Source: an uncultured Mailhella sp. (GTDB taxonomy: Bacteria; Desulfobacterota; Desulfovibrionia; Desulfovibrionales; Desulfovibrionaceae). From it: a stretch of 55,838 nucleotides of DNA. The position numbers were made by a program, and so were the translations under genes. The notes under the pieces were generated by a model. That model had not been told where the DNA came from and did not search any database. It saw nothing but the letters and a program-made list of their open reading frames with translations. Below, in pieces: positions 1 to 55,838 of this stretch; position 1 is the stretch's first letter, and the number at the start of each line of letters is the position of its first letter. The stretch covers positions 1-55,838 of the forward strand of contig CALUTB010000004.1 of assembly GCA_944323575.1 (NCBI GenBank), given 5' to 3'.

Positions 1-86
1 TGGGGGCATTCCTGCAGGGCCGGGGTCTTCTTTCTCTTCACCACCTTCTTCCGTTCGATACGGATAAGCTGCTGAATCGTAGGCAT
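1..86 (-). CDS. rpsL: 30S ribosomal protein S12, N-terminal fragment
   Basis: The first 28 codons are visible before the window edge. They begin [20 protein letters not shown] and continue TPALQECP, which is the characteristic N-terminus of ribosomal protein S12 (decoding-centre protein of the small subunit). The ATG is at 84-86 on the minus strand, preceded by a strong GGAGGA ribosome-binding site. In most bacteria rpsL leads the str operon (rpsL-rpsG-fusA), which would continue off the left edge. The call rests on a short but very conserved stretch. Confidence 0.93.
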
Positions 87-411
87 GTGTTCCTCCAAAA
101 TGAAAACACAAAGTTAGGCCAAAGAACGATATCAAATATCTTTGAATAATTAATTTGTCAAGAAAAATTTCCGGAATCTTCCGGTCTTGGAACGGCACGG
201 CTTTGGCGTGTACGTGGAAGGAAGAGGGACCGTGATACGACGTCGGAAAGAATACGGGAGGAAGATGCGGGGAAAAATTGTACGTCCGGAGTAGACAGCC
301 CGTTCTTCGAATCGGCCGGAAACCGTCGGACGGAGGCTCGATCCGAAAGATCGTTGACACGAGGCAGTCTCGCGTTTACCCCGGAAGAAAACAATGTTTT
401 CAGGAGGCCGC
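87..411. other. Divergent intergenic region rpsL/hypD
   Basis: This stretch separates rpsL (minus) from hypD (plus). It holds the rpsL promoter in its left half. I see no gene and no clear promoter for hypD in the remainder. Confidence 0.6.
133..161 (-). promoter_or_regulatory. Probable sigma-70 promoter for rpsL
   Basis: On the minus strand a perfect -35 TTGACA (156-161) is followed after 17 bp by TATTTG (133-138) in an AT-rich setting, about 50 bp upstream of the rpsL start codon. Position and spacing fit a housekeeping promoter for the ribosomal protein operon. Confidence 0.6.
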
Positions 412-1518
412 ATGGATATTTCTTCCTCGTTTCACGATCCGGCGCTCTGCCGTGCTCTCCTTGACAGACTGACCCTCGAAATTGAGGAGCTGGGCAGACC
501 GGTGCGCTTCATGGAGGTATGCGGCACGCATACGGTATCGATTTTCCGTAGCGGCCTCCGTTCTCTTCTGCCGGAAGGGCTGGAACATCTTTCCGGCCCC
601 GGGTGCCCTGTCTGCGTTACACATGACTCCGAAGTCGACGTCTTTATCCGTGCGGCAGAGAAGCCGGATGTCATTGTGACCACATTCGGAGACCTTCTGC
701 GCGTGCCGGGTCCGGATGGGCGCTCTCTCAAGCATGCCATGGCCGAGGGAGCCCGTGTGCAGGTGGTCTATTCGCCTCTGGACGCCGTAAAAATAGCGGC
801 GGAACATCCCAACGACACGGTCGTTTTTCCTTCCGTGGGCTTTGAGACCACGGCGCCCGTCTTTGCCGGGGCACTCATGACTGCGCGGAAGATGGGGCTT
901 TCCAATTTCTGCATCATTCCATGCAACAAACTTGTGCCTCCTGCCATGCGGGCGCTTCTGTCCGGAGAGGGGGGGACGGCCGGCAAAGTTGATGCCTTTC
1001 TTTTGCCCGGTCATGTGGCGGTGGTGCTCGGACTGGCTCCCTTTGCCTTTCTGGCCGAAGAATTCGGACGTCCGGCCGTGGTGGGCGGCTTTGAACCGGC
1101 GGATATTCTTTCCGCCCTGTGCCTCATGATCGAGATGTTGCGACGGGGAAAGCCGGAAGTGCGCAACACCTATACGCGGGCTGTGAGCAGGGAGGGCAGC
1201 CCTCAGGCCCGTCGCATCATGGACATGGTGTTCCGCGTGACAGATGCCCGCTGGCGTGGACTTGGGAACATTCCGGACAGCGGTCTTGCTCTGCGCGAGG
1301 AGTGGAAGCAGTACGATGCTCTGGAACGGCTTGGTCTTGCTCTCGGAGAGTCAGGGCATATTCCCGGCTGCCGCTGCGGAGATATTCTGCGGGGGGCGCT
1401 CACGCCGGACAAGTGTCCTCTTTTCGGAAGAACCTGCACACCTCAGAATCCTACGGGACCGTGCATGGTTTCGACGGAAGGTAGCTGTGCGGCATGGTAC
1501 CGTTATCGGGGAGTATAG
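412..1518 (+). CDS. hypD: Hydrogenase maturation protein HypD
   Basis: HypD is the Fe-S scaffold protein on which, with HypC, the Fe(CN)2CO group of [NiFe]-hydrogenases is assembled in the cytoplasm. The 368-residue product has the family signatures FMEVCGTHT near the N-terminus, GPGCPVCVT, the GFETTAP segment, and a C-terminal Cys-rich stretch (IPGCRCGDILRG, then CPLFGRTCTP) that binds the [4Fe-4S] cluster. An in-frame ATG exists 18 bp upstream at 394. I chose 412 because AGGAGG lies at 402-407 and family members begin near here, although the spacing is short. hypE lies downstream, separated by trpB. Confidence 0.93.
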   Translation: MDISSSFHDPALCRALLDRLTLEIEELGRPVRFMEVCGTHTVSIFRSGLRSLLPEGLEHLSGPGCPVCVTHDSEVDVFIRAAEKPDVIVTTFGDLLRVPGPDGRSLKHAMAEGARVQVVYSPLDAVKIAAEHPNDTVVFPSVGFETTAPVFAGALMTARKMGLSNFCIIPCNKLVPPAMRALLSGEGGTAGKVDAFLLPGHVAVVLGLAPFAFLAEEFGRPAVVGGFEPADILSALCLMIEMLRRGKPEVRNTYTRAVSREGSPQARRIMDMVFRVTDARWRGLGNIPDSGLALREEWKQYDALERLGLALGESGHIPGCRCGDILRGALTPDKCPLFGRTCTPQNPTGPCMVSTEGSCAAWYRYRGV

Positions 1519-1556
1519 CGGAGGAGTTTGAAACGCTTTTTGCGGCAGATATGCTG

Positions 1557-1574
1557 AGAGGAGATCTCTCCTCT
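1557..1574. repeat. Inverted repeat abutting the trpB leader promoter
   Basis: AGAGGAGA (1557-1564) and TCTCCTCT (1567-1574) form a perfect 8-bp inverted repeat with a 2-bp spacer. It touches the first base of the -35 hexamer of the putative trpB leader promoter. It could be an operator or a weak 3' structure for hypD; the sequence does not decide. Confidence 0.4.
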
Positions 1575-1603
1575 TGACAGGAGACTTTGTTTTTGAGTAT
1601 GAA
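1574..1603 (+). promoter_or_regulatory. Probable promoter of the trpB leader
   Basis: TTGACA (1574-1579) and TATGAA (1598-1603) are separated by 18 bp, just upstream of the Trp-rich leader peptide. Transcription would start near 1610, so the leader peptide ATG at 1611 would be at or very near the transcript 5' end. This implies leaderless initiation or a start slightly different from predicted. Confidence 0.5.
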
Positions 1604-1610
1604 TGAGGCC

Positions 1611-1664
1611 ATGAATACGAACGCTTCCAGAACTCTTTCCTGCATGTGGTGGTGGCCCTGCTAA
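1611..1664 (+). CDS. trpL: trp-type attenuator leader peptide
   Basis: The 17-codon open frame reads MNTNASRTLSCMWWWPC and stops with TAA at 1662-1664. Three consecutive Trp codons near the end are the hallmark of a ribosome-mediated trp attenuator. An in-frame ATG at 1599 would add four residues (MNEA). No good Shine-Dalgarno sits at the usual distance from 1611; AGGAG at 1579-1583 is far from either start. The peptide lies inside a set of mutually exclusive RNA stems ahead of trpB. Its role is to sense charged tRNA-Trp by ribosome stalling, not to act as a protein. Confidence 0.85.
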   Translation: MNTNASRTLSCMWWWPC

Positions 1665-1738
1665 AGAGGCCGGGTTCTGGAGTATTATTTACAAGAGCAG
1701 CACATGAACCGCGGTCGGAGTGACGACCGCGGTTTTTT
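1627..1738 (+). promoter_or_regulatory. Transcription attenuator controlling trpB
   Basis: Three alternative pairings can be read directly. The pause stem pairs CCAGAAC (1627-1633) with GTTCTGG (1674-1680), enclosing the Trp codons. The antiterminator pairs 1668-1676 (GGCCGGGTT) with 1707-1716, with one bulged G. The terminator pairs AACCGCGGTCG (1707-1717) with CGACCGCGGTT (1724-1734), loop GAGTGA, followed by a run of six T (1733-1738). Stalling at the Trp codons would block the first stem and favour the antiterminator, allowing readthrough into trpB when tryptophan is scarce. Confidence 0.85.
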
Positions 1739-1786
1739 ATACCCGGAAACGGAAAAGGTCGTGCTCCACCCAGAAAGGAGTCAGAC

Positions 1787-2998
1787 ATGAGTGTTTCCGA
1801 ATCCAGCAAGATCTGCGCCCAGGCCTTTGAAACCGGTTTTTTCGGTCCCTATGGCGGTCAGTTTGTTCCCGAATCTCTCAAAAAGGTTCTGGACGAGGTC
1901 AACGATGCTTTTGTCACCTATCGGAATGATCCGGAATTCAAGGCGGAATTGGCCGGGCTTTTCACCCATTACTGCGGACGTCCTTCTCCTATTTTCCACT
2001 GTCGCAATCTGAGCAGGGAGCTTGGCGGCGCGCAGATCTATCTCAAGCGTGAGGATCTGAATCATCTTGGTGCACACAAAATAAACAATACGCTCGGTCA
2101 GGTACTTCTGGCCAAACGCATGGGCAAGACACGTCTTGTGGCGGAAACCGGAGCCGGACAGCACGGCGTGGCCACGGCGGCTACGGCGGCGCTTTTCGGG
2201 ATGAAGTGCGTCGTGTATATGGGTGAGGAGGATATGCATCGTCAGGCCCTCAACGTGTTCCGTATGCGCATGATGGGGGCGGAAGTACGTGCAGCCATGA
2301 GCGGTCAGCGTACGCTCAAAGAGGCCGTTGATGAGGCTTTGAACTGCTTTGTCAATGATCCCAATATGTTTTATGTGCTCGGCTCTGCCGTTGGACCGCA
2401 TCCCTATCCTGTGATGGTTCGGCATTTTCAGTCCATCATCGGTCGTGAGGCACGAAATCAGAGCATCGAAGAGATCGGCCGCCTGCCAGACTATGCCATT
2501 GCCTGCGTGGGCGGAGGCTCCAATTCCATCGGCATGTTTGCGGGATTTCTTGATGATGAGGTGAAGCTTGTCGGCGTGGAGCCTGGAGGCAAGGGACCCG
2601 GATACGGGGAGCACGCCGCCAGCCTCTGCAAGGGAAGACCCGGCATTCTTCACGGTTTCAACGGGTATGTGCTTCAGGATGAAAGGGGAAATGTGGCCCC
2701 CGTATATTCCATTTCGGCCGGTCTCGATTATCCGGGCGTGGGGCCTGAACACTGTCAGCTCAAGGATTCCGGTCGGGCCGAATATGTGACTGTCACTGAT
2801 GCTGAGGCCGTAGATGCTTTCCTTACGCTGTCCAGAAAGGAAGGCATCATTCCCGCTCTGGAATCTTCCCATGCGCTTGCCTATGCGATGCGCATCGCGC
2901 CGACCTTGGATAAGGACAAGATTCTCATGGTTTGTCTTTCCGGTCGGGGAGACAAGGACGTGGCGCAGATTTCCGAGCTTCTGAAGAACAGAGCGTAG
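1787..2998 (+). CDS. trpB: Tryptophan synthase beta chain
   Basis: TrpB is the PLP enzyme that condenses indole with L-serine to give L-tryptophan. The 403-residue product has the family N-terminus ([11 protein letters not shown]), the PLP-lysine motif [12 protein letters not shown], the GAGQHG motif and the phosphate-binding loop [10 protein letters not shown]. The length is normal and AAAGGAG precedes the ATG. No trpA or other trp gene lies nearby. It sits between hypD and hypE and has its own trp attenuator, so its expression is probably tied to tryptophan supply independently of the hyp genes. Confidence 0.96.
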
Positions 2999-3177
2999 AC
3001 GCGGCGCGGAGTGATTCACGTCCGGTTTTCTGTCCATGATGGAGGGAAAACCGGGCGTTTCCCTTTGTCGGCTTTTGTGTTACTTTTGTGCCCTGCAACG
3101 GCCGGAACGCTTGAAGTTCCCGAAAGCGGCGGAAGCTGTCCTTCCGGACCGGCCTCTGATTTCTTGCAAAGGGCATC

Positions 3178-4176
3178 ATGAAGATTCTCCTCGACAGCGG
3201 AAGCGGCGGCAGGGCCTCGCAGAGGCTCATCTCAGATGTATTTCTTCGGCATTTCGACAACTCCATACTGCGTCGCATGGATGATGCCGCGATCTTTTCT
3301 CTGCAGGGATCCGTGGCCATGAGCACCGACGGGTACACCGTGACGCCTCTCTTCTTTCCGGGGGGCAGCATAGGAACTCTTGCCGTGCACGGTACGGTGA
3401 ACGACGTGTCCATGATGGGGGCACGTCCACGTTATCTTTCCTGCGGATTCATTATCGAGGAAGGACTTGAATTTGAGATCCTCGAACAAGTCGTGGCCGA
3501 CATGGCTTCGGCTGCGAACAAGGCCGGCGTCGACATCGTGACGGGCGATACCAAGGTCGTTCCCAGAGGAGCGTGCGACAAGATGTTCATCACTACGGCG
3601 GGAGTGGGAGAAGTGCTGACTGATCCTGCGCCTTCCGGCCATGCTGCACGTCCCGGCGACGCCGTCATCGTGAGCGGGGCCATGGGGGATCACGGACTTA
3701 CGGTTATGGCCGGACGGGATGGCCTGTCCTTTGCTGCGGATGTGGCGAGCGACAGCGCTCCGCTGAACTGCATGGTCGAGCGTCTGCTGCTCGAGGTAGG
3801 AGACATTCACGTATTACGGGATCCTACCCGTGGAGGTCTTGCTACCACTCTTAATGAGATAGTCGAGCAGTCAGGGGTGGGATGCAGGATCGAGGAAGCT
3901 GCCGTGCCTGTGCATGACAGCGTCCGGGCGGGTTGTGACGTTCTCGGTCTGGACCCCCTGTATCTTGCCAACGAAGGCAAGCTCATCTGCATTCTGCCCC
4001 GCGAAAAGGCGCAGGCTGCACTTGAGGTCATGCAATCGTGTGAGTTCGGTGCCGAAGCTGCCATTATCGGCGAGATTCTGGACACGGGGAAGTCCCGGGT
4101 GGAACTTCGCACCCTTATGGGCGGCACAAGGCTGCTTTCCATGCTTGAAGGGGCGCAGCTGCCCCGCATATGTTGA
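3178..4176 (+). CDS. hypE: Hydrogenase maturation protein HypE
   Basis: HypE dehydrates a C-terminal thiocarbamoylated cysteine, added by HypF, to the thiocyanate that donates cyanide to the hydrogenase iron. The 332-residue product ends in PRIC, the invariant HypE terminus carrying the modified cysteine. It also has the PurM/AIR-synthase-like N-terminus (SGSGGRAS, MDDAAIF, STDGYTVTP) and the MGDHG and DPTRGGLAT motifs. AAAGGG precedes the start. The next gene begins 7 bp downstream, so the two are probably cotranscribed. A 179-bp gap without a clear terminator separates it from trpB. Confidence 0.95.
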   Translation: MKILLDSGSGGRASQRLISDVFLRHFDNSILRRMDDAAIFSLQGSVAMSTDGYTVTPLFFPGGSIGTLAVHGTVNDVSMMGARPRYLSCGFIIEEGLEFEILEQVVADMASAANKAGVDIVTGDTKVVPRGACDKMFITTAGVGEVLTDPAPSGHAARPGDAVIVSGAMGDHGLTVMAGRDGLSFAADVASDSAPLNCMVERLLLEVGDIHVLRDPTRGGLATTLNEIVEQSGVGCRIEEAAVPVHDSVRAGCDVLGLDPLYLANEGKLICILPREKAQAALEVMQSCEFGAEAAIIGEILDTGKSRVELRTLMGGTRLLSMLEGAQLPRIC

Positions 4177-4183
4177 GGTTTTC

Positions 4184-5242
4184 ATGCGTATTGCCGTATG
4201 GAACACCGCATTTCTGGGCGATTCCGTGCTTACTCTGCCTCTCATACGCACCATCAGGGCTGCGTGGCCGGAGGCGGAGCTGGATTTCTATGTACGGGGG
4301 GGGCTTGCCTCGCTGTATGAGGCGCAGCCGGAAATTTCGCAAGTGTATGTCTGCGATAAGCGCGGCAGAGAGAAAGGTCTCGTCGCCATGCTGCGACAGG
4401 GACGGATGATTGCTCAGCGCAGATATGATGTCTGGGTAGATGCACATCTGAGTCTGCGCAGTTCCTGCATGGCATGGGCCAGCAGGGCGGATATACGTGT
4501 GGGGTATACCGAGGCCGCACTCTCCAGGTTTGTGTTTACGCGCCGTGTCAGCCGGCATTTCCGGGACTTTCAGGAAATAGAACGTCTTCTTCTCCTGGCC
4601 GAAGCTCTGGACATTCCTCGTTCCGTGCTGCATGACGAATCCCTGCACTGGCCGAAGCTTGTGCTCCCGTCCCAAGCCGTAGAACAGGCGGAAAAAGAGC
4701 TTTCGGTACTGCCGGCAGGTCCGACCATAGGACTTCATCCCGGTTCGGTATGGCCCACCAAACGTTGGACTCCGGAAGGATTTGCCTTTATTCTGCGCCG
4801 AGCGCTTGAGAACGGGGTGAATGCAGTACTTCTGGCCGGTCCAGGCGAAGAACATACGGCTGCAGAAGTACGCTCTCTTGCGGGAGTTTCGGAAAACGAG
4901 CCGCGTTTTCTGGATCTTTCAGGAAAGACATCCCTGCTTTCCCTGGCCGCCGTTTTGGGCAGACTGGACGACTATATTACCAATGACTCCGGTCCCATGC
5001 ATCTTGCTTGGGCGCAGCATACTCCGGTGACGGCCCTGTTCGGTCCTACGGTGCGTGAACTCGGTTTTGCGCCGCGGGGGGAGCAGAGCAGCGTGATGGA
5101 GGTTGACGAGCCGTGCCGCCCCTGCGGACTGCATGGACATACGATCTGCCCCAAGGGACATTTCAACTGCATGAAGAACATTGCTCCGGAAATCGTATGG
5201 CGCGACGTGGAGCGCAAGCTTTCTGCTCGGGTACAGGAATAA
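4184..5242 (+). CDS. waaF: ADP-heptose:LPS heptosyltransferase, WaaF-like (GT9)
   Basis: This 352-residue glycosyltransferase family 9 protein would transfer heptose from ADP-heptose to the inner core of lipopolysaccharide on the cytoplasmic face. Seen in the sequence are the N-terminal MRIAVWNTAFLGDSVLTLPL nucleotide-fold start, the GLHPGSVWPTKRW donor-binding motif, and NDSGPMHLAWA followed by a Cys-containing segment (PCRPCG, then GHFNCM) typical of heptosyltransferase II. The frame extends upstream into hypE, so I took the ATG at 4184, just past the hypE stop. The stop lies 3 bp before the next ATG. Heptosyltransferase II is favoured over I but not proven. Confidence 0.8.
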   Translation: MRIAVWNTAFLGDSVLTLPLIRTIRAAWPEAELDFYVRGGLASLYEAQPEISQVYVCDKRGREKGLVAMLRQGRMIAQRRYDVWVDAHLSLRSSCMAWASRADIRVGYTEAALSRFVFTRRVSRHFRDFQEIERLLLLAEALDIPRSVLHDESLHWPKLVLPSQAVEQAEKELSVLPAGPTIGLHPGSVWPTKRWTPEGFAFILRRALENGVNAVLLAGPGEEHTAAEVRSLAGVSENEPRFLDLSGKTSLLSLAAVLGRLDDYITNDSGPMHLAWAQHTPVTALFGPTVRELGFAPRGEQSSVMEVDEPCRPCGLHGHTICPKGHFNCMKNIAPEIVWRDVERKLSARVQE

Positions 5243-5245
5243 CTC

Positions 5246-6103
5246 ATGTCTTCCAACAAACAGAGACCGCTGCCGCAGAGTCTCGGTCTGCCTTTTACCG
5301 GCGCGGACAGTCATGCACATCTCGATGACGAGCGCCTTCTGTCCGATCTTTCCGGGATGCTGGAACGAGCCGCCGCTTCAGGTGTCTCCCTTATCGTGCA
5401 TATGTTTCTTCAGCACGAACGTTATGCTGCGAACAGAGACATCATTCTTGATGCCGCCGCTTCATTGTCCGTTGCTCCCGACATCTGCTTTGCCCGAGGA
5501 CTGCATCCCGAGGATGTGCTGCATGCTGATGAAGAGGAATGGGAACATCTTGTGGATGCAGTGAAGAATGATCCCCTCATCAGGGCCATAGGTGAAATCG
5601 GCCTGGATTACCACTATGAGGAGGGCTATTCACCCTCGGCTCTTCAGGAGTCGTGGTTCCGGCGGCAGCTTCGTCTGGCAAAGAAGCTGGATAAGCCTGT
5701 GGTCATTCATGCCCGCGATGCCTGGGACAAGGTTTTTGATATTCTGGATGAAGAAGGCATGCGTGAGTGGCCTCTGCTCTGGCACTGTTTTGGTGGAGAC
5801 GCTGCCCGTGCCGCCCGGATCATGGAACACGGATGGCACATTGCCTTCGGGGGGGCATCCACATTCAAGGCCAACAGTGAGGTGCGGGAGGCTCTTCATT
5901 CCGTACTGCCTGAAAGGCTCATGCTGGAGACGGACTGTCCCTATCTTGCTCCTGTGCCCTGGCGTGGAAAAACCAATGAACCGGCGCTGACCGTATTTAC
6001 GGCGGAGTGCCTTGCCGGAGAACTCGGCATGAGTACGGAAGATCTCTGGACACTTGCCGGCGAGAATGCCCGCCGTTTTTTCGGCATGCAGAAGAACGAC
6101 TGA
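5246..6103 (+). CDS. tatD: TatD-family metal-dependent hydrolase/DNase
   Basis: TatD-family proteins are TIM-barrel metallo-hydrolases with 3'-5' exonuclease or related activity. The 285-residue product shows the DSHAHLDD metal-binding motif near residue 25, AIGEIGLDYHY, the VIHARDAW segment, WHCFGGD and the C-terminal LETDCPYLAPVPWRGKTNEP signature. The length is normal. It starts 3 bp after the heptosyltransferase stop, implying translation from one transcript. Substrate in vivo is not established for most members. Confidence 0.88.
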   Translation: MSSNKQRPLPQSLGLPFTGADSHAHLDDERLLSDLSGMLERAAASGVSLIVHMFLQHERYAANRDIILDAAASLSVAPDICFARGLHPEDVLHADEEEWEHLVDAVKNDPLIRAIGEIGLDYHYEEGYSPSALQESWFRRQLRLAKKLDKPVVIHARDAWDKVFDILDEEGMREWPLLWHCFGGDAARAARIMEHGWHIAFGGASTFKANSEVREALHSVLPERLMLETDCPYLAPVPWRGKTNEPALTVFTAECLAGELGMSTEDLWTLAGENARRFFGMQKND

Positions 6104-6251
6104 CATTTGCTGCGGCGGGACTTTTCATGTTTTCCGAATTACGGATGCAGAAAGGCGTTGTCGTGGGGCAAAGATTATGAAATCGGGCAACGATATGCCC
6201 GCATCAGAAGACAGGCTCTCTCAGAGCGACAGATATATTCAGGAGAAAAGG

Positions 6252-7604
6252 ATGGGCAGACCCGGCTTTCATTGCATCACGTTTGGCTGTCAGATGAACG
6301 TCAACGACTCTCAATGGGTGACCCGCGCCCTCATGCGCCTGGGGTTTGAGGAAAAATCGCTGGAAGAGGCCGACGTGGTGTTTCTCAATACCTGCTCCGT
6401 GCGTGAAAAGCCGGAACAGAAGGTGTACAGTGCCCTTGGTCGTGTGCAGCGTGCCAATCCCCGTGCCGTGGTCGGTGTGGCCGGATGTGTTGCTCAGCAG
6501 CTCGGAGAGAAACTCATGCATCGTCATCCGCAGGTGCGTCTGGTGGCTGGAAGCGACGGCGTGGCATCCGTTCCGGAGGCTTTTGTCCGTCTGCTTCACG
6601 AGCCGAAACTGAAGTTGTCCTACCTGGATTTTACCGACGTGTTTCCCGATCGGGATCCCTGTCTTGTGGATGCTTCCGGTAGCCCGGAGCAGGAGGGTGT
6701 GACGCCTGTGGCGTATGTGAACATCATGCAGGGCTGCGACAACTTCTGCGCTTACTGCATTGTGCCCTATACGCGAGGGCCGCGTAAATCCCGTTCCACG
6801 CAAGCAGTGCTTGATGAATGTCGGGCATGGGTGGCTCGAGGAGCTGGAGACATTACCCTGCTCGGACAGAACGTCAACGTGTTCGGCAACGACCAGAGTG
6901 GCGACGGTACCGCTTTTCCTGAGCTGCTGCGTCAGGTGGCTGCTATTCCGGGGCTTCGTCGCATCCGTTTTGTTTCCGCGCATCCCCGGGATTTTTCGCA
7001 GGAAACCATTGATATGTTTGCCGAGCTGCCTCAGCTCTGTCCTCGTCTGCATCTTCCGCTCCAGTCCGGTTCCGATTCCATGCTGAAAAAAATGGGCCGC
7101 GGATATACGATGGAACGCTATCTTTCCGTCGTGGAGGCCCTGCGCAGCGCTCGTCCCGATATGGCACTTTCCACCGATCTTATTGTGGGATTTCCTTCAG
7201 AAACGGAAGAAGAGTTCGAAGACACACTGAAAGCCATAGACAGCTGTGGATTCATGTCGAGCTTCTCTTTCTGTTATTCCGACAGACCAGGCACCAGAGC
7301 TTCGGCCATGCCTTTCAAGATTCCCCATGAGGTACAGCTTGAACGCCTTGAACGCCTTCAGAGTCTGCAGAATGAGCGGGCCGAGGCATGGCTGCGCAGT
7401 CGAGTTGGCATGACGACGGATGTTCTGCTGGAGTCTCCCAGTCACAGACAGGATGAAGGGTGCAACGAATGGCAGGGGCGTGATCCGTGGGGCGACATGG
7501 TGAATGTCCGTATGCCGGAAGGTGAGGGATGTGCGGGACAGTTCGTGAACGTGAATATAGAGAAAGCGTTGAAACATTCTCTCAAGGCTGTGCCGTCTCA
7601 GTGA
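6252..7604 (+). CDS. miaB: tRNA-2-methylthio-N6-dimethylallyladenosine synthase
   Basis: MiaB is a radical-SAM methylthiotransferase that adds the 2-methylthio group to i6A37 of tRNAs reading UNN codons. The 450-residue product has three N-terminal cluster cysteines (FGCQMN, LNTCSVR, GVAGCVAQ), the radical-SAM motif CDNFCAYC with PYTRG following, the SAHPRDF segment and a C-terminal TRAM domain. The frame extends far upstream, but AGGAG at 6241-6245 six bases before the ATG at 6252 and the family N-terminus decide the start. It lies 148 bp after tatD. Confidence 0.95.
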   Translation: MGRPGFHCITFGCQMNVNDSQWVTRALMRLGFEEKSLEEADVVFLNTCSVREKPEQKVYSALGRVQRANPRAVVGVAGCVAQQLGEKLMHRHPQVRLVAGSDGVASVPEAFVRLLHEPKLKLSYLDFTDVFPDRDPCLVDASGSPEQEGVTPVAYVNIMQGCDNFCAYCIVPYTRGPRKSRSTQAVLDECRAWVARGAGDITLLGQNVNVFGNDQSGDGTAFPELLRQVAAIPGLRRIRFVSAHPRDFSQETIDMFAELPQLCPRLHLPLQSGSDSMLKKMGRGYTMERYLSVVEALRSARPDMALSTDLIVGFPSETEEEFEDTLKAIDSCGFMSSFSFCYSDRPGTRASAMPFKIPHEVQLERLERLQSLQNERAEAWLRSRVGMTTDVLLESPSHRQDEGCNEWQGRDPWGDMVNVRMPEGEGCAGQFVNVNIEKALKHSLKAVPSQ

Positions 7605-7886
7605 TGGAACCATTTCTGTTGTACTCAGGATTCATGGAAGGCAGAGAAGATTGTAAAACAGTTTCGCCTGGATACGAAGAACGGAGAAAAGATTCTGCGT
7701 TGATGTTCTGTTTTTTCTCGCAGGGATGCAACGATTATTTTCGGTTGAAAAGGCCGACCGGTTCTCCTCGGCATGATGCTGAGTCACGAAGCAGTTTCAG
7801 AAGACTGAATCGCAGTTTGTTCGTAGGGAGTGATCTTTTTCAGAAAAGGCGATGCTGCTGATTCGGAACTGTGGTAGTGAGAAGAT
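7605..7886. other. Intergenic region between miaB and the accessory locus
   Basis: The miaB gene and the minus-strand operon converge here. Open frames in this stretch have no Shine-Dalgarno and no recognisable product. I see nothing besides the terminator at its right edge. Confidence 0.55.
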
Positions 7887-7930
7887 ATGAAAAAAGGCGG
7901 TAGAAGCATTGCTCCACCGCCTTTTTTCAT
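7887..7930. terminator. Bidirectional terminator at the locus left edge
   Basis: ATGAAAAAAGGCGGT (7887-7901) pairs perfectly with ACCGCCTTTTTTCAT (7916-7930), giving a 15-bp stem with A and T runs on either side. It ends the ComEA-like operon on the minus strand and can stop miaB transcripts on the plus strand. Confidence 0.9.
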
Positions 7931-7944
7931 GCGTTCAGATAGAA

Positions 7945-8244
7945 TCAGCAGTTGCATTCAGCGCCGGAAATGGCGTCGACGCGAAGAGCCTGCTCGGCCT
8001 GTTTAAGGGCGTCCTTGGTCATGCCGGGCACGTCGGCGAGTTCGTCGATGCTCATGAAGTCACCCATTTCTTCGCGGTACTCAAGGATGGCTTTAGCCAG
8101 GTCTTCATTGAGACCGGGCACAGCGGCCAGTTCCTGCTGAGTGGCGGTGTTGACGTTGAGACCGGCTTCGTCTTCAGCGAAGGAGACGGAGGAGAAGGTG
8201 AGAAGAAGGGCCAGAGCAAGAGCGGAGGAAAGAGCGTTTTTCAT
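7945..8244 (-). CDS. Exported ComEA-like helix-hairpin-helix protein (HhH-1)
   Basis: The 99-residue product has a Sec signal peptide (about residues 1-23, ending VSFA) and one helix-hairpin-helix domain of the ComEA type: NVNTATQQELAAVPGL, then IDELADVPGM. It ends in CNC. ComEA is the periplasmic DNA receptor of competence systems, but no comEC or pilus gene lies nearby. Two related exported proteins follow ASST-8 at the other end of the locus, so a role linked to the sulfotransferases is more likely than DNA uptake; this is inference. AAGGAG precedes the start. It is the last gene of the operon headed by the 965-residue protein. Confidence 0.82.
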   Translation of the reverse strand: MKNALSSALALALLLTFSSVSFAEDEAGLNVNTATQQELAAVPGLNEDLAKAILEYREEMGDFMSIDELADVPGMTKDALKQAEQALRVDAISGAECNC

Positions 8245-8263
8245 GGGGAATCTCCTTTGAGAG

Positions 8264-8467
8264 TTACCAGCTGAGGTAGGACCAGGAATACATGAGGAAA
8301 CAGATGAGAAGGGAAAGCAGCGAGGATGCGACAAGACAGATGTGCTTGCGGCCCAGGCCGTACTTGGGACTGTGGGCATGGAATATGCCCATGTAGATAG
8401 CCGTTGCCGTGGCCCAGAAGAGCAGCAGGGCGAACAGTATCTGAAGATAGAAATAAATGCCTGTCAT
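8264..8467 (-). CDS. Small two-helix inner-membrane protein
   Basis: The 67-residue product has two hydrophobic helices (about residues 4-28 and 44-66) joined by a short basic loop, so both ends probably lie on the same side of the membrane. I do not recognise the family. Its ATG overlaps the TGA of a 34-codon frame upstream in an ATGA arrangement, suggesting translational coupling. HhH-1 starts about 20 bp after its stop. It sits downstream of the YeiH-type transporter and could be an accessory subunit; that is inference. Confidence 0.6.
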   Translation of the reverse strand: MTGIYFYLQILFALLLFWATATAIYMGIFHAHSPKYGLGRKHICLVASSLLSLLICFLMYSWSYLSW

Positions 8468-8568
8468 GGTAGTTCCTTGAGGGAGGTGGGGGAAACTGAC
8501 CGGTCCGTCCCCGGGGACAGGGAACGGTCGTGGTGTTCATCAGAACCTGTGTTGATGATCTGCGGCAT
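8464..8568 (-). CDS. Possible 34-residue hydrophilic small protein
   Basis: The frame begins ATG (8566-8568) with GGGAAAG upstream and ends with a TGA overlapping the ATG of the two-helix protein gene. The product is polar, Ser/Asp/His-rich and has no membrane segment or signal peptide. It may be a real small protein or only a leader that couples translation of the next gene. The evidence is a ribosome-binding site plus the ATGA overlap, nothing more. Confidence 0.35.
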   Translation of the reverse strand: MPQIINTGSDEHHDRSLSPGTDRSVSPTSLKELP

Positions 8569-8581
8569 GTTTTCTTTCCCG

Positions 8582-8607
8582 CCGGCCGGAGCTTCGGCTC
8601 CGGCCGG
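8582..8607. repeat. Intercistronic hairpin with TTCG loop
   Basis: CCGGCCGGAGC (8582-8592) and GCTCCGGCCGG (8597-8607) form a perfect 11-bp GC-rich stem around TTCG. No T-run follows on either strand, so it is unlikely to be a simple terminator. It lies in the 197-bp gap inside an otherwise tight operon and may set mRNA stability or processing. Confidence 0.6.
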
Positions 8608-8664
8608 ACTTGCATGGGGAGTTCCTGACGGTGCCGTGCCGGTCAGAATATCACGGATGGACGC

Positions 8665-8814
8665 TTAGAGCAGGCCGGTACGCTGGAATATGACCGTAAG
8701 CACCATGAATGCGACGGCGAGGATAATGCCCACCATGTCGCGATCATGCTCTTCCTGCCCCGAGTTGTCCATATAGTTGAAGCCTTCATCATCAGTGGTA
8801 TGAGAACGGCGCAT
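8665..8814 (-). CDS. Small single-helix membrane protein
   Basis: The 49-residue product has a hydrophilic, acidic N-terminal half (MRRSHTTDDEGFNYMDNSGQ, then EEHDRD) and one C-terminal membrane helix (about residues 27-43). AAGGAG lies just before the ATG, and the gene starts 10 bp after the transporter stop. I do not recognise the family. Its tight placement behind the YeiH-type gene suggests a small accessory subunit of the transporter. Confidence 0.6.
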   Translation of the reverse strand: MRRSHTTDDEGFNYMDNSGQEEHDRDMVGIILAVAFMVLTVIFQRTGLL

Positions 8815-8824
8815 GTAAGACTCC

Positions 8825-9970
8825 TTAGATAAGCGGGAAGTTGAAGTGAGCCGCGGCAAGCAGAACACCGATGAGCACGGCGAGGCGGATGATGCCGGAG
8901 GTGAAGGCCAGCACTATGCCGCGCACTCCCCACTGAGCAATTTCACGCAGGGGAAGCGAAAGTCCGAGAGCAGCGGCTGCGAGCGAGAAGTCCCATTTCA
9001 CCAGCTCGAAGATGGCAAGATGCGCAGGCTCCTTCACAACATGGAACTGAACCACGATATAGGCAATGATGAAAACGATGATGAACAGAGGCAGTTTTTT
9101 GTGGGCCTTGGTGGCCATCACGTTTTCATCGTCGCGGTATATGCGGGCACGGATGAACATGACAAAGAACACGAACAGGAAGCCGGCGGGCATGAGAGCG
9201 TGACGCAGCGCTTCCACATAATGTGCCCAGTGTCCAGCCTCATAGCTGAAGCCGAAGGCGGAGTTGAACATCTGCCCGGTGTTTCCGATGCCGAACACGG
9301 AGAGAATGGCAAAAGCCTTGTCATCCATATCCAGAGCATGGCCCAGAATGGGCAGGAGGAAGGAGGCCACGAGACCGAACAGCAGAATACTGCCGAGAGC
9401 GTTGATGACCTGTCCGCCCTTGGACTTGAGCATGGGCATGAGAATGGCCACCACATGGGGATCACCCGTGGACAGTGCGCCGGCAACGGTGGAGTAGAAA
9501 CGGTCATCCATGCGCAGGAGCTTACCGAGCAGCATCGTAATGACAGCCGTGAACAGCATGACAGCGAAGGCAATGAGAATGAGGGGCATTCCCACCTTTT
9601 CGGCATGACTGAAGATGAAGTGCGGCGCCAGCATGATGATGCCGAGGGGCATAAGCTTGTGGATGTAGGAAAGACCGCGTTTCCAAGAATCCGGTACGCC
9701 GAAGACGTTGCCGATGATGAGTCCCATCAGAAAGGGATTCCACACGAAGTTGGAGTTGAGAATCTGAAAGAACTGCTGATGGTTTACCGGTCCGATGACG
9801 GCGTCGAGCCATCTGAACAGATTTTCCAGCGTCAGCGGGTTCGGGTTGCCCGCGAGATTGTTGGAAAACAGTGCAATGAAGAACATGGCCAGCAGGCCCG
9901 GCAGGGATTCCTGCATACTGTAGAGGCAGCTGAGGAAAGAGCGACGACGCTCCTCATATGTGATGTTCAT
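8825..9970 (-). CDS. YeiH/UPF0324-family transporter (putative sulfate exporter family)
   Basis: The 381-residue integral membrane protein has about ten hydrophobic helices. The central segment follows the YeiH family pattern: a polar signature between helices (ALSTGDPHVVAILMPML here), a GS-ILLFGL helix, FLLPILGHAL-MDDKAF, and a second signature (FGIGNTGQM). In typical YeiH proteins those two signatures read roughly GxSICGASA and SIHDTAQV, so both polar loops differ here and the substrate may too. The family is often named sulfate exporter, though transport is poorly tested. It starts 12 bp after the 965-residue protein gene and is followed by small membrane proteins. Confidence 0.68.
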   Translation of the reverse strand: MNITYEERRRSFLSCLYSMQESLPGLLAMFFIALFSNNLAGNPNPLTLENLFRWLDAVIGPVNHQQFFQILNSNFVWNPFLMGLIIGNVFGVPDSWKRGLSYIHKLMPLGIIMLAPHFIFSHAEKVGMPLILIAFAVMLFTAVITMLLGKLLRMDDRFYSTVAGALSTGDPHVVAILMPMLKSKGGQVINALGSILLFGLVASFLLPILGHALDMDDKAFAILSVFGIGNTGQMFNSAFGFSYEAGHWAHYVEALRHALMPAGFLFVFFVMFIRARIYRDDENVMATKAHKKLPLFIIVFIIAYIVVQFHVVKEPAHLAIFELVKWDFSLAAAALGLSLPLREIAQWGVRGIVLAFTSGIIRLAVLIGVLLAAAHFNFPLI

Positions 9971-9982
9971 GTGTGTACCTGC

Positions 9983-12880
9983 CTATTGGAACTTATGAGC
10001 GGTCCATGCGTCCAGACCACGTTCGGGGTGAGGATGCGTGCCGGTGCGCCAGTATTCCTGCAGAGCGGAGCGTTCCATGAGCGATGCGCGCAGGAAGCCC
10101 TCGATGGTACCGTTCACGCCCATGAGCACGTCAACGTTGTTACGCGGCTGGAAGGCCAGATTGGCGCTCTTGAACACGCGTTTGCGATAGTTGGTTTCGA
10201 TGTGCCAGGCGTGGATCATCTCGCCGTCGAAGCTGTCGATGACGATGCTGAACTGAGGTTTGCCGTCGGCCATGAGAGGACCGTCAAAGCGAGGATGCTC
10301 CTTGTCCAGGATGATGGGTTCGGGGTTGTCCAGCAGCACTTCGTTGAGCTGGTAGCAGTGACCGCACACGTCGGGACGAACCATGAAGCGGGGATCGCCT
10401 TCGTAGGGTGTATCGCTTTCCAGCTTCTTCAGATCAATGTAGGTGTAGAAGGCAGCCTTGCCCTTTTCGAAGGGAGTCTTCACATCCATTTCGGCGAGGA
10501 TCTTGTCCTTGCCTTCATCGAACTGGAACTGCAGGGAATTCACTACACGCTGATGCTGAGGCAGGAAGGCGCGGGTTTCTGCAGTGAGAGGTCCGAGTGT
10601 TCTGGTTTCGACCAGAGAACCGTCGTTTCTGCGCAGCTCGATGGTGGAGGTCCCGGCAGCTTCGTCAAAACTGATGAGCTTCAGGGTATGATTCTTGCCG
10701 ATGGCGGTTTCTTCGCCGGGAGCAAGAAGAGCACGTACGGGCTTTTCATAGGTGTACTGCACGCTCTGAATGGCGGGGGTACCGAAGCTCTTCACGCGGA
10801 CATAGGTTTCGCCCACGAATTCCGGCTCGATCCAGGTGGCGCCTTCAGCAAAGCGGTCGTGCAGATAGTAGCGGTCACCCTGTTCACGGCTCAGGCCCTG
10901 AGCAAGTTCAAAGGGGGCGCCGAAGTTGTTGCCGGAGTACTTCACCACGTTGATCTGGGCCATGGGTCTGTCATCGAGCAGATGGCTTTCAGTGAAGCGC
11001 AGCACCTTGTTGTTCACACCCAGAGGCTGATCCTGCCAGTAAATGGGATGGAGATTGCCTTCAGGCTGTACACGCCAGAAATCGATGTCGAAGTTGCGGC
11101 GGGTGAAGGTGGTGGATTCAAAGGTGGCGATGTAGGCACGGCGACCCAGCATATAGAAGGTTTCGCCGTTCAGGGCGCGCACGTTACGAGCGTTGCGGGA
11201 GGTGTAGTACAGGCCGGACGGCGGAATGACGATGCGGTTGTTCTTCCAGTCCACATAGCTGCCGCGAATGACGAGACCTTCGGACGAGGTGAGCCTCTCT
11301 CCGCGGCGGTTGGTCACCTGCTCGCGTCCGAATCCGCGCATCAGACCGCCGAAAGGCGCCGTGGGGTCAGGGGAGTGGAAAGCCATGTTGGGCATGACGT
11401 TCGGGAAGGACGTAAAGGTGGAACCCTGCACTTCGGTGCCGAATTCAGGCATGGCGAGACGGTTGAGGAAGCTGTCTTCCAGAATGGAAATGAAGGTGGG
11501 AGCACGACCGATGAAGCAGTCGATGTCCTTGCGTCCCTTATCCGTAAAGGAAAGGTTGTCGGTACGCTGGAAGAAGGCGTCACGCAGATAGTAGCTCTTC
11601 ACGCGGTCGCCGTCGATTTCATCGGCAACGAGACGGAAAGCGGGCCGGTTCCATACGTCGGAATACTTCACCGGGCCGTCAAAACTGTCATTTGCAGCGT
11701 CAAGAGTAAACTCTTCGGCATTTTCAAGCGTCAGTCTCTGGAGCTTTCCTGTGAGCAGGCTGGCTTCCAGACCGACCTTGTAGCGGGGATCCAGCGGCCA
11801 GGCTTCACCGTTCTTCACGGTGACGAGATCACGGTAGATCACAAAGCTGAGCAGACCGTCCTGCCAGTCATGCGGCTCTTCCGTAGACCACGGTACGAAG
11901 TCGGAATGACGCAGATATTCAGGCTGAACGGCGATTTCAATACGCATATCCTCACCGGGAACGGTGAGGCTGTAGTTGTCCTTTTCTCCGTCGGAATCCT
12001 TGTAGCCCTGGGAGCTGAGAGGACGAATCATCTTCTCAGCCAGAACGTTGTTGCCGCTGAAGTCCGTGACACGGACAAGGAAGCCGTTGCTCTGGCGGAA
12101 GGCATAGATGCGCTTGGTACCGTAAAGACGATATTCTTCCTGTCTGAGGTCAAGCACTACGGGGCGGGAAAGGGAGAACGTGGCTTCTTCAATGACGGGA
12201 TAGGTCAGGGAAGAAAATTCCGCCTGCGTGAAATCATGATCCTTTACTTCGAAACGGCTGGCGCCATATTCGAAGACAGGATCAAGGAAGAATTCATCAA
12301 GCTGCTCCACGTCGCCTTCCATGTGGCTGCGGTCAGGCAGGTCCTTGATGGCCGGGAATTTCGAGGAAACCGAAAATTCCATGGGCCAGTGGCCCGAAGG
12401 AGCAATGAGCGCCATCTGAATATAAGGCAGATCGTAGTGATCGGTGGCATAGTCGAACCACAGTCTGTAGCCGGCGTCGTCCACGATGACTTTTTCGCCC
12501 TTCTTCACCGAAACGTCCTTGACGGTACGGGTAGTCTGCACCGCATCCACAAGATAAGCGTGCTCCCCGAGAACGAGGAAGGGATCACGCTTGAAGGGGG
12601 CCGCATCCTGTTCCGTTTCCGAAATGTAGCAGAGTCCGCCCGCAGGTACCGTGGCCTTGCCGTCCTTGACGGAACTCTGACGAACAAGAACAGCCTCCGA
12701 TAGATCTCGCTGCTGCCCGTACTGGTTTTTGAAGGTCTTGTGACGAAGACCTCCGAGGTCGGGGATGAAGGGCATATCGCCCGCCGGGGCAAGGCCATGC
12801 GGACTTTCCGCGGCCGGGGCGCCGGAAAAGAGAAGGCACAGCATGACTGCGGCGGCGCCGGAAACGAGAAGTTTGTTCAT
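9983..12880 (-). CDS. 965-residue exported two-repeat protein of unknown family
   Basis: I do not recognise this family. The start at 12880 gives a clear Sec signal peptide (about residues 1-24, ending APAAES); an in-frame upstream start would bury it. The mature part is a duplication of about 390 residues. Residues 69-113 resemble 543-588 (GGLCYISETE against SGLYYTSRNA; HAYL against RAYI), and 364-448 resemble 829-910 (PLDPRYKV against EGDPRFMV; SFDGPVKYS against RFDGPLMAD). Only the second copy carries a CGHC motif (839-842). No membrane helix follows the signal. It heads an operon with the YeiH-type transporter and has its own sigma-54 promoter. Confidence 0.75.
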   Translation of the reverse strand: MNKLLVSGAAAVMLCLLFSGAPAAESPHGLAPAGDMPFIPDLGGLRHKTFKNQYGQQRDLSEAVLVRQSSVKDGKATVPAGGLCYISETEQDAAPFKRDPFLVLGEHAYLVDAVQTTRTVKDVSVKKGEKVIVDDAGYRLWFDYATDHYDLPYIQMALIAPSGHWPMEFSVSSKFPAIKDLPDRSHMEGDVEQLDEFFLDPVFEYGASRFEVKDHDFTQAEFSSLTYPVIEEATFSLSRPVVLDLRQEEYRLYGTKRIYAFRQSNGFLVRVTDFSGNNVLAEKMIRPLSSQGYKDSDGEKDNYSLTVPGEDMRIEIAVQPEYLRHSDFVPWSTEEPHDWQDGLLSFVIYRDLVTVKNGEAWPLDPRYKVGLEASLLTGKLQRLTLENAEEFTLDAANDSFDGPVKYSDVWNRPAFRLVADEIDGDRVKSYYLRDAFFQRTDNLSFTDKGRKDIDCFIGRAPTFISILEDSFLNRLAMPEFGTEVQGSTFTSFPNVMPNMAFHSPDPTAPFGGLMRGFGREQVTNRRGERLTSSEGLVIRGSYVDWKNNRIVIPPSGLYYTSRNARNVRALNGETFYMLGRRAYIATFESTTFTRRNFDIDFWRVQPEGNLHPIYWQDQPLGVNNKVLRFTESHLLDDRPMAQINVVKYSGNNFGAPFELAQGLSREQGDRYYLHDRFAEGATWIEPEFVGETYVRVKSFGTPAIQSVQYTYEKPVRALLAPGEETAIGKNHTLKLISFDEAAGTSTIELRRNDGSLVETRTLGPLTAETRAFLPQHQRVVNSLQFQFDEGKDKILAEMDVKTPFEKGKAAFYTYIDLKKLESDTPYEGDPRFMVRPDVCGHCYQLNEVLLDNPEPIILDKEHPRFDGPLMADGKPQFSIVIDSFDGEMIHAWHIETNYRKRVFKSANLAFQPRNNVDVLMGVNGTIEGFLRASLMERSALQEYWRTGTHPHPERGLDAWTAHKFQ

Positions 12881-12986
12881 TAAAACTTCCTTATGGTTTG
12901 AATGGTCTGGCCGAAAAGGAGGATTCCTCGGATCGCGCATGATCGTGCGATGGTCCGAACAGGGACATCCCGCCATACGACTGCTA

Positions 12987-13002
12987 TGCAGGAATCGTTC
13001 CA
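12987..13002 (-). promoter_or_regulatory. Sigma-54 promoter of the 965-residue protein operon
   Basis: On the minus strand the sequence is TGGAACGATTCCTGCA, with the invariant GG and GC separated by 10 bp. It lies about 107 bp upstream of the start codon. An 18-bp activator-type site is centred about 87 bp further upstream (13079-13096). Confidence 0.8.
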
Positions 13003-13078
13003 AATTTGTCATTCATAATAATTGCGGAAGATTATAGTGAGATCTTTAGAAGAGGAACAGTGTATTTTTTGGACAAAA

Positions 13079-13096
13079 TGTGCGGATTTCTGCACA
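13079..13096. promoter_or_regulatory. 18-bp putative activator site 1
   Basis: TGTGCGGATTTCTGCACA is an imperfect inverted repeat matching the copies upstream of the sulfotransferase genes. It is centred about 87 bp from the -24 GG of the divergent minus-strand promoter and 110 bp upstream of the response regulator start, so it may serve both. A weaker GGAC-containing half-like site precedes it. Confidence 0.75.
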
Positions 13097-13123
13097 TGAT
13101 GGCGATCATGTGCTCTTGTCCGC
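13082..13123. repeat. 42-bp interrupted palindrome upstream of the regulator
   Basis: GCACATGAT (13092-13100) and ATCATGTGC (13105-13113) are perfect complements around GGCG. The flanking GCGGA (13082-13086) and TCCGC (13119-13123) continue the same dyad about 13102.5. It overlaps activator site 1 and lies about 80-125 bp before the regulator start, so it may be an additional operator for autoregulation. Confidence 0.6.
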
Positions 13124-13205
13124 GCATACCCCGGAGAGAGTTTTTCTTTACCTGAACGATGGTTGCCGTTATCATATCCCCCGCAATACGCTTCAGGATG
13201 AATTT

Positions 13206-14600
13206 ATGAGCGAAAGCAGAAAAAGCGGTTATCATATTCTGGTTGTGGATGACGATCCGGAGTGGCATGAAATTCTGGCGCTTCTTTTTTCACGAAAGGG
13301 TTGGAAGACGGAAACTGCTCTTTCCGGTGAAAGGGCGCTGGCCCGTCTTGCCGCTGGAGGCATAGACGTTGTCATCTGCGATCTTTCCATGCCCGGCATG
13401 AGCGGACTTGAAGTGCTGCGTCGTGTCAGGGCCATGAACGATCAGCTGCCTTTCATTGTGATGACGGGAGTAGGAACCATCGAAAGTGCGGTGGAAGCCG
13501 TGCAGCTTGGAGCCTACAGCTATCTTACCAAGCCGGTAAATAATGCCGAGCTTGCATCCCTGGTCCAGCGTGCAGCCGAGCATGCCCGACTGCACAGTCA
13601 GCTTCAGGACAGTCCCCGGGAAAACAACGCTCAGGTTTCCATGATTTATAACAGCCCTTCCATGAAGCAGGTGCTGAAGACCATAGGGAAAGTGGCAAGT
13701 ACCAGTGTCCCCATTCTCATAACGGGTGAGACGGGCACGGGCAAAAGCCGTCTGGCGGAGTATATACATCGTGTAAGTGCGCTCAGGGACAAGCCTTTTC
13801 TTACCATTGACTGTGCGGCTCTGCCGGAATCTCTTCTGGAGAGTGAGCTGTTCGGTCATGTAAAAGGGGCGTTTACCGGTGCCGTGAACAGCCGTCGTGG
13901 TCTTCTCGAAGAAGCACAGGGGGGAACAATTTTTCTGGATGAGATAGGAGAGCTTTCTTCTTCGACTCAGGCCAAGCTTCTGCGGGCTATTCAGGAACAT
14001 GAGATACGTCCCGTTGGCAGCAACAAGAGCGTAAGTATTGATGTGCGCTTCATTGCTGCAACGCATCGGCATCTGGAGGAAGATGTGAAGACCGGACGTT
14101 TCAGGGAGGACCTTTTCTATCGTCTTTCCGTCATCCCGCTTTATCTTCCTCCCCTTAGAGAACGACGGGAGGACCTTGCTGCGCTCATAGGTTTCTTTAT
14201 TAATAGGTTCAACGAACGCTACGGACGCAATGTTACACAAATCAGTCCAGCTGCCATGAATATTCTTTACAGTCAGCCGTGGAAGGGTAACATCCGTGAG
14301 CTGGAAAATGTTCTGGAGAGAGCATTTCTGTTGACGGAAGGGGATAAACTTATGCCGGAATCTTTGGGAATGCTCGTGGATAGCGGACATTTTCCGCTTC
14401 CCGTACCCGTGGAGCAGGGAGTACAGGAAACGCCCCTTTCACTTTCCGACGCCGTACGTAATGCGGAAATTCAGGCGCTTCAGCAGGCGCTGTCTCTGTG
14501 CAACGGAAATAAGACGCAAGCGGCCGAATTGCTCGGCATTGGCCGCAGGACACTTTACGATAAGTTGGAGCAGTTCGGCCTGATGGACAAAAAGGCATAG
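13206..14600 (+). CDS. Sigma-54-dependent response regulator (NtrC type)
   Basis: The 464-residue protein has a receiver domain (residues 9-120; acidic pocket DDD near 15-17, phosphoacceptor D59 in ICDLSMPG, conserved TKPVNN Lys), an AAA+ domain (about 140-370; Walker A GETGTGKS, the sigma-54 contact motif GAFTGA, Walker B FLDEIGEL) and a C-terminal Fis-type helix-turn-helix ([20 protein letters not shown]). The ATG at 13206 has AGGA upstream; the frame extends further but family alignment supports this start. It is divergent from the sulfotransferase locus, whose units have sigma-54 promoters. Its likely partner is the kinase at 31205-33169. Confidence 0.93.
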
Positions 14601-14639
14601 CGGTCTAACGGCATCTGCACGAAACCATATGGAGGAAAG

Positions 14640-14676
14640 CAGGGCGGCTTTTGGGAAAGACCGCCCTGTTTGTTTT
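14640..14676 (+). terminator. Terminator of the response regulator gene
   Basis: CAGGGCGG (14640-14647) pairs with CCGCCCTG (14661-14668) and is followed by TTTGTTTTG. It ends the plus-strand regulator gene 40 bp after the stop. Confidence 0.75.
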
Positions 14677-14738
14677 GCGAAAGCCGGAAAAGACAGCGGG
14701 CCGTCATCCTGTGAGCGGCCCGCCGAAAAGGCTTTCAG

Positions 14739-14770
14739 GCCTTCGGAAACCTCTCAGGGGTCCCGAAGGC
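14739..14770 (-). terminator. Possible terminator of ASST-1
   Basis: GCCTTCGG (14739-14746) and CCGAAGGC (14763-14770) form an 8-bp stem just past the ASST-1 stop on the minus strand. The following T-run is weak, so function is uncertain. Confidence 0.45.
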
Positions 14771-14777
14771 ACGGAAA

Positions 14778-16361
14778 TCAATAGCTGTGCATGGAAGTAA
14801 CGCCTTCTTCTTCCAAGTCGTCCGTGTCGCTTTCAGGCAACTGCTTCTGAGCGTTGGTGAGAGAAGCCTTGGACACGTCGCCCTGCACGCCCGTGACGGG
14901 ATATTCACCCTTGACGTTGGGAATCTGGAACAGACCGTTGGCCGGGGGCACGACGGCGGTTTCTTCGGCGTGCTCGGCCTGAGGCACCCAGCTGTAGGGC
15001 ACACGGTAGGAGCGGAAGAGAATGCCGTTGTTGTCATCGGCATAGGGAGACAGATATTCCCAGACCATTTCGTAATCGCTGGTGATTTCAAACACGCGGC
15101 TCATGTCGCCTTCGGTAATGAGGGTGTTGCCGTTGGGCAGGCGCTGAGCATAGCTCACGAAGGGACTGAAGAACTTGAAGTCCATGTGGCCGAGCAGACC
15201 GGTGTGGTTCTTGTGCCAGTCGTATTCCCACACGATTTCCTTGGTCACGGGGTTGAATTCCACCACGCGGCTGTAGGGACGCTGAACATTGTGGAAGCCG
15301 GAAACCGGGCGATCGGGAGTCGGTTCGCCGTAGCCTCCGAGGCCGCCGTTGTCGAAGAAGAGAATGTTGCCGGCGCCGGGCAGACCCTTGGGAATGATGT
15401 GCACGCCGTGAGCGCCCACGATCTGGCCGACCTTGAAGTCGTCGGTGCCGGGGGCGAAGTTCGGGCCGAGTCTCCACACCACCTTGCCGGTGGCGCGTTC
15501 GACGATGCACATCATGTTGGAGTCGCGGCTGTTGATGATGATGTTGTCAGGATGGAAGCGCTTGTCGCCGGAGTCATACCACTTGTTCGGGCCGAGGTAG
15601 CTTGCGCAGTTGATGTGCATCCAGTCATAGCCGGCGCCGGGCTTGATTTTGGTGCCGTGGCGGCCGGCGGCTCTGTTGTCGGAGGGCGGGAAGGTGTTCA
15701 TTGCCTTGAAGGAAGCGTCCGTGAAGCCGAATTCATCCAGATGGTCGGAAATCTTCCAGCTCCAGATGACCTTTCCAGATGCGTCCACTTCCAGAAGCAC
15801 GTCGGAAACCAGCTGCATGGTAGGATGCACACGGGCGATTTTTTCATTGATGTGGCTGAGCACGAGGGTCGTTTCCGCCGCGTCGGGAAGGTTTTTCGCA
15901 TCCGAAGGCGTGTAGTAGACTGAGGTATCCTTGCGCTGATAGTCGTGATGCTGACGGGCGATGGGCGTCTTGCCGTCCTTTTGCGGCTCGCCGGGAATGG
16001 CGGCCACGTCCTGCCAATCTCTGAATTCCCAGAGCTTCTTGCCGTCAAAGTCGAGCGTGATCACGGAAGCCTTGTCCTGCTGTCCGTCCTTCCAGGTTTC
16101 GCCGCTGGTCATGAGGCGGCCGCCGGGCAGGATCTTGTTGGGCATGCCGTCCTTGCTGTCCCAACGCTTCACCAGATTACCGTTCATGTCCACCAGACAT
16201 GCCGTTCCGGCAAGAATGGTATAGCCGTTCCAAGCCTTTTCCGGATTGTAGAATGTGACGCCGGTGGGATAGGTCGTCGGGATGGCGTAGGAAGCTGCCG
16301 GCATGAAGCAGGCGAGACCCAGCGCCAGAAGAAGGTTGGAGGAAAGCAGTTTAACCTTCAT
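14778..16361 (-). CDS. Arylsulfate sulfotransferase paralogue ASST-1
   Basis: ASST enzymes are periplasmic beta-propellers that move a sulfuryl group from a phenolic sulfate to another phenol through a sulfo-histidine, without PAPS. The 527-residue product has a Sec signal (about 1-26, ending ASYA). It keeps the residues that match the E. coli active site by position: HHDYQ (His252-like), DWMHINC (His356-like), NSRDSN (Arg374-like) and the His before IIPKGLPGAGNILFFDNGG (candidate nucleophile). It is of type A, with the inserted GPNKWYD-FHPDNII segment. The start at 16361 has GAGGT upstream. The tail is acidic and ends TSMHSY. I see no sigma-54 promoter upstream. Confidence 0.88.
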   Translation of the reverse strand: MKVKLLSSNLLLALGLACFMPAASYAIPTTYPTGVTFYNPEKAWNGYTILAGTACLVDMNGNLVKRWDSKDGMPNKILPGGRLMTSGETWKDGQQDKASVITLDFDGKKLWEFRDWQDVAAIPGEPQKDGKTPIARQHHDYQRKDTSVYYTPSDAKNLPDAAETTLVLSHINEKIARVHPTMQLVSDVLLEVDASGKVIWSWKISDHLDEFGFTDASFKAMNTFPPSDNRAAGRHGTKIKPGAGYDWMHINCASYLGPNKWYDSGDKRFHPDNIIINSRDSNMMCIVERATGKVVWRLGPNFAPGTDDFKVGQIVGAHGVHIIPKGLPGAGNILFFDNGGLGGYGEPTPDRPVSGFHNVQRPYSRVVEFNPVTKEIVWEYDWHKNHTGLLGHMDFKFFSPFVSYAQRLPNGNTLITEGDMSRVFEITSDYEMVWEYLSPYADDNNGILFRSYRVPYSWVPQAEHAEETAVVPPANGLFQIPNVKGEYPVTGVQGDVSKASLTNAQKQLPESDTDDLEEEGVTSMHSY

Positions 16362-16418
16362 GATTACCTCACATCGGTTGAAAATGAAGAAGATTGAAAA
16401 CTGACATAAAAGTATGCG

Positions 16419-16435
16419 TTTATGACAGTCATAAA
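16419..16435. promoter_or_regulatory. Palindrome upstream of ASST-1, possible operator
   Basis: TTTATGACAGTCATAAA is a perfect 7-bp inverted repeat around a 3-bp centre, 58-74 bp upstream of the ASST-1 start. It differs from the 18-bp activator motif of the other units and could bind a different regulator, for example of the CRP/FNR family. The assignment is speculative. Confidence 0.4.
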
Positions 16436-16625
16436 TAATAAAATATCGTGCAATTTTATGTATTTTTATTTTATTAGGATATGAAAAATTTTTGATGTGC
16501 ATGATGATACGTATAATATGGCGTAAAATTTTTCTGTATAAAGAGCTGTATTTACGGGTCATACGTTTTTCAAGGTCGGAGGCTCTGCGGAAAACTCGTA
16601 ATGGGAAGACATATGTCCTTCATAA

Positions 16626-16676
16626 GAAAACCGCCTTTCATAATCCTGCTTTCGCGGATCATGAAAGGCGGTTTTC
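16626..16676 (-). terminator. Terminator of ASST-2
   Basis: AAAACCGCCTTTCAT (16627-16641) pairs perfectly with ATGAAAGGCGGTTTT (16661-16675), giving a 15-bp stem ending in T on the minus strand. It lies directly after the ASST-2 stop. Confidence 0.85.
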
Positions 16677-16681
16677 ATCGG

Positions 16682-18118
16682 TCAGTATCTCTTGAAGGCG
16701 GAAGGTTCGTCTTCTTCGACTTCGACGGTTCCGGCCTTTTGCAGAGCTTCGTCATACAGGAAGGGATCGGCAGGGATGACTTCCCGTTCCACGTCGTGCT
16801 TGATCTGCGGAATGTAGTCGTAAGGAATGCGATAGGCACGATAGATGGAGTTCGTGGGCTTGACTCTGTGGGAGACTTCGGCATCGCCGAAACCGCTGGC
16901 CGTACCGTACCACATGAAGGGAACGATGTATTCCCAGACGGTTTCGAGTTCGGGCGTCACTTCAATGATGCGGCCGTCATTGCTTTCCGTGATGAGCGTA
17001 TTGCCGTTGGGCAGACGCTGGGCGGAGCTCATGGTGCCGCTGAAGAAGCTGTGGGAAATGGAGTGGTTCTTGCCGTAGCCCAGAGCCGTGGCGGAGTATT
17101 CCCACACAAGCTCGCGGGTGACGGGATCGAATTCCAGAACCTGAGAGTAGGGCAGGCCGTTGTTGAAGACAAGAATGTTGCCTTCGCCGGGCAGTCCCTT
17201 GGGTATCATGTGGGCGTGATGGATCATGCCGCCGGCGGGCAGTCCCTTGAAGCCGCCTTCGGGAAGATGCATACCCAGAAGGCGCAGCGGATCGTCCTTA
17301 TCGAACTTGGGACCGACCTGCCAGACCACGGAACCGGTCTTGTGATCGATGATGTAGATGACTTCCTGACCGTCATCGGTAATGATGTTGTCGGGATGGA
17401 AGGCCGCATATTTGACGGGATCCATGTCATACCACTTGTTGGGGCCTACCCAGGAAGCGGTATTCTGGAAGTCGGCAATGCCCTTTTCCTTATACTCCTT
17501 TTCATGGTCCTTGTAGACCCATTCCCAGACGATGTTGCCGGCTTTGTCCACAATGTAGAGCGAGGCGGTTTCCTTGCCGTCGATGGTCTTGAAGCCGGCG
17601 ATGAGCGTCTTGCCGTCCTTGACGTATTCCATGCCGGGCACGGGATAGCCTACGGGGTTGCCTTCGCGCTGGAAATCATGATGCGCATTGGCGCTCCAGA
17701 GCATTTTTTCATTCGTCTTGATTTCGGCGGAGGGCTTTCTCTGTTCGTACTTGTCGAAGCGCCAGACTTCCTTGCCGTCCCAGTCGAGTTCCACAACGCC
17801 GAAGCCTTCGGACTTGCGCTCCGTCCACATATCGGGATCGTAGTACACCAGGTTGGCCATGAGGTGGCCGCCGGGGAGTACCTTGGCGGGCTGTCCTTCC
17901 ACGTTCATCCACTTGTGGACGACCTTGCCGTTCATGTCGATGAGCGGAAGGCCGTGGCCGGTGGCACGCAGAGGACCGATGACGGTATAGCCGTTGTAGG
18001 CCTTGTCGGGCTTGTTGATGGTGACGCCTGTGGGAAATACGGAAGGGTAGGCCTGTGCCGAGGCTGCAAAGCTCAGCGTTAAAGCTGCAGTCAGGAAGAC
18101 TTTGCCCAGTGCTTTCAT
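16682..18118 (-). CDS. Divergent arylsulfate sulfotransferase paralogue ASST-2
   Basis: The 478-residue product has a Sec signal (about 1-23, ending AQAYPS) and the type A ASST framework: AHHDFQREGN, GPNKWYDMDPVKYAAFHPDNII and HAHMIPKGLPGEGNILV. Two active-site positions kept in all seven sisters are changed. The DWxHxN motif has become IADFQNTAS (the His356-like residue is Phe) and the NSR motif has become TDDGQEV (the Arg374-like residue is Gly). FDNGG is FNNGL. It may be inactive, work on another substrate, or act as a subunit. The start at 18118 is set by the signal peptide. The tail is acidic and ends AFKRY. Confidence 0.83.
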   Translation of the reverse strand: MKALGKVFLTAALTLSFAASAQAYPSVFPTGVTINKPDKAYNGYTVIGPLRATGHGLPLIDMNGKVVHKWMNVEGQPAKVLPGGHLMANLVYYDPDMWTERKSEGFGVVELDWDGKEVWRFDKYEQRKPSAEIKTNEKMLWSANAHHDFQREGNPVGYPVPGMEYVKDGKTLIAGFKTIDGKETASLYIVDKAGNIVWEWVYKDHEKEYKEKGIADFQNTASWVGPNKWYDMDPVKYAAFHPDNIITDDGQEVIYIIDHKTGSVVWQVGPKFDKDDPLRLLGMHLPEGGFKGLPAGGMIHHAHMIPKGLPGEGNILVFNNGLPYSQVLEFDPVTRELVWEYSATALGYGKNHSISHSFFSGTMSSAQRLPNGNTLITESNDGRIIEVTPELETVWEYIVPFMWYGTASGFGDAEVSHRVKPTNSIYRAYRIPYDYIPQIKHDVEREVIPADPFLYDEALQKAGTVEVEEDEPSAFKRY

Positions 18119-18300
18119 GTACACACTCTCCTCGTTTGAAGTAAATGGAAAACTAACCGAAGCCATATCCTGCAACCTTTTGCGGGATTTCGCGGAAAGC
18201 CGTATGTAAAGTTTATGATGAAAGAACGTACCGCTCCGGTATATTTAGCGAAAATATTATTTTTTGTAAAAGTGAGCTTCCTGTTGGAAGACAAAGGCGT

Positions 18301-18316
18301 TGCATGGAAAGTGAAA
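18301..18316 (-). promoter_or_regulatory. Degenerate sigma-54 promoter-like sequence of ASST-2
   Basis: The minus strand reads TTTCACTTTCCATGCA, which aligns with TGGCACG-N4-TTGCA but has TT where the essential GG should be. The activator-like site is centred about 56 bp upstream instead of 85-88. It may be a promoter in decay or a chance match. Confidence 0.3.
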
Positions 18317-18361
18317 AATTTTTTTTTGATTTTCCAATATGTTGCGAGATGATTTTTTGTT

Positions 18362-18379
18362 TGTGGCCCGGTTTGCACA
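18362..18379. promoter_or_regulatory. 18-bp putative activator site 2
   Basis: TGTGGCCCGGTTTGCACA keeps the outer TGTG and GCACA arms of the motif but not the GCGGA core. It lies upstream of ASST-2 and is the weakest copy. Confidence 0.45.
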
Positions 18380-18518
18380 AAATCCGGCTCCGAATGCTGA
18401 CTGTAAAAATTTTATAAACTATCGAGACGGTCTGAAAATTTAAAGGAGAATGTCCGTAGGAGGTGGTCTTCTTTGGAAGGTCGACGGCGCATAATCGTAA
18501 AGCACATGTTCGAGACAG

Positions 18519-18561
18519 AAAGGGCAGGCCGGACACATTCATGCCCATGCCTGTCCTTTTG
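18519..18561 (-). terminator. Possible terminator of ASST-3
   Basis: AAAGGGCAGGC and GCCTGTCCTTT form an imperfect 11-bp stem just after the ASST-3 stop. On the minus strand one pair is mismatched and the T-run is short. Confidence 0.5.
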
Positions 18562-18581
18562 TAGTTTACGGGAGCAACGTC

Positions 18582-20159
18582 CTAGTAGGCGTGCATGGTG
18601 TTGGCGGATTCTTCCTCAAAATCCTCTTCATCGTCATAGAGCGTTGCTTCCTGGGGTGCACTGCCTCTGCGCACCACGATGCCGGAGCTGCTGCCGGCAG
18701 CGGCAGGGGTATCACCTTTCTTCAGCACGGTGTGCACAGAAGGAAGGACGCCTTCGGCGTTGGGAAGCTGCATATCGCCGTTGGCGGGAGGAACGACGGC
18801 CACTTCGGCGGTACGCACGGCTTCGGGAGCCCATTCATAGGGCAGTCTGTAGGCGCGGTAGACATAGTTTGTGCCGGGGATGTTGCCGGGATAGGGAGAA
18901 ATGTATTCCCATACGATTTCGCCCTCGATGGTTACCTCGATGAAGCGTCCGTTGCTGCCTTCACAGATGAGCGTATTGCCGTTGGGCAGGCGCTGCGCGG
19001 AGCTGATGAAGGGGCTGTAGTCCCAGTAGCCGAACATGGTCCAGGGTTTCTTGTGGCTCTTGATGGAGTACTGCCACACGATTTTCTTGGTGACGGGATT
19101 GAATTCCAGCACACGGGTATAGCCGCGCTGCACCACCATGCGTCCGGTGGGGTCGAGAGCAGTAGGCGTTCCGTAACCGGCCTGGCCGCCGTTGTCGTAC
19201 ACCAGAATGTTGCCTTCACCGGGCAACCCCTTGGGGATCATGTGGGTATTGTGCGGACCCACGATCTGACCGATCTTTGCATCGTCGCCCTTGGCGTAGT
19301 CGGGACCGGCCTTCCATACCACCTTGCCGGACTTCGGTTCGACGATGAGAAGGATGTTGGATTCACGGGAATCGAAAATGATGTTGTCCGGATGGAAGCG
19401 CTTGTCGCCCGCATCATACCACTTGTTGGGACCGAGGAAGGACACGCAGTTCTGATGCCACCAGTCGAATCCCTTTTCCCTGTCGGCATCGCTGAGAGGC
19501 TTCCAGTTCTTCATGGACTGACGGGCTTCCTTGCTGAAACCGAATTCTTCCACATGGTCGGCGGCGCGCCACTTCCAGAGCACCTTGCCCGATTCGTCCA
19601 CTTCAAAGACCACGTCGTCCATCAGCAGATTGTCGTTAATGGCGGGATTGACGTGCCATTCATGACCGAGAATGAGCATGTTGCCGCTCTTGGGCATATC
19701 CACGCCGGGCACATGATAGACGGGAGAATTTCTTCGCTGCATATCATGGTGCTGGGTGGAGATCATCATGGTTTTTTGATCGGCGGGTGCGCTGCCGTCG
19801 TTGGGCACTTCAAGAAAATTGCGGAATTCCCATTCCGTTTTCCCGTTCCAGTCGAGCTGCACCAGCGTGATGCCGTCGTTGATGAGACCTTTCCAGCGCG
19901 GTCCGGTGGTGAGAATGCTGCCGCCGGGCAGGGGCTTGGCCGGAAAACCGTTGACGCCGGAAGCACTCCATTCGTTGACCAGGTTGCCGTTCATGTCGAT
20001 CATGCGGGGAGTGCCGCCCGCAATGAGAGTGAAGCCGTTATAGGCCTTTTCAGGTTTGTAGATGGTGGTTCCGGTAGGATACACCTGAGGCATGGCAAGG
20101 GCAGCGGCAGGAAGCAGGCATGCTCCGACGATGAGCAGATGCTTGAAGAGATTGTTCAG
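18582..20159 (-). CDS. Arylsulfate sulfotransferase paralogue ASST-3, probable CTG start
   Basis: The 525-residue type A ASST has HHDMQRRN, DWWHQNC, DSRESN and HNTHMIPKGLPGEGNILVYDNGG, so all four candidate active-site residues are present. The signal peptide begins with codon 1 and ends about residue 23 (AALAMPQ). No ATG, GTG or TTG lies at a sensible place: AAGGAG stands 5 bp before a CTG at 20157-20159, which aligns with the ATG of the sister genes. The only upstream ATG-type start would add 14 residues before the signal. The tail is acidic and ends NTMHAY. It lies 74 bp downstream of ASST-4 with a terminator between. Confidence 0.85.
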   Translation of the reverse strand: MNNLFKHLLIVGACLLPAAALAMPQVYPTGTTIYKPEKAYNGFTLIAGGTPRMIDMNGNLVNEWSASGVNGFPAKPLPGGSILTTGPRWKGLINDGITLVQLDWNGKTEWEFRNFLEVPNDGSAPADQKTMMISTQHHDMQRRNSPVYHVPGVDMPKSGNMLILGHEWHVNPAINDNLLMDDVVFEVDESGKVLWKWRAADHVEEFGFSKEARQSMKNWKPLSDADREKGFDWWHQNCVSFLGPNKWYDAGDKRFHPDNIIFDSRESNILLIVEPKSGKVVWKAGPDYAKGDDAKIGQIVGPHNTHMIPKGLPGEGNILVYDNGGQAGYGTPTALDPTGRMVVQRGYTRVLEFNPVTKKIVWQYSIKSHKKPWTMFGYWDYSPFISSAQRLPNGNTLICEGSNGRFIEVTIEGEIVWEYISPYPGNIPGTNYVYRAYRLPYEWAPEAVRTAEVAVVPPANGDMQLPNAEGVLPSVHTVLKKGDTPAAAGSSSGIVVRRGSAPQEATLYDDEEDFEEESANTMHAY

Positions 20160-20191
20160 GGAGACTCCTTGAAGGGGGGAGGCTGGGGGAC

Positions 20192-20224
20192 AAAAAAACA
20201 CCCGCAGTCCCTGCGGGTGTTTTT
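20192..20224 (-). terminator. Terminator between ASST-4 and ASST-3
   Basis: AAAAACACCCGCAG (20194-20207) pairs with CTGCGGGTGTTTTT (20211-20224), a 14-bp stem with flanking A and T runs. It would end transcripts after ASST-4, and since only about 30 bp remain before ASST-3, that gene probably depends on readthrough. Confidence 0.85.
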
Positions 20225-20233
20225 ATCAGACAG

Positions 20234-21643
20234 TTACTTCTTCAATGCGCTCTTGTAGAGGAAGGCCTTGTCGAATACTTCATACCACTTGGGAGCGTCG
20301 GGGAACACGACGATCTTGTGGGAGAGATCCTTACCCTTGAGGCCGGGATAGTCGGCGGTGTAGCGGAAGGCTCGATGCACCATGTTGAACGTGGCGTTGA
20401 TGTCTTCGATACCCTGAGGGTCGGGAATGGCTTCGACTTCGCTCATCATGGGTCTGGCTTCACCTTTGCGGACGAAGGGGTTGATGTATTCCCACACGAC
20501 TTCCTTGTCCTTGGTCACTTCAAAGATGTGACCGTTGGCGGTGGAGGTGATGAGGGTGTTGCCGTTGGGCAGGTGCTGGGTGGACCCCTGATAGGCGCTG
20601 TAGAAGGAGTTCAGGTTCTTGGCAGCGTATTCCCATTCGATCTTGTTGGTCTTGATATCGACGATCATGGCGCGGGAACGGTTGGCCTGAGGACGCTGCC
20701 AGCCGTTGTCGAACAGAGCGACCTTGTCGTTGCCGATCCAGGTGGCGTCGTGGTTGCCGAACAAAATCTGGCTGCCGTCGCTGCAGAAGCTGGGCATGGC
20801 GCCTTCACCGTGGCTGGAGGGATTGCCGAAGCGCCAGACTACCTTGCCGCTCTTGTCGTGGTTGACGATGAAGACTTCGCCGAAGTTACGGGAGCTGATG
20901 AGAACCTGATTGGTTTCGGGATTGTAGCGGACGCTGTTGATGTGCATCCAGTCGGAGTCGCCGTAGTAGTTCTTGATGGGCAGGCGATAGTTGATGTCGA
21001 ACTGATCCTTGCCCGTGCCGATGTGATCCCAGGCATGCCAGGACCAGACTTCATTGCCCTGGGGATCGACTTCCACGATGTAGTCGGCCCACAGACCGTC
21101 GTAGTTGGGCTTGTGGCCGGTGTCGGTACCGGGCTTGGGCAGCGTGCCGGGCTTGCGGCCCTTGGCAACGGCTTCGTCATAGGTCTTGTGTTCCCATGCC
21201 ACGATGAGGGTGTTGCCGTTGGGCATACGGTCGAAGGCGTGATGACTCAGCTGCTTGTCGTTGTAAATTTTGTGTTCCCAGACCACGTTGCCGTCCCAGT
21301 CGATCTCCTGGAGACAGCCGGACATGCCGCCGAAGGGAACTTTGTTGTCGTAGCGCAGGCCGCGGAGCAGGTTGCCGTTGGGCAGAAGTTCCGCGTAGAG
21401 ACCGGGGCGACCGGCGGTCTTCCATTCGTGGACGATATTGCCTTCCATGTCCAGCAGGTAGGAGGAGGTACCCATCATGGGGGAAATCAGCGTGTAGCCG
21501 TCCTGGGCTTTAGCCTTGTCGTACACCAGTACTCCAGTAGGGGTGGACATGACTTCCACTGCGCCGGAGGTCTGGGGATGTGCTAGTACACCTGCTCCGA
21601 TGAGCAGGGCTGCGGCCAGGGAGGAGGCAATGAGTCTGTTCAT
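20234..21643 (-). CDS. Arylsulfate sulfotransferase paralogue ASST-4 (type B)
   Basis: The 469-residue product has a signal peptide (about residues 1-28) and the shorter type B architecture without the GPNKWYD insert. LSHHAFDRM, DWMHINS, SSRNFGE and GNHDATWIGNDKVALFDNG carry the four candidate active-site residues. The spacing of 18 residues between the second His and the Arg equals that between His356 and Arg374 in the E. coli enzyme, which supports the mapping. The start at 21643 has AAGGAT upstream and sets the signal peptide correctly. The gene follows ASST-5 by 158 bp with no promoter I can find, so it may be cotranscribed. Confidence 0.88.
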   Translation of the reverse strand: MNRLIASSLAAALLIGAGVLAHPQTSGAVEVMSTPTGVLVYDKAKAQDGYTLISPMMGTSSYLLDMEGNIVHEWKTAGRPGLYAELLPNGNLLRGLRYDNKVPFGGMSGCLQEIDWDGNVVWEHKIYNDKQLSHHAFDRMPNGNTLIVAWEHKTYDEAVAKGRKPGTLPKPGTDTGHKPNYDGLWADYIVEVDPQGNEVWSWHAWDHIGTGKDQFDINYRLPIKNYYGDSDWMHINSVRYNPETNQVLISSRNFGEVFIVNHDKSGKVVWRFGNPSSHGEGAMPSFCSDGSQILFGNHDATWIGNDKVALFDNGWQRPQANRSRAMIVDIKTNKIEWEYAAKNLNSFYSAYQGSTQHLPNGNTLITSTANGHIFEVTKDKEVVWEYINPFVRKGEARPMMSEVEAIPDPQGIEDINATFNMVHRAFRYTADYPGLKGKDLSHKIVVFPDAPKWYEVFDKAFLYKSALKK

Positions 21644-21734
21644 GAGATCATCCTTGTTAAAGGTTACGGGGTTGTTTTTCATGACTGTACTTCAGTCATG
21701 GCATTCACTGGGGAAAGCAGTTTTTTGCACAACG

Positions 21735-21763
21735 GTCCCGGGCTTGAACAGAAAGCCCGGGAC
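21735..21763 (-). repeat. Hairpin after ASST-5 lacking a T-run
   Basis: GTCCCGGGCTT (21735-21745) pairs with AAGCCCGGGAC (21753-21763). The same stem follows ASST-6, where it has a T-run. Here none follows on the minus strand, so readthrough into ASST-4 is plausible. Confidence 0.6.
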
Positions 21764-21801
21764 CCGGTAAAAGGGTTGATGGAAACCGTGTTGGAGGCTT
21801 T

Positions 21802-23226
21802 TTACTTCTTGTCGTTCTTGAGCAGCGCGGGGGCGACAGGGCCGTCGACGCCGGCCTTCAGCAGTTCAAGCCAGTTCGGGGTACCCTCAGGCATGAGGGT
21901 GTGCTTGATGGAGAGGTCCTTGCCCTTGAGCTCGGGGGAGTTGGCAGCGTAACGCCAGGCCTTGTGCACGGAGAACTGCTGTGTGAAGCCTTCGTTGCTG
22001 GCGCTGGAGTAGACCTTGTCGTCCTTGCCCATGGGGTTGATGAATTCCCACACGATTCTGTTTTCGGGAGTCACTTCCACGATGTGGCCGGTGTTGGAGG
22101 AGGTCACCAGATAGTTGCCGTTGTCGAGCTTCTGCAGACCGCCCTGGAAGGCAGTGTAGAAGTTCCAGTCGGAAGAGCCGGACATGGAGGCCTTCCATTC
22201 ACGCAGCAGCTTGCCTTCGCGGTTGATTTCCACGGCGCGGCTGTAGTTGCCGGAAGGACGGTTGTTGCCGTTGTCGAAGATGGTGATGGTGCCTTCCTTG
22301 GTCCACACGCAGGCGTGAGGTCCGAAGAGCTTCTGATCGCCGTCGTCGCAGTAGCCGGCAGGAGCCTTGCCCTGGCCGTAGTTGGCGGGGTTGCCCCAGC
22401 GGAACTTGATGCCGCCGTCCTTGCCGTAGTCGATGAAGTACACTTCGGAGAGCTGACGGGAAGTGAAGCAGATTTCGTTGTTTTCAGGATTGTAGGAGAG
22501 ACCGTTGAAATGCGTCCAGTCAGGACCGGCGTAGCCGCGGTTGATCTTGGCGGTGCAGAACACGTTGATGTCGAGCTGATCGGGATTGGTACCGATGTGA
22601 TCCCACACGTCCCATTCCCACACGGTCTTGCCGGTGCCGCGTTCGATTTCACGAATCACGTCGACCCAGATGCCCTTCACGCGTTCGCCCTTGGCGCCGA
22701 CCTTGATGCCGTTGGGGAACAGCATGCGACCGGGTTTGTCGGGATTCATGCCCTTGGCGATGGCTTCATCGTAGCTGTGATACTTCCAGAAGAGCATCAG
22801 CAGGTTGCCGTTGGGCATGACGTTGAAGGTGTGATGGGCGAGTTCCACACCGGGCTTGACGGTGTTGTATTCCCAGATTTTCTTGCCGGTCCAGTCGAAT
22901 TCTTCAATGATGCCGGCTTGTCCGCCGAAGGGAACAAGTCCGGAAGGCGCCACCGCGTGACGGAGCAGGTTGCCTGTCTTGGGATCGAGCATGGCGAAGA
23001 AGCAGCCGTATTCGCTTTTCCATTCCTGAACGACGTTGCCGGTCATGTCGATGAGATAGGTGGTCTTCGCCTGCTGAGGAGCGATGAGGGTATAGCCCTG
23101 CATAGCCTGCTTTTCGCTGGTGAGAACACCGAGGGGGCCGTTGAATCCCTCATAAGCCTGAGCAGCGGGAATAAAGGCAATGGAACTCAGAAGTACAGCG
23201 GCCATGGTGCCAAGCAGTTTATTCAT
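21802..23226 (-). CDS. Arylsulfate sulfotransferase paralogue ASST-5 (type B)
   Basis: The 474-residue product has a Sec signal (1-24, ending AQAYEG) and type B motifs LAHHTFNVM, DWTHFNG, TSRQLSE and GPHACVWTKEGTITIFDNG. It is the closest sister of ASST-6, with the same length. About thirty residues differ in the first 180, none in roughly 187-340, and about a dozen after that. Transcription probably starts from the sigma-54 promoter at 23560-23575, leaving a leader of over 300 nt. A short hairpin with ACAG and CTGT arms precedes the AGAGGAAA ribosome-binding region. Confidence 0.9.
   Translation of the reverse strand: MNKLLGTMAAVLLSSIAFIPAAQAYEGFNGPLGVLTSEKQAMQGYTLIAPQQAKTTYLIDMTGNVVQEWKSEYGCFFAMLDPKTGNLLRHAVAPSGLVPFGGQAGIIEEFDWTGKKIWEYNTVKPGVELAHHTFNVMPNGNLLMLFWKYHSYDEAIAKGMNPDKPGRMLFPNGIKVGAKGERVKGIWVDVIREIERGTGKTVWEWDVWDHIGTNPDQLDINVFCTAKINRGYAGPDWTHFNGLSYNPENNEICFTSRQLSEVYFIDYGKDGGIKFRWGNPANYGQGKAPAGYCDDGDQKLFGPHACVWTKEGTITIFDNGNNRPSGNYSRAVEINREGKLLREWKASMSGSSDWNFYTAFQGGLQKLDNGNYLVTSSNTGHIVEVTPENRIVWEFINPMGKDDKVYSSASNEGFTQQFSVHKAWRYAANSPELKGKDLSIKHTLMPEGTPNWLELLKAGVDGPVAPALLKNDKK
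22207..22670 (-). repeat. 464-bp block identical to 24497-24960
   Basis: Read base by base, 22207-22670 in ASST-5 and 24497-24960 in ASST-6 are identical, offset 2290. Differences resume at both edges, with several on the 5' side of the genes. The pattern fits a gene conversion tract. Confidence 0.85.
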
Positions 23227-23559
23227 ATTTTTCCTCTATACAGATGAAACTGTACGTTTTGGGAAGTTGATCTTCAATTTGTCTTCCCAGTTGATGAAAT
23301 TAATGAAAACGGATTCCTTTTTTGCTGCCAATCTCTCCTGGATAAGGTTGAAACAGAATATTTTGTAAAAAAATGAAGACAATTGGAAAATAGTATCTTG
23401 CAGTATGCTTGTGAAGCAGGAGCCGTCATTCATTTCCGAACTGTAAGGCAACCAGAGCCTATACCTTATGCTCGCCAAACGGCTTCAGGAAAACAAAGAT
23501 GTTCCTCCTTTCCGAAAAAAAACGAAAAAACGGCATAACATATTGGCGATATTGAAAAA

Positions 23560-23575
23560 TGCAAAAATCATACCA
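23560..23575 (-). promoter_or_regulatory. Sigma-54 promoter of ASST-5
   Basis: The minus strand reads TGGTATGATTTTTGCA, with GG and GC separated by 10 bp. It lies 334 bp upstream of the start codon, with the activator site centred about 88 bp further up. Confidence 0.82.
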
Positions 23576-23598
23576 CCTTTATAATTTGCTTATTCTTT

Positions 23599-23608
23599 CA
23601 ATATATTG
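23599..23608. promoter_or_regulatory. CAATATATTG element upstream of the ASST-5 promoter
   Basis: CAATATATTG is a perfect palindrome inside the shared string ATTCTTTCAATATATTG. The same string is found at 25890 and, with one change, at 28180, each time about 30 bp upstream of the -24 GG and between it and the activator site. It may be a bending or IHF-like site or an operator. Confidence 0.55.
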
Positions 23609-23652
23609 CAGGCCTGTAACGTTTTATTAAAATTGTGAAGAAGCGGACGAAC

Positions 23653-23670
23653 CGTGCGGATATTCGCACA
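23653..23670. promoter_or_regulatory. 18-bp putative activator site 3
   Basis: CGTGCGGATATTCGCACA matches the motif with one arm mismatch. A related GTGAAGAAGCGGACGAA string lies directly beside it, suggesting a second weaker site. Confidence 0.75.
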
Positions 23671-24003
23671 AGAAAGAGAGATAAAAGGGAACAGGAAGAG
23701 ATAAAAGGGACAGGAGAGGAAGTCGGGCCAAAGAGACTGCGAGCATCACGTGTTATTTTTTAATATATAATATATTGAAATTATTTATAAAATATATTAT
23801 ACAACGGCTACGTATTCTGCATCAAAATATGCGATGAAGACTGCATGGGGGATTCGTCATTTGTTTCCGCGTGAAGCAGAGACTTTTACAGAGTATGTTC
23901 CTCAGACAGTCATAGTCTGAGGCATGCAGAGTCAGTACTTTCAGGTCATGCTTGTCCTTATCATATGAGGTATGCGTTGTCTCTTCGGAAGGGTGCGTGT
24001 CCC

Positions 24004-24041
24004 AAAAAAAGTCCCGGGCTTGTGAACGGAAAGCCCGGGAC
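24004..24041 (-). terminator. Terminator of ASST-6
   Basis: GTCCCGGGCTT (24011-24021) pairs with AAGCCCGGGAC (24031-24041). On the minus strand the stem is followed by seven T. It closes the ASST-6 unit. Confidence 0.85.
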
Positions 24042-24091
24042 TCGATGGCGGTTTACAGATGAAAGTTATGCTGCGAATGACGGCATGAGTT

Positions 24092-25516
24092 TTACTTCTT
24101 GTCGTTCTTGAGCAGCGCGGGGGCGACAGGACCGTCGACGCCGGCCTTCAGCAGTTCAAGCCAGTTCGGGGTACCCTCAGGCATGAGGGCACGCTTAACG
24201 GAGAGATCCTTGCCCTTAAGTTCGGGAGAGTCGGCCGTGTAACGCCAGGCCTTGTGCACGGAGAAGCCCTGAGAGAATCCTTCGTTGCTGGTGCTGGAGT
24301 AGACTTTGTCGCCTGCGCCCATGGGGTTGATGAATTCCCACACGATTCTGTTTTCGGGAGTCACTTCCACGATGTGGCCGGTGTTGGTAGAGGTCACCAG
24401 ATAGTTGCCGTTGTCGAGCTTCTGCAGGCCGCCCTGGAAGGCAGTGTAGAAGTTCCAGTCGGAAGAGCCGGACATGGAGGCCTTCCATTCACGGATGAGC
24501 TTGCCTTCGCGGTTGATTTCCACGGCGCGGCTGTAGTTGCCGGAAGGACGGTTGTTGCCGTTGTCGAAGATGGTGATGGTGCCTTCCTTGGTCCACACGC
24601 AGGCGTGAGGTCCGAAGAGCTTCTGATCGCCGTCGTCGCAGTAGCCGGCAGGAGCCTTGCCCTGGCCGTAGTTGGCGGGGTTGCCCCAGCGGAACTTGAT
24701 GCCGCCGTCCTTGCCGTAGTCGATGAAGTACACTTCGGAGAGCTGACGGGAAGTGAAGCAGATTTCGTTGTTTTCAGGATTGTAGGAGAGACCGTTGAAA
24801 TGCGTCCAGTCAGGACCGGCGTAGCCGCGGTTGATCTTGGCGGTGCAGAACACGTTGATGTCGAGCTGATCGGGATTGGTACCGATGTGATCCCACACGT
24901 CCCATTCCCACACGGTCTTGCCGGTGCCGCGTTCGATTTCACGAATCACGTCGACCCAGATACCCTTTACACGTTCGCCCTTTGCCCCCATCTTCACGCC
25001 GCTGGGGAACATCATGCGGCCGGGCTTGTCGGGATCAAGGCCCTTGGCCAGAGCGTCTTCATAGCTGTGGTGCTTCCATACCAGAATCAGCAGGTTGCCG
25101 TTGGGCATAACGGTGAAGGTATGATGGGACAGTTCCTGACCGGGTTTAACGGTGTTGAATTCCCAGATTTTTTTTCCTGTCCAGTCAAATTCCTCAATGA
25201 TGCCGGCCTGTCCGCCGAAAGGAATAAGGCCGGAAGTAGCGGTAGCATGACGGAGCAGGTTGCCGGTCTTGGGATCGAGCATGGCAAAGAAGCAGCCATA
25301 TTCACTTTTCCACTCTTTGACGATATTACCTGTCATATCCATGAGATATGTCGTATTCGCCTTCTGAGGTGCGATAAGAGTATACCCCTGTACGGCCTGT
25401 TTTTCGTTTGTAAGAACACCCAGAGGCCCGTTGAAGCCCTCATATGCCTGAGCGGCTGGAATGAAGGTAATGGAGCTCAGAATTACCGCGGCCATGGTAC
25501 CAAGCAGTTTGTTCAT
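24092..25516 (-). CDS. Arylsulfate sulfotransferase paralogue ASST-6 (type B)
   Basis: The 474-residue near-twin of ASST-5 has the same Sec signal (MNKLLGTMAAVILSS) and motifs LSHHTFTVM, DWTHFNG, TSRQLSE and GPHACVWTKEGTITIFDNG. All four candidate active-site residues are kept. It is a separate transcription unit with its own sigma-54 promoter (25851-25866), a leader of over 300 nt and its own terminator. The codons of its first third are less G/C-biased than those of ASST-5, while the identical central block has the same bias, in keeping with conversion between the copies. Confidence 0.9.
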   Translation of the reverse strand: MNKLLGTMAAVILSSITFIPAAQAYEGFNGPLGVLTNEKQAVQGYTLIAPQKANTTYLMDMTGNIVKEWKSEYGCFFAMLDPKTGNLLRHATATSGLIPFGGQAGIIEEFDWTGKKIWEFNTVKPGQELSHHTFTVMPNGNLLILVWKHHSYEDALAKGLDPDKPGRMMFPSGVKMGAKGERVKGIWVDVIREIERGTGKTVWEWDVWDHIGTNPDQLDINVFCTAKINRGYAGPDWTHFNGLSYNPENNEICFTSRQLSEVYFIDYGKDGGIKFRWGNPANYGQGKAPAGYCDDGDQKLFGPHACVWTKEGTITIFDNGNNRPSGNYSRAVEINREGKLIREWKASMSGSSDWNFYTAFQGGLQKLDNGNYLVTSTNTGHIVEVTPENRIVWEFINPMGAGDKVYSSTSNEGFSQGFSVHKAWRYTADSPELKGKDLSVKRALMPEGTPNWLELLKAGVDGPVAPALLKNDKK

Positions 25517-25850
25517 ATTTTCCTCTATACAGACAGAATCTGTAATTTTTGGGGAAAGAATCGCCTTTCCCGATAATGAAAACTGATGAGAACAGGGGCC
25601 TTAGTCTTTTGTTGATGATCTCTCCTGTATGGGGTTGAGACAGAAGTGTTTTCAAGAGAACATGCCGACATGAAAAAATTATTCGAGCAATTTTCAGGTG
25701 GTAATTCTCGATATTCAGTCTTGGTGGGTATCCTTGTATGAAGAATATGTTTGAGCCGTGGCTGATTCGAAAATTGAGTTGTTCTCCTTTTTTTATGAAA
25801 GAAATGTGAATAAAAAGGCAAATAAAACATATTAAAGATATCAAATAAAA

Positions 25851-25866
25851 TGCAAAAAATATACCA
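25851..25866 (-). promoter_or_regulatory. Sigma-54 promoter of ASST-6
   Basis: The minus strand reads TGGTATATTTTTTGCA, GG-N10-GC. It lies 335 bp upstream of the start codon, almost the same distance as in ASST-5. Confidence 0.82.
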
Positions 25867-25889
25867 CATATACAAATTCCTTATTCTTT

Positions 25890-25899
25890 CAATATATTG
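25890..25899. promoter_or_regulatory. CAATATATTG element upstream of the ASST-6 promoter
   Basis: This is the same ATTCTTTCAATATATTG string as at ASST-5, centred 30 bp upstream of the -24 GG. Confidence 0.55.
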
Positions 25900-25940
25900 T
25901 AGATGCATATTTTTATAATGTTGTGAATATAGACACGAAA

Positions 25941-25958
25941 TGTGCGAAAAATCGTACA
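25941..25958. promoter_or_regulatory. 18-bp putative activator site 4
   Basis: TGTGCGAAAAATCGTACA matches the motif with an intact left arm. Its centre is about 85 bp upstream of the -24 GG. GTGAATATAGACACGAA beside it resembles the neighbouring half-like string at ASST-5. Confidence 0.75.
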
Positions 25959-26479
25959 GAACCGCAGATGATGACAGCTTTTGAGTTCAACTGCTTTTCC
26001 TTATCTCTTCCGCATGAATATTTTGCAGATGGATGCAATGCTGAAAAATATTGTTGTCGGAAAAATTCGGTTTTGAAATTTTTCGCTGCTTTTTTGGAAA
26101 GTAGACGCAGTGTAATACCGGCACAGAATTTCCGTATGCCACTTTAGCTTTTCGCTATGTTCTCATGTGATCGCGGATATGGGAGCGCTTGCTTGTACTA
26201 CCGAAGGCATTTTTTTCTTGCCTCTGTCTGATGAAATTAGGTCGGCAGCTATTTAATATTTAAGATTTACCGGAATGGGGGTTCGTCACTGAAGAATTGA
26301 TAACGTTTTCTCGGATTTCTCAGCTAGGAAAAATCGCAGGAGCATCATAAAAACAATACCCTTGTTGCATGGGAATAACAGTTATCAGATGTATGGCTGT
26401 ACACGTGCTCAAAAGTTGGATTGCGTGAAATCCTTCTTGATGAAATTGAGTCGACCGGACAGAAAGGGCAATACTCTAT

Positions 26480-26524
26480 GATAATGGCCCCGAACATGGC
26501 TGATGCCTGTCCGGGGCCGTTATC
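26480..26524 (-). terminator. Hairpin after ASST-7
   Basis: GATAATGGCCCCG (26480-26492) pairs with CGGGGCCGTTATC (26512-26524). The stem is strong but no T-run follows on the minus strand. Confidence 0.5.
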
Positions 26525-26547
26525 AGTGTTGTAGGAAAGACGCAGTG

Positions 26548-28068
26548 TTACTTGGCGGCCTTCTTCCAGGCAGAAGTGGCCACAGGAGCGAGTTCGCCGA
26601 ACTGTACGGGACTTCTCTTGTCCAGAACGGGCTGGATGTTGGGCAGCTTGCCGTTCACGTCAGGCATAACGATGGCGCCGTGCTTGGGAGGAACAACAGC
26701 CGTTTCCGCGGGCTTCTGCAGCTGGGGGAAGAACTCGTAAGGCACAGCGTAGGAACGATAGGTAATACCGCCTATGAGGGCACCCTTTTCGTTGGCATTG
26801 TAGGGGCTCACATAATCCCACACGACTTCCTTGTCGGGAGTGACTTCGAAGATGCGGGAGCAGGAACCTTCATTGATGAGCGTGTTGCCGTTGGGCAGAC
26901 GCTGAGCATCGGAAATGAAGGCGCTGTAGAACAGATTGTCAGCCTGAGATTCTCCAACACCGACAGCAGGTCCAGAGTACTCCCAAACCTTCTTTTTGGT
27001 GACGGGATTAAATTCCACTATGCGGCTGTAGGCATGGTTCTGATCGATGTACTTGTTGCCGGCCATGGTGCCGCCGTTGTCGAACACCAGAATGTTGCCT
27101 TCGCCGGGCAGACCCTTGGGGATCATGTGCGTGTGGTGGATGCCCGCGAACTTGCCGAGATTGGCGTCTTCACCCACGAAAGGCGGAGCAACCTGCCACA
27201 CGATCTTACCGGTTTCATGATCGATGATGAACATATGGGAGGTATTGCGGCTGTCGCAAATGATATTTTCGGGATGGAAGGCCGCGTACTTGACCGGGTC
27301 TTCGTCATACCACTTGTTCGGGCCGAGCCAGGAGGCGCAGTTGATGTGCAGCCAGTCGATGCCCTGATGCTGCTGAGCATTTCTGGGCAGTCCCATGGAC
27401 TTGGTACGATGGAGTGCGTCTTCGGTGTAACCGAGTTCTTCAAAGTGGTCGGCAGCGGCCCACTTCCAGATGATGTTCTCATCCTTGTCCACGATGACGA
27501 TCACGTCGTCGAGAAGAACGTTCTGGTTGATGCCGGGGTGTTTGGAGTTTTCATGCGCCAGCACCATCAGCTTGCCGTCCCATTTCGGAGTCTGGCCGGG
27601 GGCATAGTAACCGGTGCTCATGCCCTCGATCTGGAAGTCGTGATGCTGACGGGATACCCAGGTTTCTCCGTTTTTGTCTTTGGGCGTGCCGGGAATTTCG
27701 CCCACCTTTTCAAGTCTGTTGAACTTGCGCACCACGTTGCCGTCGAAGTCAAGGAAGACCAGAGTATTGTTATCCTGTCCGCCGGTGGGCAGGCTGTTGT
27801 ACTGGGTAATGCCCACGATGCCGCCGGGGAAAGCCTTGGGAGGCATGGCATAACCGTTGCTCTTATTGTCCCATTCCTTCACCAGATTGCCGTTACGGTC
27901 AATCATCTTGGTGGTGCCCTTTGTGGCCATGATGACGTAGGAATTGAAGGTCTTCGACGGATCGTACTTGACGGTACCGGTCACATAGACCTGCGGTTTT
28001 GCCTGAGCCACACCGGCTGCCAGCAGCAAAGCCGCGCAGGTAACGGAGAGAGTTTTGGACAGATGCAT
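26548..28068 (-). CDS. Arylsulfate sulfotransferase paralogue ASST-7 (type A)
   Basis: The 506-residue product has a Sec signal (about 1-23, ending VAQAKPQ). The type A motifs HHDFQIEG, DWLHINC, DSRNTS and HHTHMIPKGLPGEGNILVFDNGG keep all four candidate active-site residues. AAGGAG stands 6 bp before the ATG at 28068. It is a single-gene unit with a sigma-54 promoter 74 bp upstream and an activator site at 28232-28249. Unlike ASST-1 and ASST-3 it has no acidic tail; it ends in a Lys/Ala-rich stretch (WKKAAK). Confidence 0.9.
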   Translation of the reverse strand: MHLSKTLSVTCAALLLAAGVAQAKPQVYVTGTVKYDPSKTFNSYVIMATKGTTKMIDRNGNLVKEWDNKSNGYAMPPKAFPGGIVGITQYNSLPTGGQDNNTLVFLDFDGNVVRKFNRLEKVGEIPGTPKDKNGETWVSRQHHDFQIEGMSTGYYAPGQTPKWDGKLMVLAHENSKHPGINQNVLLDDVIVIVDKDENIIWKWAAADHFEELGYTEDALHRTKSMGLPRNAQQHQGIDWLHINCASWLGPNKWYDEDPVKYAAFHPENIICDSRNTSHMFIIDHETGKIVWQVAPPFVGEDANLGKFAGIHHTHMIPKGLPGEGNILVFDNGGTMAGNKYIDQNHAYSRIVEFNPVTKKKVWEYSGPAVGVGESQADNLFYSAFISDAQRLPNGNTLINEGSCSRIFEVTPDKEVVWDYVSPYNANEKGALIGGITYRSYAVPYEFFPQLQKPAETAVVPPKHGAIVMPDVNGKLPNIQPVLDKRSPVQFGELAPVATSAWKKAAK

Positions 28069-28141
28069 AAAAACTCCTTGGATGAAGGAAAAGAGAACGA
28101 CCGATCCTTTTCGGTCACAATTTTGAGAATGAGAAATATAA

Positions 28142-28157
28142 TGCAAGAAACGTACCA
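28142..28157 (-). promoter_or_regulatory. Sigma-54 promoter of ASST-7
   Basis: The minus strand reads TGGTACGTTTCTTGCA, a near-consensus -24/-12 element with GG-N10-GC. It lies 74 bp upstream of the start codon. Confidence 0.88.
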
Positions 28158-28179
28158 TATATTTGAAAGTTTATTCTTT

Positions 28180-28189
28180 CAATATATTA
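28180..28189. promoter_or_regulatory. CAATATATTA element upstream of the ASST-7 promoter
   Basis: This matches the CAATATATTG element of ASST-5 and ASST-6 with one change, inside ATTCTTTCAATATATTA. It is centred 29 bp upstream of the -24 GG. Confidence 0.5.
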
Positions 28190-28231
28190 CAAAACGGAAA
28201 TAAAGTGAAAATACGGACAAAACGTCATAGG

Positions 28232-28249
28232 TGTGCGGAAAGGCGTACT
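28232..28249. promoter_or_regulatory. 18-bp putative activator site 5
   Basis: TGTGCGGAAAGGCGTACT has the perfect TGTGCGGAAA arm. Its centre is about 85 bp upstream of the -24 GG of ASST-7. Confidence 0.75.
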
Positions 28250-28771
28250 TCTGAACGACTGCTGCGGCATTCTGCTGTAAAGTTGCATAAATAAAGTTTG
28301 ATATCATATTATTTATAAAGATTAATTTATTATATATACATGAATTTTGAAAGATGTAAAGTGAAATGCACCGTTGTGCTGCTTCGGAAAACCGTGCTGC
28401 ATGGTCCTGGCGGAGCGATCAAAAAGCTAGTGAGGCATTTCTCGTGGGGGGAAGGAATGCAGGATGCATGATGCAGACCGACGTCTGACCTGTGGAGGAG
28501 CAGGTCATATGCGGGAAGTACGAAATGTCCGTATCGTCCGGCATCGGAGGCTGGTGACAGGCGCGTGGAAGGAAGACATGCTTTGAAGGCGCGGCGTTTC
28601 GGGCACAAGGCGCATGCATGAGCTGCCCGTGTTCTCTACTGTTGAACGTAACAACTGAGATAGATTCCGGAACCTCTCCTGTATGTGGAAATTGTTCCGG
28701 GAGTTTCGGGTCATCGGCAGGCAGGGTATTCATTGCCGGCGGAAGCGGAAAAGGAAGGTGCCGGTGAACAA

Positions 28772-28803
28772 AAAAGAGGCCCTTCCGAAGAAGGGCCTCT
28801 TTT
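28772..28803 (-). terminator. Terminator of the ASST-8 operon
   Basis: AAAAGAGGCCCTTC (28772-28785) pairs perfectly with GAAGGGCCTCTTTT (28790-28803) around CGAA. It lies just past the HhH-2 stop. Confidence 0.9.
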
Positions 28804-28825
28804 CATTTCAAGGCATCAGTTCAGA

Positions 28826-29137
28826 TTAGTAAGCCTTCATGCCGGGCATCGCATTGGGGTTGAAGATGAGGTCGTCATCTTCTTCAATGGGGTCGAGTTC
28901 GGCAATCTTACGGCCGGTGAGAACGCCTTCCAGATCGTCTACGGAAGTGAAACGCTTGTTGGCACGGGCGGCAACGATGGCATTGGCTTCTTCCATGGAG
29001 AGTTCGATGCCTTCATCCTTGCAGTCGGCAACCATCTTCTCAGCACTGGCCTTATTGAAGCTGAAAGCGCCGGCGTAGGCAGGAGCGGCCATGGCGCAGG
29101 CCATAAGGGTAAGAACGAGAGTACGAGCGAATTTCAT
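28826..29137 (-). CDS. Exported helix-hairpin-helix-like protein (HhH-2)
   Basis: The 103-residue product has a Sec signal (about 1-22, ending APAYAG) followed by a divergent helix-hairpin-helix-like fold (FNKASAEKMVADC, MEEANAIVAAR, FTSVDDLEGV). The C-terminal part is acidic (EEDDD) and ends GMKAY, recalling the tails of ASST-1, -2 and -3. AAGGAG lies upstream of the ATG at 29137. It starts 29 bp after HhH-3 and is last in the ASST-8 operon. It may bind or present the sulfotransferases in the periplasm; function is unknown. Confidence 0.72.
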   Translation of the reverse strand: MKFARTLVLTLMACAMAAPAYAGAFSFNKASAEKMVADCKDEGIELSMEEANAIVAARANKRFTSVDDLEGVLTGRKIAELDPIEEDDDLIFNPNAMPGMKAY

Positions 29138-29166
29138 TTTTTTTCTACTCCTTGTAATCTTCAAAA

Positions 29167-29508
29167 TCAGCACTTGGAGGGGGCAAGCGTCATTTCGGCG
29201 TTGTCGGGATCATACCAGAGGCTGTTCTGCTCTTCAACGGGGTTGATGGCTTCCAGAGTCTTGTTGTCGAGTCCGGGAACCTTGAGCAGGTCTTCAGCAA
29301 TGGAGAAGGGCTTTTCCTTGGCCATCTTCACCATGGCTTCAGCCATTTCCTGATTGATGTTGGCATCAGGAATGGACATGAGCTGTTCAACGGTGGCCTT
29401 GTTCAGATCGAAAGCGTCTTCGCCGGGAACCATGTCGTCGTCAGCCATTGCAGGGGCGGCACAGGCGAGGAGGGCGCACATGGAAAGAGAAGAAAGCAGC
29501 TTTTTCAT
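29167..29508 (-). CDS. Exported ComEA-like helix-hairpin-helix protein (HhH-3)
   Basis: The 113-residue product has a Sec signal (about 1-23, ending APAMAD) and a ComEA-like domain (DLNKATVEQLMSIPDANI, then IAEDLLKVPGL). It ends in a lone Cys (APSKC), while HhH-1 ends CNC. The gene begins 10 bp after ASST-8 stops, so the two are almost certainly cotranscribed. No competence or pilus gene is near. A protein-protein role in the periplasm is inferred from the repeated pairing with ASST and YeiH-type genes. Confidence 0.78.
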   Translation of the reverse strand: MKKLLSSLSMCALLACAAPAMADDDMVPGEDAFDLNKATVEQLMSIPDANINQEMAEAMVKMAKEKPFSIAEDLLKVPGLDNKTLEAINPVEEQNSLWYDPDNAEMTLAPSKC

Positions 29509-29518
29509 GATGTCTCCA

Positions 29519-30982
29519 TTACTTGCCGGCATAGGGAGTCTTGCTGGCAGGAATCTTGAAGGTGGTGTTTTCAGGCGGAGTAACGGCGAATTCCTGAGGC
29601 TTCTTCAGCTGAGGAACATAGTCGTACGGAGCGCGGTAGCAGCGGTACACCAGGTTGAACTTGCCGTTCGGGTTGTACCAGGGGCTGATGTATTCCCAAA
29701 CGATTTCGTTGTCGGGAGTGACTTCCTGGAACTGGCCCACGGCACCGTTGGTGATGAGGGTGTTGCCGTTGGGCAGACGCTGAGCGGAGCTGACGTAGTC
29801 GCTGTAGAACTTGTAGGTTTCGCGCAGGCCCATGGCGGCGGAGGAGTGTTCCCACACCTTCTTCAGGCTGACCGGGTCGAATTCGATGACGCGGGAGTAG
29901 TCGCGGCGGGCGTTGCTCCAGCCGGTGGGCGCGCCGGGGTTACGTTCACCGTAACCGGCGTAGCCGCCGTTGTCGTACATCATGATGTTGCCTTCACCGG
30001 GCAGACCCTTCGGGATCATGTAGCAGTGATGCTGACCGACGATCTGGCCGAGCTTGTACAGAGCGCGCTTGTATTCCTTGCCCGCAAACACCCACTTGTC
30101 ATCGGGGTAGAAGGTCGGGCCGATCTGCCACACGATCTTCTTGGTGGCATGGTCAATGATGAAGCAGGTGTTGAGCTGACGGCAGGAGCAGATGATGTTT
30201 TCGGGATGGAAGGCCGCGTATTTGACCGGATCTTCGTCATACCACTTGTTCGGGCCGAGGTAGGAGGCGGAGTTCATGTGCATCCAGTCGGCAGCCTTGA
30301 CGCCGGGGGTACGGGTCATCTGCCAGGTGGGGAACTTGTACATGGACTTCTTGAGATCTTCGGGCAGCTTCAGGTCGTCGAAGTGTTCGAAGGCCTTCCA
30401 GTCCCAAAGGATGTTGTTGTCCTTGTCCACTTCGAAGATGTAGTCGTCATCAAGAGGCTTCTTGTTGGTGATGGCGGGGTTCTCAGTGAACAGGTGGGAG
30501 AGGACCATGATCTTGCCTTCGGGCTTGTATTCCACGTCCATGCCGGGGACATAGAAACCGACGGGGTTGCCTTCCACCTGGAAATCGTGGTGCATGCCGG
30601 CGAGCGGAATGTTACGCACGATCTTGCCGTCCCAGTCGCAGATCGAGAGGTCGGCGGACATGGGGTCGCCGTAGGTACGGCCGACCATTTCGGGCTTCTG
30701 ACGGGTGGCACCCATGACATAGCCGCCCTTCAGCAGCTTGGTGGGGTGTTCCAGTTCGCTGACATGCTTCCATTCATGGACGACATTGCCGTTCATGTCG
30801 ATGAGCACGCAGCCCTGGCCCGCGGTTTCAACACCGAACACGGTGTAGCCGTTCCAGCATTTTTCGGGCTTGTAAATGGTTACACCGTGAGGAAACACGG
30901 AAGGAAAAGCCCAGCTCAGAGAAGGCGCCGCAGTAGCCGCGGCAGCCGCAGACAGACCCATGAGGAATTGACGACGATTCAT
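29519..30982 (-). CDS. Arylsulfate sulfotransferase paralogue ASST-8 (type A, Tat-type signal)
   Basis: The 487-residue product begins MNRRQFLMGLSAAAAATAAP, a twin-arginine signal, unlike the Sec signals of the other seven. That suggests export as a folded or cofactor-bearing protein. HHDFQVEGN, DWMHMNS, CSCRQLN and HHCYMIPKGLPGEGNIMMYDNGG keep all four candidate active-site residues. AAGGAAG precedes the ATG at 30982. It heads an operon with HhH-3 and HhH-2 and has the best sigma-54 promoter of the locus. It lacks the acidic tail. Confidence 0.9.
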   Translation of the reverse strand: MNRRQFLMGLSAAAAATAAPSLSWAFPSVFPHGVTIYKPEKCWNGYTVFGVETAGQGCVLIDMNGNVVHEWKHVSELEHPTKLLKGGYVMGATRQKPEMVGRTYGDPMSADLSICDWDGKIVRNIPLAGMHHDFQVEGNPVGFYVPGMDVEYKPEGKIMVLSHLFTENPAITNKKPLDDDYIFEVDKDNNILWDWKAFEHFDDLKLPEDLKKSMYKFPTWQMTRTPGVKAADWMHMNSASYLGPNKWYDEDPVKYAAFHPENIICSCRQLNTCFIIDHATKKIVWQIGPTFYPDDKWVFAGKEYKRALYKLGQIVGQHHCYMIPKGLPGEGNIMMYDNGGYAGYGERNPGAPTGWSNARRDYSRVIEFDPVSLKKVWEHSSAAMGLRETYKFYSDYVSSAQRLPNGNTLITNGAVGQFQEVTPDNEIVWEYISPWYNPNGKFNLVYRCYRAPYDYVPQLKKPQEFAVTPPENTTFKIPASKTPYAGK

Positions 30983-31030
30983 GTGACTTCCTTTATGAGG
31001 TTGAAGGCCGGAGTAATTCACATAGGATCT

Positions 31031-31046
31031 AGCAAAGAGTGTGCCA
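31031..31046 (-). promoter_or_regulatory. Sigma-54 promoter of the ASST-8 operon
   Basis: The minus strand reads TGGCACACTCTTTGCT, closely matching TGGCACG-N4-TTGCW. It lies 49 bp upstream of the start codon and below two activator sites. Confidence 0.9.
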
Positions 31047-31098
31047 GATTATTTTTTGATGTAATATCAATGAGATTGTGAAAAGTTTTTTTTCCGCG

Positions 31099-31116
31099 CG
31101 TGAAAATTTCCGCACA
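31099..31116. promoter_or_regulatory. 18-bp putative activator site 6
   Basis: Read on the minus strand it is TGTGCGGAAATTTTCACG, with a perfect left arm and core. Its centre is 63 bp upstream of the ASST-8 -24 GG. Confidence 0.75.
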
Positions 31117-31129
31117 CATAAGCGTGTCA

Positions 31130-31147
31130 TGTGTGAGTTTCCGCACA
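31130..31147. promoter_or_regulatory. 18-bp putative activator site 7
   Basis: Read on the minus strand it is TGTGCGGAAACTCACACA. It lies 31 bp, about three helical turns, from site 6 and about 60 bp upstream of the sensor kinase start, so it may also affect the kinase gene. Confidence 0.75.
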
Positions 31148-31204
31148 TCTTTTCCGCTTTCAGAGAAAGGGCTCCTGATGTATGATGATCAGAAGGAGTC
31201 CCGT

Positions 31205-33169
31205 ATGCGCCATCCATCCATCCATCCATCTGTTCTCATAAGTTTATTTATGATTTTATGCAGCGTATCCCCTGCGGTCGGGGTACATGTCTGCGACGCT
31301 GACAGGGATGAACATCTTATCATAGGTGTACCGCCCAATTCCGCACCGCTGTCCTTTCTGAATGAAAGTCGTGATGGACTGCAGGGGCTGGCCGTGGATC
31401 TCAGCATGAAAATGGCAGAGGTTCTTGGGAAAAAAATCGTTTTTGTGCAAAGCAACGCAAGAAAACTGGAGCAGAAACTGCGTCGCGGAGAGATTGATGC
31501 CGTAGTCGGACTCATGCCCGTGAATCTGCAGAATGATTTTTCCGATGTTCTGATCACTCCGTTGGCTTTGAACCGGACCATCCTTGTGGCAGGGCCGGAA
31601 CATCAGTTCATCACGGAAAGCGAACTGGCTGGGCACAAGGTGATTCTTCAGCGCGGAGACGTCTACATTCCCAAAATGCTGAATCTGGGCTGCACCATCG
31701 TGCAGGCCGACTCCATTACGAATGCGCTCAATCGTCTGGTTGCCGGTGAGGCGGATGCCTATATCACAAGTTCCGTGGAAGTGGCTTTTCATATAGTACA
31801 AAGCAAGGCATACAAGAATATACGGGCTATCGGCGGATCTCTGGAACGCATTCCCATGGTCATGATGGTGGGGCGCCGTTCAGGCTTGCTGGAGCGCATG
31901 ACCAGTGCTCTCGTGCAGCTGGAGGAAAACGGCGATGTTGATAAACTGCGTGCAAAATGGCTTGGGCGTTCCCTGTACGTACCGAATCTTTGGGAAATGT
32001 ACCGTTATCATATTTTCGGATTCATCGCGCTGATCGCCTGCGTGTTTCTTGCTTCCATCGCCTGGATCTATGCGCTCAAGAGGCAGGTGCGGAAAGTCTC
32101 GCGCAGACTCCTGCGCTCGGAAAGAAAATACCGAGATTTTATTGAAGAGTCTCCGGACATCATCCTTCTTTTTGATGACAAGGGACATATCGGGCTTTGC
32201 AACAGGGCGGCGCGGAGTGCTCTCCACATCTCGGGAACGGGCAACAGTTCCGAAGTCCTTATGAACGCTCTATGCAGTGAGACATACGGATGTCTGGACC
32301 GCTTCATACAGCTTATTCCTCCTCAGGGGGCGATTCGCCGGGAAATAACGCTGGGGGCGGGGACAGATGAGGAACTTGTGCTGGAAGTGAATCTTTTTCT
32401 TACGGATATGGAAGCCACTCCTTATGCCATATGCCTCATAGGACGCGATATAACCGAGCGGCGCAAGCTGGACCATCAGGTCATGGAAATGGAACGTCTG
32501 GCCGTACTGGGCAAGCTGGCTGCCGGAGTGGCTCATGAAATCAACAACCCCATAGGCATAGTCATGGCCAATGCAGAGCTTGCCCTTGAGGACTGTCCGG
32601 AAGACAGCTCCCTGAAACCTCTTCTGCGTGCCATCTATCGCAATGGGGAGCGAGCCGTAAATACGACGCGGCGTCTGCTCAACATCGCCTTGCCGGATTC
32701 CGTTCAGTATGAGACGCAGAATCTTGCACAGATTCTGAGGGAGTCGTTGTTTTTCCTGAAGCCGAGATTGCGTTACGTAAAGATTGATGACAGCCTTCTT
32801 CCCGAGAATCTTCCCGTACGTGGCAACCGCATTCTTCTTGAACAACTCGTACTGAATCTGTTGATCAACGCCTTGGACAGTATGGGCGGATCCGGGGACG
32901 CCTGCCGGGCATTGGCTATTGAAGGTCGTTGTCTGGAAGGACGCGTCATCATGGACGTCTCCGACTGCGGGAGCGGTATCACGGAAGAAAACAGAAAGAA
33001 GATCTTTGATCCGTTTTTTTCGACAAAGGGCAGCAAGGGCTTCGGACTCGGCCTGTATATTTCCCGGCACATAGTGGAACTGCACAATGGTGGCATCGAG
33101 GTGTACTCGGAGCCTGAAGCCGGAGCCACGATGTCGTTGTCCTTCCCCATGGCATCAGAAAAAGCGTGA
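31205..33169 (+). CDS. Sensor histidine kinase with periplasmic solute-binding domain
   Basis: The 654-residue protein has a signal segment (about 1-27), a family-3 solute-binding-type periplasmic domain (about 36-255), one membrane helix (270-290), a PAS-type domain (about 305-415), a dimerisation domain with the phospho-His H444 (AAGVAHEINNP) and a C-terminal ATPase (DCGSGI, FDPFFSTKG, FGLGLYISR). AAGGAG stands 6 bp before the ATG at 31205, which decides the start. The ligand is probably small and periplasmic. It lies at the opposite end of the locus from the response regulator. Five CATC repeats lie at its 5' end. Confidence 0.92.
   Translation: MRHPSIHPSVLISLFMILCSVSPAVGVHVCDADRDEHLIIGVPPNSAPLSFLNESRDGLQGLAVDLSMKMAEVLGKKIVFVQSNARKLEQKLRRGEIDAVVGLMPVNLQNDFSDVLITPLALNRTILVAGPEHQFITESELAGHKVILQRGDVYIPKMLNLGCTIVQADSITNALNRLVAGEADAYITSSVEVAFHIVQSKAYKNIRAIGGSLERIPMVMMVGRRSGLLERMTSALVQLEENGDVDKLRAKWLGRSLYVPNLWEMYRYHIFGFIALIACVFLASIAWIYALKRQVRKVSRRLLRSERKYRDFIEESPDIILLFDDKGHIGLCNRAARSALHISGTGNSSEVLMNALCSETYGCLDRFIQLIPPQGAIRREITLGAGTDEELVLEVNLFLTDMEATPYAICLIGRDITERRKLDHQVMEMERLAVLGKLAAGVAHEINNPIGIVMANAELALEDCPEDSSLKPLLRAIYRNGERAVNTTRRLLNIALPDSVQYETQNLAQILRESLFFLKPRLRYVKIDDSLLPENLPVRGNRILLEQLVLNLLINALDSMGGSGDACRALAIEGRCLEGRVIMDVSDCGSGITEENRKKIFDPFFSTKGSKGFGLGLYISRHIVELHNGGIEVYSEPEAGATMSLSFPMASEKA
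31211..31230 (+). repeat. Five tandem CATC repeats inside the kinase gene
   Basis: The tetranucleotide CATC occurs five times in perfect tandem, starting 6 bp after the kinase ATG. A gain or loss of one unit would shift the frame, so it could act as a phase-variation switch. Five copies is short for such loci. Confidence 0.7.
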
Positions 33170-33363
33170 GCATGGAAGGGAGGGACAGATCTGGTGTTGC
33201 ATAGATAGCTGTCTGAAATGATTTCCTTTCATCGAAAGCTCGTTTTCACGGACGGCTTCGGGAAAAGGGACGATCCGTGTTTCGTGCATCGGTGAATTTC
33301 GGAATGTGACGGGAGTCCCGGTTGATCCGGACATTTCGACATTCAATCCGACATGGAAAAAGG

Positions 33364-33406
33364 GACATGAAAAAAGCGCCGGTTGAAACGGCGCCTTTTT
33401 CATGTC
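33364..33406. terminator. Bidirectional terminator between kinase and bamD
   Basis: GACATGAAAAAAGCGCCG and CGGCGCCTTTTTCATGTC form a long stem with one mismatch around GTTGAAA. A and T runs on either side let it serve the kinase (plus) and bamD (minus). Confidence 0.85.
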
Positions 33407-33428
33407 GGATGGAAGGCTTCGGGAAGGA

Positions 33429-34154
33429 CTACAGCCAGCGGAACCAGTCCTTCCAGGATCCCTGCTGATGTTCCCGTATGCTCTGTGCTTCTTCCTTGCG
33501 GTACTTCAGATAGGCGGCTTCACCCTTGGTACGGGCATATTCCGCTTCTTCCGTAACATCGGGATATGTCCGCACGACATACTGATAGCGTGTCCATGCG
33601 GCCTGATAGTTTTCCATTCCCCAGAAGACATTGGCAATGAACAGCTCCCGCTGCGCCAGTGTCTTTCGGCATGCGGCTATCTGTTCAGCGGCATTTTTTC
33701 CATACTCCGTATCGGGATATTCCTGCTGGAGCCTGGTGAAGTATTCCAGCGCTTCGCTCACAGCCGTGGCGGAATGGTCAATGGAGGTGTAGGAATTCTT
33801 CAGGGACATGCCGATCTGATACAGCACATAGGGAATGGCTTCGTGACGGGGATGCAGTGTCTCGAAATCTTTATAGGCATCTGCAGCCAGAAGGTATTCA
33901 CTATCGAGGTACTGTGCGTCTGCCAGAGCCAGTTCAGCCTCTATGACATAGGGGCTGAAAGGATATTCATCCTTGATGCGGGTGTAGTAGACAATGGCCT
34001 GTGAATAGTTTTTCTCACGCATGGCATCATTGCCGGACTCGAATATTTCCTGCACTGTGTCATCGGCAGGAGGCAGAAAATATTCGTCCACAAGGGAACA
34101 GCCGCTCAGGAAGAGAGTGCAGGCTAGCATTCCCATAAGAAGCAGTTTACGCAT
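33429..34154 (-). CDS. bamD: Outer-membrane assembly lipoprotein BamD
   Basis: BamD is the essential TPR lipoprotein of the BAM complex that inserts beta-barrel proteins into the outer membrane. The 241-residue product has a lipoprotein signal with lipobox LSGC at about residue 19 and TPR-like repeats (YSQAIVYYTRIKDEYPFSPY, AADAYKDFETLHPRH, YFTRLQQEYPDTEY). The ATG at 34154 overlaps the trxB stop by 8 bp, and the signal sets the start; the longer frame upstream would bury it. It is the last gene of trxA-trxB-bamD. Confidence 0.87.
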   Translation of the reverse strand: MRKLLLMGMLACTLFLSGCSLVDEYFLPPADDTVQEIFESGNDAMREKNYSQAIVYYTRIKDEYPFSPYVIEAELALADAQYLDSEYLLAADAYKDFETLHPRHEAIPYVLYQIGMSLKNSYTSIDHSATAVSEALEYFTRLQQEYPDTEYGKNAAEQIAACRKTLAQRELFIANVFWGMENYQAAWTRYQYVVRTYPDVTEEAEYARTKGEAAYLKYRKEEAQSIREHQQGSWKDWFRWL

Positions 34155-35076
34155 TCCGTTGCTCCAGATAAGACGAGGCCGCAGTCGCTGCCGTAGCTCC
34201 GTCACCCACGGCGGTGCTGACCTGGCGGCAGCGTTTGGAACGTACGTCGCCGGCTGCGAAAATGCCGGGAACGCTGGTACACATTTCGGCATCCGTCAGG
34301 ATAAAGCCGGCGGCATCGCGGTTGATCTGTTCCGGCAGATAGCCGGTCACAGGCTCCATGCCCACATAGATGAAGATGCCGTCCGCCGGAACGACACGGA
34401 TGTCGCCGCTTTCCAGATGACGGACGATGACGGAGTCCATGCCTGCATCGCCTCCGCGGATTTCATCAACGACGCTGCCGGTCACAAGTTCAATGTTTTC
34501 GGTCTGGCGGACCTTCTCCTGATAGATCATCGCGCCGCGGAAACTGTCGCGGCGATGGACGAGGTAGACCTTGTTGACGATACGGGAGAGGTACAGCGCT
34601 TCCTCGAGGGCGGAATTGCCGCCTCCGACCACCACCACGTCCCGTCCGCGATAGAAGTTGCCGTCACACACGGCGCAGTAGGAGACTCCGCGGCCGCTGA
34701 AGGCTTCTTCACCGGGGACCCCGAGCTTGCGGTGGTAGGCACCTGAGCAGACAACGACGGCTCTGGCTTCCAGGGATTCACCTTCGGAAAGCTCAAGCGT
34801 GAAGAGATGTCCTTCCGCCTGTCTGACGGAGACAACCTGACCGCGGATGCGGGCAACGGGATAGGAGGCAAGATGCGCATCAAAGAGATCTGCCAGTTCC
34901 CATCCTTTGATGCTCTTGGGAAATCCGGGATAGTTCTCGATTTCGGCGGTGCTGAGTATCTGTCCGCCCGGTGCGGCGTTTTCGACGAGCGCGACGCTCA
35001 CGCCGGAACGGACAAGATACAAGGCCGCGGTAATACCCGCAGGGCCTGCGCCGATGACTACGGCGTCGTACAGCAT
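34147..35076 (-). CDS. trxB: Thioredoxin reductase
   Basis: TrxB uses NADPH and FAD to reduce thioredoxin in the cytoplasm. The 309-residue product has the FAD-binding GAGPAGITAALYL motif, the redox pair CAVC in SYCAVCDG, the NADPH-binding GGGNSALEEALYL motif and the C-terminal GIFAAGDVR motif. Its ATG shares one base with the trxA stop (TGATG), so translation is coupled. Confidence 0.96.
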   Translation of the reverse strand: MLYDAVVIGAGPAGITAALYLVRSGVSVALVENAAPGGQILSTAEIENYPGFPKSIKGWELADLFDAHLASYPVARIRGQVVSVRQAEGHLFTLELSEGESLEARAVVVCSGAYHRKLGVPGEEAFSGRGVSYCAVCDGNFYRGRDVVVVGGGNSALEEALYLSRIVNKVYLVHRRDSFRGAMIYQEKVRQTENIELVTGSVVDEIRGGDAGMDSVIVRHLESGDIRVVPADGIFIYVGMEPVTGYLPEQINRDAAGFILTDAEMCTSVPGIFAAGDVRSKRCRQVSTAVGDGATAATAASSYLEQRNA

Positions 35077-35393
35077 CAGAGAGCCTTTTCAAGCATGCCC
35101 ACAAGGTGGGACTTGGCTACGGCACCGGTCACCTGATCGACGACTTCGCCGTCCTTGAAAACGATGAGTGTGGGGATGGCACGGATGCCGAACTGACTGG
35201 GGATTCGCGAATTTTCATCCACGTTCACCTTGCAGACAAGAACACGGCCTTCGTATTCGGCAGCCAGTTCTTCCACGATGGGGCCGATGCCGCGGCAGGG
35301 ACCGCACCAGGGAGCCCAGAAGTCGACGAGAACCGGAATGGAGGATTTGATGACGACGCTTTCAAAAGTGGCATCAGTAACGGCAGTGGACAT
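35076..35393 (-). CDS. trxA: Thioredoxin
   Basis: The 105-residue protein has the classical thioredoxin fold with the WAPWCGPC active site and the cis-Pro segment AIPTLIVFKDGE. It is a general cytoplasmic disulfide reductant, paired with the trxB gene directly downstream. AAGGAG precedes the start. No signal peptide is present, so it is not a periplasmic Dsb-type partner for the sulfotransferases. Confidence 0.95.
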   Translation of the reverse strand: MSTAVTDATFESVVIKSSIPVLVDFWAPWCGPCRGIGPIVEELAAEYEGRVLVCKVNVDENSRIPSQFGIRAIPTLIVFKDGEVVDQVTGAVAKSHLVGMLEKAL

Positions 35394-35526
35394 TGGGGAA
35401 CTCCTTTATGAAAATGGCTTGGGGATGGCCGGATTGCTTTCCGGCTTGTCTCCGTCGTATCACGAAAAAAAATGATGCGGAATGATTGTAGGGACAGGGT
35501 ATGCCTCTGTCAAGGCGGAGAGACGA

Positions 35527-36597
35527 TCAGAGAGTCTTCCAGTCCTGAGGAATGGTCTGTCCGCGCGGAATGGCGGAAAGTGAAAGATCATGCACTCTTC
35601 CGGCCATGGCCATGTGCCATCCCGCCTTCGCTATCATGACGGCATTGTCTCCGCAAAGGGAAAGAGGGGGGATGATGAGCGGAATGCCGTGTTTTTCCGC
35701 AAGATTGGCAAACTCCCGCCGAACGACGCTGTTGGCGGCGACGCCGCCTGCCACGACGATGCTTTCAGGATGGAACAGGGTCATCGCCCGTTCCGTCTTG
35801 ATGGTGAGCGTTTCCGAAACAGCCAGCAGATACGAGGCAGCCGCATCGCAAAGTGTCTGCGATGCCGAATCAAGACGTTCACGGGCCGGTGTGTCGCCGG
35901 GAGGAAAATGGGCGTCGGCATGCTGCGAGAGCCAGAGGACGCCGGCAGTTTTGAGGCCGCTGAAGCTGAAGTCAAGATTGTCGTTATGCGTATAGGGGCG
36001 GGGAAAAAGATGCGGATCGGCCCGTCCCCGTTTGCCGAGGGCATCGAGCAGAGCGCCGCCGGGGTAAGGCAGGCCCGCGGCCTTGGCAAACTTGTCGCAG
36101 GCTTCGCCCGCGGCATCGTCGATGGTCTTTCCAAGCACCGTCATATCCACGGGACCGTCCATGCGGTAAAGATGGGTGTGGCCGCCGGAGACGAGTACGC
36201 CGAGCGCAGGCCAGAGAATGTCGTGCTCCAGTTCTGCGGCAAGAAGGTGTCCCTGCAGATGATCGATGCCTATGAGAGGAATGTCGTGGGCCATGGCCAG
36301 AGATTTGGCAAAGGCAACACCCACGAGCAGACTGCCCATGAGTCCCGGACCGCGGGTGACGGCTATGCGATCTATGCTCTTCCATGACTCCGGACCGAGA
36401 TCCGCCTGCCGGAAGAGACTGTCGAGCAGCGGCCCGATGAGGCGGGCGTGTTCTCTGGAGGCCAGTTCCGGAACGACGCCTCCGAACAGGGCATGAATAT
36501 CGGCCTGACTGGAGATGACGGCCGCACGGACGCCGCCGTCGTCCACGAGAGCAAGGGCGGTTTCATCACAAGAACTTTCTATTCCCAGAACAAGCAT
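35527..36597 (-). CDS. tsaD: tRNA N6-adenosine threonylcarbamoyltransferase
   Basis: TsaD transfers the threonylcarbamoyl group to A37 of ANN-decoding tRNAs, with TsaB and TsaE. The 356-residue product has GIESSCDETA at its start, the metal-binding HLQGH motif, GGHTHLY, the GEACDKFAKAAGLPYPGG segment and GGVAANSVVR near the C-terminus. The ATG at 36597 matches the family start (MLVLGIESSCDET); the ribosome-binding site is weak. It lies 111 bp downstream of fbp. Confidence 0.95.
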   Translation of the reverse strand: MLVLGIESSCDETALALVDDGGVRAAVISSQADIHALFGGVVPELASREHARLIGPLLDSLFRQADLGPESWKSIDRIAVTRGPGLMGSLLVGVAFAKSLAMAHDIPLIGIDHLQGHLLAAELEHDILWPALGVLVSGGHTHLYRMDGPVDMTVLGKTIDDAAGEACDKFAKAAGLPYPGGALLDALGKRGRADPHLFPRPYTHNDNLDFSFSGLKTAGVLWLSQHADAHFPPGDTPARERLDSASQTLCDAAASYLLAVSETLTIKTERAMTLFHPESIVVAGGVAANSVVRREFANLAEKHGIPLIIPPLSLCGDNAVMIAKAGWHMAMAGRVHDLSLSAIPRGQTIPQDWKTL

Positions 36598-36708
36598 GTC
36601 TGACCCGGAAGAGTTTTCGGCGCGGAGGCCTTCATGACAGAACAAGACCGCGCGCCGGCAAGAACCGGCACGCGGCAGACAAAAGTTGCACGGAACGGAG
36701 GATTGTTC

Positions 36709-37716
36709 TCAGATTTTGCCGTTTTCCCTGTAGACTTCCATGACCTGATCCACGTCGTCGGCGGAGCCGATGATGAGCGGCGTACGTTCATGAATGGCGG
36801 TGGGAACCTTTTCAAGAATGCGCATTCTGCCGTCCGTGGCCTTACCGCCGGCCTGTTCTGCAAGAAATGCCATGGGAGCGGCTTCATACATCAGACGCAG
36901 CTTGCCGCTGGGATGCTTGGTGTCTTCCGTATAGAAGAAAATGCCGCCCTTGAGCAGAGTACGATGGAAATCGGCCACCAGCGAACCGACATAGCGGGTG
37001 GAGCGTGGAGGCATGCCTTCCGGCCTGGAGAATGCATGCACGGCTTTCTGCGTGGCTTCATCCCAGTAGTTGTAGTAGCCGTGGTTGGCGGAATAGTATT
37101 TGCCTACACGGGGAATCTGGATGTTGGGATGGGTCAGAAGAAATTCTCCGATGGAGGAGTCCAGCGTGAAACCGTTGACGCCGTGTCCGGTGGAGTAGAC
37201 GAGCATGGTCGAGGAGCCGTACAGGAAGTAGCCGGCGGCCACCTGTTCGATGCCGGGACGCATGAGGGCCTCAGCATTGAGTTCCCAGTAGTTCTGGCTG
37301 TCGGCGCGGCGATAGATGGAGAAGATGGTTCCGATGCTTACGCCTACATCGATGTTCGAGGAGCCGTCCAACGGGTCAAAGAAAATGATGTAGTGCCCGT
37401 GAGGTTCGTTTTCGGGCACGAAGAAGGGTTCCGCCATTTCTTCGGAACCGACGGCGCAGACCGCACCGGAGCTCTGCATTCTGTAGACCAGCGTGTTGTT
37501 GGCGAAGGTGTCGAGCTTCTGCACCTGTTCGCCCTGCACATTGACGGCACCAGTCGCGCCCAGAATATCGACCAGACCGGCCTGGTTGACATTTCTGGAA
37601 ATGATTTTTGCCGAGAGAATAAGGTCATGCATCAGCGAGGTAAACTGCCCCGTCGCCTGAGGTGACCATCTGCGTTGTGATGCGATAAGGTGTTCAATTG
37701 CAGTGACTTCAGACAT
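36709..37716 (-). CDS. fbp: Fructose-1,6-bisphosphatase class I
   Basis: Fbp removes the 1-phosphate of fructose-1,6-bisphosphate in gluconeogenesis. The 335-residue product has the metal-site motif [12 protein letters not shown], the [16 protein letters not shown] segment and the [15 protein letters not shown]-terminal region. AAGGAG precedes the ATG at 37716. A TTGCAC/TATAGG promoter pair lies upstream. Sulfate reducers growing on lactate or similar acids need this step. Confidence 0.95.
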
Positions 37717-37801
37717 ATCCAGGCTCCTTGGTGTCGGCTCCGGTCTGTCGCATCGGACATACACTCTGCGGAAGAGTCGGAGCTTCTGTTACTTGACAGT
37801 A

Positions 37802-37831
37802 CCTATACCATAAACAAGGATAAATGTGCAA
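37802..37831 (-). promoter_or_regulatory. Possible sigma-70 promoter of fbp
   Basis: On the minus strand TTGCAC (37826-37831) and TATAGG (37802-37807) are 18 bp apart in an AT-rich gap, about 86 bp before the fbp start. Confidence 0.4.
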
Positions 37832-37872
37832 TAAGGATCAATATGTAATTCGAGATCAATACAGACCGTGTG

Positions 37873-38640
37873 TCAGCGGACAGGAGCCGCAAACACAATG
37901 GGTTTTCCTCCTATATAGCGGGAAATCCACATCATTGTTCCATTATCATTACTCAGCAGTCCGTCGGAATGTTCCTTAAGATATTCCGCCCAGTCGATGG
38001 ATGCGAGCGGGGTGGAAGAGTAGTCCATGTCCCCGCTCCAGATGAGCACGTCGGCGGAGCGGACGATGAAGTCTCCCGGTGAAGAGGCGAAGGGCAGCAG
38101 GGCTCTGAAGTCGAAGGTGGCCACCAGAAGCAGCTGAAGCTGGTCCTCCTGAAGGAAGGGGCGTGCGATGAGAATTTCCGGACCAAGCGGAGTGTCCTGT
38201 ACGGAGGATCGCAGATCGCGGGGGAGCGCCTTGGGCGCAAGTTCCAGAAGCGGCGCGTAGTCGAGCTGCTTGAGCGGCGTGCTGGGAATGGATGCACCCA
38301 GTGTGCCGTCCGGGGCGACCATGGACAGTCCGGAAAGCCAGGGGAAGCGGCGCAGCAGTCCGGCGGCCGTTTCGGCATCAGGCGGCGTGGCAAGAGCGTC
38401 CAGAGCCTTTTCGAGCTTGGTCAGCTCCTCGTCGATGGGCATGATGCTCTGTACCAGATCCCGTTGCGGCCTTTCCAGTTCCGTGCGTTCCGTGACGTCC
38501 AGCTTCGAGGGGCGGTTGATATGCGTATGATAGAACGTCTTGGTTTCCTTGTAGGCACCCTTCATCTGCGCGCAGCCGGAAAGAGTCAGCGCGGAGAGGG
38601 AAAGAAGACAGACAAAGAGAGGATATATGCGGCTACGCAT
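37873..38640 (-). CDS. Lipoprotein of unknown function
   Basis: The 255-residue product has a lipoprotein signal with lipobox LSGC near residue 23. The rest is soluble. A region around residues 95-240 (LSGLSMVAPDGTLGASIP and WISRYIGGKPIVFAAPV) recalls extracellular Cache/PAS-type sensor folds, but I cannot assign a family. It starts 18 bp after the TPR gene, so it is probably the last gene of the pgsA-ftsB-TPR-lipoprotein run. Confidence 0.68.
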   Translation of the reverse strand: MRSRIYPLFVCLLSLSALTLSGCAQMKGAYKETKTFYHTHINRPSKLDVTERTELERPQRDLVQSIMPIDEELTKLEKALDALATPPDAETAAGLLRRFPWLSGLSMVAPDGTLGASIPSTPLKQLDYAPLLELAPKALPRDLRSSVQDTPLGPEILIARPFLQEDQLQLLLVATFDFRALLPFASSPGDFIVRSADVLIWSGDMDYSSTPLASIDWAEYLKEHSDGLLSNDNGTMMWISRYIGGKPIVFAAPVR

Positions 38641-38658
38641 GGCAACTCCTGTCGCGCG

Positions 38659-39699
38659 TCAGGCGCGGGATTTGTTTTCCAGCCGGACGGCCAGAGTTTC
38701 CAGCATGTCCATGATGCCGGAAGTCGGAGGCTGCCCGGGAACGGCAGTGTCCGTTCCCTGCATGAGGCTGTCCAGTTTTGCGTTCAGTTCAGCTCTTTCC
38801 TCGGGAGAGGAGCTGACTTCGAGAAGTTCACGGTAAATGTCTGCGGCTTCATCCGTGGCTCCCTGTTCTTCGAGAATGTGCGCCATGGACCGGGTACATA
38901 GGGAGCTTTTGCCTTCCAGTGAAGATCGGGGAACGGGATGAGCTGCGGGAATGCGGTCGATCCGATCCTCCTCGTCATGGTCTTCACGGGGCATATCCTG
39001 CCGGTCGGCAAAGAAAAGATCCGTTGCGGACGGCGGCAGGGAAGTCTGCTCTTCGTCATCATGGACATCGTCGTCATCGGGAACGGAATCAAGACTGTAC
39101 CAGGGAGCGTCTTCGTCCATGACGAAGCTTTTTCCGGTGGTGCCGATGTTTCCGGAAGGAGAGCTGTCGGAAACCTGATCCGGAGTGACGGCGGCAGATT
39201 CGCAGGCAGGAGCGGCGGTCACGTCCTGCCGGGCGGCGTCCTCAGCAGGATCTTTCTGCAGAGCCTTCAATCCCGCGGCGAACACGTCGTCCAGTCCCGG
39301 GCCTCCCCGGCGGAACGTGGCGCCGAAGAAGAGCAGCATGGCGGCCTGATCGGCCCGGACACCGGGCAGACGACTCCATATTTCCCACAGCGCAGAACAT
39401 TGGGAAAGGGATTCGATGATGCCGGAGGCTTCCAGCCCTGCAGCGGCATCCTGTCCGGATTCATGGAGCAGATCAATAAGGAGGAGGCGGGCGTCAAGAA
39501 ACTCGGGATGACGGGTCAATCCCGACCGGAGCACCTCTACGGCTTCCGCCCTGCGACCGGTTTCGGCCAGCAGGCGGGCATAGGGGAAAAAAATGCGGGA
39601 GGCGGGATCAAGAGCCAGAACTTCCTGATACCAGAGCGCCTTTTCCGGGGGAGAGTTTTCCGTAAGCGGTGAGTTCATGGGGGAGGAGCTGTCAGTCAT
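38659..39699 (-). CDS. TPR-containing protein of unknown function
   Basis: The product of about 346 residues opens with TPR-like helices (KALWYQEVLALDPASRIFFPYARLLAETGRRAEAVEVL begins near residue 20). A long acidic, low-complexity linker follows, and a further TPR-like helix pair lies near the C-terminus (HILEEQGATDEAADIYRELL). It has no signal or membrane helix, so it is likely cytoplasmic. The start is uncertain: ATG at 39699 overlaps the FtsB-like stop by 8 bp, while an upstream TTG at 39723 is also possible. Confidence 0.68.
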   Translation of the reverse strand: MTDSSSPMNSPLTENSPPEKALWYQEVLALDPASRIFFPYARLLAETGRRAEAVEVLRSGLTRHPEFLDARLLLIDLLHESGQDAAAGLEASGIIESLSQCSALWEIWSRLPGVRADQAAMLLFFGATFRRGGPGLDDVFAAGLKALQKDPAEDAARQDVTAAPACESAAVTPDQVSDSSPSGNIGTTGKSFVMDEDAPWYSLDSVPDDDDVHDDEEQTSLPPSATDLFFADRQDMPREDHDEEDRIDRIPAAHPVPRSSLEGKSSLCTRSMAHILEEQGATDEAADIYRELLEVSSSPEERAELNAKLDSLMQGTDTAVPGQPPTSGIMDMLETLAVRLENKSRA

Positions 39700-40051
39700 T
39701 CCTGTCGTCCGTACCGGCGTCAAGCCATGCCGAGTTTTCTCTGCTCTTGTCGAAAAGATAGAGAATCTCGTTTTTTCTCACATAGTTCAGACGCTGACGA
39801 ATAACTTTTTCCACATAGGCGGGATCCGTCTTCAACAGACGTATTTCCCGACTCAGCGCGGCACGCTTCTCATCGAGTGCGGCAAGTTCCTCAGACAGTT
39901 CGTTCTGTTTTTCCTTGAGGACTCTCCACGTGTACAGACTGTGGGACCCCCATACAATGCGGCTGGCCAGAGCAAAGTTGAGCAGTACTGCAAGTACGAG
40001 CAGAGACAGCTTCCACCAGAATGCCTTGTTTGAGGATGTGCGACGATTCAT
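39692..40051 (-). CDS. ftsB: FtsB/DivIC-family septum formation protein
   Basis: The product of about 119 residues has a short cytoplasmic N-terminus, one membrane helix (about residues 14-32), and a coiled coil (LKEKQNELSEELAALDEKRAAL). A conserved tail around DPAYVEKVIRQRLNYVRKNE follows, typical of FtsB/DivIC proteins that bridge early and late divisome parts. A GTG 6 bp upstream (40057) is an alternative start. It lies 18 bp downstream of pgsA. Confidence 0.82.
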   Translation of the reverse strand: MNRRTSSNKAFWWKLSLLVLAVLLNFALASRIVWGSHSLYTWRVLKEKQNELSEELAALDEKRAALSREIRLLKTDPAYVEKVIRQRLNYVRKNEILYLFDKSRENSAWLDAGTDDRND

Positions 40052-40069
40052 GGACACGGCGGCCTGAAG

Positions 40070-40660
40070 CTAGTTGTTGTCCGCCAGATGATCGCGCCAC
40101 TGACGATGGAAGAGATAGAAGTAATTGCATCCGGAGAAGATGGTCAGTATCAGAGCAATATAGAGGACCACGGTACCTATGAGGTGTACGGGCAGTCCCA
40201 GGAAGGGGAAGTGAATGAGCAGGGGGACCATGGCAATGATCTGAAAGACAGTCTTCCATTTTCCATACCAGTCGGCGGCGATGACGACGCCCTTGTCGGC
40301 AGCCACGGCGCGAAGCCCGGTGACGGCAAGTTCACGCATGATGATAATGATCACTATCCACGCGGGAACCCAGCCCAGACCCACCATTTCAATGAGGATG
40401 GAGCAGATGAGCAGCTTGTCGGCCAGGGGATCGAGAAACTTGCCGAAGTTTGTCACCTGCTTTTCGCGACGGGCGATGTATCCGTCGAGAAAATCGGTCA
40501 CGGCCGCAGCCACAAAGAGAATCATGGCTATCCAGCAGGTGTAGACGTTAGGAAAATGGATGAGCAGAAGGATAGGCAGCACCGCCCCGATGCGCATCAT
40601 GGTAATGCGGTTGGCCCAGCCCATTTTTCCGAATATCTGCATCATGTCTGACAGAAACAT
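40070..40660 (-). CDS. pgsA: CDP-diacylglycerol--glycerol-3-phosphate 3-phosphatidyltransferase
   Basis: PgsA makes phosphatidylglycerol phosphate in the inner membrane. The 196-residue product has several membrane helices and the CDP-alcohol phosphotransferase signature DFLDGYIARR-10 residues-GKFLDPLADK. GGGAG lies 7 bp before the ATG at 40660, which gives the normal family N-terminus; the longer upstream frame is not supported. Confidence 0.93.
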   Translation of the reverse strand: MFLSDMMQIFGKMGWANRITMMRIGAVLPILLLIHFPNVYTCWIAMILFVAAAVTDFLDGYIARREKQVTNFGKFLDPLADKLLICSILIEMVGLGWVPAWIVIIIIMRELAVTGLRAVAADKGVVIAADWYGKWKTVFQIIAMVPLLIHFPFLGLPVHLIGTVVLYIALILTIFSGCNYFYLFHRQWRDHLADNN

Positions 40661-40924
40661 ATCTTTTCTCCCGCTCAAGAACATATCATGGGTACGACTT
40701 ATCATAAAGAGGGGCGGCGCGGCAAGGCGGAAACACCGCGCAGACGGAGAAAAAAGTCGTTCTTCCGAAGAATATAAATGATGCCGCGGACGGAAGACGG
40801 TGAAACAAAAATGTGTCCCGCGGCTTCTTGACTTGTTCCGGGAGTATGCGAAAAAATACCTTTCACCCGCTTCAGCAGATGGAGCGGTCATACCGAGGGC
40901 CTTTCGCCCGGAAAGGATGCAGCC

Positions 40925-42292
40925 TTGTTCAGAAGAAGACAAATTTCCTATCGTTCCTCGTCCCGGCGTTCTTCATCCGGACTTTCTGTCATTGCCATGC
41001 TCCTCATACTGGCGCTTGCCGCTGTCGGAGCCTATTTCCTCATGCGGGATCTGAGCGGCCCCTCCGTGACGCTTACTCCCGGAAACACGGGGAGAATCGG
41101 GCTTGCCCAGACCATGGAACTGAATATGTCCGACAAGTCGGGGATTCAGTCCGTGACGGTGACGGTGAAGCGTGGAGAGCAGTTCATGACTGTTCTGCAG
41201 CAGGCGTTTCCCACGCTGGAAACCTCGCAGAAAGTCTCGTTCAGTCTGAAGGAAACCCGTCTGCCTGAAGGTGCCTTTGAACTTGAAATCCGGGTCGTCG
41301 ACGGGTCCTATGCCGGTTTCGGCCGCGGTAACACCACAACGCTGAATCTCCCCATGATTCTGGATTCCCAGCCTCCCCGCATTGCCGTGAAGACAGGTCC
41401 TCCCGCTCTCTACAGGGGCGGAAGCGGACTTATCGTCTATACCGTCTCCGAGGATGTGGACAAAACGGGCGTTCAGGTGGGCGATCTTTTCTTCCCCGGC
41501 TACAAGCAGGACAACGGCGGCTATGTCTGCCTGTTCCCCTTCCCCATCTCTCTGACCACCGGCAGCTTCCAGCCTGAGATCATGGCCAGAGATCTGGCCG
41601 GCAACCTTACCTCAAGCCGTCTTCTTGTTCATGCCCTGAACCGGAACTACCGTTCGGATACTCTGAATATTCCTGAGTCCTTCCTCAACTTCAAGGCCGA
41701 TGAACTGGCCCAGCTGTGTCCCGAGGAAAGCTCTCCCCTCACTCAGTATCTGTGCGCCAACAACAAGGTCCGCATCGGCAACGACGCCAAGCTCATCGAG
41801 GTGGCTTCCAATCCTGCCAACGTCTCGCCCCGATTCCTGTGGAAGGGGTCTTTCCGCAGTCTTCCCCGTGCTGCCGTGAAGGCCAATTTCGGTGATTTTC
41901 GTACCTATGTGGACGGCGACAAGCAGAAGATCGACGAACAGACTCATATGGGCCTGGATCTTGCTTCCGTGGCGCATGCAGAAGTGCCTGCATCGCAGGA
42001 CGGCCGGGTGGTATGGGTGGATTATCTCGGCATTCACGGCAACATGATTCTCATAGAGCATGGACTCGGCCTCATGACGCAGTACTCTCATCTGAGTGAA
42101 TACAGTGTAAAGGTCGGCGACGTGGTGAAGGCGGGACAGATCATCGGACGTACCGGAACGAGCGGTCTGGCCGGCGGTGACCATCTCCATTTCGGTGTGC
42201 TTGTGGGAGGCATACCCGTTCAGCCGCTGGAATGGCTGGACGCCTCATGGGTGAAGAACAACATCACTTCCCGTCAGAACATCTCATTTTAG
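40925..42292 (+). CDS. M23-family peptidase (LytM domain), membrane-anchored
   Basis: The 455-residue protein has an N-terminal cytoplasmic Arg/Ser-rich stretch, one membrane helix (about residues 20-40), a long periplasmic region, and a C-terminal M23 domain. That domain has zinc-ligand motifs THMGLDLA and HLHFG and the His in LIEHGLG. It likely cleaves peptidoglycan cross-links or activates amidases. The start is a TTG at 40925 with AAGGA 8 bp upstream. It is divergent from pgsA and followed by a terminator. Confidence 0.87.
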   Translation: MFRRRQISYRSSSRRSSSGLSVIAMLLILALAAVGAYFLMRDLSGPSVTLTPGNTGRIGLAQTMELNMSDKSGIQSVTVTVKRGEQFMTVLQQAFPTLETSQKVSFSLKETRLPEGAFELEIRVVDGSYAGFGRGNTTTLNLPMILDSQPPRIAVKTGPPALYRGGSGLIVYTVSEDVDKTGVQVGDLFFPGYKQDNGGYVCLFPFPISLTTGSFQPEIMARDLAGNLTSSRLLVHALNRNYRSDTLNIPESFLNFKADELAQLCPEESSPLTQYLCANNKVRIGNDAKLIEVASNPANVSPRFLWKGSFRSLPRAAVKANFGDFRTYVDGDKQKIDEQTHMGLDLASVAHAEVPASQDGRVVWVDYLGIHGNMILIEHGLGLMTQYSHLSEYSVKVGDVVKAGQIIGRTGTSGLAGGDHLHFGVLVGGIPVQPLEWLDASWVKNNITSRQNISF

Positions 42293-42330
42293 ACTCTTGT
42301 TTCCGGAGTTTTCCTCCGGCATGATGCAGC

Positions 42331-42375
42331 AGGTCCTGTGCAGGACAGAAATGTCCTGCCGGACCTTCCTTTTTC
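42331..42375 (+). terminator. Terminator after the M23 peptidase gene
   Basis: AGGTCC (42331-42336) pairs with GGACCT (42361-42366), enclosing GCAGGACA and TGTCCTGC, and TCCTTTTT follows. It separates the peptidase gene from the dehydrogenase gene. Confidence 0.8.
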
Positions 42376-42394
42376 CGTTTTCAAGGAGACCGCC

Positions 42395-45300
42395 ATGCCC
42401 CATAAAGGGCCTCATATTTCCATATCGGCCGACTATGTGGTCAACCGCATTCTTCGCATCAATCTTGACGAGTTCGAACGCTGGCCGCAGAGCGTACGTC
42501 AGCTGGCCATCGACATTGCCGAGGAACTGTTTCTTGTGGCGTACAATCCCTTTATATCCGCCTCGGAAGTGAAGAAAAGCGTCAATGAGCATTATCAGGC
42601 CGAGTCTCCTTCCCTCGCGCATCAGTATGCTACTTCCATCAGCGAGGGCATTACCATGTTCTGGAGTGCCCATGAGGCGGAGTTGGAATTCTGTCGTGAG
42701 CTTGAGGGACGTCTTGCCGCCGTCATGCCCGACGATTGTATCCTGCGTCGACGGGGAGCGCTGGTGGCGGCCGCCACCGATGCCACCGATCTGCGCATGG
42801 AGCTGCCGCTGCTGGTCGTGGAACCCGATACCCCGGAACAGATCAGTGCACTTGTCCGGCTGGCCAATGAAATGAAGTTCGCCATCATTCCCCGGGGCGG
42901 AGCTTCTGGACTTACGGGAGGAACGGTTCCTGCCCGCAAGCGCACCGTCGTGGTGAGCACCACTCGTCTTACCGCGAAGTCCGTCAACCGATCGGCCAGA
43001 ACCATGACCTGCCAGGCCGGCGTGATCACGCAGGACGCCATTGATTTCGCCGCCTCGAAAGGCTTGCTCTTCACCGTGGACCCTGCCTCGAAGACGGCGT
43101 CCACCATCGGCGGCAACGTGGCGGAAAATTCCGGCGGACCTTTCTGCTTTGAGTACGGAACCACCATCGACAATCTTCTGTCATGGACCATGGTTACGCC
43201 AACAGGCGAGATCATCCGCATCGAAAGAGTGAACCATCCCGGTCATAAGATCATGCCGGAAGAGACGGTCGTCTTCGAAGTGAAGGATCTTTCCGGCGGC
43301 ATGCGCAATGTCGTTCGTCTGACGGGAAACGAGGTTCGTCACGACGGACTCGGCAAGGACGTGACCAACAAGCTGCTTGACGGACTGCCCGGCATGCAGA
43401 AGGAAGGCATCGACGGCATCATTACCGAGGCTACGTTCGTGCTGCATCCGAAGCCGTCTCTTTCTCGTGTGATGGTGCTGGAATTTTACGGTACTTCCAT
43501 GGTTCCTGCGGCGCAGCTCGTACGCAAGATGGTGAATCTTCGCGACAGAATCCGCGAACAGGGCGGAGACGTACGCATGTCGGCGCTGGAAGAGTTCAAT
43601 TCCAAGTACGTGCAGGCCATAAATTATCAGCCGAAGTCCGACAGACACAAAGGCAGCCCCATTTCCGTGATCATCGTTCAGGTGGACGGAAACGATGCCT
43701 ATGTGCTCGACGATACCGTGCAGTCCATCTACGCTCTTGCAGAAGATGATCCTCATGTCTTCGCTGCCATTGCCAGGGATGACAAGCAGGCTGCTGAATT
43801 CTGGGAAGACAGGCATCGTCTTTCAGCCATTGCCAAGCGCACGTCCGGATTCAAGATGAACGAGGACGTCGTCCTGCCCATGGCGCGCATTCCCGAATTT
43901 GCGCATTACCTTGAAACGCTCAACGTCACGGCTGCGGCGGAAGCCTATCGCTACGCCCTGCAGGAGCTTTCCCGACTCCAGGGATTCCCCATGGAGGATC
44001 CTTCCTTCAACGAGGAGTTTGCCTTTGCTTCGCATGTCGCGGCGAGCGATGAATCCAATCTGGATCCGGAACTCGTGGATGAAGATGTCGCGAACCGTGC
44101 GGAACGCTGGCTTCTGGCGCAGAGGGAGCGTTTTCCCCGACTGACTTCCCGTATTGAAGCCATCGTGGACTATATGAAGAGCAGCCGTATCGTGGTGGCC
44201 AGCCATATGCATGCCGGCGACGGCAACTGTCATGTGAACATCCCCGTCAATTCCAATGATCCGCGCATGATGGAGCACGCGGAGGACATAGCCATGCAGG
44301 TCATGGCAAAAACACAGGAACTTGACGGCGCAGTCTCCGGCGAACACGGCATAGGCATTACGAAAATAGCGTTCCTGGATGCCAGACAGATGGAGAGTCT
44401 GCGTGAATTCAAGATGCGCGTTGATCCCCGTGATCTCCTGAACCCCGGCAAGCTCGTCACCAGAAAGCTTCCCGTCCGTCCGTTCACCTTCTCCTTCAAC
44501 AGACTCATTGCGGACATCCGGGAATCGGGCCTTCCCGACAAGGAATGTCTCATCCGTCTGCTTTCGCAGGTGCAGACCTGCACGCGCTGCGGCAAATGCA
44601 AGCAGGTGTGCCCCATGGTCTACCCTGAGCAATCCTTCCAGTATAATCCGCGCAACAAGAATCTGATCCTCGGTGCGCTGACTGAGGCCATCTATTACTC
44701 TCAGGTTACAACCGGAAGACCTTCGCCCGAACTTCTTGCGGAACTGAGACATCTGGTGGAGCACTGCACCGGATGCGGACGATGCACCTCGGTATGTCCA
44801 GTAAAGATTGAGTCTTCGGAGGTTGCACTCAGCTCTCTGGCTTATGTGAAGCGTGAGGGTATGGGAGGGCATCCCATCAAGTCCCAGGTCCTCAAGGTGC
44901 TGTCTTCCGATCCGTCCAACAGAGTGCCTGCCTTTGCCAAGATGGCGGCGCTCGGACAGAACGTGATGAATCAGTTCATTCCGCTTGTGCCGAGGGTGTG
45001 GCGCAAACGTATGAGCAGTCCGCTCTTCTCCGACAGAGGGCCGGCTCTTGGCATGGTGAGCATCTATGAAAGCCTGCATCTTGAAAAGAATGCCGCCGTT
45101 CATCTTTTTCTGCCCGTCAGCGGGGATATCTCCGCACAGGGGGTGCTGGAAGGCAGAGTCCCCGCCGTGCTGTACTTTCCCGGGTGCGGAGGAGGTTTGT
45201 TCTATCGTCGCATAGCCCTGGCTTCCATTGCGCTTATGATGTATGCCGGTGTTCCCGTGGTTCTTCCGGGCAGACATCTCTGTTGCGGTTATCCTCTTCT

Positions 45301-46051
45301 TGCAGCGGGCGCCGCCGAACAGTACGAGGCCAATCTCCAGCGCAACAGACAGGTGATCGCGTCCTCGCTCCAGGCTGCGTCCGAAGCAGGATTCGATGTA
45401 AACATGCTTATCACGGCCTGCGGTTCCTGCCGTGACTCCCTTATGCGTCACGGCATTACAGGTCTGGACGGTACTGTTCTTCCGCATAACGACATTGTTC
45501 AGCTTCTGGTGGATCGTCTGCCGCACGGGGTGAGTGTAAGCAGTGAACGCATCATCTATCATTCTTCGTGTCATCCGGCATGGTCAGGCGTGAAGGCCAC
45601 CAAGGACGGAGGCAAGGTCGCACGAGCGCTGGAGCGCATCACCGGAGCTTCCATTCTGCTTAATCCAGGTTGCTGCGGGGAGTCCGGGGCCGGAGCCTAT
45701 ACCTGCCCGGATATCTATAATGTCCTGCGTGAACGGAAACGTGAACGTCTGGAAAGCGCTCTTGCCGGATACAAGGCAGACGCGCCTATTCTGGTCGGTT
45801 GCCCTTCCTGCAAGATTGGCATAGCCCGCACGCTCATGACCATGGATGTCAGACATCCGGCCAGAGGCAAGGACAAAAGTACGGGGGATAAGCCCGTCAT
45901 CGATACGCATCGTCCGGTGCTGCACAATGCCGAATGGCTGGCGGAGACGCTTCTCGGCAGGAACTGGCTGTCCATATTCAAGGCGCAGGCGTCGCGGACG
46001 GAGGGGCATCCCGGTGTCCGTGTCGTGTGCATGGAGGAGCGAAAACGCTGA
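42395..46051 (+). CDS. Fused FAD-linked dehydrogenase/Fe-S oxidoreductase (D-lactate or glycolate type)
   Basis: The 1218-residue protein joins, in order, an FAD-binding PCMH domain (about 100-300; PRGGASGLTGG), an FAD-linked oxidase C-terminal domain (about 380-700; HAGDGNCHVNI), two [4Fe-4S] motifs (CTRCGKCKQVCP near 727, CTGCGRCTSVCPV near 790) and two CCG domains (CCGYP near 963, CCGES near 1092). Such fusions oxidise D-2-hydroxyacids, most often D-lactate, and pass electrons to the quinone pool. AAGGAG precedes the ATG at 42395. Substrate is not fixed by sequence. It is monocistronic between two terminators. Confidence 0.82.
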   Translation: MPHKGPHISISADYVVNRILRINLDEFERWPQSVRQLAIDIAEELFLVAYNPFISASEVKKSVNEHYQAESPSLAHQYATSISEGITMFWSAHEAELEFCRELEGRLAAVMPDDCILRRRGALVAAATDATDLRMELPLLVVEPDTPEQISALVRLANEMKFAIIPRGGASGLTGGTVPARKRTVVVSTTRLTAKSVNRSARTMTCQAGVITQDAIDFAASKGLLFTVDPASKTASTIGGNVAENSGGPFCFEYGTTIDNLLSWTMVTPTGEIIRIERVNHPGHKIMPEETVVFEVKDLSGGMRNVVRLTGNEVRHDGLGKDVTNKLLDGLPGMQKEGIDGIITEATFVLHPKPSLSRVMVLEFYGTSMVPAAQLVRKMVNLRDRIREQGGDVRMSALEEFNSKYVQAINYQPKSDRHKGSPISVIIVQVDGNDAYVLDDTVQSIYALAEDDPHVFAAIARDDKQAAEFWEDRHRLSAIAKRTSGFKMNEDVVLPMARIPEFAHYLETLNVTAAAEAYRYALQELSRLQGFPMEDPSFNEEFAFASHVAASDESNLDPELVDEDVANRAERWLLAQRERFPRLTSRIEAIVDYMKSSRIVVASHMHAGDGNCHVNIPVNSNDPRMMEHAEDIAMQVMAKTQELDGAVSGEHGIGITKIAFLDARQMESLREFKMRVDPRDLLNPGKLVTRKLPVRPFTFSFNRLIADIRESGLPDKECLIRLLSQVQTCTRCGKCKQVCPMVYPEQSFQYNPRNKNLILGALTEAIYYSQVTTGRPSPELLAELRHLVEHCTGCGRCTSVCPVKIESSEVALSSLAYVKREGMGGHPIKSQVLKVLSSDPSNRVPAFAKMAALGQNVMNQFIPLVPRVWRKRMSSPLFSDRGPALGMVSIYESLHLEKNAAVHLFLPVSGDISAQGVLEGRVPAVLYFPGCGGGLFYRRIALASIALMMYAGVPVVLPGRHLCCGYPLLAAGAAEQYEANLQRNRQVIASSLQAASEAGFDVNMLITACGSCRDSLMRHGITGLDGTVLPHNDIVQLLVDRLPHGVSVSSERIIYHSSCHPAWSGVKATKDGGKVARALERITGASILLNPGCCGESGAGAYTCPDIYNVLRERKRERLESALAGYKADAPILVGCPSCKIGIARTLMTMDVRHPARGKDKSTGDKPVIDTHRPVLHNAEWLAETLLGRNWLSIFKAQASRTEGHPGVRVVCMEERKR

Positions 46052-46563
46052 GCAGAAGCTGGGATTTCTTTTGTTTCAGTAAGTATTGCGGCAGGACAGG
46101 CTTTCCTTCAAAGGAAAAGCCTGTCCTGTCGTTTGTTGTTCATGCATGAAATGGTTGTTCTGCCTTCATGGATATTGTTCTGTCATCATTCTGCATTCAA
46201 GTGAGTTCTATTTTGTATATTATATAAATGTATTAATGATGAATTGAATTTTATTTATGCTGCATTGTATGGTTTTATTTTTTGTTGAGTTCGGAAAAAA
46301 AATTTGAAACAGTATTTTGTGTATTCCAAGTATGGACGGAAATGGTGCTTCCCGCCGTGAGTGGAACCGGAAAATAGATCGATGGGATCGAAAAGTAAAG
46401 GATAACGGCATGAAACAGTATCGGACTGCCGCAGCGGCATTGTGTTTCTGTGCTTTTCGGAGAACGGGATGCCTGAACATGAACAGAACCCGGCAGGAGT
46501 GCTGTTCGGAGTCGGTGTCGGTGCTCTGGACGGCGGCATATACGGACATGAAAAGGAAAGGTG
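46052..46563. other. AT-rich intergenic region after the dehydrogenase gene
   Basis: The first 80 bp hold a terminator. The rest is AT-rich and may carry the promoter of the next gene. A 70-codon frame from 46410 has AAGGA upstream but no recognisable product and runs into the next gene; I do not call it. Confidence 0.5.
46093..46133 (+). terminator. Terminator of the fused dehydrogenase gene
   Basis: AGGACAGGCTTT (46093-46104) pairs with AAAGCCTGTCCT (46116-46127), followed by GTCGTTTGTTGTT. Confidence 0.8.
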
Positions 46564-47076
46564 ATGATACTGCTTGTCGATGTGTTCCTTTTATGCGACA
46601 TTTCGCGCATGAAATCCTATGAGATCACATTTGTGCAGGGTGTGGCCGCCTTTCAGGGGGCAAGGGACTGTAGTCTGCTGAGATTTTCCGAACATGCGGC
46701 GTCCGTGCTGCTTGTGTGCCGGGCGCGTCCGGAAGTCTGTCTTATTCTCGGAGACGTCCGCGCGGCATTTCCTGATCGTTGCACTTGTCCTTCTGTGGAG
46801 GAGTGCAGGACTCTCGGTCTGACGGCTGAAGGACAGGACGACGATGTTCTTGTGCTTTGTCGTATGATCATTCCGGCGGATGATCCTCTGTCCGCTGGTT
46901 TTGATATGTCCCGTCTGGTGCTGGCGGCTCCGTCCACGGGGCTGGGGCTGGAGGTTGAAAGGCCGGGATTTCCTCTTATACCGTTAGCGGTATCCGACAG
47001 GGAACGCAGAGCGAAAAAACATCATGGAGAGAGAGACATCTGCGCAACGGATCGGATGGTGTCGGAAAAAAGGTGA
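46564..47076 (+). CDS. Hypothetical protein, possibly a divergent FliW
   Basis: The 170-residue product is soluble and has no signal. The pattern VQGVAAFQGARDCSLLRF, then a Cys-rich middle, then DDDVLVLCRMIIP and RLVLAAPSTGLGLEVE, loosely follows the FliW plan (GLPGFE, VVTV, NLLAPLVIN). FliW binds flagellin and CsrA, but neither csrA nor any flagellar gene is present here, so the link is weak. AAGGAAAG lies before the ATG at 46564; a GTG at 46561 and an ATG at 46609 are alternatives. Confidence 0.45.
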   Translation: MILLVDVFLLCDISRMKSYEITFVQGVAAFQGARDCSLLRFSEHAASVLLVCRARPEVCLILGDVRAAFPDRCTCPSVEECRTLGLTAEGQDDDVLVLCRMIIPADDPLSAGFDMSRLVLAAPSTGLGLEVERPGFPLIPLAVSDRERRAKKHHGERDICATDRMVSEKR

Positions 47077-47141
47077 CGGATGAAAAAAGGTGGTTCGATG
47101 ATCGGAAATCGGACCGTTTTTTATTTAACGGTCGCCGGAAA

Positions 47142-47612
47142 TCAGTACAGCGGAACGTCGAAGCGTATAAGCTCCGGCTTTTCCATGATCCAGAACACCA
47201 GAATGCACATGATGAGAAGGGCATATTCACCGATACTGCCCGTACTGCAGAGCTTCAGGGAAAAACGCTTTTTGGCGAAGGGCAGCAGAGGAACGCCGTG
47301 CGTGGTGCACATGTCGAGCAGTACGTGCGTGAGAGCTCCGAAGCCGAAGCCGCCGACAAGAGCATCGGGCAGAGGGCCGAGCTGACCGGTAAGCGACCAC
47401 ATCCACAGTGCAAGCCACCATCCGAACCAGTGCGATGAGCGTCGGTGAACCTGATTGAATTTTTTCTGTCTGAAAAAGGATCTTCCGGCCGAGCGCTGAT
47501 CAAGCACGTCGGGAAAGACGGACCCCGCCCATGCCGCAGCCATGCCGGCGAGAGGAAATCCTGCAGCAAAGGCGGCCATGAGGGACATGGTCTGATGTGT
47601 TGCCCATTTCAT
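47142..47612 (-). CDS. YdjM-like membrane-bound metal-dependent hydrolase
   Basis: The 156-residue protein has several membrane helices with the conserved polar motifs of the family: an early TH (THQTMSL), PDVLD, HRRSSHW, and THVLLDMCTTHGVPLLPF. These His and Asp residues are thought to bind metal. The biochemical role is unknown. Its ATG overlaps the stop of the yccF-like gene (ATGA), so the two are translated together. It converges with the preceding plus-strand gene. Confidence 0.8.
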   Translation of the reverse strand: MKWATHQTMSLMAAFAAGFPLAGMAAAWAGSVFPDVLDQRSAGRSFFRQKKFNQVHRRSSHWFGWWLALWMWSLTGQLGPLPDALVGGFGFGALTHVLLDMCTTHGVPLLPFAKKRFSLKLCSTGSIGEYALLIMCILVFWIMEKPELIRFDVPLY

Positions 47613-48070
47613 GCGTCCTTCCTTCTTTGTTCAAACTGTTCGGAGGCCCGGCGACGACGTGCCTCTGCGGCAAGCCCGCAGGGGACGACGGTTTTTCCTA
47701 TGGGAAAAAGCGCCAGTTCCGCAAGCTTGATGTGCTGCCAGGCAAAGGGAATGCCTATGATGGTCAAGGCGAGAGCCGCGGCTGTAGCCACATGGGAGAG
47801 AGCTATCCATACTCCGGCAAGAAGAAACCATATGACATTGCCTATCACGCCGGGAATGCCGGTGCCGATATCATTTTTCCCGTACAGAAGATCGCGCGGA
47901 ACGGCTTCATATCCGAAGGGCATGAAGGCAAATCCGGCCATGACGAAGCATGCGCGGCCCCAGGGAAGACCGATGATGCTCACACATGCCAGTATTCCGG
48001 CGAGAAGCCACAGCAGCGCCATGAACCAGCCGCCGAATATGATCCAGAGTATGTTGCCGATAACGCTCAT
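47609..48070 (-). CDS. yccF: YccF-family inner-membrane protein (DUF307)
   Basis: The 153-residue protein holds two copies of the YccF unit: IGNILWIIFGGWFMALLWLL with IIGLPWGRA, and IGNVIWFLLAGVWIALSHV with IIGIPFAWQ. It is a predicted inner-membrane protein of unknown function. The ATG at 48070 has GGGAAG upstream; the longer upstream frame is not supported. It is followed directly by the ydjM-like gene. Confidence 0.87.
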   Translation of the reverse strand: MSVIGNILWIIFGGWFMALLWLLAGILACVSIIGLPWGRACFVMAGFAFMPFGYEAVPRDLLYGKNDIGTGIPGVIGNVIWFLLAGVWIALSHVATAAALALTIIGIPFAWQHIKLAELALFPIGKTVVPCGLAAEARRRRASEQFEQRRKDA

Positions 48071-48320
48071 GAACTTCCCGTTGTTTTTTCTTGACCGCTG
48101 CTGCAAGAGGGCGGAAGGGAAGAATATAGCGGGCAGGGCCGAAGCAGGCAAGGGGTAGAAGAGGTGGAGGGCTCGGTCCGAATGCTTTTTCGGTCTTCCG
48201 GACGGCTGATGCAAGTACGGGCTCATGCAGGCGACGATGAAAAGCGTCGGTTGCAGAGCCGGCCGTGATGGCGTATGCTGCCACACATTCTTTCAACATT
48301 CCTTTCTGGAGAGATTTCCT

Positions 48321-49706
48321 ATGCAGCGTACCAGCATAAGCGAAGCTCTGGCCTCCACCGGGCCGCGCGACGGCATCACCGTGTGCGGGTGGGTGAGAAC
48401 CCGCCGCGATTCCAAGGGATTTGTCTTCATTGAACTCAATGATGGTTCCTGCCTCAAGAACCTTCAGTGCATCATAGATGAAGGCACTCAGGCATGGAAC
48501 AGCCTTGAAGGCGTGAATACGGGCGCGGCCGTCAGTGTGACCGGCAATCTTGTGGAATCCCCGGGCAAGGGACAGAAATGGGAAGTGCATGCCGAGACCA
48601 TGCAGGTCTTTGGTCTCGCCGATTCTGCGACATTCCCTCTCCAGAAGAAGCGTCATTCCGACGAATTTCTGCGTACCATAGCCCACCTACGGCCACGCAC
48701 CAACAAGTACGGTGCGGCGTTCCGTATCCGTTCCGAGGCGGCCCTTGCCGTACATGACTATTTCCGTGGACTCGGCTTCTATTATGTGCACGCGCCCATC
48801 CTGACCGGTTCCGACTGCGAAGGTGCAGGCGAGATGTTCCGAGTGACCACGCTTCCCGTAGACGGCGGTCCCAAGCCGGAATCCGGCAATGTCTTCGAGA
48901 ACGACTTTTTCGGCAAGCAGGCAAGTCTGACCGTTTCCGGTCAGCTTGAGGCGGAGGCTCTGGCCTGTGCGCTGGGACGGGTCTACAACTTTGGTCCTAC
49001 ATTCCGTGCCGAGCATTCCTATACGCCTCGTCATGCCGCCGAGTTCTGGATGGTGGAGCCGGAGGCTGCCTTCAACGACATATGGGACAACATGGAGCTT
49101 GCTGAGGGACTCATTCGTCATGTGGTGCGTCATACCGTTGAGCATTGCGGCGACGACGTCGCGCTCTTCGACAAGTTCGTTTCCCCCGGCCTTCTGAACA
49201 GTCTTCGGGACATGATTGAAAAAAAGTATGCGCGCATATCCTACCGTGACGCGGTGAAGCTTCTTCAGGAAAGCGGGAAAAAATTTGAGTATCCCGTGTC
49301 GTTCGGTACCGATCTTCAGACGGAACACGAGCGTTTTCTGGCCGAGGAGTATTTTCATTCTCCGGTGACGGTGTATGATTATCCCAAGGACATCAAGGCG
49401 TTCTACATGCGTATGAACGACGATAATGAAACCGTGGCCGCCATGGATCTGCTGGTTCCCCGCATAGGAGAGCTTGTGGGCGGCAGTCAGCGCGAGGAAC
49501 GTCTCGATCGCCTTTCCGCACGCATTGCGGAGCTGGGACAGAAGACCGAGGACTACTGGTGGTATCTTGATCTGCGTCGTTTCGGCAGCGTTCCCCATTC
49601 CGGTTTCGGCATGGGGTTCGAGCGCATGATCATGCTGCTGACCGGCATTGCCAATATTCGTGACGTGCTGCCGTTCCCCCGCACGACGGGATCTCTGGAG
49701 TTCTGA
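48321..49706 (+). CDS. asnS: Asparaginyl-tRNA synthetase
   Basis: This class II aminoacyl-tRNA synthetase charges tRNA-Asn. The 461-residue protein has an OB-fold anticodon-binding domain (about 15-105; VCGWVRTRRDSKGFVFIELND) and a catalytic core with motif 2 (FRAEHSYTPRHAAEFWMVEPE) and motif 3 (GFGMGFERMIMLLTG). GGAGAGA precedes the ATG at 48321. Its stop overlaps the trmH start (TGATG). Confidence 0.95.
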   Translation: MQRTSISEALASTGPRDGITVCGWVRTRRDSKGFVFIELNDGSCLKNLQCIIDEGTQAWNSLEGVNTGAAVSVTGNLVESPGKGQKWEVHAETMQVFGLADSATFPLQKKRHSDEFLRTIAHLRPRTNKYGAAFRIRSEAALAVHDYFRGLGFYYVHAPILTGSDCEGAGEMFRVTTLPVDGGPKPESGNVFENDFFGKQASLTVSGQLEAEALACALGRVYNFGPTFRAEHSYTPRHAAEFWMVEPEAAFNDIWDNMELAEGLIRHVVRHTVEHCGDDVALFDKFVSPGLLNSLRDMIEKKYARISYRDAVKLLQESGKKFEYPVSFGTDLQTEHERFLAEEYFHSPVTVYDYPKDIKAFYMRMNDDNETVAAMDLLVPRIGELVGGSQREERLDRLSARIAELGQKTEDYWWYLDLRRFGSVPHSGFGMGFERMIMLLTGIANIRDVLPFPRTTGSLEF

Positions 49707-50296
49707 TGAGAGTCATGACGGAACGCCGCAGGGCGAAGATTGAGAAAGTGCTTTCCCAGCGCCAGAAAGGGCTTACTCTTGTCATGGACAATGTGTGGGA
49801 TCCTCACAACGTATCTGCCATATACCGCAGCTGTGATGCTTTCGGTGTGCCCGAAGTGCATCTTTACTATACGCAGTGCGCCTTTCCGCAGCTGAGTCGC
49901 AAGACGTCGGCGTCGGCTTTCAAATGGGTGAACACCATCCGTCATTCCAGTCGGGAGGAGCTTCTGGCTTCGCTCCGTGCGCGGAATATGCAGGTGCTTG
50001 CCACAAGCTGTTCTCCAGCCTCGCGCCCGCTGACCGAATATGATTTCACAAAGCCTACGGCGATCATCATGGGCAACGAACATTCGGGAGTCTCGCCGGA
50101 ACTGGTGCCTCTGGTGGATGGGGAAGTATACATTCCCATGTACGGCATGGTGCAGAGCTTCAATGTATCCGTGGCGTCGGCTCTCATGCTGGCGGAAGCC
50201 TCCCGGCAGAGAGCGGTGGCGGGTATGTACGATCACAGACTCTGGAGCGACGAGGAATATGAGGAACGTTTGAATGCATGGTTGGAAAAGGCCTGA
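49706..50296 (+). CDS. trmH: tRNA (guanosine-2'-O-)-methyltransferase TrmH
   Basis: TrmH methylates the 2'-OH of G18 in the tRNA D-loop. The 196-residue SPOUT protein has the three family motifs: PHNVSAIYRSCDAFGV, TAIIMGNEHSGVSPEL and IPMYGMVQSFNVSVASALML. The length suits TrmH rather than the longer RlmB. It overlaps the asnS stop by one base; an ATG at 49715 is an alternative start. Confidence 0.88.
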   Translation: MRVMTERRRAKIEKVLSQRQKGLTLVMDNVWDPHNVSAIYRSCDAFGVPEVHLYYTQCAFPQLSRKTSASAFKWVNTIRHSSREELLASLRARNMQVLATSCSPASRPLTEYDFTKPTAIIMGNEHSGVSPELVPLVDGEVYIPMYGMVQSFNVSVASALMLAEASRQRAVAGMYDHRLWSDEEYEERLNAWLEKA

Positions 50297-50341
50297 GTCT
50301 TCCATCCGGAAAAGATAACAGGCATTTTCGTCGGCAGACAG

Positions 50342-50373
50342 GGTCCGTTTCTGAAAGGAAACGGGCCTTTTTT
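50342..50373 (+). terminator. Terminator of asnS-trmH
   Basis: GGTCCGTTTC (50342-50351) pairs with GAAACGGGCC (50358-50367), with one G-T pair, followed by TTTTTT. Confidence 0.85.
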
Positions 50374-50482
50374 GTTCCCGGTCGGGCTTTTTCCACCTCT
50401 TTTCCTCCATCAGGCATTGCCAATGGGGCATACGAGGGGTAGAATGGTATCGTTTTGTGAATGCCTTTTCAGCGGAGACTCC

Positions 50483-51367
50483 ATGCTGTTCGACGATATG
50501 CGCGTTCTCTTGGCCCGCGCCAGAAATATTGCCATCATCGGAGCCAAGGATAAGCCGGGTTCCCCGGTGGATCATGTAGGGCGGTACCTGCTCAACGCCG
50601 GCTTCAATGTTCAGCCGGTACATCCTGTTCGTCGTCAGGCATGGGGGATTCCCACCGTGCACAGCATCACGGAACTTCCCGATCGGGGCTTTCAGCCCGA
50701 TATCATCTGTCTTTTCCGCGCTTCGCAGTACTGCGAGGCTCATGCCCGTGAGACGCTCTCTCTGCCCCGCCTGCCCATGATCTTCTGGATGCAGGAAGGC
50801 ATACGCAGCCCGGAGGCGGGCAGACTTATGGCGGGGGCCGGGGTGAAGGTTGTGGAGGATCGCTGTATCCGGACCGTACATGCCGCTTTGTTCAATGATG
50901 TGACCGGGACTTTTTCCTGTACGCGTTGCGGCAAGTGCTGTGAAGGCCGCGGAGGTATCGTGGTGGGGCCTCGAGATCTGCCGCGGCTGTGCGCGTATTT
51001 TGGTCTTCCTGCGGATGAGGTGCTTGCCAGATATACGGAAAATATCGGCGGCAAGCCGACGCTCAGATGCGGAGAGGACGGCTTCTGTCTGTTTTTCAAG
51101 GCCGGCAAGGGATGTTCCATCCATTCCGCACGTCCGGCAGTATGTCGGGCATGGCCTTTTTTCCGGGGAAATCTGATGGATGAGGTGAGTTTTCTCATGG
51201 CGAGGGAAGACTGCCCCGGCATTCATCGCGACGCCACGCACGAAGCGTTTGCAAAAGAAGGGTTCCGCTATCTGAACGACTATAAACTGCGGGCATGGGA
51301 CAGGGCGCATGAGGGAAATGCCCTGATTGTGGATGAGTGCGAGCTTCCGTCCGGAGCGGGAGATTGA
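50483..51367 (+). CDS. CoA-binding domain fused to a YkgJ-type cysteine-cluster protein
   Basis: The 294-residue protein has an N-terminal CoA-binding Rossmann domain (about 1-135; NIAIIGAKDKPGSPVDHVGRYL, VHPVRR, WMQEGIRSPEA) and a C-terminal YkgJ-type cysteine cluster (about 145-280; FSCTRCGKCCEGRGG, CLFFKAGKGCSIHSARPAVCRAWPF, CPG). YkgJ proteins bind zinc or iron; both domains usually occur as separate proteins. GGAGA precedes the ATG at 50483. Function is unknown. It stands alone between trmH and adk. Confidence 0.8.
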   Translation: MLFDDMRVLLARARNIAIIGAKDKPGSPVDHVGRYLLNAGFNVQPVHPVRRQAWGIPTVHSITELPDRGFQPDIICLFRASQYCEAHARETLSLPRLPMIFWMQEGIRSPEAGRLMAGAGVKVVEDRCIRTVHAALFNDVTGTFSCTRCGKCCEGRGGIVVGPRDLPRLCAYFGLPADEVLARYTENIGGKPTLRCGEDGFCLFFKAGKGCSIHSARPAVCRAWPFFRGNLMDEVSFLMAREDCPGIHRDATHEAFAKEGFRYLNDYKLRAWDRAHEGNALIVDECELPSGAGD

Positions 51368-51582
51368 TATTTGCCTTTCCGTCATGAGGAAAGGGAGCCG
51401 CCGCTGGCGGCATGGGTGGGGAGCCGCGGCGTCCGGAGGGCGCGGCGACAGAAATTGTAAACCATGGTGGCGGTCGTCGTTACGATGATTCCGCTCCGCG
51501 TGTACGCCGCATGGCATGCACGCAGGAAGCCCGCGGGACATGGACCCGGGGCGTTCACGCGCAAACGCGCCAGAGGATTCTG

Positions 51583-52254
51583 ATGAATATTCTGATTTTT
51601 GGCCCCAACGGCAGCGGCAAGGGCACGCAGGGTGCTCTTCTTATGGAAAAGTACGGCATTCAGCACATCGAATCCGGCGCCGTCTTCCGTCAGCATATCG
51701 GAAACGGCACGGAACTGGGCAAAAAGGCCAAGGCCTACATTGACAAGGGCGAGCTTGTTCCGGACGAAATCACCATCCCCATGGTGCTGGATATTCTCAA
51801 GAGTCAGGGGGGCAAGGGCTGGCTGCTGGATGGTTTTCCCCGCAACATGGAGCAGGCCCGCAAGCTCGATGAAGCTCTCAGAGCCGAGGGCATGAAGCTC
51901 GACTATGTGGTGGAGATTCTGCTTCCCCGCAAGGTGGCCCGCGAACGCATCATGGGACGCCGTCTCTGCGTGAACAACAACAATCATCCCAACAACATTT
52001 TTATAGATGCCATCAAGCCCAACGGTGACGTCTGCCGTGTGTGCGGCGGTGCTTTGAAGACCCGTGCCGACGATCAGGATGAGGCCGCCATCAACAAGCG
52101 TCATGACATCTATTATGATGAGAAGAACGGTACCCTTGCGGCAGCCCATTATTTCAAGGATCTGGCCGCCAAGGGTGAAACGACCTACATCACGCTCGAC
52201 GGCAGCGGCACCATCGATGCCATTCGCGAAGAACTTCTGTCCAAGCTGAAGTAG
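51583..52254 (+). CDS. adk: Adenylate kinase
   Basis: Adk interconverts ATP, ADP and AMP. The 223-residue protein has the P-loop GPNGSGKGTQ, the AMP-binding segment (ESGAVFRQHI, DGFPRNMEQA) and a lid containing CRVCGG, a partial zinc-type Cys pair. AGAGGA lies just before the ATG at 51583. A GC-rich 215-bp gap with small hairpins precedes it. Confidence 0.93.
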   Translation: MNILIFGPNGSGKGTQGALLMEKYGIQHIESGAVFRQHIGNGTELGKKAKAYIDKGELVPDEITIPMVLDILKSQGGKGWLLDGFPRNMEQARKLDEALRAEGMKLDYVVEILLPRKVARERIMGRRLCVNNNNHPNNIFIDAIKPNGDVCRVCGGALKTRADDQDEAAINKRHDIYYDEKNGTLAAAHYFKDLAAKGETTYITLDGSGTIDAIREELLSKLK

Positions 52255-52296
52255 GTTTTCCGTTCGAGAGACCAGATGAAATCAGGATAAGAAAAG

Positions 52297-52332
52297 CCCT
52301 GGAACCGAAGAACGTGGTTCCGGGGTTTTTTT
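52297..52332 (+). terminator. Terminator of adk
   Basis: CCCTGGAACC pairs with GGTTCCGGGG (one mismatch), followed by TTTTTTT, 43 bp after the adk stop. Confidence 0.85.
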
Positions 52333-52484
52333 AGTTAACCCTTCAGACTGCTGAGGGAGCGGAAGCGACCGAAACAGGAAGATACCCGCCAAGCGGGTGG
52401 ATCATAAAACGGTTATACCTGAAAACACCTTTCCGGTAAGACGTAGTTGTTCAGTCTCCCGTCTACGTCGAAAAGGTGTTTTTC

Positions 52485-52930
52485 ATGGCGAAAGAACAAA
52501 ATCTGGCATATCCGAAATGGCTGTGCAGGTACCATATTGCCTTTTCTCCTAAGTATGGGAGAAAAGTAAGTTATGGGCAATAACATGAAGAAACAGGAAA
52601 AATAATACGACCGCTTTGTCATCATAAGGGAATTGAAATTATTGAAGGACATATGATGGCTGATCCTGTGCACATACTTGTCCTGATGCCGCTCAAGTAT
52701 GTGATATCGTCAGTCATAAGATATACAAAGGGTAAAAGTTCCCTGATGATTTTGATAAATTTTCCCAGCTGAAAAACAGGTATGGCAATCGGAGATTCTG
52801 GAGTGTGGGCATGGCGTCAGCACGGTAGACTTGAACGAATCGACAATCAAATATATGCGGGAGCAAGATCGAGAAGATATCATGTTCGATAAGAGAATGT
52901 GCAAGGAATATGCGGGTCCGTTTGGTCCGA
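52485..52930 (+). pseudogene. tnpA: IS200-type transposase (TnpA), broken by frameshifts and stops
   Basis: The start reads MAKEQNLAYPKWLCRYHIAF and continues SPKYGRKVSYGQ before a stop, matching the Y1 transposase N-terminus. Further pieces appear in other frames: MMADPVHILVLMPLK (the HUH metal-binding region), YTKGKSSLMI, YGNRRFWSVG, and VDLNESTIKYMREQDREDIM ending near KEYAGPFG. At least three frame changes and several stops separate them. The gene cannot give an active protein. Confidence 0.75.
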
Positions 52931-53000
52931 AGCAGGGAAAGCTCCTTCGGGAGCAGACTGCGAGTCAAAGTACATGGGGCTTGAACTGTTGAAAAAGACC

Positions 53001-53033
53001 GGGCGCCGACCTGAGAAGTTCAAGTCGGCGCCC
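53001..53033. repeat. GC-rich hairpin near the right end of the decayed IS
   Basis: GGGCGCCGAC (53001-53010) pairs perfectly with GTCGGCGCCC (53024-53033). No T-run follows. It may be part of the element or a remnant terminator. Confidence 0.55.
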
Positions 53034-53235
53034 TTAATGCGCGAGTAAGCGGCAATCTTTTATGACGCTGAACAAGACACCCGTTTTACGGGTGATCATG
53101 ACTATGATTTCCGGATAGAGGAGAGGAGAATACCGCCTCCAGATCCGTCGAAGAGTGTTTTTTCCTGCCCTCTGGACAAAGGTGTGTCTGAAGCGGATGC
53201 AGAACGTCCGCTTCAGACGTAAGGAAGAGGTGATC

Positions 53236-54717
53236 TTACTTCGTGCACGTCGCGGCGGTATTGTTCTTGCCGGCGCTGAGGCTGCCGGTTCTGGAGAAGT
53301 GCAGGAACAAGGCGAGACACGTAAGAGAAACCAGAATACCGATAATGGTGGACGCCTCCATGGAGAGGCGGAAACCGATGGGAGCGTAACAGATGTAGGC
53401 CGTGCATACCGTGGTCATGAACACGGCGGGAAGACTGGTGATCCAGTGCAGACGGCCGTGTCTGGCAAGCCATACGGAAAAGGCCCAGAGAGTCACGCAG
53501 GACATGGTCTGGTTTGCCCAGCCGAAGTACCTCCAGATGATGGGGAAGTCGAGCAGCGTGAGCGCCACTCCGCCGCAGAAAAGCGGAACGGCAGTCAGAA
53601 TGCGTCTGGTAACGCTTGTCTGATCGATATGGAAGCGATCGGCCAGCATGGAGCGTGCGGCACGGAAGGCAGTATCACCGGTGCTGATGGGCAAAAGCAC
53701 CACGCCGAGAATGGCGAGAAGTCCGCCGATGGGGCCAAGCAACGTTATGGCTATCTGCTGAACAACCAGGGTAGGCGCTCCCTGAGGTCCCATGGCAGCG
53801 GAGAGACTCGCCGCATCGGGATAGAAGGAGAGCGCGAGAGTGGCCCAGATGAGTCCCAGCAGACCTTCGGTGATCATGGCGCCGTAAAAGACCTTGCGTC
53901 CCTGTTTTTCATTGAGCATGCAGCGGGCGCGCAGAGGGGACTGCGTGGCATGGAAACCGGAAATCGCACCGCAGGCAATGGTAATGAAAAGAATGGGCCA
54001 CACGGGAGTGTGGGCAGGATGCACGTTGGTGAAGAAGTCCGTGTTGGGCAGTATGTTGTATCCCTTGGCGAACAACGCCACGATAAGCCCCAGCGCCATG
54101 AAGATGAGCAGAACGCCCACGATGGGGTAGAAGCGGCTGACGATGCGGTCAAAGGGAATAATGGTGGCAACGAAATAGTAGGCAAAGATGAGCACGCTCC
54201 AGGCCAGCGTCGGTGCGGAGGGGAAGAGGTCGGTCAGGAAGTTCGGGAACAGGCTGGCAAGAAGAGCCGCGGGAGCCAGGACAAATGTGGCGCCGACCAT
54301 GATCATGAAAATGATGGTGAAGCATTCCATGAAAATTCGCATACCCGAGCCAAGGTTGCGGCCGATGATCTCGGGATAGCTGATGCCGTCTTCCCTGATG
54401 GAAATCATGCCTGCGATATAGTCGTGTACCGCACCGGCGAAAATGGAGCCGAAAACCACCCACAGCAGCGCAACAGGTCCGTACAGGGCGCCGAGAATGG
54501 TACCGATGACGGGGCCGAGGCCTGCGATGTTGATCATCTGGCTCATATAGAGCTTCCAGAGTGGCATGGGTTCGAAGTCCACACCGTCCCTTTTGGTCAT
54601 GACGGGAGTTTTCCGGGACGCATCGGCCCCGAACACACGTTCCACGAAGGCACCGTACACGGCGTATCCCGCGATGAGCAGTGCACAGCAGCCAAAGAAA
54701 TAAAGGGTGCCAACCAT
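53236..54717 (-). CDS. cstA: Carbon starvation protein CstA-family transporter
   Basis: CstA-family proteins import peptides or pyruvate during carbon limitation. The 493-residue protein has many membrane helices and the family signatures: the early QMINIAGLGPVIGTILGALYGP stretch, VFGSIFAGAVHDYIAGMISIR, GAISGFHATQSPL and PISTGDTAFRAARS. It is of the shorter class (the E. coli protein is about 700 residues). The start at 54717 gives the first helix directly (MVGTLYFFGC); the ribosome-binding site is weak. Confidence 0.9.
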   Translation of the reverse strand: MVGTLYFFGCCALLIAGYAVYGAFVERVFGADASRKTPVMTKRDGVDFEPMPLWKLYMSQMINIAGLGPVIGTILGALYGPVALLWVVFGSIFAGAVHDYIAGMISIREDGISYPEIIGRNLGSGMRIFMECFTIIFMIMVGATFVLAPAALLASLFPNFLTDLFPSAPTLAWSVLIFAYYFVATIIPFDRIVSRFYPIVGVLLIFMALGLIVALFAKGYNILPNTDFFTNVHPAHTPVWPILFITIACGAISGFHATQSPLRARCMLNEKQGRKVFYGAMITEGLLGLIWATLALSFYPDAASLSAAMGPQGAPTLVVQQIAITLLGPIGGLLAILGVVLLPISTGDTAFRAARSMLADRFHIDQTSVTRRILTAVPLFCGGVALTLLDFPIIWRYFGWANQTMSCVTLWAFSVWLARHGRLHWITSLPAVFMTTVCTAYICYAPIGFRLSMEASTIIGILVSLTCLALFLHFSRTGSLSAGKNNTAATCTK

Positions 54718-55264
54718 AACAGATCCGGCTTTCGCCGGCCCTCCAGTGCCCTCTCCAAAGGGGCTGGTATGCCGCGACAGGTTATCGCGGACGATAAAAG
54801 CATCCATCCGCAGGGATGGGGAAGGTCATAATGCGGAAGGCGGTACTGAAAAAAGCTTTCCGCACAGACTTCTGTCCTCTGACAATGCACCGTGTCACGG
54901 GGAGAACCGCAATTCTCCGCACGGGCAGGTTTTGAACCCTGCTCTCGGGCGGAAGGTTTGTCAAGATTTTATAGCCATATCTTGTTGGATTAAATCGAAA
55001 TGCACGGATGGTATGTGAAAAGTCGGGCGAACAGCGACAAAGGGAATGTCTCCGTTGACTTTTGCTGCCGGATTCGGGAACAGACGAACGTGTTTTTTCT
55101 CCGGGGGCGGGAAAAATGGATTGACAGAAGGCTGTACCGATGAAATCCTTTTTTCATACTTTCCTGAAAGACCGGGAAGTGTACGTTTTCGGCTCCGACC
55201 GGTGCGTTTCTTCGGTGCATGCGCCGACCACGGATTGAAACATCTTCGGCTTAAGGAGAATATC
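54718..55264. other. Divergent intergenic region cstA/DsrE gene
   Basis: This 547-bp gap should carry the cstA and DsrE-gene promoters. I find no convincing RNA gene or conserved site. Frames through it lack family features. Confidence 0.5.
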
Positions 55265-55678
55265 ATGAAGTTTGATCTGGTCATTCATGTGAACGCCAAC
55301 GATCCCAGCGTGTTCAGACTGGCCTTCAGCCAGGCCGCCAACTACAAGAAGGAAGCGCTGCTCAAGCGTCACAAGATCTCCCCCATGGATATTGCAGCCA
55401 AGGCCGGACTGGTGGCGCTGGAGGAATTGGAAACCTTCAAGCTCGTCATGGTCGTGAACGGTCCTGCCGTGCAGCAGCTTGTCAAGGAAAACAGCGAGCT
55501 GCTGAGCAAGGCTCAGGAGGCCGTGGCCAATGGTCTGAAGATTCATGTGGGACAGTGCGCCATGAATTCCTATCATGTCGAAAAAGACATGCTCTGGTCC
55601 TTTGTGGAAGTTGTGCCTTCTGCTACACTTGATCTCGTCCAGCTGCAGAATGCCGGGTTTGCCTACATGAAGGTGTAG
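55265..55678 (+). CDS. DsrE/DsrF-like sulfur-relay family protein
   Basis: The 137-residue soluble protein begins MKFDLVIHVNANDPSVFRLA and has the family layout: an N-terminal strand, a helix with nucleotide-like loop (FSQAANYKK), FKLVMVVNGPAV and a single conserved Cys in HVGQCAMNSY. DsrE proteins shuttle sulfur by persulfide chemistry in some bacteria; members outside dsrEFH clusters have varied or unknown roles. AAGGAG precedes the ATG at 55265. It stands alone, followed by a terminator. Confidence 0.78.
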   Translation: MKFDLVIHVNANDPSVFRLAFSQAANYKKEALLKRHKISPMDIAAKAGLVALEELETFKLVMVVNGPAVQQLVKENSELLSKAQEAVANGLKIHVGQCAMNSYHVEKDMLWSFVEVVPSATLDLVQLQNAGFAYMKV

Positions 55679-55721
55679 GTTTGTCAGTCGATACCATTGC
55701 GAAACTGCTGTTTTTGCATCA

Positions 55722-55769
55722 GACATGAAAAGGCGTCGTTCTCTATGGAGAGCGGCGCCTTTTCATGTC
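55722..55769 (+). terminator. Terminator of the DsrE-family gene
   Basis: GACATGAAAAGGCG (55722-55735) pairs with CGCCTTTTCATGTC (55756-55769), a perfect 14-bp stem with a long loop. Confidence 0.8.
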
Positions 55770-55838
55770 GTTTCGTGAATGTCAGACTCAGGCTATGGAA
55801 GAGCCGCTGGGGGCGTCAGCCGTGAGCAGGGAAAGTCC

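Follow-up and report, generated by a model that had tools for sequence, protein, structure and literature searches.

A predicted leaderless tryptophan attenuator upstream of a stand-alone trpB in the Desulfovibrionales

Organization of the trpB locus

The window analyzed here is a stretch of 55,838 nucleotides from an uncultured Mailhella sp. (GenBank assembly GCA_944323575.1, contig CALUTB010000004.1), and represents contig C4 of a 2.77 Mb genome of 200 contigs. According to NCBIfam model matches, three genes lie in a row on its forward strand, to which all window coordinates below refer: hypD (394-1518), trpB (1787-2998), and hypE (3178-4176). The trpB gene (TIGR00263, 582 bits), which is preceded by a Shine-Dalgarno sequence (AAGGAG), encodes a TrpB1-type paralog outside the trp operon and belongs to a clade apart from operon trpB. 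It had been described as solitary in the original prediction, which is correct for its location but not for the genome, as a complete trpE-trpGD-trpC-trpF-trpB-trpA operon is found on another contig. The original prediction also stressed the hydrogenase genes beside it. While hypD and hypE do flank trpB here, the neighborhood differs at other leader loci; given this lack of conservation, a connection with hydrogenase maturation was discarded.

Upstream of trpB, a -35 box (TTGACA, 1574-1579) and a probable -10 box (TATGAA, 1598-1603; spacing 18) are followed by a short leader ORF of 17 codons, MNTNASRTLSCMWWWPC (1611-1664), which ends with a UAA stop codon (1662-1664) and contains three adjacent Trp codons (TGG TGG TGG, 1647-1655) that are kept in relatives. 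The start of the leader RNA is predicted at 1610-1611, so that the leader peptide would be translated from a leaderless transcript. The element had originally been outlined from 1599; the ATG at that position lies inside the probable -10 box, and the conserved start is the ATG at 1611. An Rfam scan of the window gave no family match above the gathering score.

Alternative RNA structures of the leader

Ribosome-mediated trp attenuation is a textbook mechanism, and the region between the leader start and trpB (1611-1738) has the parts that it requires. These are: (i) a 1:2 pause structure (1627-1680), in which the outer arms CCAGAAC (1627-1633) and GTTCTGG (1674-1680) are exact complements; (ii) a 2:3 antiterminator (1668-1716), in which 1668-1676 and 1707-1716 form nine pairs interrupted by a single bulged G (duplex -17.0 kcal/mol); and (iii) a 3:4 intrinsic terminator (1707-1738), with 11 perfect pairs between 1707-1717 and 1724-1734, a 6-base loop, and six T residues (1733-1738), two of which are within the stem. 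The leader, its Trp codons, and these three stems match the positions originally proposed, either exactly or to within a few bases. The original list omitted a nested hairpin (1653-1657/1668-1672), which starts inside the last of the three Trp codons and has the UAA stop codon between its arms. RNA 1611-1742 folds at -48.6 kcal/mol (z = -3.3 versus dinucleotide shuffles).

According to folding and covariation, the antiterminator and the terminator share a segment and are mutually exclusive. When the RNA left free by a ribosome at given codons was folded, with assumed ribosome footprints, each of the alternative pairings suggested earlier was obtained. In the absence of a ribosome the 1:2 structure forms (-25.3 kcal/mol). 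A ribosome on the first or the third Trp codon, with RNA polymerase at 1722, gives the 2:3 antiterminator (-15.0 and -15.3 kcal/mol, respectively), and a ribosome at the stop codon, with a footprint assumed to reach approximately 1677, leaves the terminator alone to fold (-23.8 kcal/mol). With this assumed footprint, the position of the stop codon would allow a terminating ribosome to mask segment 2. Since the footprints are assumed, the switching step is one that we infer.

These foldings are consistent with a classical ribosome-mediated attenuation mechanism. The A of the leader ATG would be the first base transcribed, and a ribosome would bind directly at this exposed 5' end. With abundant Trp-tRNA, the ribosome would reach the stop codon and cover segment 2, the 3:4 terminator would form, and RNA polymerase would stop before trpB. 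If Trp-tRNA were scarce, the ribosome would stall on the Trp codons and keep segment 1 unpaired; segments 2 and 3 would then pair, the terminator would not form, and trpB would be transcribed. This predicted response to tryptophan resembles that of E. coli trpL, which likewise has a short peptide with a Trp run, a 1:2 pause structure, a 2:3 antiterminator, a 3:4 terminator with a U-run, and a stop codon that lets the ribosome mask segment 2. The Mailhella leader differs in having three adjacent Trp codons rather than two, in its apparent lack of a 5' UTR and a Shine-Dalgarno motif, and in its target, a single trpB of probable salvage type rather than trpEDCBA.

Conservation and covariation in the Desulfovibrionales

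The TrpB protein was used to search relatives as well as 297 genomes from the order, and 132 of the latter match at E <= 1e-140. Among 134 oriented trpB loci, 87 have a tandem-Trp leader whose ATG follows the start of a TTGAC box by 34-40 nt. By our reading of the matches, about 22 genera from three families of the Desulfovibrionales are represented, and the trpB genes behind these leaders are stand-alone orthologs; the loci are related and do not represent 87 independent observations. Tandem Trp codons in a short ORF upstream of a trp gene are thus seen in the window and in 87 relatives. Outside the Trp run the leader peptides diverge widely (e.g., MNTNASRTLSCMWWWPC, MNVSYSNFTLYSWWWRS, MKTTVSSVSLLWWRHEIHAVGCVLA, MQTLRTAHTNLFWWWPCSTGPRGCACM).

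The best-conserved part of the element is the hairpin that starts in or beside the last Trp codon, and which follows nearly all leader peptides. Its arms change together (GGCCC/GGGCC, GGCUC/GAGCC, GGCAU/AUGCC, GGCAC/GUGCC, and GGCGC/GCGCC). Of the 114 variable pairs in 38 distinct arm combinations, 106 are formed, versus 66 +/- 4 (maximum 82) when arms are permuted. In an alignment of 30 sequences, pairing in the hairpin reaches 99.4%, and at one pair both sides have changed in 19 cases; shifting the partners in a sliding control abolishes the pairing. One pair shows all four Watson-Crick types. Compensatory changes are also found in the pause stem, which reads CCAAAAC/GTTTTGG in loci L012 and L013, and in the antiterminator, where C-G is replaced by U-A in a genus with a like change in the terminator. 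Thus the alignment of orthologous regions, which had been proposed as a check, finds pairing maintained by compensatory changes in both the post-Trp hairpin and the antiterminator. The Trp codons and stems are kept in relatives, whose absence from close relatives was to have counted against an attenuator, and that reading therefore stands. A chance origin of the element is ruled out by the covariation and conservation.

A strong terminator about 190 nt downstream of hypD could, by itself, be explained as the end of the hypD transcript, with the hairpin at 1707-1738 serving no other role and the Trp codons being coincidental. This explanation is scarcely credible, as the leader and stems persist in genera with other genes upstream, and the Trp codons, hairpin, and antiterminator co-vary.

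A covariance model built from the 30-sequence alignment finds the element as a single copy in the Mailhella genome (1635-1737, 72.7 bits). In a search of 59 genomes it gives 24 matches, which are distributed over 23 genomes and, with few exceptions, located at the lone trpB. Among 296 other genomes drawn from the phylum, searched with strict filters and including few leader-bearing genomes, it gave one weak match, before a DAHP synthase gene. At the Bacillota and other proteobacterial trpB loci examined, no similar leader was convincing. A loose DNA pattern for Trp leaders was uninformative in the Mailhella genome, with about a thousand matches.

The leader is absent, despite the same trpB, from most of genus g31 and from loci L011, L014, L017, and L027. 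In L011 and L014, which belong to the same genus, it is replaced upstream of trpB by a conserved stretch, GGCAGGTGATCAGTCCTGC ... GAAGGCTTTGGCAT, perhaps another regulator. In six loci of genus g36 the leader and hairpin are kept and a T-run terminator was not seen, so their output step must differ. Directly 5' of the -35 box in g36 loci L157, L159, L161, L163, L165, and L167 lies a palindrome-like sequence, GCATACTGTATACAAT. It resembles a repressor operator, and occurs in the same loci that are without the T-run terminator.

Sequence evidence for a probable leaderless start

The original prediction hinted at near-leaderless translation of the peptide, and the comparison of relatives strengthens this hint to a predicted leaderless start. 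When loci with an in-frame ATG-WW leader were scanned without a preset distance, the distance from TTGAC[AG] to ATG peaked at 35-39 nt; in the 87 loci, a set defined by this spacing, it is 34-40 nt in every case. The -10 boxes are weak to moderate. The base at -1 of the leader is C in 74% and T in 26% of the 87 loci, and never a purine. Bacterial transcription starts usually follow a rule of pyrimidine at -1 and purine at +1, and we know of no translation signal that would account for an invariant pyrimidine at this position. A Shine-Dalgarno-like motif precedes 4 of the 87 leaders, versus 78 of the 87 trpB starts. On these sequence signatures the leader looks truly leaderless; the evidence is strong, although not independent, as the loci are related.

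The trpE-A operon of the same genome has its own WWW leader, MSASVFIMSFAGQWWWRIFSSGRGCGLDA (L120 13261-13100, minus strand; contig C7), with a Shine-Dalgarno motif (AGGAG) and about 64 nt from the -35 box to the ATG. The genome therefore carries two differently built Trp attenuators, and uses ordinary leaders where these are wanted.

Because hypD is the preceding gene on the trpB strand of the window, the attenuator could be real and yet be transcribed from farther upstream, by read-through from hypD or from another promoter, with a longer 5' UTR. Such an arrangement is unlikely given the fixed distance from the -35 box to the ATG, the pyrimidine at -1 in all 87 loci, the dearth of Shine-Dalgarno motifs at the leaders, and the contrasting build of the trpE leader.

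The stand-alone TrpB and its likely role

In a tree of 69 rows, a clade with 100/99 support unites the lone trpB genes and is distinct from that of the order's main operon trpB (100/100); the nearest sampled relatives of the lone genes are from Bacillota and an Izimaplasma bacterium. The lone TrpB is of the TrpB1 type with complete catalytic motifs. No trpA lies beside trpB in 132 of the 134 loci, and the two exceptions are operon-type copies. The trpA gene is present in 71 of 80 genomes with a lone trpB and absent in nine. Neither trpC nor a convincing trpE was found in these nine, two of which are single-contig assemblies, and the weak trpE matches are probably related chorismate enzymes. 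Thus in nine relatives, as distinct from the Mailhella genome itself, trpB is located away from trpA and kept in the absence of the de novo genes. The tandem-Trp leader is present in eight of them; the leader of the ninth (L228) is weaker and ends in NWRRLW.

The likely job of the lone trpB, judging from gene content, is indole salvage. This is the best reading because a TrpB without the upstream pathway would gain most from an external supply of indole. A complete trp operon is also present in most host genomes, so the lone TrpB could serve de novo synthesis there, and in prototrophs such as the Mailhella of the window it could serve both uses. The stand-alone TrpB might instead be a Trp-induced isoenzyme that pairs with TrpA from the operon and contributes to de novo synthesis, not to salvage, which would agree with its full set of TrpB1-type catalytic motifs and with the 71 genomes that encode trpA. 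This is judged rather improbable, as the gene is kept in the nine genomes without trpA, trpC, or trpE, and its separate clade is never found adjoining trpA. With considerable confidence, the element is read as a ribosome-mediated, Trp-specific attenuator with a leaderless leader peptide. The gene that it would control encodes a second TrpB, for which the condensation of scavenged indole with serine is the most likely reaction.

A broader proposal, offered only tentatively, is that leaderless Trp leaders constitute a dedicated scavenging switch in the Desulfovibrionales, acting on trpB for indole and, in single genomes, on a phenylacetate-CoA-ligase-like gene or a TRAP transporter. The start at a bare AUG would then be a functional part of the sensor, and the sensor of the de novo trp operon would be built differently.

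Relation to known systems

We know of no earlier case in which an order-wide, predicted leaderless leader is combined with a single trpB of probable salvage type. No report of trp leader peptides in Desulfovibrio or the Desulfovibrionales was found in the open literature, which was the scope of the search. We know of no RNA attenuator for the salvage TrpB enzymes of Thermococcus and Bifidobacterium. In Thermococcus kodakarensis (TrpB2/TrpB1) and Bifidobacterium, TrpB makes Trp from external indole (studies cited in PMC11085991); the Desulfovibrionales enzyme is a stand-alone TrpB of the TrpB1 type. Attenuation had been presented as well known ahead of trpE-type operons; attenuators directly before trpB are also not unheard of. 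Candidates have been described for trpB1EDGC and trpB2A of Corynebacterium (PMC1262725) and for trpBA of Chlamydia, in the trpR-trpB intergenic region of a pathway used for indole utilization (PMC3937554). In those systems trpA or other trp genes lie downstream of trpB, whereas in the Desulfovibrionales it stands alone and its leader is predicted to be leaderless.

A leaderless trp leader peptide is already known from Sinorhizobium meliloti, an unrelated lineage, where the 5' end of the rnTrpL RNA is the trpL ATG (PMC7298713). S. meliloti trpL controls trpE(G), and trans-acting roles have been described for both its peptide (peTrpL) and its small RNA (rnTrpL). With a leaderless precedent of the same shape and a predicted terminated RNA of about 128 nt, the leader peptide or terminated RNA of the Desulfovibrionales might also act in trans. 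This seems quite unlikely, as the peptide is free to vary outside the Trp run and no conserved trans function is therefore visible.

With the attenuator reading, ribosome-mediated attenuation reaches across an entire order of sulfate reducers, which includes gut inhabitants that encounter indole, and 87 natural variants of a predicted leaderless leader peptide become available. The switch is linked to a gene that genomes lacking the biosynthetic pathway retain, probably to recycle indole, and what is annotated only as a second trpB is thereby given a suggested function.

Other Trp-rich leaders and tails

Several other Trp-rich sequences were observed. A second predicted leaderless Trp leader, MNPRTNPTFEGLWWRLP (L263; G026:C2:404552-404661, minus strand), precedes a phenylacetate-CoA-ligase-like gene in a genome without trpA, trpC, or trpE; the gene possibly represents another route of Trp scavenging. 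Locus L265 (G056:C97) has at its positions 1030-1146 a Trp leader, with 36 nt from -35 box to ATG and an attenuator-like hairpin, before TRAP-type transporter genes. In another family of the phylum, a Trp-rich leader, MLNKNINNRYWWWRWWRMEEFAVL, and a terminator (L264; G545:C73:11801-11921, minus strand) precede a DAHP synthase gene.

In many Desulfovibrionales, a prephenate-dehydrogenase-like (TyrA) gene with a C-terminal WWWR lies just upstream of trpE (L268, L269, L284, L288, L290, L291, L293, L294, and L297; also L232-L236, L238, and L241); between the two genes there is usually a terminator, along with a possible antiterminator. The TyrA tail may serve as a Trp-sensing leader of trpE. This role as sensor of the trpE operon is weakened by the occurrence of the tail where trpE is not adjacent, and the WWW tail may be a feature of the protein that was co-opted.
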